From assembly GCF_000006405.1 (NCBI RefSeq), contig NW_003215453.1:661019-725018 (forward strand): a stretch of DNA of 64,000 nt, read 5' to 3'. This document shows, piece after piece, positions 1-64,000 of the stretch (position 1 is its first letter; every line of letters begins with the position of its first letter). Origin of the DNA: Perkinsus marinus ATCC 50983 (Eukaryota > Perkinsozoa > Perkinsida > Perkinsidae). Below the pieces are notes generated by a model that was not told the DNA's origin, did not search any database, and saw only the letters and a list, made by a program, of their open reading frames with translations. The translations under genes were made by a program, and so were the position numbers.

Positions 1-1774
1 TCTCTCCATGCGATCACCAAAGTCGAGAGTGGTGCATGCGGCGGCTATCTTGCTATCCTGAATGGCATAGGTAAATCACCCAACAAGCACACCGAAGATG
101 AGTATTCTCACCGAGTACGTGTTCCACTTCCGGGCTACGATGTTTGCTGCCTCTTTGTTGAAGCACTTGAGACTAACCCACGTGTCAAATACCCCCTCTG
201 AGCCGGGTTTCCTGCAGAGGGTAGACACCTCAGGATAACGAGCGCCGGGCTCATGTCGAGACTCGGCTCCAGCGCACTCGATCCTATCGGAGGATGATTC
301 GTCATGATCCTCGCCCTGTTCATGGGGTACCTAACGAAGAACTCTAAATGAGAATTTCTAGGCACAAGTAACCGACCATGAAACCGCCACCCCAGATGGA
401 GGAAATCTTAGAATATGGGCGGCCCTCGAAAGAGACAGCAGGGCAATGCTCCAGTATTTCAGCCTAATGAACATCTCGTGGCTCTAGAGATGACCACAAG
501 TATCACTAACCGTGGTCATCTGCGACGATCGCTCATCTGTTCCTCCTCCTTCTTCGTTCTTCTCAGCTTCCTCTGCTTCGTCAGTAGATTCATCTGATGT
601 TTTATCGACTGAGTCTCCCGTCTCCGGTTGTTCCTGAGAGTAACATGTTGAGAATACCATAGATACAACAACTAGGGATATGCAACGCTTCGACGTACCT
701 CTGTTGGAGATTCCTCATCCTCATCGGCAACTTCTTCCGGGCCAGTAGCCTGCACCTCGTTTCCGTGCTCCTCGGGCTCGCTTAGAGTATCCTCGGACGA
801 CGCGTGAGGCTCATCAGTAAGTCGATTGGTAATATCGGACGCTTCTCCAGCGGAGTCGGAGGTCTGGAGAAAGTGAGGCTGATGACAGAGGTTCTTGTAA
901 TGGTACACAGAGTATTCAAGTAAGAGTAGAATAAAATACAGCCGGCAAGAATCGAACTCGCGACCACACACGTTTCCTACTCTACTAGACATGTATCAGG
1001 CGAAAAAACCACCTCAAATTCATCTACTTACCCCATTAGCATCAATATCAGGCGTGAGGAATGCTTGTTCTGGTACCTGACACCCAAAGATCGTATCCAT
1101 CTCGAGTTACTATCGCAGCCACATTCGACGTGTCCCCACCAGCATGGACTTACCTCGTCATTGCTGACATCATCTGAGCTGGGCTCGACAGAGACGTTGT
1201 CATCCTCGTCTATCATATCATCCTCGTTGATCGGCCGAGTCGCATACGAATCATCATCGTCCTCATCACGAGCCATATCATCGTACGACTTATACTCGCC
1301 GCTTTCCGCGGGTATCTGAGGATTCGCCTCTACCAGTAGAGCCTGCCAATGCCTCCGAACTGCCAAGATACTTCCGAGGGACATTATTTCTCCGACAGAT
1401 AGAAGCCAAAATCACATACGATCGACACACATATTCAAGTGATACCTTGATGTTAAATGCATACTTAAAATGTGATATATTCATCGAAACCCACTCGATC
1501 AGAACTGTCAAGATGCTGCACTGCGGACTCACAGGATCAATGGGAAAGCTCGGCAACGTCGGTCCGATGTTTCCTGATGCAACCTCCTTCTCCGGCTCTG
1601 CCTCGGTTGGTAGTGCGTCCAAGTCCAGGTCCGGTATATCAGGAATCAGGGGGCCTAGGGAGTCCTGAGATTCATTCGCAGCCTGAAAGGGACTTGTGGT
1701 GGGCACTGACTCACCTCGCTGTAGGCCAATCTTACAGCAGTTAGAGCGAGCAGAGGCACATACAAGTGCAGCAT
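1..1774 (-). CDS. Secreted acidic protein, WGG family, C-terminus cut by window edge
   Basis: Unrecognised family. The start ATG at 1774 opens a signal peptide (MLHLYVPLLALTAVRLAYSE) that ends exactly at a phase-0 intron. Hand-built exons, all phase 0: 1774-1715, 1682-1533, 1315-1154, 1076-1032, 863-699, 633-511, 330-112, and 57 to beyond position 1. Everything after the signal peptide is very rich in Asp, Glu, Ser and Thr. The seventh exon ends with KCFNKEAANIVARKWNTYS, which aligns with the Cys...WGG motif of the neighbouring large gene, so the two are tandem paralogues. This copy has WNTY in place of WGGY. Predicted to be exported and probably disordered; function unknown. The third exon's acceptor is the least certain. 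The intron at 1031-864 holds a tRNA-like segment. Confidence 0.6.
918..1000 (-). repeat. tRNA-like (Pol III B-box) segment in an intron
   Basis: The minus strand reads GGTCGCGAGTTCGATTCTTG, a T-arm with a pairable stem around TTCGATT, preceded by a possible A-box TAGTAGAGTAGG. No acceptor stem closes, so it is not a functional tRNA. It is probably a tRNA-derived SINE remnant. Confidence 0.4.
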
Positions 1775-2019
1775 GCTGTAAAAACACAAAAACTACAATT
1801 ACTCTCCCCTACTTCTGGTAAGAACTCGACATGAATAACACACATCATAGCAACATGAAAAAACTGATAAAGAAACCGTAAAATGGGAACGCAGGTCAGA
1901 TTGATCGAGCGCAAAAATCACTTCGAGTAGTTCAAAAACGGCTGAGAATACAATGTGAATTCCTCGGGTGTTGTCTCCTGCACTATGAGTCCAATCATAT
2001 ATTGTTGTGTTCAACATTA

Positions 2020-2142
2020 AAGTTTCACAACCCGTTTTACGTGAAGTGGCGTAAAACTCGGTGAAAAACCCGATGTTCGCGATACGCCGTAGTCGTGGAA
2101 TATGTTTTTCACTAGTGTTGTTCATATCACGGGTAGAACTCC
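2020..2142 (+). repeat. MITE-like element, family 2 (GAGTTTCAC ends)
   Basis: About 120 bp that recurs at about 35.5, 37.0 and 55.1 kb. Shared core: TTTTACG...GTGAAAAAC..CGAT, then CACTAGTGTT, then CACGGGT. This copy lies between the two WGG-family genes. Confidence 0.7.
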
Positions 2143-2653
2143 ATTGATTACAACAAATTGTTGTCAACAACATATCACACCTGAGAAGTCAGACATTGCC
2201 CGGCTTACCACAGTCACTGTGGCGGCGAATCTGTCGCCTTACAGTAAATATAGTTTATAATATACACCATATCTATTCAATAGATATTCCTCAGTCTGGG
2301 GCTGCCTTAGACTCTGAGGAATTTTTCCCCGAGGATTTTTTTTTCTCCAGCGAGTGAGGAATCTTGGCACATTTTACTTCACTGCCACAGTGTAACGAGG
2401 AGTAGGAATACTGCCAACATCACAAAAAATTCTCAAATCTCAATAAATCGCACGCGTTGTCGCCACCGACAGCAGTGCTAACTCAACAAGGAAGTGTGAA
2501 CAAGGACACCATCGAATAACATGTAAGCAGCACGAGAACACCTCACAACTTGATAAGACACAACATCATCTCACAACAGAGGGACCACAACAACAACAGT
2601 GGCAGCAGGTGATGGCTCGATTAGCAATGTACGGAGGAATAGATCAGCTGCGG

Positions 2654-5269
2654 TCAGCCCTTCTTGGTCACTTTAACTGCTCTCCAACCTGATCACCACC
2701 AACAGTGCTGACTAATCTCCTCACAAGTCTTTCACCTCGGCGGTGTTGGTCATTGGTCGACCTCCGCACTGGAGGGGGGCTCGAGAAGCCTCTTACCCCG
2801 AGCGCCTGGGCAAATCGGCTGACATCAGTGGTGACCTAAACATGTGGCAGCCGCTATGGCAATCACAGTCAAGTGTAGTGAAGGCCCACCTCCTGCACGC
2901 GGCCCGCGAACTGCCGCATAAGGAGCTCTGCCATGCCCGGCTCATCAAAAACGATATTCACTTTCTTGCCATCTAAAGTCTCCCCCCAAATATTATTCTC
3001 ACCAGACCTACGAGAAAAACTGTTGAGTTGACCGCTGTGTGATGAAGCCGCTTACCGGAGACTGTCATATAGTATATGCATTTCATGCCAGCTGGCTTGT
3101 TCTTCTGGAGTGGGATCAACCACCCCGACACGGTCCACCACCTCAGATCCCAGACGCGTCACTCGGACATTCAGATGATGTGGGAGGATCGCTGATGGAC
3201 CTGAGAAGGATCTTATTGAGCACATTGTATGAGAGAGCTCACCGTTGGTGGGGTGGGTAGCAATAGGAAGAACCTGAGGAACGGTAGTAACCAACATTCT
3301 GCGAGACGATCGTCCACTGTAGGTATTTACAAACAATGTCGGAAAATATCAATAAAAAATGAGCTCAGTTGAGAAAACCGAAAATATATTCTATAAGGGC
3401 TTACTGGTCTCGGAGTGAATCCTCCCCAAATAACAGATAGCATCTGAGCATCCCAAAAGGAGTTGCATATGATGTTTCCCTTGATAACATGAGGCGAATC
3501 TGACAGAGTCATGTACTCGACCACAACGATGACCGAACAACAACTCACTGAATCCTTCAAAGCAGCCAACGCGGACTCTCCATTTGCTCTCCTCCCCTCG
3601 GCTCGGCACCGGGCTGGAATTAACCGCATTACAGGTCAAGCGCCTCAGCAAGCTGCTAGCCTGGTCCTGGGCTGCCCGGATCTGTTACAATCAGCGTATA
3701 GGCAAATCAACTAGCTGCCTCTTACCGTGAGCATCCTCCCAGCCGTCTTGAGGTCTAGGAGATCATCAGCCACGCCAGGAGTGGCCTCTCGCTGGAGCTG
3801 TGAACAGCTGCCGAATCGTTCCTACTCACTAATCATCACACTGAAAGACATACGGTGCGTTACCAGAGGCTCGTCGGGCGCCGAAGTCATAACTTGAGGA
3901 CTACTTGACGATGATGAGGAAGAGGACTGAGGGGAAGAGCGAATCTACTGTGCAATCCTCAGAAGCGACTCACCGAAGAGGCCCAGTCGAAATGCACGAA
4001 GTTGAACCAGCCTGTGCTCGCACTGTTCGCCACGGAGGCGGTAGTGAACACCATCTGGGTGGTAGTGCTTGTCGTGCTAGTCGTAGTGATACGTGTGACA
4101 ACCTGAAGCCACTGATTCGAGTGTGAATTTTTTCACACCGTTACCGATGATGAGGATGACGCTTCCCAGCTGAAGTGGACAGCTGCTCCTCCGCTTTGGG
4201 TCTGGTAGTCTGACGGCGTAGGGGAGGGCATCTCCGACTACACAGAAGAGTTCACCCAACCACAATGTGCTCAACTACACGTGACCATAAGCGAATAACT
4301 AAGAATTCTCTTCGGTTTTTACACATTTCGAATCACGTGCAGAGAGAACTCTCTGGTTGAAAAAAGCAAGCATATCGCAATCGTGAACTCACCGGCCTGT
4401 ATCCACCCCATAGGATGGACAGTAGCTCCGCATCCCAGTAGGCTCCGCAAACAATACGATAAGCAACTCCGGCGGAGTCCCAGCCTGATAACACCAAGTC
4501 TGTGAACAGTCCGACATTGATTCCCCACCTCTAGCATCGCGACACTTCGTCTTAATCTGCCACTTGCCGCTTTTATCCAATTCAGTCGGTTGGCCATCCG
4601 CTCCATCACAGGACAGTGTCACCACGTCGGGGAAGCCAAATGGGGTCAGCTGCACCGGGCATGAGGTGATTTCCTGCTAACACTAACCTCACCTGCATAA
4701 TTCGACCAAGGTTGTCCACGGCGAGGTCCATGACTTCGTCCATTTCTGCTGCCACTGCGAACTCCGGCTGTGCGTATGTACAGCTGGGGAACCGCGTCTA
4801 GGTTAGAGAGAACATTCCAAGCACAAGAGAGAGCGATAGGCAGCCATACATGTGGCCGGGGTGAAGGAGGTGCGCCTGTCGGTAGTGGTTGGGGAGGTAA
4901 CTTCTCGCTTGCCGAGGCCTGGCTCGAACCAGAGGACTAAGCTCAGTGGATACATAGTCGCCCTGAATGCGGAGCACTTACCTGCCAAGAATACTGCTGG
5001 AAATAGCTCAACAATCCTGAGCTCCGTGTGGTCTGAGTCTGGGTCGTGGTAGTAGTCGTAGTGGTCGTTGTTGTAGTGCTCGTCGTAGGAGGTAGCTTCT
5101 GAGTGGTATCAAAATCAGCTAGCATTTCATAGATGCGAGGGTAGGTGATACGAAATTCGAACAAGTCAATATTGCAAATATTTGTCGATTGTTTGACAAT
5201 ATATAACTTTGAATCCAATCTACTCCTACAACAGCTACACTCGCTACAACTTGAGCTGAGACCACCACC

Positions 5270-5327
<58 letters not shown>

Positions 5328-5981
5328 GTGAACTCACCGGTTCATAGCCTCCCCACAGGACGGCGAACATCTCCGCTTCCCAATAAGATCCACATACGAC
5401 GTTGGCGTTATCATAGCTTCCCGGATCTGAACCAACAACATTCACAACCATGGCCACAACAAGCCGATTATGGGCGCCACTCACTTTCATTATTCTGGCA
5501 CTCCACAGGCACATACCAATTTCCTCGCCACGGTGTAGGATCTAGTGTAACTCTATCACAAGACATCGACCGGGTTCTTCTCCTGCCAACTGGTGCGACC
5601 TTTAAAACGTGATCGAGTTCCTGATCAGCGGACTTCTACCCACCTTCAGTTCACGACTAGCCGATACAGCGTCGAGTAGAGTATCATACGAGCCAGTGGT
5701 CATCGCGAATACACTTCCGAACTGCATACGGGTGCAGCTCCCAAAGCGACTCTGAGCAACAGTAACAAATCTCATCAAGATTCATCAATAGTACAGCCAC
5801 CTTAGGCGTAGCAGTGGTCGTAGTCGTCGTAGTCGTGGGAGCATGAGTAGTCGTTTGGGGAACCTATAGAGCTGCTGAGTTCAAGTTCAACCAACAGCCT
5901 GATTTTACCACTGCTCGGGAGCCATAGCCAGAGTAGTAGTAATACCAAGATCGCTGATGAACCCTCGCCGCTGTGGTGGTC

Positions 5982-6046
<65 letters not shown>

Positions 6047-8170
6047 TGTCGTAGTAGTGGTCGTAGTCTGCTGACATGAAGACATGAACTCGGAAAGTAG
6101 TCAGCTATTTTTACCGCTCTGTATCCGCCCCACTGTATTGAAAGTAGTTGAGCATCGTAATAAGATCCACAATAGATTCTCCCTTGACTGACAAACCCTT
6201 GACCTGTCCACAATTATCAACTTAGCAGAACCATACCAAACAAACACTCACCTTCAGCATCACCACACTTCACAGGCACCGACCACTGCTCCGGCTGGTA
6301 GGCAGCAGCAGCCCCATGCCTCACCGGAAGCTCCATAACTTGCTCACAGATCAGCGACATAACGCTATCCGCATAGGAAGGACGTACCTATCACTGCTTT
6401 GTAAGACTCCATCATGAATCTAAACTCACCTGTAGCTGTCTGCCATACACTACGAAATCAACGACCTCGTCTACTGCCTCGCCGTAGGACCAGTCGGGCC
6501 GCATGGTCTCGCAGGTGGGATACCGCGACTAGAGACACCATTATATAAGCAGCGACTTTAGATCAACTCACCCTGGGTTTCCGCGTGGTTGTAGTAGTTG
6601 TGCTGGTGGTAGTAGTAGTCGGCCGCGGCTGAAAGACAATGCGTGAGTCGTCATCAGAAAACATACGAGGCCTCACAGTAGGAGGGTTATTCCATGTATA
6701 TCCTCCAGAGGCATGGACCATCCACCACGAAGACTGTTGCCTATGAACCCTCGGTGCCTCAGTCGTAGTCGTAGTTGTGGGTGGCGGCTCGGTTGGTGGG
6801 GATCTCTTGAAAAAATGGCAATAACACATATCACCTCCAATGTGAGAAAATATGCACATATTGAACTACATGTGTCACGGACGATATGAAATTTCTGAGA
6901 AAATTTTGGGAAATTCTTATTGGTTTATGTACATTCTTACCCGAATTGTATAGTGAGCAAACTGCTGAGCTCAGGTAAGGAAAATGAACACATATTTCAC
7001 CATCCACACAATTGATCGATCCGGATAGTTCCCAAACTTACAGGCTCATAACCTCCCCACATGACTGCCAGCAGCTGGGCATCCCAATATGATCCACACA
7101 CTATACCCTCCTCCTCAGCGTAGGCATACATCCTAGATGAGGCTGCCATGTAGCAGCTGGCCGAGACGCGATAACGACCATCCTTCTCCTTGGCCGGTGG
7201 GGCTCGGACCGGATCACAGGTCAGGAACTCCTCAGAGCCACCCTTGGCACCCCAAGGTGATATCTACAACACTTCATCAACTACGGCTCATTCAAAGAGA
7301 GCTAGAGGGCGGCTTTTTCACTAACAATGTATTAGGAATCCTAAGCTCGGGAGAGTTTATTCACTATCCCACACACGAAACCAACGAAAATTCCGTAGAT
7401 CGTCCTAGTTGCAATCAACACACATAGTTGACTTTTTACACATCTTCCCATAGCAACCACCACCATCACCAAAGACTCACCCGCAGTCCGCGATTAGCGA
7501 ATGCGAAATCGGCTATCTGCTGAGGCATCTCATTGGGAGCAGACGGACGAACCACCTCCTGGCAGCTGCCAAGGAACGACTGAAAATGAACATAAGTGTC
7601 TTTCTATCGCCACTCCAAGCCCCACCCTCCGCGTAGTGGTAGTAGTGGTGGGCGTTGTCGTTGTCGTTGTTGTAGTCGTAGTTGAGGTGGTGACAGGCTG
7701 AAGCACACAACATCCCAGCTGACATGATAGAATATCTCATACCGCTGTGAAACCCGACCACGAGAAGTAATTGAACTTATACCACCAAGACGTGGTCGTC
7801 GGAACCGGTGTTGTTGTAGTAGTAGTCGTAGTAGTTGTGGTAGTAGTAGACGAGGTTCTACTCTCCTGCTTGTGGTACATAACAACGTATTGGAACCATC
7901 CAGAAGAGTGCGCTGCGCTCCCTTGGGTGCCAAGACCGGCCTTTCCCTGAAACATCGATCACAAGAATCGTTAACAATAACAACTCACTTTAAAACCACC
8001 CCAAGTCCTGGCCAGAATCTCAGCATCTTCGCGACGTCCGCATACCAACACTCCTCCACCAGACCGACCATGACCTGATCAATCACAACGTGGCGCTCTC
8101 CCAGTACTCGAATATATTTCCCCTATGCAAACTACAAGATCACACTATAATGTAATAGCACATGTATCAC

Positions 8171-8201
<31 letters not shown>

Positions 8202-11200
8202 CAAGTAGTGGCAGCAGTAGTGGTAGTAGTAGTAGTAACAGTAGTGGTGGCAGTAGTGGTAGTAGTAGTGGTAAGTCGAGACTGATTGTAAGTGGATGAA
8301 GTTAGTCAGAAGGGACGTTGAGGATCGTGGTGGACGATGGGAGTGTATCCGGAAGACTGCGTTGGATAAAGGGAAGCGGCATAAATTTCCTATTATTTGC
8401 AGCGCGCATGTTCCATAGTTGGATCCAAGCGCTCAATCAATGAATGAGTAGTGGTAATACACTATGGTGTACACGGGTGTCAAATCGATAGTGGGATAAA
8501 CTCCCTGATAGATGTTCACCCCAGGGTATGAAGCAGAACATGGCGATTCAGAGTCTACGAGTTTTCCCCTCTGGATCGTTTCAATTATAGTTGTATACAT
8601 ATATTGTAGTTAATATACGACTCCGAGTAGAATGTACAAAAATCAGGGAGAACTTCTGTCTTGGTATCAGCACTTGTAGTTGCCTTATACCCCACCTTGA
8701 GAGTCTCGACAGTCCACACGGACCAGCCAAGTAGCGCCCTTTCCTTCTGGAGGCACCTCCACTTCACCGCATCTCAACTGCAGTGGATGTATCATTGTAC
8801 CAGGCAACACCTAAGGCACAGACCTCACAACAGGAATGCAGGATATTTCAACCCTACCGTTAGCTCTCTCTTGCGTATGTCAAAGTCAATAACATCATCA
8901 GCCTCACCCTTTGAAAAATCGGCTATCAACTTTTTGCAGGACTGAAAGATTAGCGACCACCGTGGATCCGTCCTACAGTTGGAGGAATACACGTTTAGTT
9001 TTCTCGCTAATTATAGAAGTTTACCCGCGAGTTCGGGTAAAAATACACGAAAACCAACAAGAAAATCGAAAAACTTCCATATTGTCACCAACATATGTAG
9101 TTGACTTCGTGCGTATTCTCCCCCACTGCGCCATACCACGAGGAGATCAAGCAAGCCGTACTCACCTCGCCCCCTGACGGTGGGGAATCTGTCAATATCT
9201 GATCGCCATGCTTCTGGGAAAGAAGACTGTAGTGTAAAGGATGCAGTAGAGACTTACGTCTTTTCTCCACGAGCCTTGAGAGTAGGTGTACCACGATCCA
9301 CTGCTGCTACTATCGACTCCATCTGGCAGCCGCATGCTATTGCCAGCCATGCCAGGGAGAGAGTATAGGCCAGGAACCCAGGAGGGATCCTGAAAATGCA
9401 CGCTGTGAGGATCGAACCTGGGACCTCGATGACTCACATCAAACCCGCCCCACTGCTTGGCCAAAGTTCTTGCTTCATACTCCGAGTCGCATCGGATCTT
9501 CCCCTCCACCGTCTCAGCATCAGCGCCACCTCCAATAGTGCACTTCACCGGAATCAGCCAATCGTTGAGGTCAACCCGATGCTTGGGCCTGACCGCCACC
9601 TCCTCACACGCGGCGACTTCCGCCTCCTTCTTGTAACGCCTCCGAACCTGAGCCGTTTCCCTCCAACAAGATTCCCACCCAGAGACATGCCTTGAATCTC
9701 CGTCCTGGTGTATCAAAAGCGGTTATTTTCCCATACCGATAACTATGCCGAGGGCGAAACTCTCGACAAGTGCCAAAGCCCGCCTGAAAATATTGGAAAT
9801 CACCACCACCACCCGAGGAACCACTGCCTCTCACCTCGTCAGTGGGCACGAAAATTCCACCATTCCCCTCCACTTCGGATGACGACGCAACCTGTCAGTG
9901 TCAACCAGGACCCAATAATCACTCGGGGAGTCCCTACCTCCTCATTGTCCGGTGAGAGCCTGTCATCGTCATCAACAGTGTCACCTTCCGATTCATCAGC
10001 CTGAGGAGTCTGGCAATATGAACCATATTTCGAAGTTACTTTTCAACGTCGAGAATACAACAATGTAGAGTTTCTGAAATTGCAGTACTCAATTCACGTG
10101 AAAAAATTCGTTACTGTTCTTTCAATTACAAAACTCAAAGAGTATAAAACTATGTATATCATCTTCTTACAGTATTTGTTCACGCCTTCGTACTTTCGAG
10201 TTTGGCAACAGTTCGATTCACGCTGTGAAATTAAACAACTCGTCTCTTCTCCCCACACCTACCTTCAGCCCCTCACCGTCCGCGTTACCCTCCGAGGAAT
10301 GCCTTAACTTAGCTTCCTCCTCTTGGGTCTCCTGCATGAGTCCGATACCCCCAACCCCACATCTCAGAGTGCCCACCTCATCTCCTGCAGAGAAATCCTC
10401 CTCAACATTTGATGCAAGTCGAGCAGCAGCCGTATGATCGTCCTAAACCAACAAGGATAATTCCCGTCAAGTGAGAAGAACCCCCTACCTCAGCGTCGTG
10501 GTCCGTAGTGAAATCTCCTACATCTTGAAAGGTCGGCAAGCTCTCAGGGATAACATACTCGTCAGCTTCTGTCTCCGGAACCTGTAATGGTAGACAAATG
10601 AATGGTAGTACAAAGAATCACCAACCCCACCTCTTGAGACCGCTCTCCTTCCTCACTGCGTAATGCTCGGCTGGTGCTATGACCACCCTCTGTCTCAGCA
10701 CCAGCCGAATCATCCTCAACAATAGGAACCGCTTGCGAGACCTGATGTCAACCAGCTTTCCTCAACTCCGAATCCGAGTAGGAGTGTACAGAAACCAAAG
10801 AAAATTTCCCAGAAAAATTCCCTTAGAATTTCCGATTGTCACCGACACATTAAGTGACCATGTGCATACCATGACCATTCCTCGTACTCCATGCCACGAT
10901 AGTCAACATCCGCGACAATAATGGCCTCACCTGAGGATAATTTCCCCATTCAGAAGCATCTGAGTCATCGTCCGATGCCGAGGCCGGTTCGACGTCGTTG
11001 CTAGAGGCCTGTGCGAAGAGAATATGTTGCCAGTCAGCGCTCGAGGTGAGTAGTCTTGCTGGAACCGACCAGTTTCCGCGATGATGGAAAACACTTATCG
11101 ATTAATTTCATCATCTACACACTTGAAATTTTTCGGACGATTACTGGTAGGATTTTCATATTAGACCCTATCAGAAATTACTGTCGACAAAATTCGAGAG

Positions 11201-12706
11201 GGCTGGAATTGAATGCTTTTCTCTCTCTCTCTCAACCTCAATTTTCGTGTTGCGACAAGTCATGTGTCCACAGTTTGATATCACTCCTGATACCGACTTG
11301 TGATACTCTCTACAGGAAGAGCCCCCATCGACGTATAGAGAAAGCCCATGCTTGAGTCGAAGCCACACCCACCTCTTGAGTTCCTTCCCCTGTTTCCATT
11401 TCTTGAGGCCCAGATGCGGGAGCCTAGAAGGAGACAACCATAAACTGTACAAGGTAAGTGAAGTCCCCAACTTACCTCGTCGTCATCTCCTCCTCCACTA
11501 TCAGTTTCCCCACCAGGAGTCTCCTCAGGAGGGACCACATCTCCATCTGGACTGTCCTCATCCTCGCCAGTGTCACCAAATTCAGTAGTTGATGACTTAG
11601 CGCTGCTATCGGGCTCAGCAGCGCTATGACTATCCTTCACCTCATCGCCACTATCATCGACTCGTTCACTAGACTGTGCCTCCTCACCCGCTTCCCCCGC
11701 TGTGAAAGGGGCTCCCCATTTCTCAGCAAAGTAAGCCGCATCCTCTTGGGTTTCAAAATTTATCACGAACAGGAATTTCTTCTTTGGGTTTTCCGGCCTG
11801 GCGCACTTCGCCTCTACGAATTTCCCCCAGGGCTCCGCGGAAATATCATCACAATGAAAGGTCTCCTGCAGATCCCACAAATGGGCCTTCTCTTCCGCCA
11901 ACCTCAACAACCGTACGCCAGCGTCACCATCACGATGAGCGTGCGTCACCACAAACTTGTCGGGATCCGAGCCGATCCGAACATACCGTACTAGACTTGC
12001 GTAATTCACCTAAACCACCAAGAGCAACTTCCAGAAACTTCTCACATAACCACTAATTCCTATATACTCCATGAAAAACTACCACATATGTTAAAGAACA
12101 ACAACTAAAGAGTGACAGAATAATCAAAAAAAAGCTCCGAAAAATCTCAAGTCGTCAAATATCCCCCACCTCGCCGAAGGCCTCAACGACATTAGCCCTC
12201 GTTCTTTCCAACACTGCATCCCAATCTTCGTGGACTTGCTCCTCATTGGGTATCTCCTTGGTGAGCTCGACGGGTGTTTTATACCGATGCAGGTTACCCC
12301 ACACCTCCGCGAACTCCATCGCATCTTCGTGTGTGGGAAAATGAAAATACACCGAACGTTTATCCGCTGGTTTTCCCCCGGGTTTTGTGCAAATTGCCGT
12401 AGCAATGTCACTAGATGGAGCACGTGCCATCATACTGCAGTAGTAGGGCTGTACGACCCTCTCTGTGAAAGAGCTCCTCAGTTTCACCCGCATGGCCCGA
12501 CTCGCGCCGCGCTTGAACGCTGTGAGGACTTCCCATTTGGTCGGGTCGTCACCAATGTGAGCGTATAATACCTTCGAGGCTAGGTTCGGCGGGTCCAGTT
12601 TCTGAACAGGAAACCATACCACACCATGGTCTGATCGTAATCTTACTCCGTTTGCTGTAGCGACTAGAGCCACCACTACGGCCCTCAGGCCTGATGAAAA
12701 ACACAT
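2654..12706 (-). CDS. Giant secreted modular WGG-repeat / Thr-rich protein
   Basis: About 44 exons join into one open frame of about 1,877 codons, from ATG 12706 to the TGA at 2656-2654. A signal peptide (MCFSSGLRAVVVALVATANG) is followed by two divergent ~95-residue domains (exons 12706-12170 and 12009-11476). Then come eight acidic Ser/Glu/Asp exons (11423-9835) and seven copies of a module ending in C-x(4)-A-x(5)-WGG(Y/F), for example CGSYWDAQLLAVMWGGYEP. Thr-rich linkers and a short exon with an FPSC-type cysteine motif separate the modules. Module borders are phase 0 and the intron inside a module is phase 1. There is no transmembrane segment or GPI signal at the C-terminus (ends VTKKG), so the protein is probably released or wall-associated and heavily O-glycosylated on its Thr tracts. 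I do not recognise the domain in any named family. Exon 10442-10263 may hold an extra 45-nt in-frame intron. The exon at 3273-3243 is the weakest. Confidence 0.75.
5260..5328. repeat. Intronic CAC/CAA trinucleotide array
   Basis: (CAC)n runs into (CAA)n on the plus strand, inside the WGG-gene intron 5337-5099, directly after the exon ending WGGYEP. It is non-coding in the model. Confidence 0.8.
5981..6060 (-). repeat. Coding trinucleotide array (ACT)n encoding poly-Thr
   Basis: A near-perfect GTA/ACT array lies within the linker exon 6070-5909 of the WGG gene. It encodes an uninterrupted run of about 30 threonines, followed by ARVHQRSWYYYY. It is a microsatellite under coding constraint and so a likely length polymorphism. 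Confidence 0.8.
6838..7009 (-). repeat. MITE-like element, family 1, reversed copy
   Basis: About 170 bp, reverse complement of the CAGTGTTGGAATATG...CACACTG element. It contains the diagnostic GTACA..AAACCAATAAGAA and ACACATGTAGTT blocks. It sits in the WGG-gene intron 7041-6806. Confidence 0.8.
8169..8271. repeat. Imperfect TAG/GTA trinucleotide array in an intron
   Basis: The array lies in the unusually long (about 620 nt) phase-1 intron 8695-8075 that splits one WGG module. Expansion of the array partly explains the intron's length. Confidence 0.8.
8976..9128 (+). repeat. MITE-like element, family 1, forward copy
   Basis: Begins CAGTTGGAGGAATACACG and ends CCCCCACTG, with the TTGTCACCAACATATGTAGTTGAC block. 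It sits in the WGG-gene intron 9165-8942. Confidence 0.75.
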
Positions 12707-13264
12707 TCACAGGAACTCCCAAAATAGGAGGGAGAACAACTGTAAAGATACTGTACGTAGGCGCAGAAAAAGATTCAGAACAGGTCCACTAAGCGACCAT
12801 AATTCCGATTCAACTCGCAGATAACTATCGATTCAGCGGAAACAATTACCGTTATTAACGACAACGAATACTCAAACTCGGGGGAGGGGGAATACTGTAA
12901 CAGGAAAGTGGTAACAACATTCCTAGTTCGATTTGATCGGACTTTAAAAAGTTAACTTGCCCGAATAGTGCCTCTCTAGTTATTGACAAACACAGGTCAC
13001 AAGTATTTTCACATGAAACCACATGGAATCGCTTACTATCCGCGACTTTATCACGCGCCACGAAATTAGACCACGTTTAATCAAACAACATGAGCGCACA
13101 CAACAGAAGAATAGCAACAGCCTCACAATCAACTCAGCGGGGTTTACTTTATAGCAGAAAAAATCCTCTCAAATTTGGCTACTGTACGACTCTAAAAAAC
13201 TGTGGACGACGACGACAACAGAAAATACAGTTGTTTCCACAACATAAAAAAGAGGACCATCTTC

Positions 13265-14663
13265 CTATCGCCTTCGACTCACATTATACTTGCACACAGG
13301 GCAGCGATGGTTCACTCGCAGCCAGTGGTCTATGCTGAAAGGGATCAACAACGACAAGCTAATCACCTCTATCGAATGAGCATGTTCTTACCATTTCGCG
13401 TGGAAGTTATGAACACATGGCAGGCACTTGACCATATCCCCTTCCCTCAACTCATCCATGCATATCGAGCACTTAACTCCTCTCATACCACCATCGTATC
13501 TACCACCACCTCATCACACAGCTGCTCACTCACCCTCCTCACCTGTGTGCTGTGATAGCGCCAATTTTATGTTCGTCCAGACCCCTTGTTGAGCTCTTGC
13601 CTGTATCAGCTTCCAACACCTCAATGAGCGACTGCAGCCCAGCAGTCAATTGAACCGCGGCCTCGGGAAGCTCCCTAGCCCCGACCACTGGGTCCGACCG
13701 GCAAACTTCACTCCCACCATCGCTTCTGTCATTCCCAGTACCTAAACTTATATCAAAAGTGCTAGTCACAGCAAAAAGCGCGCGCCCGAAAATACAAAAC
13801 TTACACAAAATATCGGCAACAAGTTCCTCACTGTTATCGTCCTTCCGCCTACCTCTGAGACGATACTGCATGAAGGTTCCACACAAGTGGCAACCACAAG
13901 CATCTGGAGGAGTTGGAATATATGTTTGGCTTCACAACTCAGCTCAGGAGTATACTATACAATGACATATAATAGAAGTGTACAAAACCCAGCAAGAGAT
14001 TCTCACAATTTCCTCATTGTCATCGACACATGCAGATGACCATTCTCACCAGCAATAGACTCCTCCCCTTCTATTCTGACCATGTGCTTCTGCCCATCTT
14101 CCTCCTCCTTAGCCGCGGCCGGCTCAGATTTGATCACTACCAGGAGCACTCAACCTGCCTGTTTTCGTGGGCTTACTTTCTCCTGGCCCTACCGCACTAC
14201 TTCTCCCTTCGTGGAAGCCAGCATAGGACTAGTCGGGGGAACGTATCTTACCTCTACTCGAGAACGACGTACGTGGCTGCTCAGTTTCCTATGCTTTTTC
14301 CTCCACAGATTCTCTCGATCATAGTAACCGCCATAAGCACCCAATAGCTGCTTCCCGTTCCCCGCAAGGATACTTGACTGCACGCTCGAAGGCCTCCTCT
14401 AACAAATACCGCTCCAAGCCATACCACACCTCGCCGAACTTCCATTCAAATCCACGAGGGAGCCCCATGGACACAAGCTAACACCATCTAACTATAAACT
14501 TGAAAATTTCCCATCCCTCCTCCTAACCTACCGAAGACACGTTTGACTTAGTCATAGCGATACTAGGGGAAACAATGCTCGACGATGAGGAGTAGCTACT
14601 GCTGCCAATACTGTTCCATCCGTGCGTATAAAAATTGAGTGGCGTTCTCTCGAATGAACCCAT
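13265..14663 (-). CDS. RING-H2 E3 ubiquitin ligase
   Basis: The C-terminus is a canonical RING-H2: CSICMDEL...VKCLPC-V-H-NF-H-AKC...CPVCKYN, i.e. C-x2-C-x(n)-C-x-H-x2-H-x2-C-x(n)-C-x2-C. It is split by an intron inside the AKC/CIDHWL junction and followed by the stop at 13267-13265. Known role of the fold: bind an E2 and transfer ubiquitin. The proposed start (MGSFERTPLNFYTHGW) is the first ATG of exon 14663-14532, whose Ser-rich frame continues across a donor at 14532. An ATTTTCAG directly precedes this ATG, so an upstream exon is possible. Middle exons include IKSEPAAAKEEEDGQ and a Cys/His patch (DACGCHLCGTF). One intron holds a degraded family-1 MITE near 13906-14045. No membrane segment seen; the substrate is unknown. 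Middle exon joins are uncertain. Confidence 0.75.
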
Positions 14664-14979
14664 CTGAAAATGTCCTCCTCAACCATCATCATCACCATCA
14701 GCGGCACTACTCTTCCATCATATTCCCGGAAATAGTGTGTTGGATTGTCCACTGAGCTGAGGGGGGAAGGGGGAGGGGGTCGTCCGTAACGACCCGGCTC
14801 AGAACTCTGGAATGGTGACTGTCGTCTTCAAGCCTGTTGTATCCACTTACCCTTGTTATCCACTCTACAGAGCATCCCGACTCCTCCCGACGGGTCGAGG
14901 GGTAGACTGAAAGACCTTCACCCTCACTGCTAAGGCAAATAGCTACCCTCATTGGCTTCAGAGTGCCGACGCTGTTGTA

Positions 14980-15524
14980 TCATCCACATATAGTCTGGGG
15001 AGTGTACTCTGGAGCCTCTCTCCTGATAATCACCAATAAAACCCTTCCCAAGTGGCATCTTACTAAGTTAGTTGAGACGCCGAATTCATCCAGCAGTGAA
15101 CTGTCCTGAATACGAAGCCCTTCGCAACACGCCTCAGACCGCCCTTCTTACCATAACCCTTTTATAGTTACTTTTACTAGTACTAGTACTACTACTGCTC
15201 ACGAGCATTCCTCTCGAGGAATAAGGCAACATGAGGCCCTCCACTTGAGCCCCGGGATCCACCGTCCCAGTGGGCGGTCGGTCAAAGCCCTGCTCTGACA
15301 TGCCAGGAACGAAATGACTAAAAATGAGGTAAAAAAAGTTCACCAAAATTTTCCCATTTCAAACGTACCACAGACAAGTGGGAATCTTCCAAAGAGAAAC
15401 TCAACATAGTCGTCAAGGCCCCGAGAGAATCTCCGTAAATGATATCAAAGTCTAAGGAAAGTCTAAGGAAATTGTTCACCGTAGTGGAATTTACATTGCT
15501 CGAACGATCTTGCCCACTTAACAT
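14980..15524 (-). CDS. Hypothetical protein, Ser-rich middle
   Basis: Not recognised. Exon 1 runs from ATG 15524 (MLSGQDRSSNVNSTTVNNFL) to a phase-1 donor after KWENF. A 48-nt intron leads to QGFDRPPTGTVDPG and a run SSSSTSTSKSN. A 46-nt intron then leads to DSSLLDEFGVSTNLVRCHL and a TGA at 14982-14980. Phases agree across both introns. The 3' end is uncertain because further open segments follow towards 14700, but these would run into the start exon of the RING-H2 gene. No signal peptide or clear membrane segment. Confidence 0.4.
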
Positions 15525-16130
15525 TCCTCAAGCCTACTCTTGCTTTGCGACACTAATTTCTCTGTGCCTGGTTCTTTTTCCGAAGCAACCCGTTGCAGCA
15601 TAGTCTACTCATGGTGTCCTTACCGTATCTCGTTAGTGCTCTATTGTGTCGGCACTATAATGTTTTCATTTCCCATCCCTGAGCCACAAACCTCCACTGA
15701 GAGCAGATTCTCTAAGGTAGCCGCTACGAGGAAATGGTCCATCAGGCCAGGGTGTTTTCTGTTCTTGTGATGATGACTCAGTGAGAGTAGCTTGGCAATG
15801 AAAACCACAGACAAGCGGCTCTTACACTATCAGAAGCAAAGTTGTTCATTGTTATTCTTGAATGTTCGCTGATGCAATTGCATAGCAGCCAATAATCGAT
15901 AGGCAGACATCTTTACAACTTCCCAACTCATGTGAGTCACTATGGGTCACGATCAGGCAACAACAACAGTTTTAGTGAACTTGTATGTACGTTGTTACAC
16001 TCGTACTATCTTCAGCCACTATCAGATGTTCTCCTTGAGTAATGATCACATCGCAACGCATCAAGCCATCACAAGAAAATCATCGGAACAGTAGATTGGT
16101 CATCATCACATTCGTCATCAGAGGTGTATT

Positions 16131-17496
16131 CTATATCTTCGAAAGCTCTCTACTCCTTTCAGTGGCAGCCTTAACTGCTTCGATAGCTGCACTACGGAAT
16201 CCATTACGCTCCAGGGCGGCGACGCCAGCGATCGTTGTACCTGTGAATCATACGGGGTCCGAGCCAATAACATTCGCGATTATTTTCTCACCAGCAGGAC
16301 TGCACACACTATCCTTCAGCTCACCCGGGTGCCTGCCAGACTCCAATACCTGAACAATACTAGACGAGAAAAATGAAAAAATAAATTACCATTTTCCCTG
16401 CTCCCACACAGGTCTGCGCTGCCAGCTTCAACGCCTGAGCTCGAGGAAGTCCCTGTTGGACTGCACCGTCGGCGAGGGCTTCAATAAAGAGGAAAAAATA
16501 ACTGCTTAAAATAGTAGTCACTACCAAGCGGCAGTCAACTCACGCAGGGCCACTTCCTGAGAGACCAGTCACCGCGTCGATCAGTTTTTCATCAATAGCA
16601 ACGACGACGCCAGAGAAACATTCGAGCAACTTGTTCGCGAGGGCGCGATCCTGTTCCGTGCCTGGCACCACATTCATAATCACACCGTTCAGTGTTGGAG
16701 GAATATACGCTTGCTTTCCTCAGCTAAGCTTACGGGAGTTTATATACGAATTCGGGTGGAAATGTACAGAAACCAATAATAATCTCCCAAAGTTTCCTCA
16801 GAATTTCTATCTTGTCACCAACACATGTAGTTAACCATGTATATATTCTCCCACACTGACGCCGTTATTGAAAACTCCCGAAAATGTTTCACAATACCGC
16901 GTTAACTATCACTTAGCCGTTGGTATTACATGTAGCTCCCATGCAGAAAGCTGAAGCTCCAGCGCCAACGAGAGCTGGAGTATTAGGCATAACACGAACC
17001 TGAGCTGAGCTTCCACACCAACACACGTGAACAACAACGCGACTTACGATCCTTTGGCTCGGCATCAGCTGTGACAGCGTCTCGAGAGATACACCAGCGC
17101 AGATAGATATGATGAGAGGCTTTTGAGTGAAATTGAGTCCACTAAGAGCCGACTTCAACATCCTGAAAATTTCTGATGATTCAGCTATCAAGTTCGCGGT
17201 ATAGAAGCTCTACTGTGGTTTGACTGCGACAAATACGACGTCACACTGAGCGGAAACAACATCAGCATTTGTGGCAGTGATGTGAATACCGGGATAAGTC
17301 TTTCGAAGATACCTGAAAATAGAGAAACTCATCGGTCTTCACTGAGGGCATTCAAGACTCACTCTTCACGGGACTGTAGCGGCTCGCTGATGATGACTTT
17401 GTTCTCCGCAGTGATTTGGGAAGAAAGCAAACCCTTCAGGAGAGCTTCACACATGTTACCACCACCGATGAATCCGACACTCAGAGGGGAGGACAT
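16131..17496 (-). CDS. Pyrroline-5-carboxylate reductase
   Basis: Catalyses the last step of proline synthesis, reducing pyrroline-5-carboxylate with NAD(P)H. The frame is complete over about seven exons. The N-terminal dinucleotide-binding loop is [15 protein letters not shown]. Then come [25 protein letters not shown], the family signature [12 protein letters not shown], and C-terminal [18 protein letters not shown], ending at a TAG at 16133-16131. Start ATG at 17496 ([12 protein letters not shown]). A longer in-frame upstream stretch exists but is not needed, since family members start close to the glycine loop. One intron (from GTAATACC near 16928 to ..GTGCCAG near 16654) contains a whole family-1 MITE. 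Two more copies lie just upstream. Known to be cytosolic or mitochondrial; no presequence is obvious here. Confidence 0.93.
16690..16858 (+). repeat. MITE-like element, family 1, forward copy
   Basis: 169 bp with ends CAGTGTTGGAGGAATATA and ATATATTCTCCCACACTG (imperfect inverted repeats). It lies wholly inside a pyrroline-5-carboxylate reductase intron, in antisense to the gene. Confidence 0.85.
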
Positions 17497-17524
17497 TATA
17501 TGCTTATGGATAATACGAAGCCTG

Positions 17525-17717
17525 CAAGTGTTAAAACCTATTTTCACTTTCCTCAGCTGAGCTCAAGAGTTTCCTAACGATATCATAGATTCTCACACGA
17601 CTTGAGGGCAAAAGTGTGCGACAACCGACATCAACTCTCAAAAAGTTCCCAGAACTTCCTTAATTTCATCAACACGCTTCGTTGGCCATGTGAATATTCC
17701 GCCTTGGTGACACTCTG
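17525..17717 (+). repeat. MITE-like element, family 1, diverged copy upstream of the P5C reductase gene
   Basis: Shares CTTTCCTCAGCTGAGCTCA near the left end and GGCCATGTGAATATTCC near the right, ending CACTCTG. Its left edge is only about 30 bp from the reductase ATG, so it occupies the promoter or 5' UTR. Confidence 0.65.
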
Positions 17718-17757
17718 TAGAAAAGACACTAGACCCGTCCACATGGTGTACACCAAC

Positions 17758-17935
17758 AAGTGTTGGAAAATATGTTCGCTTTCCTCAGCTGAGGTTAAGA
17801 GTTCCTCCACTGATTAGAGGAGTTTACATCCGTATAGGATCGTACAGGAATCAATGAGAGTTTCCGGAAATTTTATCAGAATTTCCATATTGTCACCAAA
17901 ATATGAGTTGAACGTGTACATATTTCCCCACACTG
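17758..17935 (+). repeat. MITE-like element, family 1, second copy upstream of the P5C reductase gene
   Basis: Left end GTGTTGGAAAATATG, right end CATATTTCCCCACACTG, with the usual GTACAGGAATCAATGAGA and TTGTCACCAAAATATG blocks. It follows the previous copy after 40 bp in the same orientation. Confidence 0.8.
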
Positions 17936-18206
17936 ACACGAACGTCTAAGAGAGGGAATGAATGCGCGCGATCAACACAGAGGAGGGAGCTTTGGAGACA
18001 GACGACACAACACAAGCCTTGGGCGTTCACTCAGGAAGCTTTTGATTCCGATCACGGCAACGACGATGACGATTCAGGCGGAACTCACGAAATTTCCAAG
18101 CGTTAACTTCACTCAGCTTCAGGTCCACTGCTGTAGGTATGTCATATATCGACGATTCGTCTCTGAGGAATACACTGTCGTTGCGCAGGGCGGAGGTTCA
18201 ATCCGC

Positions 18207-18854
18207 TCACGTGTCGCTCGAGATGAATTGACTATCGCCACGAGATGGATCCTCAATCAGTCTCTTGTCCGTGAGGGGAGGCGACAGAGCCCAGGAGAGG
18301 AAGGGGAGGATCACACCAGCAGTCCAAAAAATGATAAGTAAGAATAACGTGGGAATTACAACTGCCCACCACTTCGATGGATAATACGTGATCCCAATCT
18401 GGAACAGGAAAAGTCTTGGAAGTGTGGTATCAAAAATACAGAACATTCCCAACATCGCTGAAATGATGCAATTCAATCATTGGAAACAATAACTTGAATA
18501 AAATTATCATGGACAGAGCAAACCACTTCCACCACTGTGTAAATTCTGATAGCAATAACAAGAGTGACGATGAAGATGTGGACTCACTTCTCTCAAATAT
18601 CGATCCGGGATGAACGCCCATGCCAGATAGATGACACCAGCGACCAGACAAGCCACCCACGATACGAAGCCATACACCTCCACTGACTTGCTGCCTGGTG
18701 ATGTAGGCTCAGCTGTGGCCTGCTGCTGCTGATAGAGAGTGTGCATTGGGGACAAGGACGATGAACGGTCATCAGCGAGTGACGCTCGGCGGCGGCGGCG
18801 CCGATGATCATCACGATGACGACGATCATCCTCTACTTCCCCACCAGGAATCAT
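18207..18854 (-). CDS. GPI N-acetylglucosaminyltransferase subunit P (PIG-P)
   Basis: Two exons, 18854-18588 and 18398-18207, give 152 residues and a TGA at 18209-18207. The PIG-P domain is clear: EVYGFVSWVACLVAGVIYLAW (first membrane helix), then IGITYYPSKWWAVVIP leading into the second helix, then LSPPLTDKRLIEDP. These match the YGF..W / TYYPSKYWA / TPPL signature order of the family. Known role: accessory subunit of the ER enzyme that adds GlcNAc to phosphatidylinositol, the first step of GPI anchors. The N-terminus is a hydrophilic His/Arg-rich tail (RDDHRRRRRRASL) followed by QQQQ, longer than the domain needs. The intron is about 190 nt. Confidence 0.92.
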
Positions 18855-18951
18855 CTCCGAGGGTAGTGAACTGCCTGAATGTTATTGGCCGCTCACTCCA
18901 ACACGAAAACTGAGATTGTGGTAAACGTAGATAAGTTTGACGGGGGGTCTA

Positions 18952-19218
18952 TTAGATAGAGTCCTCATCGTTCACATCAATGTCCATCCTTTTGTACTTC
19001 ACAGAGCCACTCACAATGCCTGACACTCAAAAGAAATGCATCATATGGTACGTTCCACCAACCCTCCAAGTACCTGCTTCCTCAAGTTCCCGATCATGCT
19101 TCTCTTGGAGATCAGCAACGAGCTTTTTGATCTCCTGACTTATCAGCTTCTTCTTGTCCTTATTACCCTTCTTGGGCAACCTCATTCTGAGCAGCCACAC
19201 CATCAATATGATCATCAA
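18952..19218 (-). CDS. Small Lys/Glu-rich coiled-coil protein
   Basis: Not assigned. Exon 1 carries MRLPKKGNKDKKKLISQEI and KLVADLQEKHDRELEEA, a helical stretch like the lead segment of OTUD6-type deubiquitinases, but no OTU domain follows. After a donor at 19074 the second exon (19019-18952) gives SGSVKYKRMDIDVNDEDSI and a TAA. The product has 59 residues from ATG 19185, or 70 from ATG 19218 with a short hydrophobic lead (MIILMVWLL). Both starts are possible. Confidence 0.45.
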
Positions 19219-19506
19219 TGCCCCAGAATACGTAACAGAAAGGTACGCCTTGTGTGTACACTCACGGATGTAAGTCCGTAGCGTAAATTATAGAGCACGT
19301 GAATGGACTTCACAACAGGAAACATAACAAACTAGTAACGAGGACGATAAAAAGACGTTACACTGCTAAATTATGTCATCGATGAGCACACTCGGGAGAG
19401 GTTGATCGAAACCTGTGATGGTCCAAAGCGCTGCTGAGCTCCGTCGCTTGGTTTGTGGAGTCGTGTCGCTTGCAAGGCCCACGACAAGAAGACCAATGAG
19501 CATTTG

Positions 19507-19549
<43 letters not shown>

Positions 19550-19550
19550 G

Positions 19551-19601
<51 letters not shown>

Positions 19602-19646
19602 CTACTACTCCTACTACTCCTACTACTCCTACTACTCCTACTACTC

Positions 19647-19694
<48 letters not shown>
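19507..19694. repeat. Long TAC trinucleotide microsatellite
   Basis: About 187 bp of TAC with interspersed TCC units on the plus strand. Apparent poly-Tyr and poly-Thr open frames here are artefacts of the array. It directly abuts the stop codon of the small minus-strand gene. Confidence 0.95.
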
Positions 19695-19695
<1 letters not shown>

Positions 19696-20010
19696 CGCTG
19701 CCTCTTAAGATCGGCCACTTGAACCTTCATTTTCTTCCACTCTTCAGTGTGCCTTCGGAATATCTCGTGATTGGAGACGGTCTTATCCCCATCAGTCTCA
19801 GCATTCTGCGCTGGCACCTACAACGAGAGGACAACGAAATCGTTGACGACTGCCCCAGAGATCCTTCGTTACCTTCTGGGAATCAGGTTGTTCCTCCTCG
19901 AGAGCGGCATCGGCCTCCACTACTGTATCGACGTCCATAGCGGTAGATTCGAAAGGAGTGGCTCTCTTCTTTTTGCCGGCGCTTCGTGACTTGCGAGGGG
20001 CCTTGGGCAT
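19692..20010 (-). CDS. Small basic/acidic protein, 87 residues
   Basis: Two exons, 20010-19873 and 19817-19692, join in phase 0 through a 55-nt intron. The N-terminus is strongly basic (MPKAPRKSRSAGKKKRA), likely nuclear or nucleolar, and is followed by an acidic stretch. The C-terminus is helical (HEIFRRHTEEWKKMKVQVAD, then LKRQR). The stop TAG at 19694-19692 touches the long (GTA)n array, so the array begins the 3' UTR. Family not recognised. Confidence 0.55.
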
Positions 20011-21133
20011 TTCCAAGTGAAGACTTCCAAAATTTCACGATTGGTAGAAATTTTTGTAGAGAATCGAAACACCTTCATACTTGATGGCGCTAATCGCTTT
20101 ACGTTACATAAAGCTGCTGAAAATATCCTACTTTCGAAAGGACCATGGTCCTCGGGCCCGCCGCGGCCCACCTGCTCTCATTTCTGAGATACTTGTTCAT
20201 CGTCGGAAAATGTAACTCAGTTGTTATTTACCGTCGATTGAATGAAAGAAAAATACCTCGTCTGGGATTCGCACCTGCATCCATCACCCTGGACTAAAAA
20301 ATGGTTTGCTTTCGAAAAGACCATTTCGCTCGCCCCATGCTCAGATAACAACAGTCTCTGCCTGGTTCCTGTGTTGCGGGCTCTCACTGACTAATTGAGT
20401 GGTATTTTGGGAGGTGAGCTGGAAAATATGGGCGTCTATCGATCCGGGCCACAATTTTCGCGCCCCGGCCAATCCCATCTTTTGGCCACTAATTTCGGTT
20501 ATCTTGCCAATTGCGCAATGACGAATTCCGAGCGCGAGTGCGGTATCCCATACTCGCTACACAGTAAAGTGGAACGCTACGGGTGCTCTGCGTCGCCCGG
20601 AGTATGTCGGGAGTCACCCTGTACCAGTCTTGCCTTTGCTTGAGTTGATGGGCCTGCCCGACTCACATTCGAGTCGGGCACCTTCAGCCTGGTGGTTAGG
20701 GAACCCTCCGTGTGCCGCGGCTACAGGGCTTCAAGTGCAACGCAACTCGTTAGAAGCTTGGATTTCAGCTCATGCAAATTTTCAGTCTTCTAGTGTGTGT
20801 TCGTGTTATCTTAATGAACTAATCTTATGCTCCGCTCCGCAGCCTGCTGGCAATATTCACTGGCTAACTGATGATCGGCATACTCAGAGTATGATACTCT
20901 TCGGAGTCTTTGCTTTAGTGCGCTATCGATTGGTTTGTCCGAAGTTCCTAGCGTCTAGCTAATATGCGTGGTTTTACTGACAACGTAGCTGACATCTGTG
21001 TTTTTGGGTTTTTCACTTGGCAGAATATATCCCCAAGGTACTTAGCTGTTCATTCAATCACCATGACATAAACAACGCAACTTCGAATAGTGGCTCCTCT
21101 AACGATGTATGAGATCGTATATCACAACACAAA
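20011..21133. other. No gene recognised
   Basis: Only short non-homologous open frames. Two similar motifs, CTTTCGAAAGGACCATGG and CTTTCGAAAAGACCATTT, recur near 20133 and 20311. A B-box-like GGTGCGAATCCC occurs on the minus strand near 20270. Confidence 0.5.
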
Positions 21134-21600
21134 TTATTTCCGACTATTGTTCACCGTGAGCATTCCTGCCATCAGTATCGCACTGAATAGTACACCAGCG
21201 AATGCACCAGCGAGATATCTGAAACCGCGCAATCCTACATCACCCTCGAAAGCGAGTCTCACTCTTTAGATAGAACAATCATTCCTCTCAGATGTTTCTC
21301 ATTCGCTTCCTCGCTTTCCTCAGAGGCTGTCGAGCCCGACGTAGGTTCCAAGGCGCTGATCGGAAGTATAACCGTGAAAATTCACAACACAAGAACCTCG
21401 TAAATGCAGTAACTGGGTGGGAACGATATGTGAGGAGGAACGTTAACTGTAGGATTGTGAGGAACGTGAAAGTGACTCACGGGAGGACGATACTCGCCCG
21501 TAGGGTAGATCTCCTAGGGCTCCGAGATGGCGAAGTTGGCGATAGATTCAAGTTGAGACTCTGCCTAGATGGTTGATGGTGTAAAGTACTGTTACCTGAA
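21134..21600 (-). CDS. C-terminal part of a tail-anchored membrane protein
   Basis: Three exons can be followed on the minus strand. The first encodes a Ser/Arg/Pro-rich stretch (LSPTSPSRSPRRSTLRA); the second SALEPTSGSTASEESEEANE; the last a single hydrophobic helix, LAGAFAGVLFSAILMAGML, ending TVNNSRK and TAA at 21136-21134. A helix this close to the C-terminus suggests a tail anchor. The 5' part probably lies in or beyond the assembly gap. Family not recognised. Confidence 0.45.
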
Positions 21601-21711
21601 TTAATATAGCTCGTAAATGGAGACTCCGAACTATGCAAGTAAACAATACAATCGACGATGATTGACCAGAATGATGCTCTGAGTCAAAACACGAGCATCC
21701 TCTTGCCTACC

Positions 21712-21811
21712 NNNNNNNNNNNNNNNNNNNNNNNNNNNNNNNNNNNNNNNNNNNNNNNNNNNNNNNNNNNNNNNNNNNNNNNNNNNNNNNNNNNNNNNNN
21801 NNNNNNNNNNN
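21712..21811. other. Assembly gap (100 N)
   Basis: Exactly 100 N, the usual placeholder for a scaffold join of unknown length. It lies between the C-terminus of AMP deaminase and the tail-anchored protein, so either may lack an exon. Confidence 0.99.
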
Positions 21812-21867
21812 AACTCTTCAGGGAGGGCATGTGGAACCATAGGAGCACGGAATGACGGCGATCTAAA

Positions 21868-24800
21868 TTACAGAACAGTGTCCGGCCACTTACCGATGCG
21901 TGTGTATTGCCTTAAGAACTGCGTTTCAGCATAGCCCATGAGCGAGTCGCCTTTAGGGCGCTCACCTTGAATTATCTTCCATTCTTCATAATATGTTCTA
22001 ACACGGAATCTGGACCCAAGAGTCGTGATGACGCTCACCGAAAAATTGGAATATATCATACTTATGTCTAATACTAGGAACGTTCGTCTTTTCCACCTCG
22101 TTCTTGGATCGGTCCAGTGACCCGACCCAATGGATCTTATCGTTGTCGGGGAATCTGAGTATCGAGTTCCGCTCACACCGGACAATGCCTGGAGAAGTCG
22201 CTCACCCAGACATCAAAACCGAGTTTCTCGCGATTTCACACATGTCAACTGAGTTCAGCCTCCACACCTGAAAATGCCTTAAAATTCATACAACACGGAC
22301 GATTCTGCTGCTCACCTGCTTAGCAATGCTGTACTCCTCGACCAGTGGCTCTCTGGTCTGGTGAAACATAAGCGGATCATCGCTAGAGAGACTAACATTG
22401 AGCCCTCTCGCGAAGAACGCCGGGAAGGGGTTCTTATTGTATGACAGGAATAACTGATTGTTCGAACACGGCGAAACCGCGATTCCTAACAATTCAGCAT
22501 AGAGCATCAACGACAAAGGTGAGGACCTACCGATCTGAGCCAGATAGAAGAGATACTGCAGAACAGGGCTCTTCCTGAGATTGATGCCATGGGAGATGTT
22601 ACTAGCAAGCAAGAAGGCCGTGTCCAAGTGATGTATTTCGCCAGCTTCACCGCAGTGCGGCCTGAGTGCACCACTTCATGTCAACTATTTGTACATCAAG
22701 AATATTCATTGTGAATACACCCGTAAACATACCCACCTGAAATCAAAAGGCCGCAGCCCTCGGTGTTCCCTCAACATGTTGAGCACTCTGATATTCGCGT
22801 AGATGTAGTAACTAAAACTCAGAATCACCAATCATCGCGTTTCCATCACAGTTACTACTTACCTGTAGTATTTGTAACTTGGATTGTCCACAAGATCCCA
22901 CATATCAGGAGTGAGCTGACGGCTCGAGAAGTTGCGGTCATTTGGCATCGGTGATTTCGATTCATCGTCAACAGTATCAAAGCCCGATACCTGCAACCAG
23001 TGTTAGAATATGTGTTCGCTTCCCCAGGCTGAGCCTGGGAGTCTCCTCACTAAGTGCAAGGGTTTGTGTACAAACTCGGATAAGACCGTACAGAAACCAA
23101 TGAGAATTTCCTCAGAATTTTCACTTTTGTTACAAACACATAGTTTACCACATGCATATTTCCCACTCTGCCTGAGACCGCCATACGAGACGAACCCCAT
23201 GCAAACGACTTAGCTACTTGGTCCATGAACTTGTAGACTTCCGGATGCCCCTGGGGATCAAACGTGGCCGCAAAGAGCGGCTCGAATATGTTAGACAGAA
23301 ATTCTTGGAAATTTTGAATCTGAAAGCACAACGGTGAAAGTTGATACCAATGGAACTCACTTCTCCATTTTTCTTGTATATTGAATACAGTCGTGGGATC
23401 TGGATCATCCATCGGTTGTTCTCGTGAATCAAACCGTGATTAAGGACCCACTGAAGCGCAAAGAGCAACCCTCTTATAATATCATCAAAATGCACTAAGA
23501 AGGCCAGGAAGTGACAAAATCTGCAGTGTGTTCGATTTAGTCCAAAACGAAAAAAATGTTGTTATGATACTACATATTGATTTTTTCTCTTATGCTCAAA
23601 ACTTGTGATTTCAAAGCTTCAGATAATTGTCGAATCAACGAAATTACATTCCCGTGAAAATCGCCAGGGCGTCATTGTTAAAACTCGTGTTGTAATGTCA
23701 AAATCGAACACACTGTAGTGTACACTCTTTCCATGTTCTCATAGGGTTTCCAAGCTGAGTCTCATGATGAGCTCAACAGAATCGCCACAATGTTTCCTAC
23801 ACGTGAGAGCTTGAGCCACTCGTCCTTCGAACGGCCGTATATCGACAGACGCCATTCCGTATTCTGATATTTATTGTCCTTCAGATCATCCAAGAGCTCC
23901 TTGGTGAGTTCGGCTAGATAACTACAACACGGCGTGATACACATATCACTGCAGGAGGACTCACCGGCCACCCATGAAGTTGTCAGTTTTCAAGAAGATC
24001 GTACGTAACATGGGCTCGCCGAGCGGTGAATACTTCGCATTGAAACGATCAAATCTGAGGTATACATGAGTGTCATGAGATGAGATGCACCGCGCTACCT
24101 ATACAGAGTGCTCTTGTCTGCAAGCACGTTTAGCTTGTCCAATGACAAGTCGTGAGGTTTCACTCCAAGTTGATCGAATACCTGGGCAAAGTCGAAGGGG
24201 ATTCCAAAGCATTTGAATTTACCTGGCCGAGCGTTTTGCCTGGCAGGACTTCATCATCAGCATGATTGGCCACTTTACGTTTGATGAATCGTAACAGGTG
24301 CTTTGCTGAAAAGAAGAGACTGAAGAACTTATATTCTATGTTTGATAGACCATAGTCTGTTGGTCCTCAGAGCCTATCTTGTTGCAGCATACAGAGATCC
24401 GGAATAGCATAGATGTGAGTATTATTACCATTCATAGCAGCCGAGTGATGAATATGCGTGTCGACCTTTCTGACGTTATAGAAATCACGATGGGGGATCG
24501 CTCCGCATTGAACGTTCTCCTATATAATAGAGCAGCACTTCCAAGAACGCGAGCTGGAAGTCCCCTGTACGGGCGTTAACTTAGTGCGACGACTACTACT
24601 ACTACTACTGATACGACACTAAGCCTCGACTGTGTTCAAGGATTAGGAACTGGGGAGAGCTCTGAATGTGATCGAGCTCCACTATGGTAACTATCATTGT
24701 CTATTGCAGAATGATGAGCTCCCAGGCGTCGGATACAATTCGCGATCCGGACGATCTCAAGCCGAGTAATCAGTGACCTACCTGTTCAGAGCATGTCATG

Positions 24801-25069
24801 CCATAGAGCTCGAATTTGGTTTCCAACATTCTCAGCCGCAAAAATGCAAAGCTAGCAGTCGGACCAGACGTACGTATCCTAAGATCACGCAACACTTTCT
24901 AATACTTACCCGCATGTGCTAACCTGAATAGTGTATTCATATCATCATAATAGTCCATTAAACTTGGTATATCAAATGTCGTGTCCGCCTGAGACGGGTT
25001 AACTGTGTCACTGTGAATGCGATATACTCCCTCTTCAAGGGTGAAGAAACCAGGGACTTTATCTGCCAT
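21868..25069 (-). CDS. AMP deaminase
   Basis: Hydrolyses AMP to IMP plus ammonia in purine salvage. The family order is complete: [41 protein letters not shown] (metal-binding HxH), [24 protein letters not shown] with [83 protein letters not shown] and EYSIAKQVW. Many exons on the minus strand. The probable start is ATG 25069 ([17 protein letters not shown]), with a stop just upstream in frame; an upstream exon is possible. No N-terminal membrane helix as in plant FAC1. The last exon ([20 protein letters not shown]) ends at a TAA at 21868 unless the strong GTAAGT just before it is used. One intron holds a family-1 MITE. Confidence 0.93.
22998..23170 (+). repeat. MITE-like element, family 1, forward copy
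   Basis: CAGTGTTAGAATATGTGTTC ... GCATATTTCCCACTCTG, 173 bp, inside an AMP deaminase intron and antisense to the gene. Confidence 0.82.
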
Positions 25070-25150
25070 TCAACAACAGAAGTTAGCTTCGTAAAGCAGG
25101 TAGAATGTATGAAGCGTCGCAAAATTCGACGACTTGCAATATCATTTAAG

Positions 25151-25306
25151 CAGTTAGTGCGAGAAAAAATGAATACAATCAACTACATGCGTTGGTGACA
25201 ATATGAAAATTCTAAGGAAATTTTTCGGAGATTTCTTATCGGTTTTTATGCACTCTTATTAAAATTCGTGTGTAAATTCCTGTAATTAGTGAAGAAACCC
25301 CTGAAT
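25151..25306 (-). repeat. MITE-like element, family 1, reversed diverged copy
   Basis: Contains AACTACATGCGTTGGTGACA and the reversed GTTTTTATGCACTCTTATT block. It lies about 80 bp upstream of the AMP deaminase start. Confidence 0.65.
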
Positions 25307-27531
25307 AAGTGCGCATACATCACAACGTTGCGTCAGCATTTAGTATAACACCAGCTGAGTCTATAGAGGCTCAACTCGAAAGCAATGAGCTCGGGAGTCT
25401 TAGAAGGCAGTACAAACATAATCTTACTATTGGGCGAAATGTAACGAATGTTGGGCGACAATTCGATCGACCGACGACTTCCCCGAGAATAATCGTGTAT
25501 CTGATAGAACATATCGTATCAGGGAAACATCCAGGAACCTATAATGTTCCCGGGAGGAACTCATTTTGAATTTTCCACGTATGGCTAGGAACACATTCTT
25601 CAATCAGTTTCCCATGTAAATGTGATCACACTAGGAACATTTCCACCATAGTCAGTTCCACTTGAGAACGTTATTTCTCAAAGCCGGATGGTCCTGCATC
25701 GTATTCCAGCAAGTTCGGTCAAAGGTTAATTACATCAACTCCGATATACTTCTCTCTCAGTGCAAGAGCTTCCTGAAGATCGACATAAACGCCATCCAGC
25801 TGAGTTTCAGCACCCGAAGACATAATGGGAGCTCAGGAAGTCAAATAAGGCAACTGAACGGCTGGACGAAGCGGCATCTGTAGAACCTTCAGAGTGACGA
25901 TGCCGATCAAGTTGTGATAATCCAAACTCATGTCCATTCTAACGTACTGCTGAGGGTTCCGAGGTACACTACTCTCTGTTCGGCTTAGCTCTGAAAGGCC
26001 GACAAATTGCGCCGCATAGAAAGCCGAATTCTCGCGAGTGAAAATTTTCCCTTAAATGAACACTATTCCGAACTCAGCAGTGATTGCTGAGATGTGGACA
26101 ACTAGGTTATAACAGAAAAGAAAAGACAACTGCGTATGCTGTCGACAATCAAGTAGATAGGTGACAATGATTGTGCAATATAATGTCATAGAAGTTCACA
26201 GTGTAAACTCTATCTGTCGCCCAGCAGATGTTGTGACATTCTATCCGCCACGCCATACGTCCTCTGCACGTATATTCGAGCCCCGTATCACGCGCAGCGA
26301 ATTCCTGCACAAGCTGTCCTTCATCACTAGACGTGACGAACAAAATCTTCAGACTGGAGCTTATGTTTAGGTACGACCTTCTTCCTACTAGTAGCTATAA
26401 CTACGGTACCACACCCAGTCTATACTGAGTCGACTTCCAATCGACGTTAGACCAACATGCGATCGACATCACGAGGGCAGCTGCTTGACACCTGGGTCAC
26501 TTCCAACAAGCATACAATTGGCATTATGTCAACAGTTGATAGACATCTAGTCATCGTTTGATCTCAGCTCGATTCACGATGAGTATTGACTAGCAGCTCC
26601 CTGCCACCTAGGTGTAATCGCAGTAATAGCAGCCCCCAGGAAACACGCTGTAACACTCCGCGGTGCCGAAATTGATGCAACAGATTTGACAAGGGACACC
26701 GCGAACGCCATTCCAGACGTGCTGATCTCCTCTATCAAGCTCGGAAGTCCCAACAGAAACCTCCATACCCTCCCTCACTGACGCCTGCCATAAATTGAAC
26801 TGCAAGTTCGTATGATAAGACTTGAGGAACCTTCGTAGAAGCGAGTGAACCCATAAACGATGGTTATGGCCGCTCATAATCCGAACACATTTCAAGTCGC
26901 AGTTAGGTATCTATCGAGCGGAACAACACAATGGTTTGATCACTCAAGCAACTCAAGGCAATTATCAATAAGCAACACAGATCGGGCGTCGCTGACTTCA
27001 CTGTGCATGTAGAAATATATACTGCTTCCGTTGAAGAAGCCAATTACTACTAATTTCTCATCGAGTAGCCATAAAATAGCTATCACAGAAAAGAACTTAT
27101 CTACAGTGTATAGAATAGTGGAGTTTCCCCAAGGGCTTAATTCGAAATAGAACAGAAGATAATCCACTTCAACAACAGTACAAGGCAACCGTTAAATGTC
27201 GAGTACATACGGAACAATAGCCTTCAGCACTTCGCTTCCGTCATTGACAAGTTAGAGGCTCATCAGAAGTGGACGATGGACGCTGAGAAACGCCTCGGTA
27301 ATCCTACAGTCCAGTCCGTGACAGAGACTCACTAACACTGTTCCTGCCAGCTAGTGGCGTTAGACAGAACTGATTCCCGTTCTGAAACATAGAGACATAT
27401 AAACGTCGGCTGAGGTTCCCATGTCATATACTAAAGTCGAGAGGATTGAAACGACAATCCGCATGGATTTTTAAGTTTATATGCAAAACGTTGAAGCACC
27501 TCATTGTCGTTCTCCTTGGTATCGCCATGCA
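25307..27531. other. No gene recognised
   Basis: Scattered short open frames on both strands, among them a Cys-rich minus-strand tail at 26608-26895 (CQICCINFGTAECYSVFP) and a hydrophobic one at 26940-27188. I could not link them into a supported model. Confidence 0.4.
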
Positions 27532-29922
27532 TCACGTCAAACTGGCAGCCAGTATCAATCGAAACCTCCGTTCTGAAGCAGATCCAATCAGTACGTAGTC
27601 CCCAACCAGATTATTGTGACGCGAGCAAGTCCCTAAGGCTACCCTTGGCCAAGTTTGTTCACCACTACTGAACTGTCCGAAGACCCTGCACCAGTGCAAG
27701 GCTGCGCTCCCGCGTTCACCGTAGAGAAAGGCGTGCCTGTCGAACAATCCACAAACTACTCCACTGCTGATCACTAACCAAAGTCGCATGAAATACTTCT
27801 CCCTTGCTACAGTGAGCACCCCTATCTTACACGTAGATACACTAGGAGTATAATCAGGTGGCAATAGCATCATGTCCACTTCCGGGCATCCAGTCAACCC
27901 AGGCTCCTGCGTAGGTATATAGAGGTGAGTCGCCAGAGATCCCAAAGTAGCCTATACATCCAATATATACAAAGCACGGAGGTCGACGTACATCAGTAGA
28001 ATGATCAACCTGCCACTGGGTCTGCACCGCGTTATTGACCATCTGCGGTTGCATGGCGACACGGTCGCTCAGGTCCAGAGCTGTACAGGCCAAGAGGACC
28101 GCGCCATCCACGGGGTTAGCACTCGCTGAAACACAGTAGACAGTATGATGGATACAGCGGTAAAAGGTTGCGAAGACACCGGAAACTCGGACACGTGAGG
28201 GCCTTGGGCAACGACCAAAATTATTCCCCGACTCTCGCTCCGTATGAACACCTTACTACGACACGATTCTGTGAGGGATACGATCAACCTCAGGCTTGAA
28301 AACTTACACTACACTTACCACTGACGTTCGCCCGCTTGGTAGGCGGCTCTCCTCCAACACCAGTGAGCTCCTCAGTGAGTCTCTTCCGCACAAGACTAGT
28401 GTCCACCTCACTGGTCTCTGTCATGCCATACTGATCTAACGCTGTAGAATCGAGCTCTGAAGGTGGCCTCGACTTAGCCTCACAGGCCTCAGGCATTTCC
28501 TGCGACGCGGTCGCATGCAATCTGAGATAGAGCCTTGTTACGCGAATCAGCCAAGCCCATACCCTTGCATAAGCTTAACCGCGATATCATCCGTGTGAGA
28601 GTTGCCCAAAAGCCCCTTATCTTGGGAATAGGCCATGAGCTCGATGTCTCGGACCAGTGCTGAAGCATAGTCAACCTAAGCAGTAGACAATCCATCCAAA
28701 CATGACAAAAGTCTGATTGAGTTGGTATTAATATGAATCAGGCGTCGGTGCTTCGGAAGATGCGTGAAGATATTCGTATCTTGAAACGGCTGCACGCGTA
28801 AAACGGCATCGAGTATCTTCACCGTGAAGACGAACTTTACAAATCGTCTCATAACAAGAGCTTCAGTAATCTCCAGACCCATCGTACCCCCTCAGATTGC
28901 AAGTTATCCCACGATGGTAATTCGAATGTAGGCGACCCTTCCGGACTAGCTTCATCAGTGCCCTCAGATACACTCACTAGAGAGAGACGCTGAGACCCCG
29001 TATTGTCCGAATCTACGTGGAGGTCACCATGCCGCTGTGGAGAAGCCGCCCTACCACTCAAGTTGCCTGTCCCTGATGACAATTCAGCAGTGATATCCGA
29101 GGCCCAATTGAAGAACGATGACATATCCATATCTATCGGACCAAAATGTTCGACCCATTCGATTAGATACAGTTCTCACTTTGACCATCCAAATTAATTC
29201 CCTCATGTCTGGCAGGAGCTCTCTCGGTAAGATTCATAGCTTTCCTCTTCCCAGCCCCACTCCGTTGTCGGGCTAATACGATCAACTATTGCGACTTAAT
29301 TGACAAGTCTCACTGTTTCTCTTCTTCTCTCCAATGCCAGTGCCATCCACACCGACTTCCCGCAGCAGCTTGCGGGAATTCCTACGGACCGTCGAATACC
29401 TACCAAGACGACCAGTGAACACTGGAAACCCCGACCGCATTCACAGTTAAATGACTATGAAGAAAACGCTCAAGTTGTGATCCATGAATTTCATCCTACC
29501 ACAGATTCTTAATAGCATTATCAGTCCTGCCCGGCAACAACTTAGCGATTTCCGCCCAACGGTTTCCAAACCTTCGATGAGCCTCGAATATTATCTTATG
29601 TTCTTCACTCGTCCACGGCCTCTTATTCACCTGCCAGACCCATAACCAGCTCCATGTTGCCGTAAGAACACACTACTTGAGGATCGAGATGATTGTGCCA
29701 TCGCTCACGGCACTGCTTAGCCGACCTAGCCACATAGCAGCCACCAGCTGCCGTATTCACTCGACACAACGCGTCCGCGATCATTGTCCAATTGCGTGTC
29801 CCCTTGTTCTGGACCATATCTCTGAGAACGGCATGCCTCCTCTGGAATGATCCAAGTACAACAATCTACTTGATAATATGATCCTCATGCTCTTCCCAGT
29901 TCCTTCTGTCGCTCGCACACAT
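27532..29922 (-). CDS. R2R3 MYB DNA-binding protein
   Basis: The start ATG 29922 gives [18 protein letters not shown], spliced to [16 protein letters not shown], then [17 protein letters not shown] (repeat R2). The next exon has [19 protein letters not shown] and [19 protein letters not shown] (R3), with the regularly spaced Trp of MYB repeats. R2 has about five extra residues between its first and second Trp. Downstream exons are Ser/Glu-rich: [67 protein letters not shown] and [14 protein letters not shown]. Phases agree through 41-nt-class introns. Predicted nuclear, either a transcription factor or a CDC5-type splicing factor. The 3' end after [15 protein letters not shown] is unclear; the last open frame stops at 27532. 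Confidence 0.8.
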
Positions 29923-30094
29923 TGAGCCTGCGAAGAAGTCAACGAATACGACAAAGTAATTCTGATCTCGGGGGGGCCAGTGTCGGATTTATCCACGACT
30001 TTTCCGCAAAAGTTTGATCCTAGTTTTACACTCAGGAAGGAAGAATCCCTTCAAAATCTCATATCCGTGGGGATCCCTATGCTCAAGCCACTAG

Positions 30095-30394
30095 CTACAA
30101 AATTAGTACCAAGAAGACCACGGGATAAAACATTAAAGAGGAACGCCATAGGAAGTGAACCGCGCTACGGCCTCTGCTACTGTTGCTGGTCTTAGATGAT
30201 CCGCCTCCGAGCTGCCGGCGTTGACTCGATCCCTGCTGTCCAACACTCCTCGGACGAAGATCGTGCACGAGGTTGCTGACCGATTCGAACATAACGTAAT
30301 TAACCGAGACTTGGAAAATTTGATAAGTACTCAACACAAGCATAACAGATCGGCCACGAAGAAACGATAATCGCCAACGCCGTCCAAAACACAT
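30095..30394 (-). CDS. Possible small membrane protein
   Basis: A 99-residue open frame starting MCFGRRWRLSFLRGRSVML. The middle is Ser/Arg-rich (GSSQRRQLGGGSSKTSN) and the hydrophobic C-terminus reads SSLMFYPVVFLVLIL. It lies between the MYB gene and the next small gene. No family recognised and no splice support, so this may be chance. Confidence 0.25.
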   Translation of the reverse strand: MCFGRRWRLSFLRGRSVMLVLSTYQIFQVSVNYVMFESVSNLVHDLRPRSVGQQGSSQRRQLGGGSSKTSNSSRGRSAVHFLWRSSLMFYPVVFLVLIL

Positions 30395-30450
30395 CTCTCA
30401 CGCGTACCTGTCACATATAACTGGCGAAGACCACGACTATACCATATGAT

Positions 30451-30851
30451 TTACTTGTAGTTCGGCGCGAAACGGTATGCTTTTTTGATCTGAGGCCCCT
30501 CGATATGAGTAAGACCCTCATTGAACTTATATTGATCCCATTGGCAACGACGCCACTCTGAGCAACTACTTATCGTCAATCGCCTCCTGACAAACTTCCT
30601 ACCATCGTTCCACTTGAAGCACTTGGTCGCAGCCTCCTCGGTTTCTATATCAGCCTGAGCCGTCAATAAACATCGATACTCCTCTATCGCCAAATACCTA
30701 CATGAACCATGCATGGATCGATAATACTATGATTATCTAAAACTCACTTGCAAGCATCATCAGGATCAGACTGATGAATTTTGTTAGCATATTCAGCAGT
30801 AGTCTCGCGTATCTCACTCGAGGTCCGTGGTTCAGCCTTACTTGGAACCAT
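30451..30851 (-). CDS. Small Cys-containing protein, 116 residues
   Basis: Two exons, 30851-30748 and 30697-30451, joined in phase 2 across a 50-nt intron. The start MVPSKAEPRTSSEIRETT is followed by HQSDPDDACKYLAIEEY, RCLLTAQADIETEEAATKCF, SCSEWRRCQWDQYKF and C-terminal KKAYRFAPNYK. Several Cys and Trp are spaced somewhat like intermembrane-space twin-Cys proteins, but the CX9C pattern is not exact. No membrane helix. It neighbours another small unknown and the COX2A candidate. Function unknown. Confidence 0.55.
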
Positions 30852-30875
30852 ACCTAAACCAACAGTGCAACAACC

Positions 30876-31293
30876 TCAGGGACTCGACCCACCGAAGTGC
30901 TTGCCAACTTCCTTCTCCCAGTCTAAACCGAAGGTGTGTGGCTGAGGCTTCGGAGGGGCAGGAGCTGGAGGCTCGGGATCACCCCAAATCTGAGCTTGGC
31001 TTTACCACTGCAAAGCCTAGAAGTGACCAAATTACCTCTCCTAACCCACACTCTTTGATGATCTCATAATTCTTCTCGGCCTCTGTCTTCGGCACAGCCT
31101 CGTACACGTTGTACCTACGAAAACCTTGGTCAACTTTTGAATGGTTCGTCAAAAATTTTTACCAAGTGTCCGAGTCATAGCCCATAGCTGCATCGGAATA
31201 GTCCTGAACGCCAGCCTTCACCTCCGACTCGGGCTTGGTCTCGCACTCGGCCGTGTTGGGAGAAAAAAGTCGATATATGAGGTCATTCACCAT
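30876..31293 (-). CDS. Small proline-rich-tailed protein, 107 residues
   Basis: Three exons, 31293-31163, 31114-31036 and 30989-30876, with consistent phases. It begins MVNDLIYRLFSPNTAECETK, continues YNVYEAVPKTEAEKNYEII, then IWGDPEPPAPAPPKPQPHTF and GLDWEKEVGKHFGGSSP, ending at a TGA. The frame stays open upstream to an ATG at 31506, so a longer N-terminus is possible. Its 3' end lies 25 bp from the start of the next minus-strand gene. Family not recognised. Confidence 0.5.
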
Positions 31294-31774
31294 GAGGGGC
31301 GCGGGATAGATTAAAAACGTCCCTAAGACAGAATTAGAGACAACATTTTCTCGGACTGTGAGAGAACGTGCCGATTTCGGAAAGTCTACGAATCCACTGC
31401 AAAAATCTATTTTGTCAAATCTGATGTTTTGTCTTTCACAGATGTGTTGAGTAACAACAAGAAAACGCAAGAATGCAAGATGTAGATCATGATTTGCACT
31501 AAGCACTTTCGACGTGCCAGAGTGCTCCCTGGATTGGACTACATCTGTAAAAATCGATTCTGAGGTGCTGTTTGAACTCAGAAGAGGTCTATGGAATACT
31601 TTGATTAATACGATGGTACAGAATATTTATACCATCGAATTGAACACGATTTAGTGACGCCATCTGGACGTCCTTCGGCACTGAGTGTCACTGTTTCTGT
31701 GAAGTGTTGTGTTAGAAGGTTCTTTCGGGACCCGGATTTACTCCTTTAAGTAACATTTATATTATACTTGCGCA

Positions 31775-32739
31775 ATGCTACTCTCGCGGGTCGGGGCGTT
31801 GAAGAGGTAAAACTAATATCATCTCTGCATCCTCCACAAACAATCACTCTGTGGAAGGTTCTCGGCCGGGCCTGCCTACAACTTGACGGCTCAGCGATTC
31901 AAGAGCTACTACGACGACTTCAAGGATCGTCTTAAGCCGGGAAAGTACACCCAGGGTCGTTGCCCTCAAAGTGAAGGTGATTATCGTCAGGAGTCAAAGA
32001 CCATCGGAAGGTGAGTACCTGTCTTCGCCTCAATGTTGGACTTCATTTCTTCAGGGAGCATCTTAATGATGATGGTACTCGCAGCAAGAGGTATACCGTG
32101 AAGGAAGGTGAGTGAAGATTACTGTCTGTATGGATCAAATGTCATCTTCTTTTCAGCTGATGCCTTGGGTTATCATTACCATCCACCGATTGACAACAAG
32201 GGTCAGGTCTACGTCAAAGGACCTAATACGGTTCACGAAAGGGGTCAGACTTGGATCAAAGGCTATGAGCTTCCGAGCATGGAGTACGTCTTCGCCATTT
32301 TTCTTTGATCTAATAGCATTCCTGTTACACTCCAGATACACCTATGGTCCCAAGCAGGAGGACATTCCTTTCTACCCCAGGGTTAAATTGAACGTCTGGG
32401 GTGATGTCCTGATCATGAACTATACTGTCGACTCTATTTCTGGTGTTTAGGTAACTACAACCTTGTCATGAAGGTCGAGTTCTTGTTCTTCTATTTGCCC
32501 ACTATTATAGTCTTTGGTATTTGCATTCCTGTTTATACCATTAACTTTGCTCAAGAGGAAATTATCTACACGACAATGACTGTTAAGGTCACCGGCAGGC
32601 AGTGGTAGGCTACTTTCCTTGATATGTGTCGTCCCCTGGACCGTATGATTTCGCAAGGTATTGGGTGTACGAAGTCGAGTCCCCAACAGATGAGGAGGAT
32701 GAGGATGAAGATGAGGATGATGAAGATGACGATGAATGA
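31775..32739 (+). CDS. Nuclear-encoded cytochrome c oxidase subunit 2, N-terminal half (COX2A type)
   Basis: Seven exons: 31775-31806, 31858-32010, 32055-32107, 32157-32283, 32336-32400, 32451-32604, 32658-32739. All phases agree, giving 221 residues. The N-terminus (MLLSRVGALKRFSAGPA) looks like a mitochondrial presequence. A hydrophilic region of about 130 residues follows, then one membrane helix (FLFFYLPTIIVFGICIPVYT). Next is TVKVTGRQWYWVYEVE, matching the COX2 signature after its second helix (TVKAIGHQWYW). The protein ends in an acidic tail instead of the copper-binding domain. That is the layout of COX2A where cox2 is split and nuclear (known in apicomplexans, dinoflagellates and chlorophycean algae). 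Odd points: no recognisable first helix; retaining the 50-nt intron 32401-32450 would give a stop at 32448. Confidence 0.75.
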
Positions 32740-33749
32740 TCATGAGGGCAGTCTTAGTGCTTTCCGTCGCTATTGAACATCTTGAGGCGCGAGCCCATGA
32801 ACCTAATGACGACGCGGGAAAGGTTTTGCTATTGTTGATGATACCAGCTTTTGAGCACTTCGAGCTGATAGTATTCGTGACGTAGACGGTTGAGGTTATT
32901 TATGCTTATACAGTTTTGCGTTGTAGTTGCTTAGGAGAGAATATTCTGCACAATATCGTTGTGGACAGGATAGGCTGGTTTCATGAGTATAATCTTCAAA
33001 TTAAGATCATTTCATAAGAATTCCTTTCTGTCTTGTATTGTGTGTCTTACCACAGTTCTGCCGTCATTGACATTAGTAACCATGATCGAAATGTTTGGTT
33101 GCTGAAGTTCCGATAGAATACTGTATTCGCATGAAATGCCCCGTTCTTCCCAGATGTTTTTAGGTTAAGTGAGCAAACCCAGTCGCACAAGAGAAGTTGG
33201 TTGTCTTGTAACAAGTTGGGGTTGGGTACGGAACTCCGAGTTATCTGAACTTATTCAAAAATATCTCGCTAGTCTATGTCCCTCAGCAAATGAGCATTTT
33301 TCAACTCAACAATCAAATTATTTCCCATCTAGTGCTAAGGGTGCGCTTTGGTGAAAGAATCTCTGTTGAATGGCTAAATAGTGGAGTAGTGAAGGTCTCT
33401 GGAGATAGATCAACCGCATGACCAATTGCCGAATGCGCTTTTTCCAACAATGTCATATCGACCAGATAGCAAATAGCCAGTGGCGAATAGCAACATCACA
33501 CTGCCTCAATTGTAGCTCAAGAACTGTCAAATATACTTTGTCCATATTTTCAATAGCTGAAACATAAATCAGCAAAGCAGAAATATGACAAGGAGTTGCA
33601 TGTTTGTGCTATAATGCGACTTAGGCTTAGTTATGCACCTATGTGAAATCGCGCACAACGGCAAGAGTGTGAAGCAAAGAACCCAACTTCTCACCATAGT
33701 CACACATTAGGTAGTCCCGCTCATAGAGACACCGGCATGCTCATTCATG
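32740..33749. other. No gene recognised
   Basis: AT-rich, only short open frames on both strands. Confidence 0.5.
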
Positions 33750-33801
33750 CTACCACAAGATAACAGTAGCCGGTACCTTCCAGCATTCCGAATCGGAATC
33801 C

Positions 33802-33834
33802 ACTGAGTATATCGGAATTTCCGATATACTCAGT
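33802..33834. repeat. Perfect 16-bp palindrome with 1-nt spacer
   Basis: ACTGAGTATATCGGAA, one T, then its exact reverse complement. It can form a hairpin or serve as a symmetric binding site. No element around it was identified. Confidence 0.95.
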
Positions 33835-34167
33835 ATATTGCTCATCTCGGCTATGCCAGAGGTCTCATTGATGTAGACAGCTCGTGCCTGACCAGCAGGG
33901 AACACTCTGAGGTCCACGAGCCGCCACCAACCGTAGTTACACAAGTTTCCGATAAACCTCCCTCGCGAATAATCAGCGACTAATGCAATTGAGACCGACA
34001 ACAGCTGCTGACGGTAGCGGCTGCACAGCAACTGTTACCTACTAGCAGGGCGGAATTAGTAATTTCGCGCTAATTTTGACTAATTAATTACTAATTCACT
34101 GAACAAACTGCTACCGCAAAACATCATAGTAATTTCAAAGCTCATAAGGACGATTTCAGCTGCTGAA

Positions 34168-34677
34168 TTAAGGCTGCTGCAGGCCAGCAAGCGATACCGA
34201 TACCAGACACTGGATCTTGTTCATTAGTGACGCCCTCACTGACAGGGGCTCGATAACGCCAGTTTTAAAACAAGTTGACCCAAACACCTGATGTGAACAT
34301 GTATTGTTGAGCGCCGCTGCGCATGGTAGCTGAGACATTAGCAACAAAATGATGCTCGCTGTCTCCCAGAGCGCTGAACTAGAGCGCAAGCTACTATCCA
34401 TGTCAAATAAAATGGAGGAATTTGTCTTTTCGATGGCATCAGAGCGCACGCGTTGTGATTCTTCCATGTATTAACCTCCACTGAGTGCTTTCTCGGGCAT
34501 AGACAATTGGCTAAGTCCCTCCCAGTCAGTGGATTCGTCACGCGACATCGCCGTTCTCAAGGCTTTCTGTCGAGCTCGTCGTCTCTCGAGCAAAGCTGAG
34601 CGATGCGTTGTTCTCTCAGCGATGGCAAACTGTGATATCGTTGGAGAGTGCACCGGGCCGGGGCTGACTGAGGCCAC
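34168..34677 (-). CDS. Possible gene fragment (helical protein)
   Basis: Two neighbouring minus-strand open frames. The first carries SALLERRRARQKALRTAMS and SLPEKALSGG-like residues up to a donor-like GGAG|GTTAAT. The second carries EESQRVRSDAIEKTNSSILF, DMDSSLRSSSALWETA and a hydrophobic SIILLLMSQL. The helical pattern is vaguely SNARE-like, but I could not find a phase-consistent join, so this is weak. Confidence 0.2.
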
Positions 34678-34970
34678 CCAAGGCAGTAGAGAGCCTGAAG
34701 AACATCATACTGGTTTGCCTCATCATCACACTTTCATCTGAATAACTCCCGATGTGAATCTATGGACGGAAAAATGACGATGTTCACCTTGCCATTGCAT
34801 GGTCGATTCCAAATTGGAGTAACTCCAGTCGATCAGCCTGGGGAAGTCGTGTCTATACTCGACCGGAACTGTGCTCGGTCGAACGTGATTGGTGAAGTGG
34901 CAATTCGACGTACTCGTGTTATCTGAAAGTTCGATATGCTCTGATCGGCTCGGTAGAGAAAGTTGAGGAG

Positions 34971-35335
34971 TTATGCGAGACGATACATTGCACCACCATG
35001 GACGTGATGGCTGTGATAGTCATATGGTTTGCCTCCATAATCATGGCTAGGAGAACGAATCGATCCTGCACCCAAGTCATCCCAGAGGCTGACGAGCTCA
35101 GGTAACGTTGACAGTAGCTCGTTCACGGAAGGGAATTCCATCTTCAGGTGCGGAATTACGGTGGACATCGTTTGGAAAAGTTCCTGCATTGGCCTGCGAT
35201 CCAAGGCGAACTCCAGGGCCTGGAGTTCGGCAATGCGAGGAGGAATGGTTTCCTCGACAAATTCTTGTCTTCTACCGAGTCGCTGAGGCTTCCAGGGCCA
35301 TTCGCTGTCTTCGATGATGTTATCCTTCTTGCATG
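34971..35335 (-). CDS. Hypothetical protein, C-terminal exon
   Basis: The open frame reads KKDNIIEDSEWPWKPQRLG, then ELQALEFALDRRPMQELFQ, TVIPHLKMEFPSVNELL and a His/Tyr-rich end (YDYHSHHVHGGAMYRLA), stopping at a TAA at 34971. An AAAACAG acceptor at its 5' edge and an upstream in-frame stop indicate a last exon of a longer gene. Family unknown. Confidence 0.35.
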
Positions 35336-35450
35336 CCCTGTTTTAGTACTCAACAGTTACCATCGAATGAATACATGTTGCGGTCCACCACAACAATGGA
35401 GTTTCGCTCCTTTTAGAGCGGTCTGGCTGCCAGACTCTGGTAGACCCCAC

Positions 35451-35588
35451 GTATTACGCCATTTCACGTAAAACGGCGTTCTACGTGAAATGGCGTAATA
35501 CTCTGTGGAAAACGCGATACTCGCGCTATGCGGTGGTCGTGAAATATATTTGTCACTAGTGTTTATCACATCACGGTCGTGAAACTCC
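35451..35588 (+). repeat. MITE-like element, family 2, copy with a nested 20-bp inverted repeat
   Basis: Same core as the copies at 2.1 and 55.1 kb (GAAAACGCGATA, GTGGTCGTGAAATAT, CACTAGTGTT). Its left end holds GTATTACGCCATTTCACGTA and the exact reverse complement at 35482-35501. Confidence 0.75.
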
Positions 35589-35731
35589 AATCTACTAGTC
35601 CTAAACTCCATGATTAATACGCATGGACAAATAGTCCCAACCATAGGAAAGACCGAGGCAGGGGTGCTAGGTCATGTTTGGTGACACAGTGTTCGGGTTG
35701 TCACTGACACTCCACAAGACACGTGTTTTCA

Positions 35732-36110
35732 CTATGAATTCTCGAACTGCAAACTAGAATCCCCCAAGGCGTAAACAAATCGATTGAAGGTTGGCATCCC
35801 TCTCGCGGTAACGATGTCATGCTTCCCACTCTGTGCAAGATGATGATTAGCATCATGGTGGAAGATAGCCTCGTAATGAGGAGCCGAATACAAACTGAAA
35901 TGGACACCGAGAGTAAGCACCAGTGTGGAGGCACTCACAGACTGCCGACAAGTGGTGTAAACCTCTTGTGTGGCCACCAGTGTTTCAAGAGGTATCCAGC
36001 GATAGCATAGTCATCTTGTCTGCTCCTCCACAATGCTTTCATTCGTTGCCTGTGCCCGATCGGCATCATACTGAATCACTTCAATCAGATGGCCGAAGAC
36101 CTCTGCGATT
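35732..36110 (-). CDS. Hypothetical protein, C-terminal exons
   Basis: Spliced end of an unknown gene. RMKALWRSRQDDYAIAGY is followed by LLKHWWPHKRFTPLVGS. A 43-nt-class intron (GTGAGTGCC...CATTTCAG) then joins to YSAPHYEAIFHHDANHHLAQ and TARGMPTFNRFVYALGDS, ending at a TAG at 35734-35732. The 5' part was not resolved. Confidence 0.35.
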
Positions 36111-36633
36111 CTCACTAAGTCGATCGCGCGAGTCTGTCGTCCTCTGCAGATTCATGTTTGACAAACTTCGCTATCGGCAGTTCATGATCGTGCGCATGGG
36201 TCCAATAGAAATAAGCATCATCAGCCTCACAAGGTGGTGGGTGTATTGCCCATCTGAAATCAACCTTAGCTTGTCGCACACTATACTAGTCACGACTACG
36301 CCGTGAACTTACGGCCCTGTGATTTTGCCATTGCAGCATCTCGCCATAGGAGACGGATAAGACTTAGAAAGGTATTCGTACCGTGGATCGGGATCAGAGG
36401 GGGCATGCGGTAGCCTAGACGGAAAGCCTACTACGGTGGATGCTTACACTCGAACACATCTATTTCAAGTATTCATAAGGATCTCACCTACGTGTGAATT
36501 CCGTTCCTATCACTCAATGGTCCCATCATGTGATCTTCATAGTGAGTAAATTCGACTTTGGGATAGCACCTATGTCGCTAGAGTCCTATACGTACAGTAG
36601 AGGGTATCTATTCGTTGATGCTTCCTCTCACGG

Positions 36634-36995
36634 TTACTTTAGTAGTTCTCCAGGGAGAGCCGGTAGCTCATGAGTCACGTTTGTTTCGAGGTCCATAGCA
36701 ACACATACATATCTAGGAACCGACACTACTTCGCATATTGTAGTCCGACGGTTGAATGCCGACTTCAACGTCGAACAGTAGAACGGCGTTGTACTCACCC
36801 TCGTGGGTTGACGTAACATGTCCCCTTAGGTGGTGGGGGAACATAGTTAGGCTCGAGAGGTAGCTTCGGTGGAGGCGCCATCTTCACCAGGTCCTTGCTT
36901 GAATTGACAAGTGGATTTTTCGAAAGATAGCTTCTCAGTTCCGATGCTCGTGGGGGTAGGGGTTCTGACACGCTCTGTGACTCAATTCTCAGCAT
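36634..36995 (-). CDS. Hypothetical proline-containing protein, 91 residues
   Basis: Exons 36995-36799 and 36712-36634 join in phase 2 (GG + A). The protein starts MLRIESQSVSEPLPPRASEL, continues KMAPPPKLPLEPNYVPPPP and ends AMDLETNVTHELPALPGEL LK before a TAA. A family-2 MITE starts 3 bp upstream of the proposed ATG, so the element provides the 5' flank, or the gene's true start lies beyond it. Function unknown. Confidence 0.45.
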
Positions 36996-36997
36996 AG

Positions 36998-37109
36998 GAG
37001 TTTCACCCGTGATATGAAAAACACTAGTAAAAACATATCTCACGACTACTGCATATCGCGAATATCGCGTTTTCACCCAGTTTTACGCCACTTGAAAGGA
37101 GTGAAACTC
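36998..37109 (-). repeat. MITE-like element, family 2, reversed copy
   Basis: GAGTTTCACCCGTGATATG ... GGAGTGAAACTC gives clean inverted ends. The core is TATCGCGAATATCGCG and GTTTTACGCCACTT. Confidence 0.8.
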
Positions 37110-37115
37110 TATAGT

Positions 37116-37502
37116 TCAGCGAATGAACCTACGGCCTCTATCGTCAGTAACAGCGTCTTTTTCTAATAACTGAGGTTCTCTCCTTTGCATGAAATCCTGG
37201 AGTCCAGCAATGCGGGGTGGTCTAGCAGGATCGTTGGGACCGTAGTCAGCTTGAGGTCCGTGGCACTGTAACAGCGGTGAATTGCTTGTTATACGAACCT
37301 GAGAGAGAAACCTCTTCATGACCACTCGCAATGATGCTCTATACACTCTGTTGTATGTGAAGGGTGTTTCAGTTCCAAACTTCGTGAACACCTTTGAGTA
37401 TGCAGAAGCTAATTTAGGGCGAGAGTTTCGGAGTTTAACCCCGAGTCCAACTGACAACTCCGGGAGTTGGCACAAATACGGCAAGGTCGTATCTTCCTTC
37501 AT
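37116..37502 (-). CDS. Hypothetical protein, up to 128 residues
   Basis: Single open frame, stop 37116. The 3' part (VRITSNSPLLQCHGPQADYG, PNDPARPPRIAGLQDFMQRR, DRGRRFIR) looks genuine and is preceded by MKRFLSQ, which resembles a short mitochondrial presequence (ATG near 37319). The longest frame starts at 37502, but that ATG falls in the arm of a 32-bp inverted repeat and may not be used. Family unknown. Confidence 0.4.
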   Translation of the reverse strand: MKEDTTLPYLCQLPELSVGLGVKLRNSRPKLASAYSKVFTKFGTETPFTYNRVYRASLRVVMKRFLSQVRITSNSPLLQCHGPQADYGPNDPARPPRIAGLQDFMQRREPQLLEKDAVTDDRGRRFIR

Positions 37503-37613
37503 CCGCTACAATAAGGATTCAATTTTGACATGCCTATTAATGATGATGTTGGCCGTATCAATGTTATCGATCGATGTTGTACCTTATTGTAGCGCATGAA
37601 GGAAGATACGACC
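37484..37613. repeat. 32-bp inverted repeat with ~65-bp loop
   Basis: Left arm 37484-37516 and right arm 37582-37613 are reverse complements with one mismatch. Each arm carries ATGAAGGAAGATACGACC. This suits a foldback element or a strong hairpin. Confidence 0.9.
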
Positions 37614-37716
37614 GTTTCAGACGCTCATGGTGTGGGGTCACTCAGACGACTATTCTACAAACTCGCCTGTTGATGTAGTTAGCAGGGTGGCCACTGGGCA
37701 CAGACACCCTCGCTCT

Positions 37717-38055
37717 TCACAAAAGACTCACCCTCAGGCATGGTTTTATTCTAACTGGCCGAGGTCTGATTAAATGACCCATGGCATCATATTTGCATGT
37801 AGAGAGATCGTCACTGCAACAAGTCGGTATAATATGCGAGCCTTCATTCTGATAGAGCTCTCCATCAGTAGTCCGAAGGTGGTGATCATTATGTAACGAG
37901 GTAAGTATAACCATAGTAAATGAAGCTTGTCGAGGGATTATCGACTCACCGTCCATATGAACGACTAGGAGGGATACTTCAATGCTGAGGGGAGTAGCTG
38001 TCTGGTTGGACGGATACAGACCCGATTCCGAGCAACGCCACGCAAACCATATCAC
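37717..38055 (-). CDS. Possible small protein
   Basis: A 112-residue open frame with SHIIPTCCSDDLSTCKYDAM. An alternative frame at the same 5' end gives a signal-peptide-like MVCVALLGIGSVSVQPDS. Neither is supported by homology. Confidence 0.22.
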   Translation of the reverse strand: MIWFAWRCSESGLYPSNQTATPLSIEVSLLVVHMDGESIIPRQASFTMVILTSLHNDHHLRTTDGELYQNEGSHIIPTCCSDDLSTCKYDAMGHLIRPRPVRIKPCLRVSLL

Positions 38056-41000
38056 CCGGCTTTACAGGCAGTAGCCCATCACCGACAGCGCGCCTCCACG
38101 TAGGGATAATCACAAGTGAGGGACCGACCACGATCATGCGCTGATAATCGATCCTTCTGGCGGACGATTATTAGCAAATCGATTACCTGATCGATTCGCT
38201 CCTGAGCGACAATCGCATAAATATTCATCACTGTCACCGTTGACCATGCAAATAGACCGGGTTCAGCTCGTAGTGTGCTATCTCCGTTGGTTATTGCATG
38301 AAGAATATGAAGGCGGCAAGTGGCTCCGCTTTCTAGTAGTAGGTCGTGGAATGCTGGTCGTCCACAATCCGACTAGTCACTCTTCGCAGTGTTGCGCTCG
38401 TACGGATGTGTTCCTGCTAGAAGCGTATCAATCGGAGAGGAAAGCCACTAGATCTCATCATGTCTGGCCGAGAAACTCTCAAGTGTCTCGCGGTCCTTAT
38501 GAGCTCTAATATCTCACTGTAGAGGTCGATGATGATTTTCAAAAATTTAGACAAGCATATGCCTGATATGTTTTGATGAATCCTTTGACACGTCTGAGAT
38601 TGACTGCTCTGTCACCCATATTACCGATTTCCTAGGCTCCACGTGCCTTAGAGATTAAATGGCCTTGGGTGTATAGTAATAAGAGACCATAAGCTCGTGA
38701 TTGGCCTGCAATGCCTATTGCGTTTCGCAGATCTCATACAGCTGATTGTTTTATCGATGATGACTTAACGGAAATCCAACACTGAACTCTCGTGTTGAGC
38801 AAATCCAACGAGCTTTTTAACCCTGAGGATAAATTGAATGTATTACGCCCACCTATCGCACGGCGTTGCGAATTTCCATGGTAACGCTGTTGAGCGTTCG
38901 GGCTATAGCAAAGCAGACTTTATGCGTTGGCTATTCACTTGTGGTAGTGTATTGTCGATTTGAGAGGTCCTAAAGCATAAGTGTTTTGAACGCCAGTATT
39001 CCAATCAGCTGCCAAGTAATGGTATTGGTAGTTGCAAGACTCATGGCAAGAGTGTATGGTCGTAGCACTTTGGAGACGAGGATAACACATATCACGTTTC
39101 TTATACGCACTACGCTACATTTTCATGCTCACTGAGTGTTACGGACTGGAGTCTTTCTTGTCTAGAATGTGTTGTGCTGTCCAACGATACGGGAAGTTTT
39201 GGCATTGCACGTTGATCGAATGATTCAGTAGATCTACGACATCCTTGCAGGCCATTGCTAACGAGTTTATATTGTAGAGGTTAGCGCTAACCTAGGCCAA
39301 ATACCGATGCTGATGGTCCCGTCGCTCCGTCTCCAATTCGCGTTTCAGAGATGTAATCGTGAGGTGGGCGGATCTTCCACGCGTTCCGTATGGCATAGCA
39401 TGGTCATGGGCTGAAGGGCCTTCTGTATCTTATCCCAATCCCACCACTCCCGGGAGCAAGTACCGAAGAGGGTGAAGACAGGCACTGTCGTCGGCACAGT
39501 CACTGAATGTCGCTCAGACTCAGGGTCTCTTAGTGTCTTTCCCTCATCGATACTTCTAGAGTACTTCTACTCCTTCTACCGGACCCACGTGACCAGGAGT
39601 GGGACATTTAACCCGAAGTTGACATGTTTAGCGACCTCGTACATAAAGAAATGCAGTCCGTATATACCCGGGTTTATCAGGATCGCACATTCTTAACGCT
39701 GTCAAGCTCAGCGATCAAGGATATACATCCAATGATAGACGGTCGCGTTGGTAGGCGATCAACGACAGTTCACAAGGCACATTCCGCGTTACCCATGCTC
39801 AGTTAAGCTACACACACTTGATAACAGAATAGCATCGTGTTGTCATACCACGGGTCATATGAATAATCAAGAGTATCCCTTGCTCCAGCTTTAACCGATA
39901 TTATCGGCGTGGTTGTTCGCACCTTGGCGTTCGGAACGGCACACGCGAACATAACACCTTTCCGAGGTAGCAGAGAGAGACAGTCTTTCTGTTAGATCCA
40001 AATAACACCTGATGACGTTTCTTCGTGCTTCCTGCGAGGTTTTTTGGCCGAACTCGTTCGGCGTGTAGTGCTGTAGCAAACCGTATATCGACATGTGACG
40101 GGACACTTGGCCGCCGAATACCATGTAGCAATATATATGCCGTGTGTTGATACGACGTTTCTGCTCTATTCAGTACAATATGAAAACGCATCCCAATTTA
40201 TGATCAATTTGATCAGTTTTGCGTTATACGTGTCAGTATTTCTGCTTGAGCTTCAACACTGCGTTCCAGTTGGATTTCTCACCGGTGCTCGTTGGTTATT
40301 AATATCCTGGTCTCATTTCGGGAGTATCTGCAAACGACAAGGCCAGAGTGTTGACGCTGAAGAGGCGTCTCTCTGAGTCCGATAGAGACCTCATGGCTAT
40401 CGTCGATTGGCTCAGCACTACCAACACGGATAAGCAGCTCTTGAAGGGGACAATGATTGGTAGAGTACTTCATTTTTTGAGCGTGTTTGTTCATCGCGAT
40501 AAGGATTCATGGCTGAAACGGAAGTAATGTGCTCAAATGACATGAGCTCATGTTGCTGAACATGTATTTGATTCCCGAGAAAAGACTCCCGAGAGGAGGC
40601 ATATTGTAGTGTGGCAAGAAAAAGTGAATCAAAGTGAGACAATATCACGGGCTCTCCTTTTCCATGCCTTGACGTTCTATAGATACTTCCAAATGGAGAC
40701 TCGTTCTTCTGATAAGTCGATGACTACGTTTGTCAGTAACAAATTGTTACCTGTTTGAACTGCGGCAACAAGTGGAAGTTTCGCTAGCTATCTTATCAAA
40801 ATGGCTGGTGGTACCATAGCTTGCAATGCCATGTTGTTCCTCGCACATTGAGACCGATTTGTGTTATTGTGCGCTATTCTTAGGAGTCATTTCCGTGAGC
40901 CGATTTTGTCGGAGATTCGGCTTGTTAGCGCGGTTTGCCTCAGCGTCAACCCTGGTCCCACTATCAGGCTTACACTGCGCACCGAAAGATCGAGATGAAG

Positions 41001-41221
41001 CCATGCAGGAAAGTTGGCTTTAAGTTCTAAGGACAAGCCCCCTCCATCATTCTGCAACAAGGTCGTGCATATTATGCACTGCATAACAAGGTCATCATAT
41101 TCTTCAACGTTCTCACCTACAATTTTTACTTTACAATCCACAGTAATTCGCCCAACCCAAAGCGATTTGTGTATAGAAACAGTACGTTGGTGTAAGGTAC
41201 GTCGGTGAGTTTCGAAGTTCT
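38056..41221. other. Gene-poor stretch, nothing recognised
   Basis: Short open frames only. A 16-bp palindrome AGGTTAGCGCTAACCT lies at about 39278. Confidence 0.5.
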
Positions 41222-44200
41222 TCATTCTTGTCGTTTACTTTTCTTCTTCTTTGGTGCCTTGGACCTCCCAGTCTTCCTCTTCTTGCCCAACAACGCCAAG
41301 GCATCCGTAAGGTCAGCAGTATCTTTCTCCTCCTTGGCGGTCTTCGATCTAGGAAAAGAGCGAAAATCAATCAATCCATGCTCTTAGACAGGGCAACCGT
41401 CGTTACTTCTCTGCAGATTCCTGGTCCTCTTCTTCCTCATCATCACTCTGCTCATCGGCCTTTCGTTTCTTGTGGCTTGTCTCAACCCCAGCAGTTGACG
41501 TATCCAAATTGAGAATGTCATCAAAGAGTTCTCTGGCTTGCGATTGTTTCTGCATTTTCTCTTCCCATTCCTCATTGGCCACCTTGAACCTAATGAAGAA
41601 TTAAGGACGGACAACAATAGACTTTTGCCTTACTCATGGAGCCCGAGTCGTTTCCATAGGACCATGTTCTTCTCCTTGATATCCTCCTCGATCTTCACCA
41701 AGCGTTCAGCCATTGTCTTGCGCAATGCCGCCTGAGGAGCCAATTCCATGCGAGATGCTCTTAGCGCTATCCCTAGTACATCGGCGATCGAGCTCTCCCA
41801 CATCTTAGCCAAAACCCAAGACCCTGCAGAGGGCTGTGTGGCAAGCTTCTCGATCAAAGCCTCGTGCTTCACCAACGCACGGATGAACTGCATCCGCTGC
41901 CCTTGAGGTATAGGGGAGTTGGAATCATCAATAAACTAGCAATACCACGAAGAGTAATCCAAACGGTTCAAGTCACGACTTACACTCTCGATGAGCCTCC
42001 CGCCAGCCCGATCAGTGCAGTATCCAACGACAGATGATTCTTCTTCCGACTTCTTGGCATCAGCCAGGATCTGCGGGCCGAAACCACTGACCAAAGGCTG
42101 CACTCTCCTAGCTGGGAAGCGCAGGAGGAGCGTGGTGGCCAGAATGCATGCTCCTGATGACAGAGGTGCTCGAGGGAGCGATGACTCATCTTGTGAGAGG
42201 GAAAGCACAACACCTGAGATCCGACGAATATCATGGTCTAGTGATCCCCAGCTGTAGGCTCACCCCATGCTCTAGGGAAGGCCTCGCTCCCCTTAATCCC
42301 GAGGGCACCGAAAAAACGGTCAGCAAAGAGCTTGTAGTGCTCATTGACGTGCGCACAGGCCTCACAAAGTTTCTGTAGGGTTGCCAGGTGACTGAGATGG
42401 TGAACCACTTTGAGAAAGAGCCATCCATAGACTCTTACGGTGGTGATGTCGCTGCATTAGCAACAAGGAACTCCACAAGCCCCTCTTTACTAAGCAGCTC
42501 ATGGAGATGTGGTGGATCACGGATGCTCGAGATAATCTGAATCACACAAGCAACGGTCATTCGTAGACTGAGCACAGCAGTAAGAAAAGAGATTTTCTCA
42601 GGCAAATTCGAAAAATCAGCAGAATTTCCTCGTTAATGAAAGAGAATTGTGAGCCGAGACTCTAACGGAGCATCGATACAATAACTAACTATTACACATT
42701 AAACTGAAATTGTTTTATATAAAACCGTTTCTGATATACGCGGGCGAGCGGGAAAATGACCACCCACCGAAATGAGCCTACCGCCTGCAGGACGTAAAGT
42801 CCAAAACCGCCCTCGTATAGGCTGGTCATATCTTCTTCAGTGAGGAGTTTCACAAAGCCCATAACACCCGAGTGGAAGACTTCTGGCTGCTCACTCGAAC
42901 AGCGAGATATAAATACCTCCAATGAGCGCGAGCCCGGTCCGGATTGCATCAGATGCCGTATCGAGTCGGAGTCACCTAAATACAGAGCATCGCATTGGAG
43001 TTACGACTAAGCTCTATTTTTACCAAGTATTTGCTTGAAGACACTTTCATCAGGAGAGCCAACCGTCACTAGAAGCTGTATAGTAACTGAATGCATTCCT
43101 CCAATACCCGCAAGGATTCTCCAGTTCGGCTCACCGGAAGAGGAAGGATGCTCACAGAGCTCACATAGTTGCTGCTGTTGCTGGGACTCATCGTCAGCAG
43201 TATCGGACCCCGAGAGGCAGCCACAAAGCTTGGCGAGCAATTTGGAGCAGTAAGAGGGAACTGAGATATCGAAATGACCCCTAGTTTCCTAGCGACAATC
43301 TACTGCAATGTGAATTTGTACACTGAGTTGTTATTTATAGTGCATACTGTAAACGGTGTGAGGTTCAACGGTATAATACCGTCAACGGTTAGTGGTGAAA
43401 ATCTGAATTTATACTCAACATCAACGATAAGGATTCAATCCTCTACCAATGCATATTAAATCTATAGTAGGTTACCTACAGCCAGTGTTGGAATATGTGT
43501 TCGTTTTCCTGAACTAAGCTCAGGAGTTTCCTCACTAACTATAGGAGTTCATGTACGGATTCGGGTACAAATGTACAGAAACCAACAAAATTCCACAAAA
43601 TCTCCTCAGAATTTTCATATTGTCGACGACACATGTAGTTGACCATGTGCATATACTCCCATACTGGAGACTCCAGTTATTCCTTTTCTCACCAGATTTC
43701 TCGAGTTTATGAGCCGGCAAAGTGAGTGCCGTTTCCCGACCGCTAGCCGCAGCATTCTGTTGCTGTTGCCTCTTCTTTTTCTTCTTATTGGAGCTCGTAG
43801 ATGGCTGAATATACCCAGCCAGAGTTAGAGCTAGGGAGCGTATCTAAAAACCACTACATTTTCGCAAATACGGAACGGTGGTCAGTTAATATGCGAAAAC
43901 TGGGAAGTCTGAGACAGTTACTGTGTGAGCGAATATGCACATGGTTAATCACATATGTTGGTGAAAATCCTGAGGAAATTTTGGAAAATTCTGAATTTAT
44001 TCCTATACATTTCTACTCGCATTTGTATGTTAACTCCTGAGCTGAAGAAAGGGAGTATAGGTTCCTTCAACACTGGGCACCTCTGAGGACATTCACAGCG
44101 AAGGATAATACACTCGATTCAATAACAAAGAGCCAGACGTTGTTAGATGCCCTCAAGAGCCAACCTACAATGTGAGTCGCACAAGCATCCCAAACCATGT

Positions 44201-45019
44201 CAGAGAAGTTCTCAACAATGTAGGCTACCAGAGTCTTCAACATAGAACGCACCTGAAAACAAAAAATGCCTACACCAGGGATCGAACTTGTGCGAGGAAC
44301 AAGAACGCGAGAAATTCACCTGCTCATTATCCAATTGAGTAACTAGACATGCGACCGCCTCCTGAACAACATGGCTGCCGTATTGATCGTAGTACCTGTC
44401 AATCCAACAGTGGGGAGCTATGAACCCACTCGATCCAACACGCCTCATTACATATCAGTTTTGTCCAACAATCTTGAGCACATATCTATAAGCTCCTCCC
44501 CAAGGTTGTTATTCTTCAAGAACCGCACCTATTACCAACGATTTCACCCGGCCTATTATCCAAATCCCTCAGTACCAGTCTTTGGAGGTGTTTACTGCCA
44601 GCTTGATCCTGAAGCAAGAGCCCCTCTTGGCCTTTCAGCTCCTCAATCACAGCAGCAATCATCGGGAGATTGGCAGTAACCTCAGCTAGGGGCTCTCCAG
44701 AACTCCCTTCCCCTAGCTTGAGCACCTCCCCTACAGACCGTAGGTAACTGTGCGAGAACAACGAGCCAGGGATGTACAATATGATAAGATAAACACCATA
44801 AGATAAACTATTCAAAATAATTATATTGTGATTTCAAATCGTCTACCTTGTCAGATCTTTAGCCTTTTCCCTCTCTGCATAGCTGCGAGGTGGAGGGCCT
44901 TGTTCGCTCCTCCTGGGCGTTGTGACAACAGTATCATCCCCCGCATTCCTAGCACTATCCTCGCCTTGCTCCTGCTGATAGCCGGTGCTTTTCCGTCTGT
45001 TGCGACCACCACGAGCCAT
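41222..45019 (-). CDS. Pumilio-repeat nucleolar protein, NOP9 type
   Basis: Starts MARGGRNRRKSTGYQQEQ at ATG 45019, a basic N-terminus typical of nucleolar proteins. Puf-like helical repeats follow on successive exons: LLLQDQAGSKHLQRLVLRDL, YYDQYGSHVVQEAVACLV, MVWDACATHIVGWLLRA, CSSEQPEVFHSGVMGFVKLL, EGGFGLYVLQAVGSF, GACILATTLLLRF with YCTDRAGGRLIES, and QPSAGSWVLAKMWES. The C-terminus is charged (KKRKADEQSDDEEEE; KKRKTGRSKAPKKKKSKRQE) and stops at 41222. Known role of NOP9: bind pre-18S rRNA in small-subunit assembly. A generic Puf or PUM protein is the alternative. One intron holds a tRNA-like segment; two family-1 MITEs lie within introns. Confidence 0.75.
43483..43665 (+). repeat. MITE-like element, family 1, best-preserved long copy
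   Basis: CAGTGTTGGAATATGTGTTC ... GCATATACTCCCATACTG, 183 bp, in an intron of the NOP9-type gene. Confidence 0.85.
43921..44075 (-). repeat. MITE-like element, family 1, reversed copy
   Basis: CTGTGTGAGCGAATATGCAC ... CCTTCAACACTG, 155 bp, in an intron of the NOP9-type gene about 250 bp from the forward copy, so the pair is inverted. Confidence 0.8.
44265..44355 (-). repeat. tRNA-like segment forming most of an intron
   Basis: The minus strand reads TAGTTACTCAATTGGATAATG (A-box and D-arm-like, stem ACTC/GAG), and about 55 nt later AAGTTCGATCCC (B-box). It ends GCATTTTTTGTTTTCAG, which is the acceptor of a NOP9-gene intron. The acceptor stem does not pair, so it is more likely a tRNA-derived SINE than a tRNA. 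Confidence 0.5.
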
Positions 45020-45084
45020 TGGTAAATCAAGAGTCAACTGCCTATGCGCTTCCTTCCTCAACACAATGCACGTATCGCAATACG

Positions 45085-46534
45085 TCAGAACTCGGAAACT
45101 CCCCGTCTACACCCGAAAATAACGGCGAATACAACGCCTACTACAGCGAGAATAATCGGTAGTAACATATCTGAGCTAGAGGTCTCGCTATGCTGGCTTA
45201 TGAATGAGGCTTGCGTGGCCCGTTGATCTATATCCTTCAACGACGCTGGTCGAGGGGGAAGAGAGGGGTACGAAGCACACAGATGGGGCTTACGTCGCTT
45301 GTGCCGGTCATCTGGCCGATACCTACGAGCACTTGACATCAATACATTAGCAGGGACTTACGGAGTGCCGAATGTCTGCAAGTTGAATGCTCGTACGACA
45401 ACCTCAAGGCCCATTAGAAGTCTGTGCTCTTCGGTAGGATACCCCAGCTCAGAGACTAAGAGTGCCGCAGCTTCTACTGTACATACCCTGAAAGCACCCG
45501 ATAGCAATGTGACTGTAGCCCGTCATATTACCTATCCGCTTGACTCTGAGTCCTGCATAGAAACCGAGAAAGGGTGGTAGGCATGAGTCGCACACGAGGC
45601 ACCGAGTGGTCTATACGCTCTAATACAGTGAACATCAGGGATCTGTGGCAGATCAAGGGCGTTGCTACTTTGTAGTCTCTTGGCTTGCTTCCAAGTCCCG
45701 TCCACTAGGATGATCAAAAGCTTCTCATTTCCCTCACAGTGGGCGGCCTGAGACGCTTCACCCTCAGAACGGAGCTCTTCAACCGTTTTGGATTCAGTTG
45801 AGGGGAACAACACGCAACACCTGCACACAGCAGTGATGCTAAACATATCGAGAGTGGCCTAACTACCTGGACTTGTGCGCATCTATTGCTTCCTGCAAAG
45901 CCTGCATGTCCTCCACTACTGAATCCACGTAACTACCAAACAGTAGTTCATTGGAAACCGCAACCCCATACACTGGTACATTCTGGCATCGTAGAGCTTC
46001 TCCAAAACCTTCCCAGTATTCGACGCCCTATAGCGTTCTTTGGCATGCATGTAAACCGCAATTTCGAAATTGAGATTCAGCCGCTCATCCTCCATGGGCC
46101 GCATGGAGCGGAGCTCATCACACACGCAAAGCTTTTTCTTCATGGCGCATTCCGCACACCTGACTTACGTTGGCCACAGGCTATTCCCAATCCTATACTC
46201 ACCTGTGGCTGTGCTCTATCATCAGCTTGCTCGTAGCAGTAGTAATAGCAACACCGACTCTCTCGCGTTCCTCTCGTGGAAGACTACTGAGCTGACTATG
46301 GAAACAATCACTATTATTGGCTCAACGTCCCCATAGTACATGTTCAATCCTAGCACAGTTTATAGGCCGTTTGGTCTCCTTCCATTGTTTCTTATTCCAG
46401 GGATCATTAGTTATCAGTTTACCATTCTCAGTAGCCTCCTCGATCACTGCAGTGGCTTCCTTCTCAACGGTCTCGTCCCAGGCTGGGAGCCGAGCGACGA
46501 GATGGTCAATTGAGGAGGGGGATCGAATGACCAT
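45085..46534 (-). CDS. DTW-domain protein (tRNA acp3U transferase family) with C-terminal anchor
   Basis: The DTW core is clear: RHEKKLCVCDEL (Cys cluster), FEIAVYMHAKERYRASNTG (H..E...NTG), then LLIILVDGTWKQAKRL (the D-x-W motif) and CIRAYRPLGASCATHAY. Known function of the family: 3-amino-3-carboxypropyl modification of uridine in tRNA using SAM. After VVVRAFNLQTFGTP a 36-nt intron joins in phase 2 to RRYRPDDRHKRRKPHLC and a single membrane helix, MLLPIILAVVGVVFAVIFG, ending CRRGVSEF. That tail is unusual for this family. The N-terminal exon starts MVIRSPSSIDHLVARLP; its join to the next exon is not resolved. A separate short tail-anchored gene is the alternative for 45342-45085. Confidence 0.72.
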
Positions 46535-46611
46535 ATAAAACTAAGATTACAGACCTAGGCGAACAGCTTTAGCAAGGCATATCGATTTCCCAAGTACGCT
46601 AACGGCCCAGA

Positions 46612-46842
46612 TCACCAACCCCTGGAGATTGATTTGATGACCACCTTCAGGAATGTAGGTAAGTGGACGTATAAGACCTGCACAGATGACCTAACAGTAG
46701 CTCTGCCCACATCTAACTCAACAAGACCCGATCTCTGACCTTTTCGTATAGGTGCAATTGCTGGCACAATTACTGTAGTTGATGACGCAGAGTCGAGAAA
46801 ATATATCCAATAAAGACTGAGCGTAAGGATTAGATTCACCAA
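46612..46842 (-). CDS. Possible small secreted protein
   Basis: A 76-residue frame with a signal-like start (MVNLILTLSLYWIYFLDSAS) and no further recognisable sequence. Unsupported by homology; may be part of a larger spliced gene. Confidence 0.25.
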   Translation of the reverse strand: MVNLILTLSLYWIYFLDSASSTTVIVPAIAPIRKGQRSGLVELDVGRATVRSSVQVLYVHLPTFLKVVIKSISRGW

Positions 46843-47007
46843 ACGAGTTGATCAAGCAGAATGAAGCCGAATATCAGGCGGCAACTTGGAATTGTTGTCA
46901 CCGACAGCCAACTCTAGTTTCTCTGCTACAAGTAAAGAATAATCGACGAGATTTAAGTAATCCTCATAATCGACAGTCGTAAAAGAAAGGTCGGGATAAG
47001 ATTCTTA

Positions 47008-47646
47008 TCATAAGAATCGAGAATCAGAAGGAGTAGAACACTGTCGCACGCGAAATCGTAACTCAATACGACGGGCATAAAGATGCCGGAGATTATCAAG
47101 TAAAGAGCGAAATGAAGCACGGGAAGTAGGGACAGAAAACTTCACCCTGGCATGAGCCTTGATCACATGACGCAACCTCAGATAGAAGGTATGCTCGATG
47201 TCGATCAAAGGCATGTCTGCTTCACGATCTTTGAACGAGGTAACGAATTTTACAGTACCGAAATCTAAACCACCAAGTTTATCCAACACACGAAAATAAC
47301 GCTTACTCGGTAGTGAGTGGCGAAAGAGCCAAATACGACATGTAGGAACTGTTAGCCCGAGATCGTAAATGGTCTCTCCTGCACGAACAGCATCACCAAC
47401 CGCGTAAGCAGAAATATTAGACAATAAAGACGGAAAAAGCTTTATCTTCATACCGTACATCGCCAAATACAAAGACCCGACATTCGGGGGAGAAGAACCA
47501 CAGTGTCGCAGAGCATCACAGATCACCCTTGAATCGCAGTTAAAAACCCCGGAGATCACCGAATTTTCGTTAGGATTAGGTAAGATCGTCAAACCGGCCG
47601 ATCTTAGATAATCACAAAACGAGTCCTTCGGGAAGGTATCCTCCAC
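47008..47646 (-). CDS. Unknown intronless ORF, 212 residues
   Basis: Unusual here as a long uninterrupted frame in a region of intron-rich genes. It begins MEDTFPKDSFCDYLRSAGLT and includes RHCGSSPPNVGSLYLAMYG, RAGETIYDLGLTVPTCRIWL, VKFVTSFKDREADMPLIDIE and a basic end (LRHLYARRIELRFRVRQ). No family, signal peptide or membrane segment recognised. A 9-bp palindrome (GATTCTTAT/ATAAGAATC) sits directly at its 3' end. It could be an ORF brought in by a mobile element or a retro-copied gene. Confidence 0.45.
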   Translation of the reverse strand: MEDTFPKDSFCDYLRSAGLTILPNPNENSVISGVFNCDSRVICDALRHCGSSPPNVGSLYLAMYGMKIKLFPSLLSNISAYAVGDAVRAGETIYDLGLTVPTCRIWLFRHSLPSKRYFRVLDKLGGLDFGTVKFVTSFKDREADMPLIDIEHTFYLRLRHVIKAHARVKFSVPTSRASFRSLLDNLRHLYARRIELRFRVRQCSTPSDSRFL

Positions 47647-48168
47647 AAATAAACCGCAAGGGGCAAACGCCGAGCCGATGAGGTGAGCCAGTAGGTCTCT
47701 GAACCGGTTACGCGGCGTAACTTACGTCAATTGAGATCGATTAGTTGGGCGCGCGCAAGGGTCCACCAGCATTATCATTTGTTGAAGATCTATTCAGACT
47801 CTGGTGGACTATGTCACGTCCTCTATATTTTCTGCTATTTCGTAACGGACCGTAGGAGCACCAGGTGCATTCCTTGTATGTAAAAATCTTCATTGATTGG
47901 CATTGAGTGTTTTGTTCAACTCCCATTGTCCCACGTTTCGATCTTCAACTTTTATTGATGAGAGCAGGATTTGATCTAATATATTTATGTCACCATATGT
48001 TTAGAAGGAGATTATATATATGATAACATAGATTAACATTACGATTGCCGATCGCGTTAAGATCGTTATTACGAGTCAAACAGGAATTGCCCAAGATCAG
48101 CAATGAAACCGCTGTAACGGTTCGGTTATTCTCAGGAGTCGGTTTTGGTATAATTGTCATTACACTGG

Positions 48169-48810
48169 ATGTCTCTCCGCGCCTCTCGTTTACTTCGTGC
48201 TGGCCTCCTGCCGAGCGCCAACACCCCAGCAGGCATCACCAACCGACTTCTGCTAACAATGGGCTCTCCTAGGGAGAACATTTTCTATCTTAAACCGGTA
48301 GGGATAGAGCGTTGCCTTACCCTCTCCCCACTTTGGAGTATTGTCAGATCGACAGCGTGACAGTACCGGGTACTGAGGGTACTTTCACTATCACCAATAA
48401 TCACTCTCTAGTGATATCTCAGTTATCTCCTGGTGAGCATCCTAATGAGTCGTAACACCGTTGTATCATTATTTTCAGGAGTAATTACTGTTCGTGATGG
48501 TACTGAGCTCAAAGATTTCTTCATTTCCGACGGTTTCGTATTCTTCAATCAACCCTCGGACGGCACTGGTTGTTGTCGTGCTGAAATCTCCGGTGTGGAA
48601 TTGGTAGTTTACTAATCTCAATGAAGCCTAGATGGACTTGTCCAGGTGCCTAAGGAAGCATTAGATAAGGATAGAGCCGCTCAGTTGTTGTCGGAGGTAC
48701 AGTCAGCCGCTAAGGAGACTGAATGGGACAAGGTCAAGGCACAGCTTGGTAATAGTGACGGCTCATTAATAAGGTCGCAAGTATTAAATGGTCAGGTACG
48801 AATCTGCTGA
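48169..48810 (+). CDS. Mitochondrial F1 ATP synthase delta subunit (bacterial epsilon homologue)
   Basis: Exons 48169-48297, 48348-48432, 48479-48592, 48632-48810 with matching phases give 168 residues. The N-terminus MSLRASRLLRAGLLPSAN is a mitochondrial presequence. The core is SPRENIFYLKP / DSVTVPGTEGTFTITNNHS / LSPGVITVRDGTELKDFFIS / DGFVFFNQPSDG. This matches the family's beta-sandwich order (VPG.EG.FG.L..H / L.PG...V / .Y.VS.GF). The C-terminal helices are VPKEALDKDRAAQLLSEVQS. Known role: part of the central stalk of ATP synthase. The last intron contains TTTACTAATC, a yeast-like branch point; its donor choice was fixed by phase. Confidence 0.88.
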
Positions 48811-49627
48811 ACCAGGTTATTAAGCATGCTGACTAGATGCAACGGTTGATACCAGCACTACTAGCCTCGTTTTTCTTGAGACATTTGACGGTTTTCTGTT
48901 CCTACTTGTCGGCCTTAACGGTGGGAGAACGGCCTCAAGTAGACGGAGAGGAGTAGATGGTGATGATTGTGTTGTTGATCTCCTTTGTACGAATATCGTT
49001 CTGTGCTGCGTTGTCACTGGGGTGGTAGATAGCTGCTGCCACTGTAGTTAAGATCATCAGCTTGTTCTTGCATCGTGTATTTCAGGCTTTGGAAGCATCA
49101 TCTGAAATTATGAAGATTCAAGATTCTCTCAAACTTACAATGTTGATGTGTAGTCTATCCATCTGGTCGGCTCTACGGGATCTCTAGGACGGCAAGGTCG
49201 GAAACGATGTTCGAACCGTTTTTCTCATGGCGGCGGTTGCTGTTATTGACAGTTTCGGATATAGGGAGTGCCTTGAGTTGAACGTACTTTAATTTATCGC
49301 GGTAGGCTTGGAAGAGTGTAGTTGGGGAGATCTCGTTGCTATCGCCCATCGCTTTATCGGTCTAAGGCTGGTAGTCCCTGTAGGTGAGTAGTAATGTCGT
49401 CTGCAATGCTGCAGTACAGGCATGTTATATCTGATGATTCCACTGGAACATTGTGATGAACCACAGAATTGAAGCATTGTGGATTTCTGGGACTAGGCTC
49501 ACCACGTGACTGCGATGAGGTCTTTTTGTAGACGTCTGGCGTAGATTCATCATGATTCCTATTAAGACCTACTGAATGAGCCTGCTATGCAGTAGTTGTT
49601 ATTGTTGGCTATCCTGTCTACTAATTC
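48811..49627. other. No gene recognised
   Basis: Short open frames only, between the ATP synthase and proline-rich genes. Confidence 0.5.
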
Positions 49628-50490
49628 ATGGCCAACCACGGTCAATTCCCTCCTGTCCACGGTGGGGGCTCCTCCTCGGCGGCCTATCCTCCACCCCCGC
49701 CTGCTGGGGTATCCTATCCTCATCCCGATGAGTAAGTTGTTGCCATCTTGATTAGCATCGTCATCACCATAGCTCCCTCAGGGTCTACCCTCCCTATGTA
49801 TGGGCCCCTGCCTTCCCAGGGGGATTCGCATTACCGCCAGGACCCAACTACGACGACAATCCAGCTTGGGTGTATGGAACACTTTCTGTAGATGTAAGGC
49901 AATAGATGGCGATCAGGCGATTCCGGCAAGCCATGTCTCACCCGATGGCAACACCAGTCGTCCCTGAAGCGGCTCGGAAGAGGACCAATGAGGTGTTGGC
50001 CCGACTGAGTGAAGAGCGCAAGCAACTCATGGTAAGTGTATATGAGATGTGCCAAGGCGATTCCATTGCCCAGTCGCGCTTCCCGCCCTTGACCCCGTCC
50101 AGTGTGGGTGGTCAGCAATACCAAGGAGGGTTTACAACGCCGCTGCCCCGTGGGGTAGGAGAGTGGGGTCGAGTGTGTTGATGGGCTGTGTTGTAACAGA
50201 TAGAAGGGCTTGTCTCACCTCGAGGCCATGGGCACCAGGGGCTTGGTCCTACGATGAATGTGATACACGAGGAAAGTCCTCATCAAGAGCAAGCACCTCC
50301 TGGGAGTGCACCGACCTTCGGAGTAAGGATAAGATGGAGTCAACGGCCCATCGGTATTCAGGAGGGGCCGCGCTTTGGGACTGCAGAAGCCCGATCACCG
50401 GAGGAACGGGCGGTGGCGGCGCGACGTAGGAATACTATGCTGCGGACAAGCCTTCCGAATAGGCGCAGTACAATTGATAATTTCTTGTGA
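49628..50490 (+). CDS. Proline-rich protein of unknown function, 229 residues
   Basis: Five exons, 49628-49731, 49782-49869, 49906-50031, 50074-50154 and 50200-50490, with consistent phases. The N-terminus is MANHGQFPPVHGGGSSSAAY followed by PPPPPAG, then AWAPAFPGG-like and FALPPGPNYDDNPAW. The helical middle has EAARKRTNEVLARLSEERKQ. The C-terminus is basic (SPEERAVAARRRNTMLRTSL). Predicted mostly disordered. Unknown family. It ends about 325 bp before the CENP-C-like gene on the same strand; a GTGAGT at the stop leaves a small chance that it continues. Confidence 0.5.
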
Positions 50491-50814
50491 GTTGATGCCT
50501 CCTGGTGGTGGTGGTGGTGAATGATCAGTCTGTTGTTAGGAATAGAGACTTTAGGAGGTCCCTGTCGGCGGACACCAGGATAGAGAATGAGCCTCCGGTA
50601 CCATGCGGTGTGTGTTTAGATGTATTGAGACCAGGATGTTTTACAGGGCGATGCGTATGAGGATAAGGAGAACTATCACAGGAGCAGTAACATGACTGAG
50701 GGCCGCCTTCGTAACCATCATCTGGATCAGACTGCAGCTTTCGGGTAGGATGGAAGTATAACAATGAATCGATAATATACTGGTGTTATGGTATTGCCTT
50801 GTAAACGGTCGGTG

Positions 50815-53800
50815 ATGGCTCGCAGATCGCATTCTTTCAGATCGTTTGAGCCCGCACAAGTCTCCCCTAGACTTAAGAGGAGGTCTACCACGGGTGGTGT
50901 CCCCAACCGTCCGGCCCGGCCGGTATTGTTCAGTAGAGGCACGGGCAACGCCGACATACGGGATGTCCATGCAATGTGTTGTGATGCATGCCCGTGTAAA
51001 AACGGGGGTAAGGCTGTGTGCTGCGAGCATTGCTCACTGAAGGATGAGAACCGCCATAAGAAACGGGCTGATCGAGGTGAGTTACTCATCATCCACTTTT
51101 GTGATTTCCGAACCGAACGGTTTGATTCTGAGAATACGACTATAGACTGTGACCCGTATGTGAGGAAATGTGAATCGATTCACATGGTAGTCACGATGTA
51201 GCCTGATGAACTATAGTTAATTGGGGAAGTTATTTCTTCGCACTGCGTGTCTGAACTTATTTAGGGTGAATGTATGTGATGGTTACTCAGGTGAAGTGAA
51301 GGACACAGCCTGCAACACTGACTGGGAGGGCGAGGGGGTCACCAAGGGGGGTCTCTCTAATGCAGTAAAGATGAGGAGAAAGAGGCCTCGGAATAGCTCG
51401 TAGGCCTCATCAGCCCCTCCTCAACTGTATGTCTAGTCTCAGGCCATCTGATGAAAATGGACAAGAGGGCCGACGACGTTCATCTGAGGATGTCTGCCAC
51501 CACATTGGGCCTTGGCGTGGAGAAGTGCCACCGAGGTAGGGAAAGGGGGGGTCTTGCTGATGATGATCGTGGTCAGACCTACTCCGCCAGAGGATGCTGC
51601 TGTGCCTGAGCGTATTGCTAGGCCGGAAATGAGGAAGGCAGGATCACGAGTTCGAGGGGAGGTGGGGGCCCGCGCACAGGAGCATCATCATGATGATGAT
51701 TATCAGCAGCAGCTCCATCATAGTTCCCAGACTAGTTATGAGGTAAGTGATCGAGCCGACGCTCCTGTGTCGGGACTAGTGGGGTAGGGTACTTTCCAAT
51801 CGCTGTTGGATGAGGCGGAGGCTGCGGTGACGGAGGTTGTGAATCAGCATGAACGCAGACACCACCAGCAACAGTCGCATCGGGCACATAGACGAGCACA
51901 TCATCGGGGTGGTCATAGAGAAGAACGCAGGAAAAAGGAAACTGTAGGTCTCGGCGAATTGGATTGGGACATGCATGTTCAGGGTGTCCCTCGACAGGGA
52001 GGCAGCCTGAGCTCGGCGGATGATCTACAACCCGACCAACCTCAGGGTAAGGGCACCAGCTACGACAGTAGTATTAGTGACCATCTGACCCTAGTAGTAG
52101 TAGTAGTAGTAGTAGTAGCTTGACATAGCTACCATGCTCAGAGTATAGAGTTTCGTGCAGTTTCGTGAGACCGACAGTAATCTTTAGGAAGCCACGGTGC
52201 CGATAATTAGTTTTAGAGCTACTTGGCCTTGTCGGTAAATATCTCTAATGCACGGTTACAGCGATATAGTTTTGAATCGCCCCATGATCCCTGTGAAAAA
52301 TTGTCATTCAAAATTGTTAGTGATATGGAGTGATAACCTTTTCGGTCAGCGGTGATAGTAGCCGTAATGTGGTATCATGTTCCTGTTGTTCCGTATAGAT
52401 ATTGGAGGTAGAGAGATAAGGAGGACTGAGCGTCGAAAACATTTAGAAGATAGGAGACAGGCCGAACTGCTACGGACAGGCAGGCGTCCTCTGCTCGGGT
52501 CTATTGGGGTGATAGAGAATCTCAGGTCCGGTTGGAGGCCATTCCAATCCAGTTGAGGAGTCTTATGAAGATCCTGATGAGACTGCGAGGTGGGTTGGGA
52601 GTAGCTAGAGTTATAATACGTATTTGCTTTCCGCAGCTGAGCTCGGGAGTTTTCATCATTTAGAAGAATTTATGAACGACTTAAGGTAGCCAATTGGAAT
52701 TTTCCAAAAATTTTCCCACAATGCTTCAATTTTTATAATCGATTGTTATTTTCCAATACTATTAGTCATCGTTTTAATCGTCTACATACTATGATCAAAT
52801 ACATTGCTATACCTGAAACTAACAGCTGATTGTGCTTTAGGCATTTGTCCTTCGATGAAGATCTCTCATTTGATGTGGCAGTTGAGGCTGAGCCTGACTT
52901 CATCGTCCCTGTTATGGATGAGGAGGATACTATATCGGACATACCTCTACCACATGATCAACCCCAAAGGGGGGGCCAGCACACATTGGAGGAGATATCG
53001 TTTACGAATCAACATCGAAGAGGAGGAAGAGGCAACAAGATGGTGGATACTTCGGTGAGTACTTCCTCTAGTGTGTTGCTCTCCTGTTTCCAAGGAGTGT
53101 CTTGGTTTGCTTCTATTTACTGTCTTATCCATAGAGCAGTTGTTTATGTCGCTACTATTTCATGTACAGATTCCGTAAATTGCGAGTGAATCGTCGTTGG
53201 TATTGTTGTCGGGCTCAGTTACAAGTTGGACCGGAGCTCTATCCTCCAGTGCCAGCTCCTACCCGGAAGAAGACGACTCAGCGTAGGAGAAATAGAGATC
53301 CAGAGAGCAGTGATGGAACTCTTGAGGAAGAATTTGTAGTTGTCGGGTTATAACCCTTGATCGGAAGGTAATCTTGGCAGGAACAACACCGGTACGGCAG
53401 AGGGGCTCCGAGATCTACTCGAAGGGCTCCTCTTGATATCCTCAAGGGTGAAAGAATCATCTATAAGCGAACTGATAGTGGCGATGATCTCATGATTGGA
53501 GTCCTTACCCGACACAAGCATGATAAAAAACGGAGTAGGAGCAACGGTATCTCGAGGATGACCATATGGTGTTAGATGATCATTCACTTGAGGGCGGCCG
53601 CAGCAGACGATCGTCAGCGGTCGAGCGTGCGTCCTTCCACAAGAACAGGGCCAGTCAAGAGAGTTACGATCCCAATCAATGTGAGGTCGGCCTTGGAAGC
53701 GATGCTCATTTCATTAGTGTTCAGCAGCAGCCATGCGAGCACCAGTGTCGGAGGGGTCATCCCGAGCTCAGCAGAAAAGGAAGGGTCAAGTTGTGGAGAA

Positions 53801-54552
53801 GCGAGGGAAGAAAAAGGCAGTATCCCGTACAAGACAACCGCAGCCCAAGGCGAAGTCGAGGGCGGCACGGAAGAAGACTGGGGTGATCAATGCGAAGAAG
53901 GGGGCACAAAAGGTCGCGGCGGCTAACGCATCTAAGGGGCAACAGGACACCATTAGGGCCAATAAGAAAAACCGTAAGAGGATAATACGCGTGGAGTTTT
54001 TAGGGGATAATTCTAGGTGACTCGAGGAAGGAAGTGACGGGAACGGACGGCGTAGTGGCTCATGCTCATCGTGGTGGTGGGCCGACCTGTGCACAGTATT
54101 GCCCAGAGGACAAGTGTTGGAAAAGTGATGGTATGGATAGGGAGATCCCTGCTGGTCATAAGCTAGTTTCATATGCGAAGGACCGCACTATGAAGATTTT
54201 CACAAATGTTCGGTGTGTGGTGCCTTTGGACTCGCAACACTTCATGCCAGTGTTGTTCCAGCTGGGGCCCTTACAACAGAAGTTACCCGAAACGGTCTCT
54301 GAGGGCAGCTCGGCCATCATAACGATCTTAGAGTGTGGTGAAGGTGGTGATAAAGCTGTCGATGAGTTCCCTGTTTCGGTGAAGTATGAGGATAAGGAGC
54401 GCTCACTTGGGGCGGGTGACTTTTTCATTGTTCGTGCTGGGATTACCTACAGTATCCTCAATGAACACCGTACGAAGGACGCCAAGATTCTTATGGTACT
54501 ACGACAAGACACTGTGGAAGACTCTGGTCTGAACTCTGATGTTGAGGCATGA
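50815..54552 (+). CDS. CENP-C / Mif2-like kinetochore protein with C-terminal cupin
   Basis: The last exon (about 54034-54552) holds FQLGPLQQKLPETVSEGSS, then GAGDFFIVRAGITYSILNEH and AKILMVLRQD. These match the Mif2/CENP-C cupin end (G..F.IP.GN.Y.I.N....A.L.F). Upstream exons are disordered and highly charged, with KRKGQVVEKRGKKKAVSR, GAQKVAAANASKG, His-rich EHHHDDDYQQQLHH, and acidic HLSFDEDLSFDVAVEAEPDF. A frame near 52495 contains ARVYWGDRES, which could be the R...YW core of the CENP-C motif. The proposed first exon starts MARRSHSFRSFEPAQVSPRL and has a Cys cluster CCDACPCKNGGKAVCCEHC. Known role: links centromeric nucleosomes to the kinetochore. The cupin assignment is good. Inclusion of all upstream exons in one gene is inference; the 50.8-51.2 kb exon might belong to another gene. 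Confidence 0.55.
52088..52121. repeat. Short TAG trinucleotide array
   Basis: (TAG/GTA)n on the plus strand, ahead of GACATAGC; probably intronic in the CENP-C-like gene. Confidence 0.85.
52617..52750 (+). repeat. Degraded family-1 MITE
   Basis: ACGTATTTGCTTTCCGCAGC, TGAGCTCGGGAGTTTTC and TCCAAAAATTTTCCC are recognisable; both ends are lost. Confidence 0.5.
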
Positions 54553-55035
54553 GGCGGCTCGGTAGTGATGATGTAGATGACGGGTACAGTATTCTTTTTA
54601 GCTTACAATCTTACATATTACCCCATCCGCTCGGTTACTTCCACCGTGGCGCTGTTATTCGAATTAGTGTATCGTCGAATGAATGCAGTAGAGAATACTA
54701 TTAATATAAGGGAGACATGAACGGAATCCACTTATAATGCAGACATACACGACATGAGAGTTGTGTTATTATAATGGAACTAAATCGAGTGAATTGTCCT
54801 CTCAGAAGCTTGCTGTAGTTCTACATGTGCCGTCTGTCCCTCCATGACCGGTAGTAAGCGTCTACTTGCGTCTACGATCATAATGGTCTAGAGCAGGCTT
54901 TGATAGGTAGTTTGTCAGTATCATTACGGTGACTGGAATTCACTTGCTTCATGTCAATACGGGCAGCTCGATTATACCATGGATCGGCGTTGTGTTGATG
55001 GTGAATGTATTAATGTAGGATGATGATATACAGTG

Positions 55036-55153
55036 ACGTTTCACCCGTTTTACGCGAAGTGGCGTTAAACTCGGTGAAAAACGCGATATTCGCGGGATGC
55101 AGTAGTCGTGAAATGTATTTTCACTAGTGTTTTTCATATCACGGGTGAGACTC
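55036..55153 (+). repeat. MITE-like element, family 2, forward copy
   Basis: GTTTCACCCGTTTTACGCG ... TATCACGGGTGAGACTCC. Intergenic, between the CENP-C-like gene and the cyclin. Confidence 0.8.
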
Positions 55154-55210
55154 CGGTGAAATTGTATAGCAATGGGAGCTTGGAACTCCGTCCCATCGCC
55201 GAGCACGTTA

Positions 55211-56009
55211 TATGAGGAAGGACGGTGGAGGTAGCATACCCACTAATATTCTGAAAGGTCCTGTCTGTACTGCAGGCATCATGGTAGAGTATCTAAGGCA
55301 AGAGAGGCTCGAGTAAATGTGATATGCTGTGGTGTCACAAAGAGAATCTGTGAGATCATAACTATGACCAATACTATGGGCCTTCAACACCACAGAAGCG
55401 ACGCTTTTGACTATGACAGGATAATCCAACCCAACCAGTATGTTCAGATCGACGACGGGAGTATGTACGGATAGTTTTTTATCAGAGGGCAAGACGAGTG
55501 TTCAGAGGATCACTGTGGAGAAGTCAGTGATACCATACGTGGCCGCCTCATAGTAGGGTTTGTTGTTTCAGCGTACTCTACCTGTACAAGTCTTCACCTT
55601 CATTCACGATATTGTTAGCAGTATGGGTCTCTTGCCTCAGTCTGTCCTGATCTCACTCATATACTGTGAGCGCCTCTTGAGGTGTTGCGGCTTTCGTTTG
55701 ACTGTACGATCATGGAAAAGTATTATATTAGGATCATTGGTGATAGCATGTAAAATGTGGGATGATGTTCCTGTTCGCAATCACAACTTCGCTGAAGTTC
55801 TTCCCATAGAATTCACACCGAAAGTAGTATGCCGTTGTGAGGCTGCAGTGGCGACGAGACTGTGCTTCCACTTCTGGGTGAGTGAGGAAGAATATCACCT
55901 CCGGTATAAGCTCATGTTCACACCCTATCGGTTGAGTATTACAACGCAACCACGGTTGAAGAGGAGGAGGAGGTTTTTGATGGACCAATTGAGACCGTCG
56001 GGAAGATGA
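55211..56009 (+). CDS. Cyclin, PHO80 / cyclin-Y type
   Basis: The cyclin box is clear in the last exon: FTFIHDIVSSMGLLPQSVLI, SLIYCERLLRCCGFRLT, SWKSIILGSLVIACKMWDD (hallmark G.L..A.K.WDD), NHNFAEVLPIEF and CRCEAAVATRLCFHFWVSEE. The protein ends with a basic tail RLKRRRRFLMDQLRPSGR. Known role: activate a CDK of the PHO85/CDK14 class. Upstream exons MRKDGGGSIPTNILKGPVC, SDAFDYDRIIQPNQYVQIDD and KTSVQRITVEKSVIPY join by phase with short introns, one only about 25 nt. The N-terminal model is therefore less sure than the box. Confidence 0.75.
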
Positions 56010-57013
56010 CGTCTGCAGCATATTATTATGATGAACTTGGCGGCTCCTTCAGAAATGGAGCTTCACGGGCGAGCTCATCCCTGGGTTGAGTGACGATGAT
56101 GAGAAGGGGAGTGCATTACAGATACCATAGTTGAGCATTCGAGTTGACGTGGGAGGGGCCATTGGCAGTTCTTGGTCGATGCGACTCGACTTGACGTTCT
56201 TCTTCTTACTACTACTACGGCTAGCTGTGGGTAATGTTGTGGAGATAACTTCGGTCAATTTCGACTACCTTCTTAGGGACGCAGATGGTACGTTGGGGTG
56301 AGGATAGACTTGGAACGTACCATCTGAGTATCGGCCTCAGATCCCCGACCTTTTTTAATATTCCTGTACTCGCCGACGTGTCCACATTGCAAAGCATTGA
56401 AGCCAGTATGGGAGGACGTGTGTACAGTCGCTGAGAAGGAGCAGCTTTTCCGAGTCGGTAACGACCTATATTATCCCCTACTACCCACTAGAGACTTGTT
56501 TACAGGAGTATTGGACTGCATGGCTCAATCACATCTATGCGAGCGTTTGGGTGAAACCAAGGTTCCGAGCGTGTAATCGTCCATATGAGGCCCCTTGTGA
56601 CGTGTCTCCTCATGTAGTTATGTCTTCTTCGATGATGGGCGGAAAATGTTAAAGTATACCGGAGAAAAAGACAGCGAAGAGATGAGCGAGTTTGCAGCTC
56701 GAGCGCACAAGGTACTATGATGGAAATTCGAAACCTTGGAAATTCACGAAGCTATGGAAGTTGAAAATTAGTGCTGGCATTTCCCGTCTATACTATCTAA
56801 CTTCCGTAGGGAGGACATTGTAAACGTTTGATATAGTATACGACCTTCGTATGGAGCCTTTGCCAGTAGCTCCGGGGAGGTCACAGAAGTCGATACCAAT
56901 TTGGTATGTATTTCCACGGCGACCATCGAGATATTATCACTATTGAGTTCTATTTGGGGATAACGGGGAATTCCCGTACGCCTTTTTTCGGCTACTCGAG
57001 TAGCATATCATCG
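56010..57013. other. No gene recognised
   Basis: Short open frames. An 11-bp inverted repeat GATGGTACGTT/AACGTACCATC spans about 56284-56324. Confidence 0.45.
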
Positions 57014-57503
57014 TTAGTATAGCATGTAATACATCTCTACTTTCCCATTCGTCCACTCAATCAACGGACCATCTAATAGTACGCTCAGGTTTACAATGGC
57101 GATGCTGTAAATGTCCCCATTGAGGGGCCAGGGAAGCCTTCCTTCTCGCTCAGAGCCGTGGCCAAGGCTGTTGCTGCTGAAATCATTACTTTGATTCACT
57201 TCTCTCCAATAGGCTGCTGTGCTTTGATCGTAATAGTATCGGCCGATGACCAGCAAGTGTTGGTTATGTTCGTAATAGGTGGCGGGCTTTGTGCTGGGTG
57301 TCCTTTTTGATGCCTTTGTACTGAAAGTTGTTGACGAAGAGGAAACAGTGGATCCTGGAGATAAGGATAATAACAGGAGTGATGAAGAAGAGAGTACTAT
57401 GAGGATATCTCTTCTGAGACTTATAGAGCACAGAAGGTTGTCTCGGTGGTTGTGCTATCAGGCCCTCCAGTTGAATCGAAGAAGACGCGTTGATGGTTGC
57501 CAA
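57014..57503 (-). CDS. Possible single-pass membrane protein
   Basis: Two minus-strand frames, MATINASSSIQLEGLIAQPP with a hydrophobic TLFFITPVIILISR, and a downstream YYYDQSTAAYWREVNQSN ending EMYYMLY. A signal-anchor protein is conceivable, but the join between the frames is not resolved and homology is absent. Confidence 0.25.
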
Positions 57504-57716
57504 TGCTAAGGGCTGTTCGCTTGGGTTTCATGTCGTACACTTATTTCGGCTTGCGTGATAACAAGATACTCTAATCGGGCACACAGAGTAGACAAAGTTG
57601 CGGTATGCACACAAAAACAGGGACAGCCCTATATATCTCAGCGGTCACGATGACACGATCGGGTCAAATTCCGAGTGATTGTTAGTGGGATTGGGCATGG
57701 GACCAATTCCGGCAAT

Positions 57717-60455
57717 ATGCATCTCACTCCCCGTGCTATCCTAGAGGGAATCGTCTACAGTTCTTCCCCTGTGTATTTCATCTATATGTCTGATTTCCTC
57801 TTTGGGGATCTCACAGCAGGCACAGCCATCCTGGGCATTCTTCTCGGTATGCTTCTGGCAGTGGTGAGTTCCTGTCCTGGTACGGGTGTTGGAATTCCTC
57901 TTGTAATATAGGTAGTTCCACGTCTACTAAAGCCGAGTACCACTCCTTCTGGTGAGAAGAAGGACTACATGGACCTTGTGTCGACGGGACAGGTGAATGG
58001 AAGTAAACAGTCGATCGAGATCACTGGGGGGGTTTTCAGGTTCTGTTCGATGACAACAGGAAGGAGGGCCAGTGCTGTGTGCATTCTGCACAGATCTTTG
58101 AAAAGCAGGTGATAATCTTGGCCTCTTGTTGTGGTCGGACCAGAAGCGCCTTCACCGTCAAGGCGATGAACGTTTCTTGCCGAGTTGTGTTCGTATCATC
58201 TGATCGGTCATAGGTTGACTTCAACGCATTTTCCAGACAGTTCGTCAAGATCTACGGCACTAATGGTCGCTTTGGACAGCGCCTGGTGCACAAGGAAGGT
58301 ACTGTTACTTCGCTAGCATACACTCAGCAGCCTACTTCGTAATATTAGACGAAAGGCCGTATTGGATCAAGCCAGACCCTTCATGGGAACCTGAGGACAA
58401 CATTTCTTGTGTAACTGATCGTACGGACCACGCCAAGTTTGAAGAGATGATTGCGAAAATGTGCGCAACTCCTCTGCCTTTGACGTGAGTTCGTTGATAT
58501 CCTCTAATCCTATATATTGCTCTTTCTTCAGACAACCCTTGTGGCAGATGGTGTACTTTCAGAATTATGTCCGAGAGGATAACGGTGAGCTGACGAGTGC
58601 GTTCATCTGGAAGTAGTGAAGATTCTCGCCAATGCTCGGCGGTCTAAATTTTTCATTAGATACCATCATTCGATGGCTGATGGCTTCACTGCTATGCGTC
58701 ATGTAAGTCGGAGTGGCGTATAGGTTGTAATGGGAGTCGTCTTCAGACTTGTTCCCACTGTGTGCCAGCTAAGGAGGGACAGAAAATGGAAGATCTCTTT
58801 ATCCACCCTAAGGCGGGAAATAAGGTCATAAGGGATAGAAAATTCAACTCGTAGATTTTATCGTTCCTTCTTCTACTGTTTCTCGCTGCGTTCCACATCG
58901 TCCCATTTTAGCGTTCACGTCCGTCACTCTTCACTATCGCCAAGAAAGCTGTGTTCGCCTTTTTCAAGCTGATATTCCTCCCAAAGGATCCTGTAAACCC
59001 GTGCAAACCGAACTACATGCAGAAACACGGATCCAAGAGGTATTAAATGCGCAATTAGGTCGAGGATCGTTAATAATGATGTTCTTAGGGCAACCGCTTT
59101 CACTTATCTCGGGGAAGAATTCTCTGTTGCTAAGATCAAGGAGATCGCCCATTCGGCTACTACTGCTGGAAAAAAGAAGTCAGTGAACGATGTAGTGAGG
59201 GCAAAGTCGTAATCACTATCGTCCACTAGGAGTCCTGAGGAGACCTGAGTCCATCATTGAGCTTTCTATTAGGTACTACTAGCTGCCATCTCACGAGCGT
59301 TGGGTATGTATTGTGAAGAGAAGAAGGATAAAATGGAGGACGTCAAGGTGTGCTGATGTCTATGCTCACGTATCTCGCTGTGGTATGATACGTTGTTTTC
59401 AGATTCCCGACAACTTCGAGTCGGCCATGTGGGTGTCTCTCGACAGGGGCTCACCGTTCAAATTCGAAGAAGGGGAGAGAAGATGGGGGAATAAGGGTCT
59501 GGGTGTTTGTTACTTGAGCTTGCCCATTGGAGTCAAGTCCGCTGTTGAACAGCTGAATATTGGTGAAGCACTGTGTCCAATTCCTCCTCGCTGACGTTTC
59601 TATCGTTTCAGTATATCATCGAATCAGAGATCTCATCGGATCTCCCGAGCCCCTACTTGCCAACAAGCTCCAAGCGCTAGTTGCTCTATTGCCGTATCCT
59701 ATTGCCCATTTCCTCTGGCCTATCGTGACAGCTAAAGTAAGTGAAGATATGTCAAAAATATATTTAGGCCGAGTCGTTAATCTCTTTGCGGTTGGTTCAA
59801 AGCTTCGCGAGCATTTTCATAATTTTTTTTGTCACTGTATGTAGAAGAAAGTTGGCCACAATTTCGCAGAGTTCGTTTCTGAGACACTCGCTCGCTAATG
59901 ACTCGAGCACATACCAGATTTCTCGGAAATTTTTAAAACATCCTTTATGTACTTGCATAGGTAACACTATCAATCTCCAATGTTCCTGGTCCACAAGCTC
60001 AACTGAGATGGCCCGTCAACAGAGACGAGGATCTCACGGAACAAGTTCGTCTCCGGCTCAAGCTCGCGGTGATGTACTTCTGTCGTTATGGTAGATACCC
60101 CGCTCCGGCATTATCAGAGATATGCTCTTCTTCGTGCCCCCCGTTTACGATATTGGTGAGCTATTGGTTCAGCACGTTCGGAGGACAATCGATGATTCTA
60201 TTATTCTGAATATATGAGCGAAACTCTGGTTTCGTGTTTAGGTATCATGGCCTCTATCATTTCGTACAACAACCGAGTGAATGTTGGTATGACTACTGCC
60301 GGCGAATGGATAAATCAAGTAGGCGGTAGATTCTCGAGGATATGCTGATTCCGCTCTCCTCGCAGACCGATGTCCATCACATCATCTACGACCTCTTTCC
60401 TCGCGCCATGAGAGATATTCGTGACGGTGTTGCCGCCTCCAAAGATACTGAGTAG
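57717..60455 (+). CDS. Wax ester synthase / diacylglycerol acyltransferase (WS/DGAT) family
   Basis: Transfers a fatty acyl group from acyl-CoA to a fatty alcohol or diacylglycerol. The catalytic motif is present: FFIRYHHSMADGFTAMRH (HHxxxDG). Further family marks are QPLWQMVYFQNY before it, KKSVNDVVLLAAISRALG (NDV..A....L), and VTLSISNVPGPQAQLRWP (SNVPGP), then ASIISYNNRVNVGMTTAGEW, ending at TAG 60453-60455. The start ATG 57717 opens MHLTPRAILEGIVYSSSPVY and a membrane helix AILGILLGMLLAVV, so it is probably ER-bound. About 14 exons with phase-consistent introns, one of 29 nt before VVKILANARR. Alternative: a closely related acyltransferase of the same fold. Confidence 0.9.
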
Positions 60456-60814
60456 CGCTTCAGTGATAGGCGTGACAAGTTTGTGTTCATAATACGAGTC
60501 TTGATATTTTATCTCGATATTCGTAATGCTCAAACAGGCGAATTTAGACTCCGAGCTTTTGGGCTGCTGCTCCTACTTACTATACGATTCACGCCGGAGG
60601 TAGCTTAGTTCAATACGCTTATGTTACGTTGCTCAATGGGTTGTTGATGATTGACGGGGGATACACGGAGACGCGGAAACATCAGAATATTGGTAACCGT
60701 GGTCTAGAGGCAGCGTCTGCTAGACAAGACTATTCACATAAATACGACTCTGGTCGTCACAGTTGCTCGTCTGATGTGGTCATCGATCGACAACTTGTGA
60801 GGAATTCGTTATGA
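60456..60814. other. No gene recognised
   Basis: Intergenic stretch between the acyltransferase stop and the minisatellite; only short frames. Confidence 0.5.
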
Positions 60815-61360
60815 TGAGGCATTTTTGAGGTGGCATAAATCATGATGGGGCATATCTGTGGGTGGCATAGTTGCCCAATCCGAAGGAATCCGTTATTATG
60901 GGTCGTATCTTGGATTGGCATAGCTGCCCCATCTGGAGAAATCCGTTATTATCGACCGTATCTTGGGATGGCATAGTTGCCCCATCTAGAGAAATCCGGT
61001 ACTATGGGCCATATCTTGGCCTAGCATGGTTGCCCGATCCCGGAAAATTCATTAGATTGAGGCATATTTTCGGCCGCGAAAGGTGTCCTACTTAGAGAAA
61101 CTCATTAATAATGATGAGTCATTATAGTGAGACATATCTTGGCCTAGCAATGCCAGTCTGGCATAGTCGCCCCATCCGAGGAAACTCATTATAGTGAGGC
61201 ATATCTTGGCCTAGCAATGCCAGTCTGGCATAGTCGCCCCATCCGAGGAAACTCATCATAGTGAGGCATATCTTGAGCTGGCATAGTTGCCCCACCTGGA
61301 GAAATTCATTATATTTAATAAAGCATATCTTGGACGGGCATAGCTGCCCCACCAGAGAAC
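60815..61360. repeat. 53-bp minisatellite, about nine degenerate units
   Basis: The marker GCATAGTTGCCCC recurs at about 60865, 60918, 60971, 61024, 61161, 61228, 61281 and 61338. Most spacings are 53 bp, with one of 67 bp that adds CTAGCAATGCCAGT. Two successive longer units near 61125-61260 are almost identical, so duplication there is recent. Confidence 0.9.
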
Positions 61361-61483
61361 CGCACGAGTGGATGTTCCAGAGGCATACTCCGGGGAGGTA
61401 GCCAAGCCGCACCAGGAACGACTCACAGGCGTTATTGCCCTACCAAATTCAGTAGTGCTGGATGACGGAGTGATTACACATAG

Positions 61484-61798
61484 ATGCAAGTGGGAATTAC
61501 ATCAGTAGGACAACTATGGCACTCCCTAGACGGCGACGATCTTCGGTCCACTAAAGGGGATCGGGCCATCATCGCGAGCCTTGGTATTCGCCTTGTCGAT
61601 TGGCAACCAATTAGCCGTTGTCTTACCATCTCGGAACCTAGAGTACTCCTATCTTACATTTTCATCAAGGTCATGTATATCCTTCTCGCGAGTACACACA
61701 TAAGCGCGATTCTGATTGTTGTAGTTGCATCATTATCGTGGGGTAATCTCCTATTGCTCTTCAAAGCTTGGTGTGATATAATTAAGGTGGTTGAATGA
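61484..61798 (+). CDS. Possible small membrane protein, 104 residues
   Basis: Open frame starting MQVGITSVGQLWHSLDGDD with two hydrophobic stretches, LLSYIFIKVMYILLAS and SAILIVVVASLSWGNLLLL. No homology recognised and no splicing support. Confidence 0.25.
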   Translation: MQVGITSVGQLWHSLDGDDLRSTKGDRAIIASLGIRLVDWQPISRCLTISEPRVLLSYIFIKVMYILLASTHISAILIVVVASLSWGNLLLLFKAWCDIIKVVE

Positions 61799-61999
61799 AG
61801 CACTACTATCAACACGATTCGCATCAGGGAAGGTTGGAATAATCAATCGATGACTTCGGTACTGATGATAAGAGTGGAGCACTTAGATACTCGGTAACCA
61901 ATATATCCTTACAACACTTGACATTCTCAACAAATAAATCCTGGTTATCGAATGTTCGACTCTTGGGAGCAAGAAGCTCATTGAGTCTCCACGTTCGCT

Positions 62000-63337
62000 T
62001 TACTTGCAGCGAGGGAAGTTCTTCCCACCAGCGAAGTAGGCTTTAGCACCGAGCTCTTCCTCGATACGCATGAGCTGGTTGTACTTGCACAACCTCTCGG
62101 TACGGCAGGGAGCACCAGTCTTGATCTGGCCAGTTCCGAGGCCGACAACGAGATCGGCAATAAAGGTATCCTCAGTTTCACCCGAACGATGAGAAACCAT
62201 GACGGTCCAACCGGCATTGACGGCCTTGTTGTTGGCCTCGATAGACTCGGTGACGGAACCGATCTGGTTGACCTTGAGAAGAAGGGCGTTGCAAGCCTTG
62301 TCGTCGATACCCTTCTGAATACGCTTGGGGTTGGTGACAAGGAGATCATCACCGACTATCTGAATATTCTTTCCATCCTTAGCGGTGAACTTGGTGAAAG
62401 TATCCCAATCATTCTCATCAAAGGGATCCTCAAGGAATACGAAGGGGTATTGGTTGATGAGTGACTCGAGATAAGAGACCATCTCATCACCAGTCTTCTC
62501 GGCTTCAGGATGTGGGTTACTGTTCTTGAAGTCAAGATCGTATTTGCCACTCTTCTTGTCAAGGCACTCAGAGGCGGCAAAGTCGCAACCGATACGGCAG
62601 GTCTCTTCATGACCAGACTTTTTGATAGCTTCCTCTAAGACCTTAAGGGCCTCATCCATATCCTGGATAGAAGGAGCGAATCCGCCCTCATCACCGACGT
62701 TGGTGGCGTCCTGTCCGTACTTGGCCTTGATCACGGACTTGAGCTCGTGATAGACCTCAGCAGCAAATCTGATGGCCTCGTGGATGGACTTGGCACCGCA
62801 GGGGACGAGCATGAACTCCTGGCAAGCAAGACGGTTGCCAGCGTGCTTACCGCCGTTGATGACGTTGAAGCAGGGGCAGGGCATGGTGAACTTCTCAGTG
62901 TCCTTGCCAGCGAGCTTGGCAATGTACTTGTAAAGGGGCATGCCAGAGGTGGCAGCACCCGCACGGCAGACAGCCATAGAAACTCCTAGGATGGCGTTGG
63001 CACCGAGCTTGGCCTTGCACCAGCCCCACTCGTTCTGAGTTCCATCCAACTCCTCAACCATCAACTTATCGATGCCGGTTTGGTCAGTGGGGTCCTTACC
63101 AATGATTGCTGGGCCGATAATCTTGTTCACGTTGTCCACAGCTTTCTGAACCCCCTTACCACCATAGCGCTTCTTATCACCATCACGAAGTTCGAGAGCT
63201 TCGAACTCACCAGTAGATGCCCCTGAAGGACAAGCTGCTCTGAACATGCCTCTGTCGGTTACAAGATCGACTTCCACAGTAGGATTGCCACGGGAATCGA
63301 GAATCTCACGAGCCTTAACAGAGATGATCTTTGACAT
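62000..63337 (-). CDS. Enolase, complete
   Basis: Glycolytic enzyme converting 2-phosphoglycerate to phosphoenolpyruvate. One intronless frame of 445 residues from ATG 63337 ([20 protein letters not shown]) to TAA 62000. Visible marks: [67 protein letters not shown], the signature [14 protein letters not shown], and [15 protein letters not shown]. The insertion EWGWC after DGTQN is the one shared by plants and apicomplexan-type enolases. The frame stays open 50 codons upstream with two further Met; the chosen start is the conserved one. It is the first of two tandem copies in the same orientation. Confidence 0.97.
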
Positions 63338-63620
63338 GTTATGGAGACTCAAGCCTGATTCACAGATACACTGAACTAGTAGAGAACAACTACACTGCAA
63401 ACCCAATTTAGCTACGTCCATTAATCTGCACGCATACCCATCCTTGAACGCATGTACAAAGACGACTACCCACCACAGATCCATCAATTGACAACTAAAT
63501 ACAGGTGAAGCTGGTGAATTTATTCTGGTAAGAATACTCGCATATTATATACCAATGGGATATACCCAAAAAATAGCATTAGTAACTTACTGGGAGCACT
63601 TTCATGCACCACAGAAGCGC

Positions 63621-64000
63621 TTACTGGCAACGAGGGAAGTTCTTGCCGGCGGCGAAGGCAGCCTTGTCACCGAGCTCCTCCTCAATGCGCATGAGTTGGT
63701 TGTACTTGCACAACCTCTCGGTACGGCAGGGAGCACCAGTCTTGATCTGGCCAGTTCCGAGACCGACAACGATATCAGCGATGAAGGTATCCTCAGTCTC
63801 ACCGGAACGATGAGAAACCATGACGGTCCAGCCGGCATCGACGGCCTTGTTGTTGGCCTCGATGGACTCAGTGACGGAACCGATCTGGTTGACCTTGAGA
63901 AGAAGGGCGTTCACGCTCTTCTCCTCGATACCCTTCTGGATACGCTTGGGGTTAGTGACAAGGAGATCATCACCGACGATCTGAATCTCCTTACCGTCCT
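63621..64000 (-). CDS. Enolase, second tandem copy, 5' part beyond the window
   Basis: The C-terminal part is read to the TAA at 63621-63623: [71 protein letters not shown]. It differs from the first copy at a handful of residues (for example EEKSVN for [14 protein letters not shown] for AKAYFAGG). It lies about 280 bp upstream of the first copy's ATG, in the same orientation. No intron in the visible part. Confidence 0.96.

What the first reader, a model, noticed from the sequence alone, without database searches (positions are those of the whole stretch)
2654..12706. Undescribed giant secreted protein made of Cys/WGG modules and Thr-rich linkers
Seen in sequence: an exported protein of about 1,877 residues with two divergent N-terminal domains, an acidic zone, then seven C-x(4)-A-x(5)-WGG(Y/F) modules. 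A one-exon Cys motif and poly-Thr linkers ending in aromatic clusters (SWYYYY, SWWYKF, WFNFVHFDW) separate the modules. Each set is bounded by phase-0 introns, with an internal phase-1 intron in five of the seven. I cannot place the module in any family. Inference: a lineage-specific, O-glycosylated surface or wall protein, possibly adhesive, that grew by exon-set duplication.
Basis: partly seen in the sequence, partly recalled or inferred. Interest (0 to 1): 0.88.

Follow-up and report, generated by a model that had tools for sequence, protein, structure and literature searches.

The report
Giant secreted bead-like parasite protein
A Perkinsus-like single-celled parasite carries a very large gene for a secreted protein built like beads on a string, whose repeated bead is an undescribed domain that may fold like the PH domains normally found inside cells, so it opens an unknown family of surface or shed proteins to study.

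The parts
12647..12706 (-). Signal-peptide-like start (about residues 1-20) of exon 1
   Evidence: in-frame TGA directly upstream; highest hydropathy windows of the protein begin at residues 1-11, elsewhere at most 1.1; no signal peptide program was available
12281..12592 (-). N-terminal domain 1 (in exon 1, 12706-12170): probable copy of the domain, second and third Cys only
   Evidence: finds domain 2 at E 6.6e-8 here and 3.4e-8 in the other haplotype; profile from locus C223 alone finds it at iE 0.0011, modules plus C223 at 0.013, modules alone do not find it; AF2 single-sequence model low confidence
11695..12009 (-). N-terminal domain 2 (start of exon 2, 12009-11476): six strands and C-terminal helix
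   Evidence: AF2 pLDDT 85.0, pTM 0.76; PH-superfold matches; link to the other copies iE 0.017 to 0.41
9835..11694 (-). Acidic zone, rest of exon 2 to exon 10
   Evidence: 271 residues, 31% D/E, 4% K/R; in-frame length differences between haplotypes
9438..9783 (-). Module 1 (exons 11-12; GC-AG intron between them; no phase-1 intron)
9166..9389 (-). Linker 1 (exons 13-14), Ser/Gly-rich, no Thr tract
7989..8941 (-). Module 2 (exons 15-17, internal phase-1 intron of 621 nt)
7626..7946 (-). Linker 2 (exons 18-19): Thr tracts and SWWYKFNYFSW aromatic cluster
   Evidence: 7 aromatics in 10 residues, reached by 8 of 5,000 shuffles
7042..7579 (-). Module 3 (exons 20-21; no phase-1 intron)
6572..6805 (-). 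Linker 3 (exons 22-23)
6115..6528 (-). Module 4 (exons 24-26, phase-1 intron)
5801..6070 (-). Linker 4 (exons 27-28): 32-Thr tract and SWYYYYSGY cluster; in the other haplotype 48 nt shorter in exon 27 and 18 nt longer in exon 28
5338..5751 (-). Module 5 (exons 29-31, phase-1 intron)
4850..5098 (-). Linker 5 (exons 32-33)
4393..4797 (-). Module 6 (exons 34-36, phase-1 intron)
3864..4102 (-). Linker 6 (exons 37-38): Thr/Ser-rich, WFNFVHFDW cluster
3405..3821 (-). Module 7 (exons 39-41, phase-1 intron)
2890..3316 (-). C-terminal region (exons 42-44); tentative further, Cys-free copy of the domain (last strand and helix only)
   Evidence: iE 0.0016 searched alone, but 0.12-0.13 with negative scores on the whole protein, reversed control none or negative; 0.087 in the six-frame set
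2668..2835 (-). C-terminal tail, exons 45-46 and stop
1..1774 (-). Next gene downstream, probable second family member: signal-peptide-like exon 1774-1715, acidic exons, domain-like stretch at 330-79, continues outside the window
   Evidence: independent profiles weak (0.07 to 0.46)

Best explanation
The gene encodes a soluble, secreted, multivalent extracellular protein of a Perkinsus-like parasite. Seven Cys/WGG modules, two diverged N-terminal copies and perhaps a C-terminal one, all of one undescribed domain with a predicted PH-superfold-like structure (six strands and a C-terminal helix that ends in W-G), act as binding beads. In the module part they are held apart by mostly Thr-rich, probably O-glycosylated and stiff linkers with aromatic patches; an acidic zone separates the N-terminal copies from the modules. 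Shown: the gene, the splicing logic, the in-frame haplotype differences and selection, the recurrence of the module in other loci. Predicted: the fold, from domain 2, carried over to the modules by moderate sequence homology. Inferred: two disulfides per module (Cys 2 with 3, Cys 1 with 4), O-glycans on Thr, and the job as a coat or adhesive protein of the cell surface, wall or shed material that binds many ligand copies at once.
For: One open frame over 46 exons. Haplotypes: 5 of 5 coding indels in frame, pN/pS 0.37, upstream flank collinear over 5,475 bp at 95.7%. Highest hydropathy only at the N-terminus. A modules-only profile finds domains of other loci (best iE 2.5e-8); a profile of domains 1, 2 and locus C223 finds modules (best 5.8e-6); profile-profile probability 98.2; C223 alone finds modules at 2.6e-5, domain 1 at 0.0011, domain 2 at 0.017, reversed best 1.0. 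The first and fourth Cys are both present in 7 of 7 modules and both missing in domains 1 and 2. AF2 model pLDDT 85; the 50 rows shown by VIA-align are PH-superfold proteins by their titles and my knowledge. Perkinsus trophozoites bind SBA and PNA lectins, so GalNAc and Gal are exposed on the surface (PMC7053492, passages).
Confidence: 0.45

Rival explanations
1. Structural wall or cyst protein: the beads and aromatic patches cross-link into the wall of a resting or sporangial stage, and binding to a host plays no part.
For: Many Cys, Thr-rich tracts, aromatic patches and an acidic zone suit a cross-linked wall; no anchor needed.
Against: No stage or localisation data. Only one locus in two haplotypes was found for this gene, and its modules are only 22-39% alike, which does not favour a bulk wall polymer.
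Confidence: 0.25
2. Shed mucin-like decoy or lectin ligand: the Thr linkers carry GalNAc-type O-glycans that host galectins bind, and the beads are only spacers.
For: Oyster galectins CvGal1 and CvGal2 bind the Perkinsus surface, PNA and SBA stain it, and the passages I read name no protein carrier (PMC7053492). Ricin-lectin-domain genes that could belong to O-GalNAc transferases exist at two loci (PF00652 E 2.5e-9 in one).
Against: Selection over the compared exons and the keyed Cys are more than spacers need; the candidate catalytic exon got no Pfam or PDB match; no Thr run of seven or more was seen beside the domains of the other loci.
Confidence: 0.15
3. The PH-like result is only a common strand-and-helix arrangement, or holds for domain 2 and not for the modules; the module is a fold of its own.
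Against: The 50 VIA-align rows shown are uniformly PH-superfold and span residues 1 to 98-104 of the 104-residue model; modules share the conserved Arg strand, both inner Cys and the strand-helix-W end with domains 1 and 2 in the alignment.
Confidence: 0.3
4. Artefact: a chance chain of open stretches or a decayed gene.
For: 11 of 45 introns are above 100 nt and could hide other exons; the haplotypes differ in tract length and in one donor, exon 27, GT against GC.
Against: Seven motifs, phases and homologous intron places, in-frame indels, pN/pS 0.37.
Confidence: 0.02

Closest known systems
PH superfold (PH, Ran-binding, EVH1, PTB domains)
   Different: Secreted, with Cys pairs and a W-G-G end in the modules, repeated in tandem, no detectable sequence relation; known members are mostly intracellular (recalled)
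FAINT (DUF529) domain proteins of Theileria
   Same: A lineage-specific domain multiplied in secreted proteins of an alveolate parasite (recalled; papers seen only as listing)
   Different: No FAINT match among 24 domain sequences; Cys and WGG pattern; Thr linkers
Mucin-like and Thr-rich surface glycoproteins
   Same: Thr/Ser/Pro tracts between folded parts, signal-peptide-like start
   Different: Much of the protein is folded domain, aromatic patches sit inside the linkers, glycosylation not shown

Membership tests
PH superfold (fold level) | Strand sandwich or barrel of about seven strands closed by a C-terminal helix | tested here: inconclusive
PH, RanBD, EVH1 or PTB sequence families | Match to the family's profile | tested here: not met
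   none of 24 domain sequences matches one of them at E 1 in Pfam-A; PDB profile search found only two chains of other kinds at E 1.2 and 1.5
PH domain | Phosphoinositide or peptide binding | not testable with these tools
   needs a binding assay
FAINT (PF04385) | Match to the profile | tested here: not met
   none of 24 domain sequences; the whole-genome search was empty too, but its control genomes did not ring
Mucin-like glycoprotein | Signal peptide and long Thr/Ser/Pro tracts | tested here: met
   Hydrophobic start; linkers 2-6 hold 13 to 44 Thr each, linker 1 only 2; no signal peptide program was run
Mucin-like glycoprotein | O-glycans on the tracts | not testable with these tools
   no glycoproteomic data
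The secreted WGG-domain family of this genome (described here) | Profile match, second and third Cys, strand-helix-W end | tested here: met
   seven modules here and copies at C223, C70, C79 and C280 by profiles that leave them out; N-terminal domains and the neighbour gene weaker

The most novel reading that the evidence does not exclude
Perkinsus-like parasites moved a PH-superfold domain out of the cell, locked it with disulfides and multiplied it, and the aromatic patches in the Thr linkers are docking peptides for the grooves of the beads (as EVH1 and PTB domains bind aromatic or proline peptides inside cells), so that the secreted protein assembles with itself into an extracellular coat.
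Probability: 0.1. Interest if true: 0.85.

Novelty: new variant of a known kind. Interest (0 to 1): 0.6.

Why it matters
Perkinsus species cause serious bivalve disease, and the proteins that carry the surface sugars seen by oyster galectins are not named in the passages I read. This gives a concrete candidate and an unnamed domain family of at least four loci with defined boundaries, a profile and a predicted fold, ready to be annotated and searched for in other alveolates. A secreted, disulfide-bearing PH-like domain would also be an unusual use of a fold known mostly from inside cells.

Tried and rejected
Pfam scan of raw exon frames: only sub-threshold noise. FAINT in the whole genome: nothing, but controls silent. 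Search for O-GalNAc transferases: two ricin-lectin loci; the exon before the lectin part of one looks to me like the end of a GT27 enzyme (recalled), but neither Pfam nor PDB sequences support that, so it is only a lead. A possible fragment at window 51183-51260 (iE 0.25) did not hold up in the translations. The single-sequence AF2 model of domain 1 was too weak to search with and was not searched. Species: the spliced leader occurs at 34 places against 0 for the reversed pattern; a Rieske exon is identical at 85 of 86 aligned residues to PDB 9fq7, which I recall as P. marinus, but the leader has ATCTTGG where the paper gives AUUCUGG or AUCUGG for P. marinus (PMC3101222, passage), so I leave the species open. 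Literature: no listed title or abstract start on this gene or domain (one search returned no paper); most subscription journals are not held, so this does not show absence from print.

Full report
What was checked. The finding names 2654-12706. The signal is on the minus strand. I read the strand, placed exon borders by hand and tested them in a script: 46 exons from 12706 to 2668 give a single open frame of 1,826 residues. Of 45 introns, 44 are GT-AG and one is GC-AG (exon 11 to 12); 34 measure 42-88 nt and 11 are longer (108 to 621). By phase, 38 are phase 0, six phase 1, one phase 2. An in-frame TGA stands directly before the ATG.

Chance. The internal phase-1 intron is present in modules 2, 4, 5, 6 and 7 and always lies four codons after the third Cys, so I take it as the same intron.

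Second haplotype. A copy of exon 1, 97% identical in protein, lies at C71:91305. Over the 31 of 46 exons that can be compared (beyond that the contig reads N), 5 of 5 coding indels are multiples of three (3 of 12 in introns), and there are 53 synonymous and 63 nonsynonymous differences, pN/pS 0.37. Mismatches are 116 of 4,029 in exons and 215 of 3,178 in introns. Splice sites are kept, except that the donor after exon 27 reads GC there and GT here. Upstream flank: 5,475 bp collinear at 95.7%. This is an allele or haplotig, and the compared part is under purifying selection. The Thr and acidic tracts hold 4 of the 5 length differences.

The domain. The seven modules align with each other over their whole length: the one-exon Cys motif (exon A), then exons B and C. 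Ten columns are invariant, four of them Cys. Domain 1 finds domain 2 in the genome search at E 6.6e-8 here and 3.4e-8 in the other haplotype. A profile from the seven modules alone finds copies in other loci (best iE 2.5e-8), domain 2 weakly (0.41 in the six-frame set; 0.0012 on the spliced protein with one sequence searched) and domain 1 not at all; a profile from domains 1, 2 and eight copies of locus C223 finds the modules (best 5.8e-6); profile-profile probability is 98.2. Reversed sequences gave two hits (0.18, 0.31) in one direction and none in the other. Stricter leave-out profiles: C223 alone finds modules (best 2.6e-5), C79 (1.2e-7) and C280 (6e-7), domain 1 at 0.0011 and domain 2 at 0.017, reversed best 1.0; modules plus C223 find domain 1 at 0.013 and domain 2 at 0.027, reversed best 1.5; domains 1 and 2 alone find no other copy convincingly (best 0.18, reversed 0.54). 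So modules, C223, C70, C79 and C280 belong together firmly; the N-terminal domains belong probably. On the spliced protein the 24-sequence profile, which contains them, marks nine copies; a C-terminal tenth is tentative (iE 0.0016 alone, 0.13 with a negative score on the whole protein).

The family in the genome. Copies were found by chains of protein searches: C223 with its haplotype C267, C70 with C229, C79 and C280 (weak, then). C79 and C280 hits both sit near contig ends, so they may be pieces of one gene. With the final profile, which has some of these copies as seeds, I count at iE under 0.01 nine domains at C223, nine at C70, six at C79 and two at C280 (a domain split over two exons counted once). 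The gene next in the window (minus strand, start at 1774) has a signal-peptide-like first exon, acidic exons and three domain-like stretches. These are weak in profiles that leave them out (0.05, 0.054 and 0.94; 0.074, 0.39 and 0.46), and a search with two of them found only themselves, so I call that gene a probable member. The searches are six-frame, exon by exon, and capped to the best candidates, so more copies may exist. Among the loci scanned for Thr runs of seven or more, the only run outside this gene lies in L035, 5 kb from the nearest domain there.

No known family. None of 24 domain sequences has a credible Pfam, NCBIfam or PHROGs match; the PDB sequence profile search gave two chains at E 1.2 and 1.5. 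The large protein database could not be asked, so relatives in other Perkinsus or dinoflagellate genomes were not sought.

Organism. The leader CCGTAGCCATCTTGGCTCAAG, of the dinoflagellate and Perkinsus type, occurs at 34 places (17 on each strand), the reversed control at 0. A Rieske exon matches PDB 9fq7 far better than the next entry (197.6 against 128.9 bits); I recall 9fq7 as Perkinsus marinus. The leader differs from the two P. marinus types described in PMC3101222 (passage; section on SL types). I take the organism as Perkinsus-like, species open.

How it may work. Apart from the N-terminus no stretch is strongly hydrophobic, so the product should be secreted and soluble. Two conserved Cys (second and third) lie on neighbouring strands of the model by position; the first and fourth are both present in 7 of 7 modules and both missing in domains 1 and 2. 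I infer two disulfides per module. Five of six linkers are Thr-rich, and four of six have clustered aromatics. Thr-rich stretches of secreted proteins are commonly O-glycosylated (general knowledge). Perkinsus trophozoites expose GalNAc and Gal and are bound by oyster galectins; the passages I read describe the parasite ligands only as sugars (PMC7053492). My best reading is a multivalent coat or adhesive protein; a wall role and a shed lectin ligand are the main rivals.

Growth. On 59 columns and 24 copies the seven modules group together (ultrafast bootstrap 85 in the tree file; the script's own test printed 79 after re-rooting), and domains 1 and 2 pair (71). This fits multiplication of the exon set within this gene. 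Support is moderate because the alignment is short.

Verdict. A real, conserved secreted protein with a domain family that I found in no library, and a likely PH-like fold for at least part of it. The structural statement is testable now; function is inference.

Noticed in passing
window 1-1774 (minus) and L032 8794-9917: Next gene downstream looks like a second member of the family: signal-peptide-like exon, acidic exons, three weak domain-like stretches.
   Followed up: partly
window 10010-10262: Intron between exons 8 and 9 has 0 of 253 mismatches between haplotypes while introns overall have 215 of 3,178; perhaps a conversion tract or a constrained element.
   Followed up: no
window 8160-8272: Thr-coding triplet repeat inside the long intron of module 2, perhaps a relic linker exon.
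   Followed up: no
window 9648-9690: GC-AG intron, kept in both haplotypes; the other haplotype has a second GC donor, after exon 27.
   Followed up: partly
L035 6086-6184: Long Thr-coding triplet repeat on the same contig as the C223 family gene.
   Followed up: no
L053 1012-1875 (C34:598960) and L052 (C190:16748): Ricin-lectin domain genes, possible O-GalNAc transferases; catalytic part not confirmed.
   Followed up: partly
G000, 17 places on each strand: Perkinsus/dinoflagellate-type spliced leader with ATCTTGG, unlike the two printed P. marinus types.
   Followed up: partly
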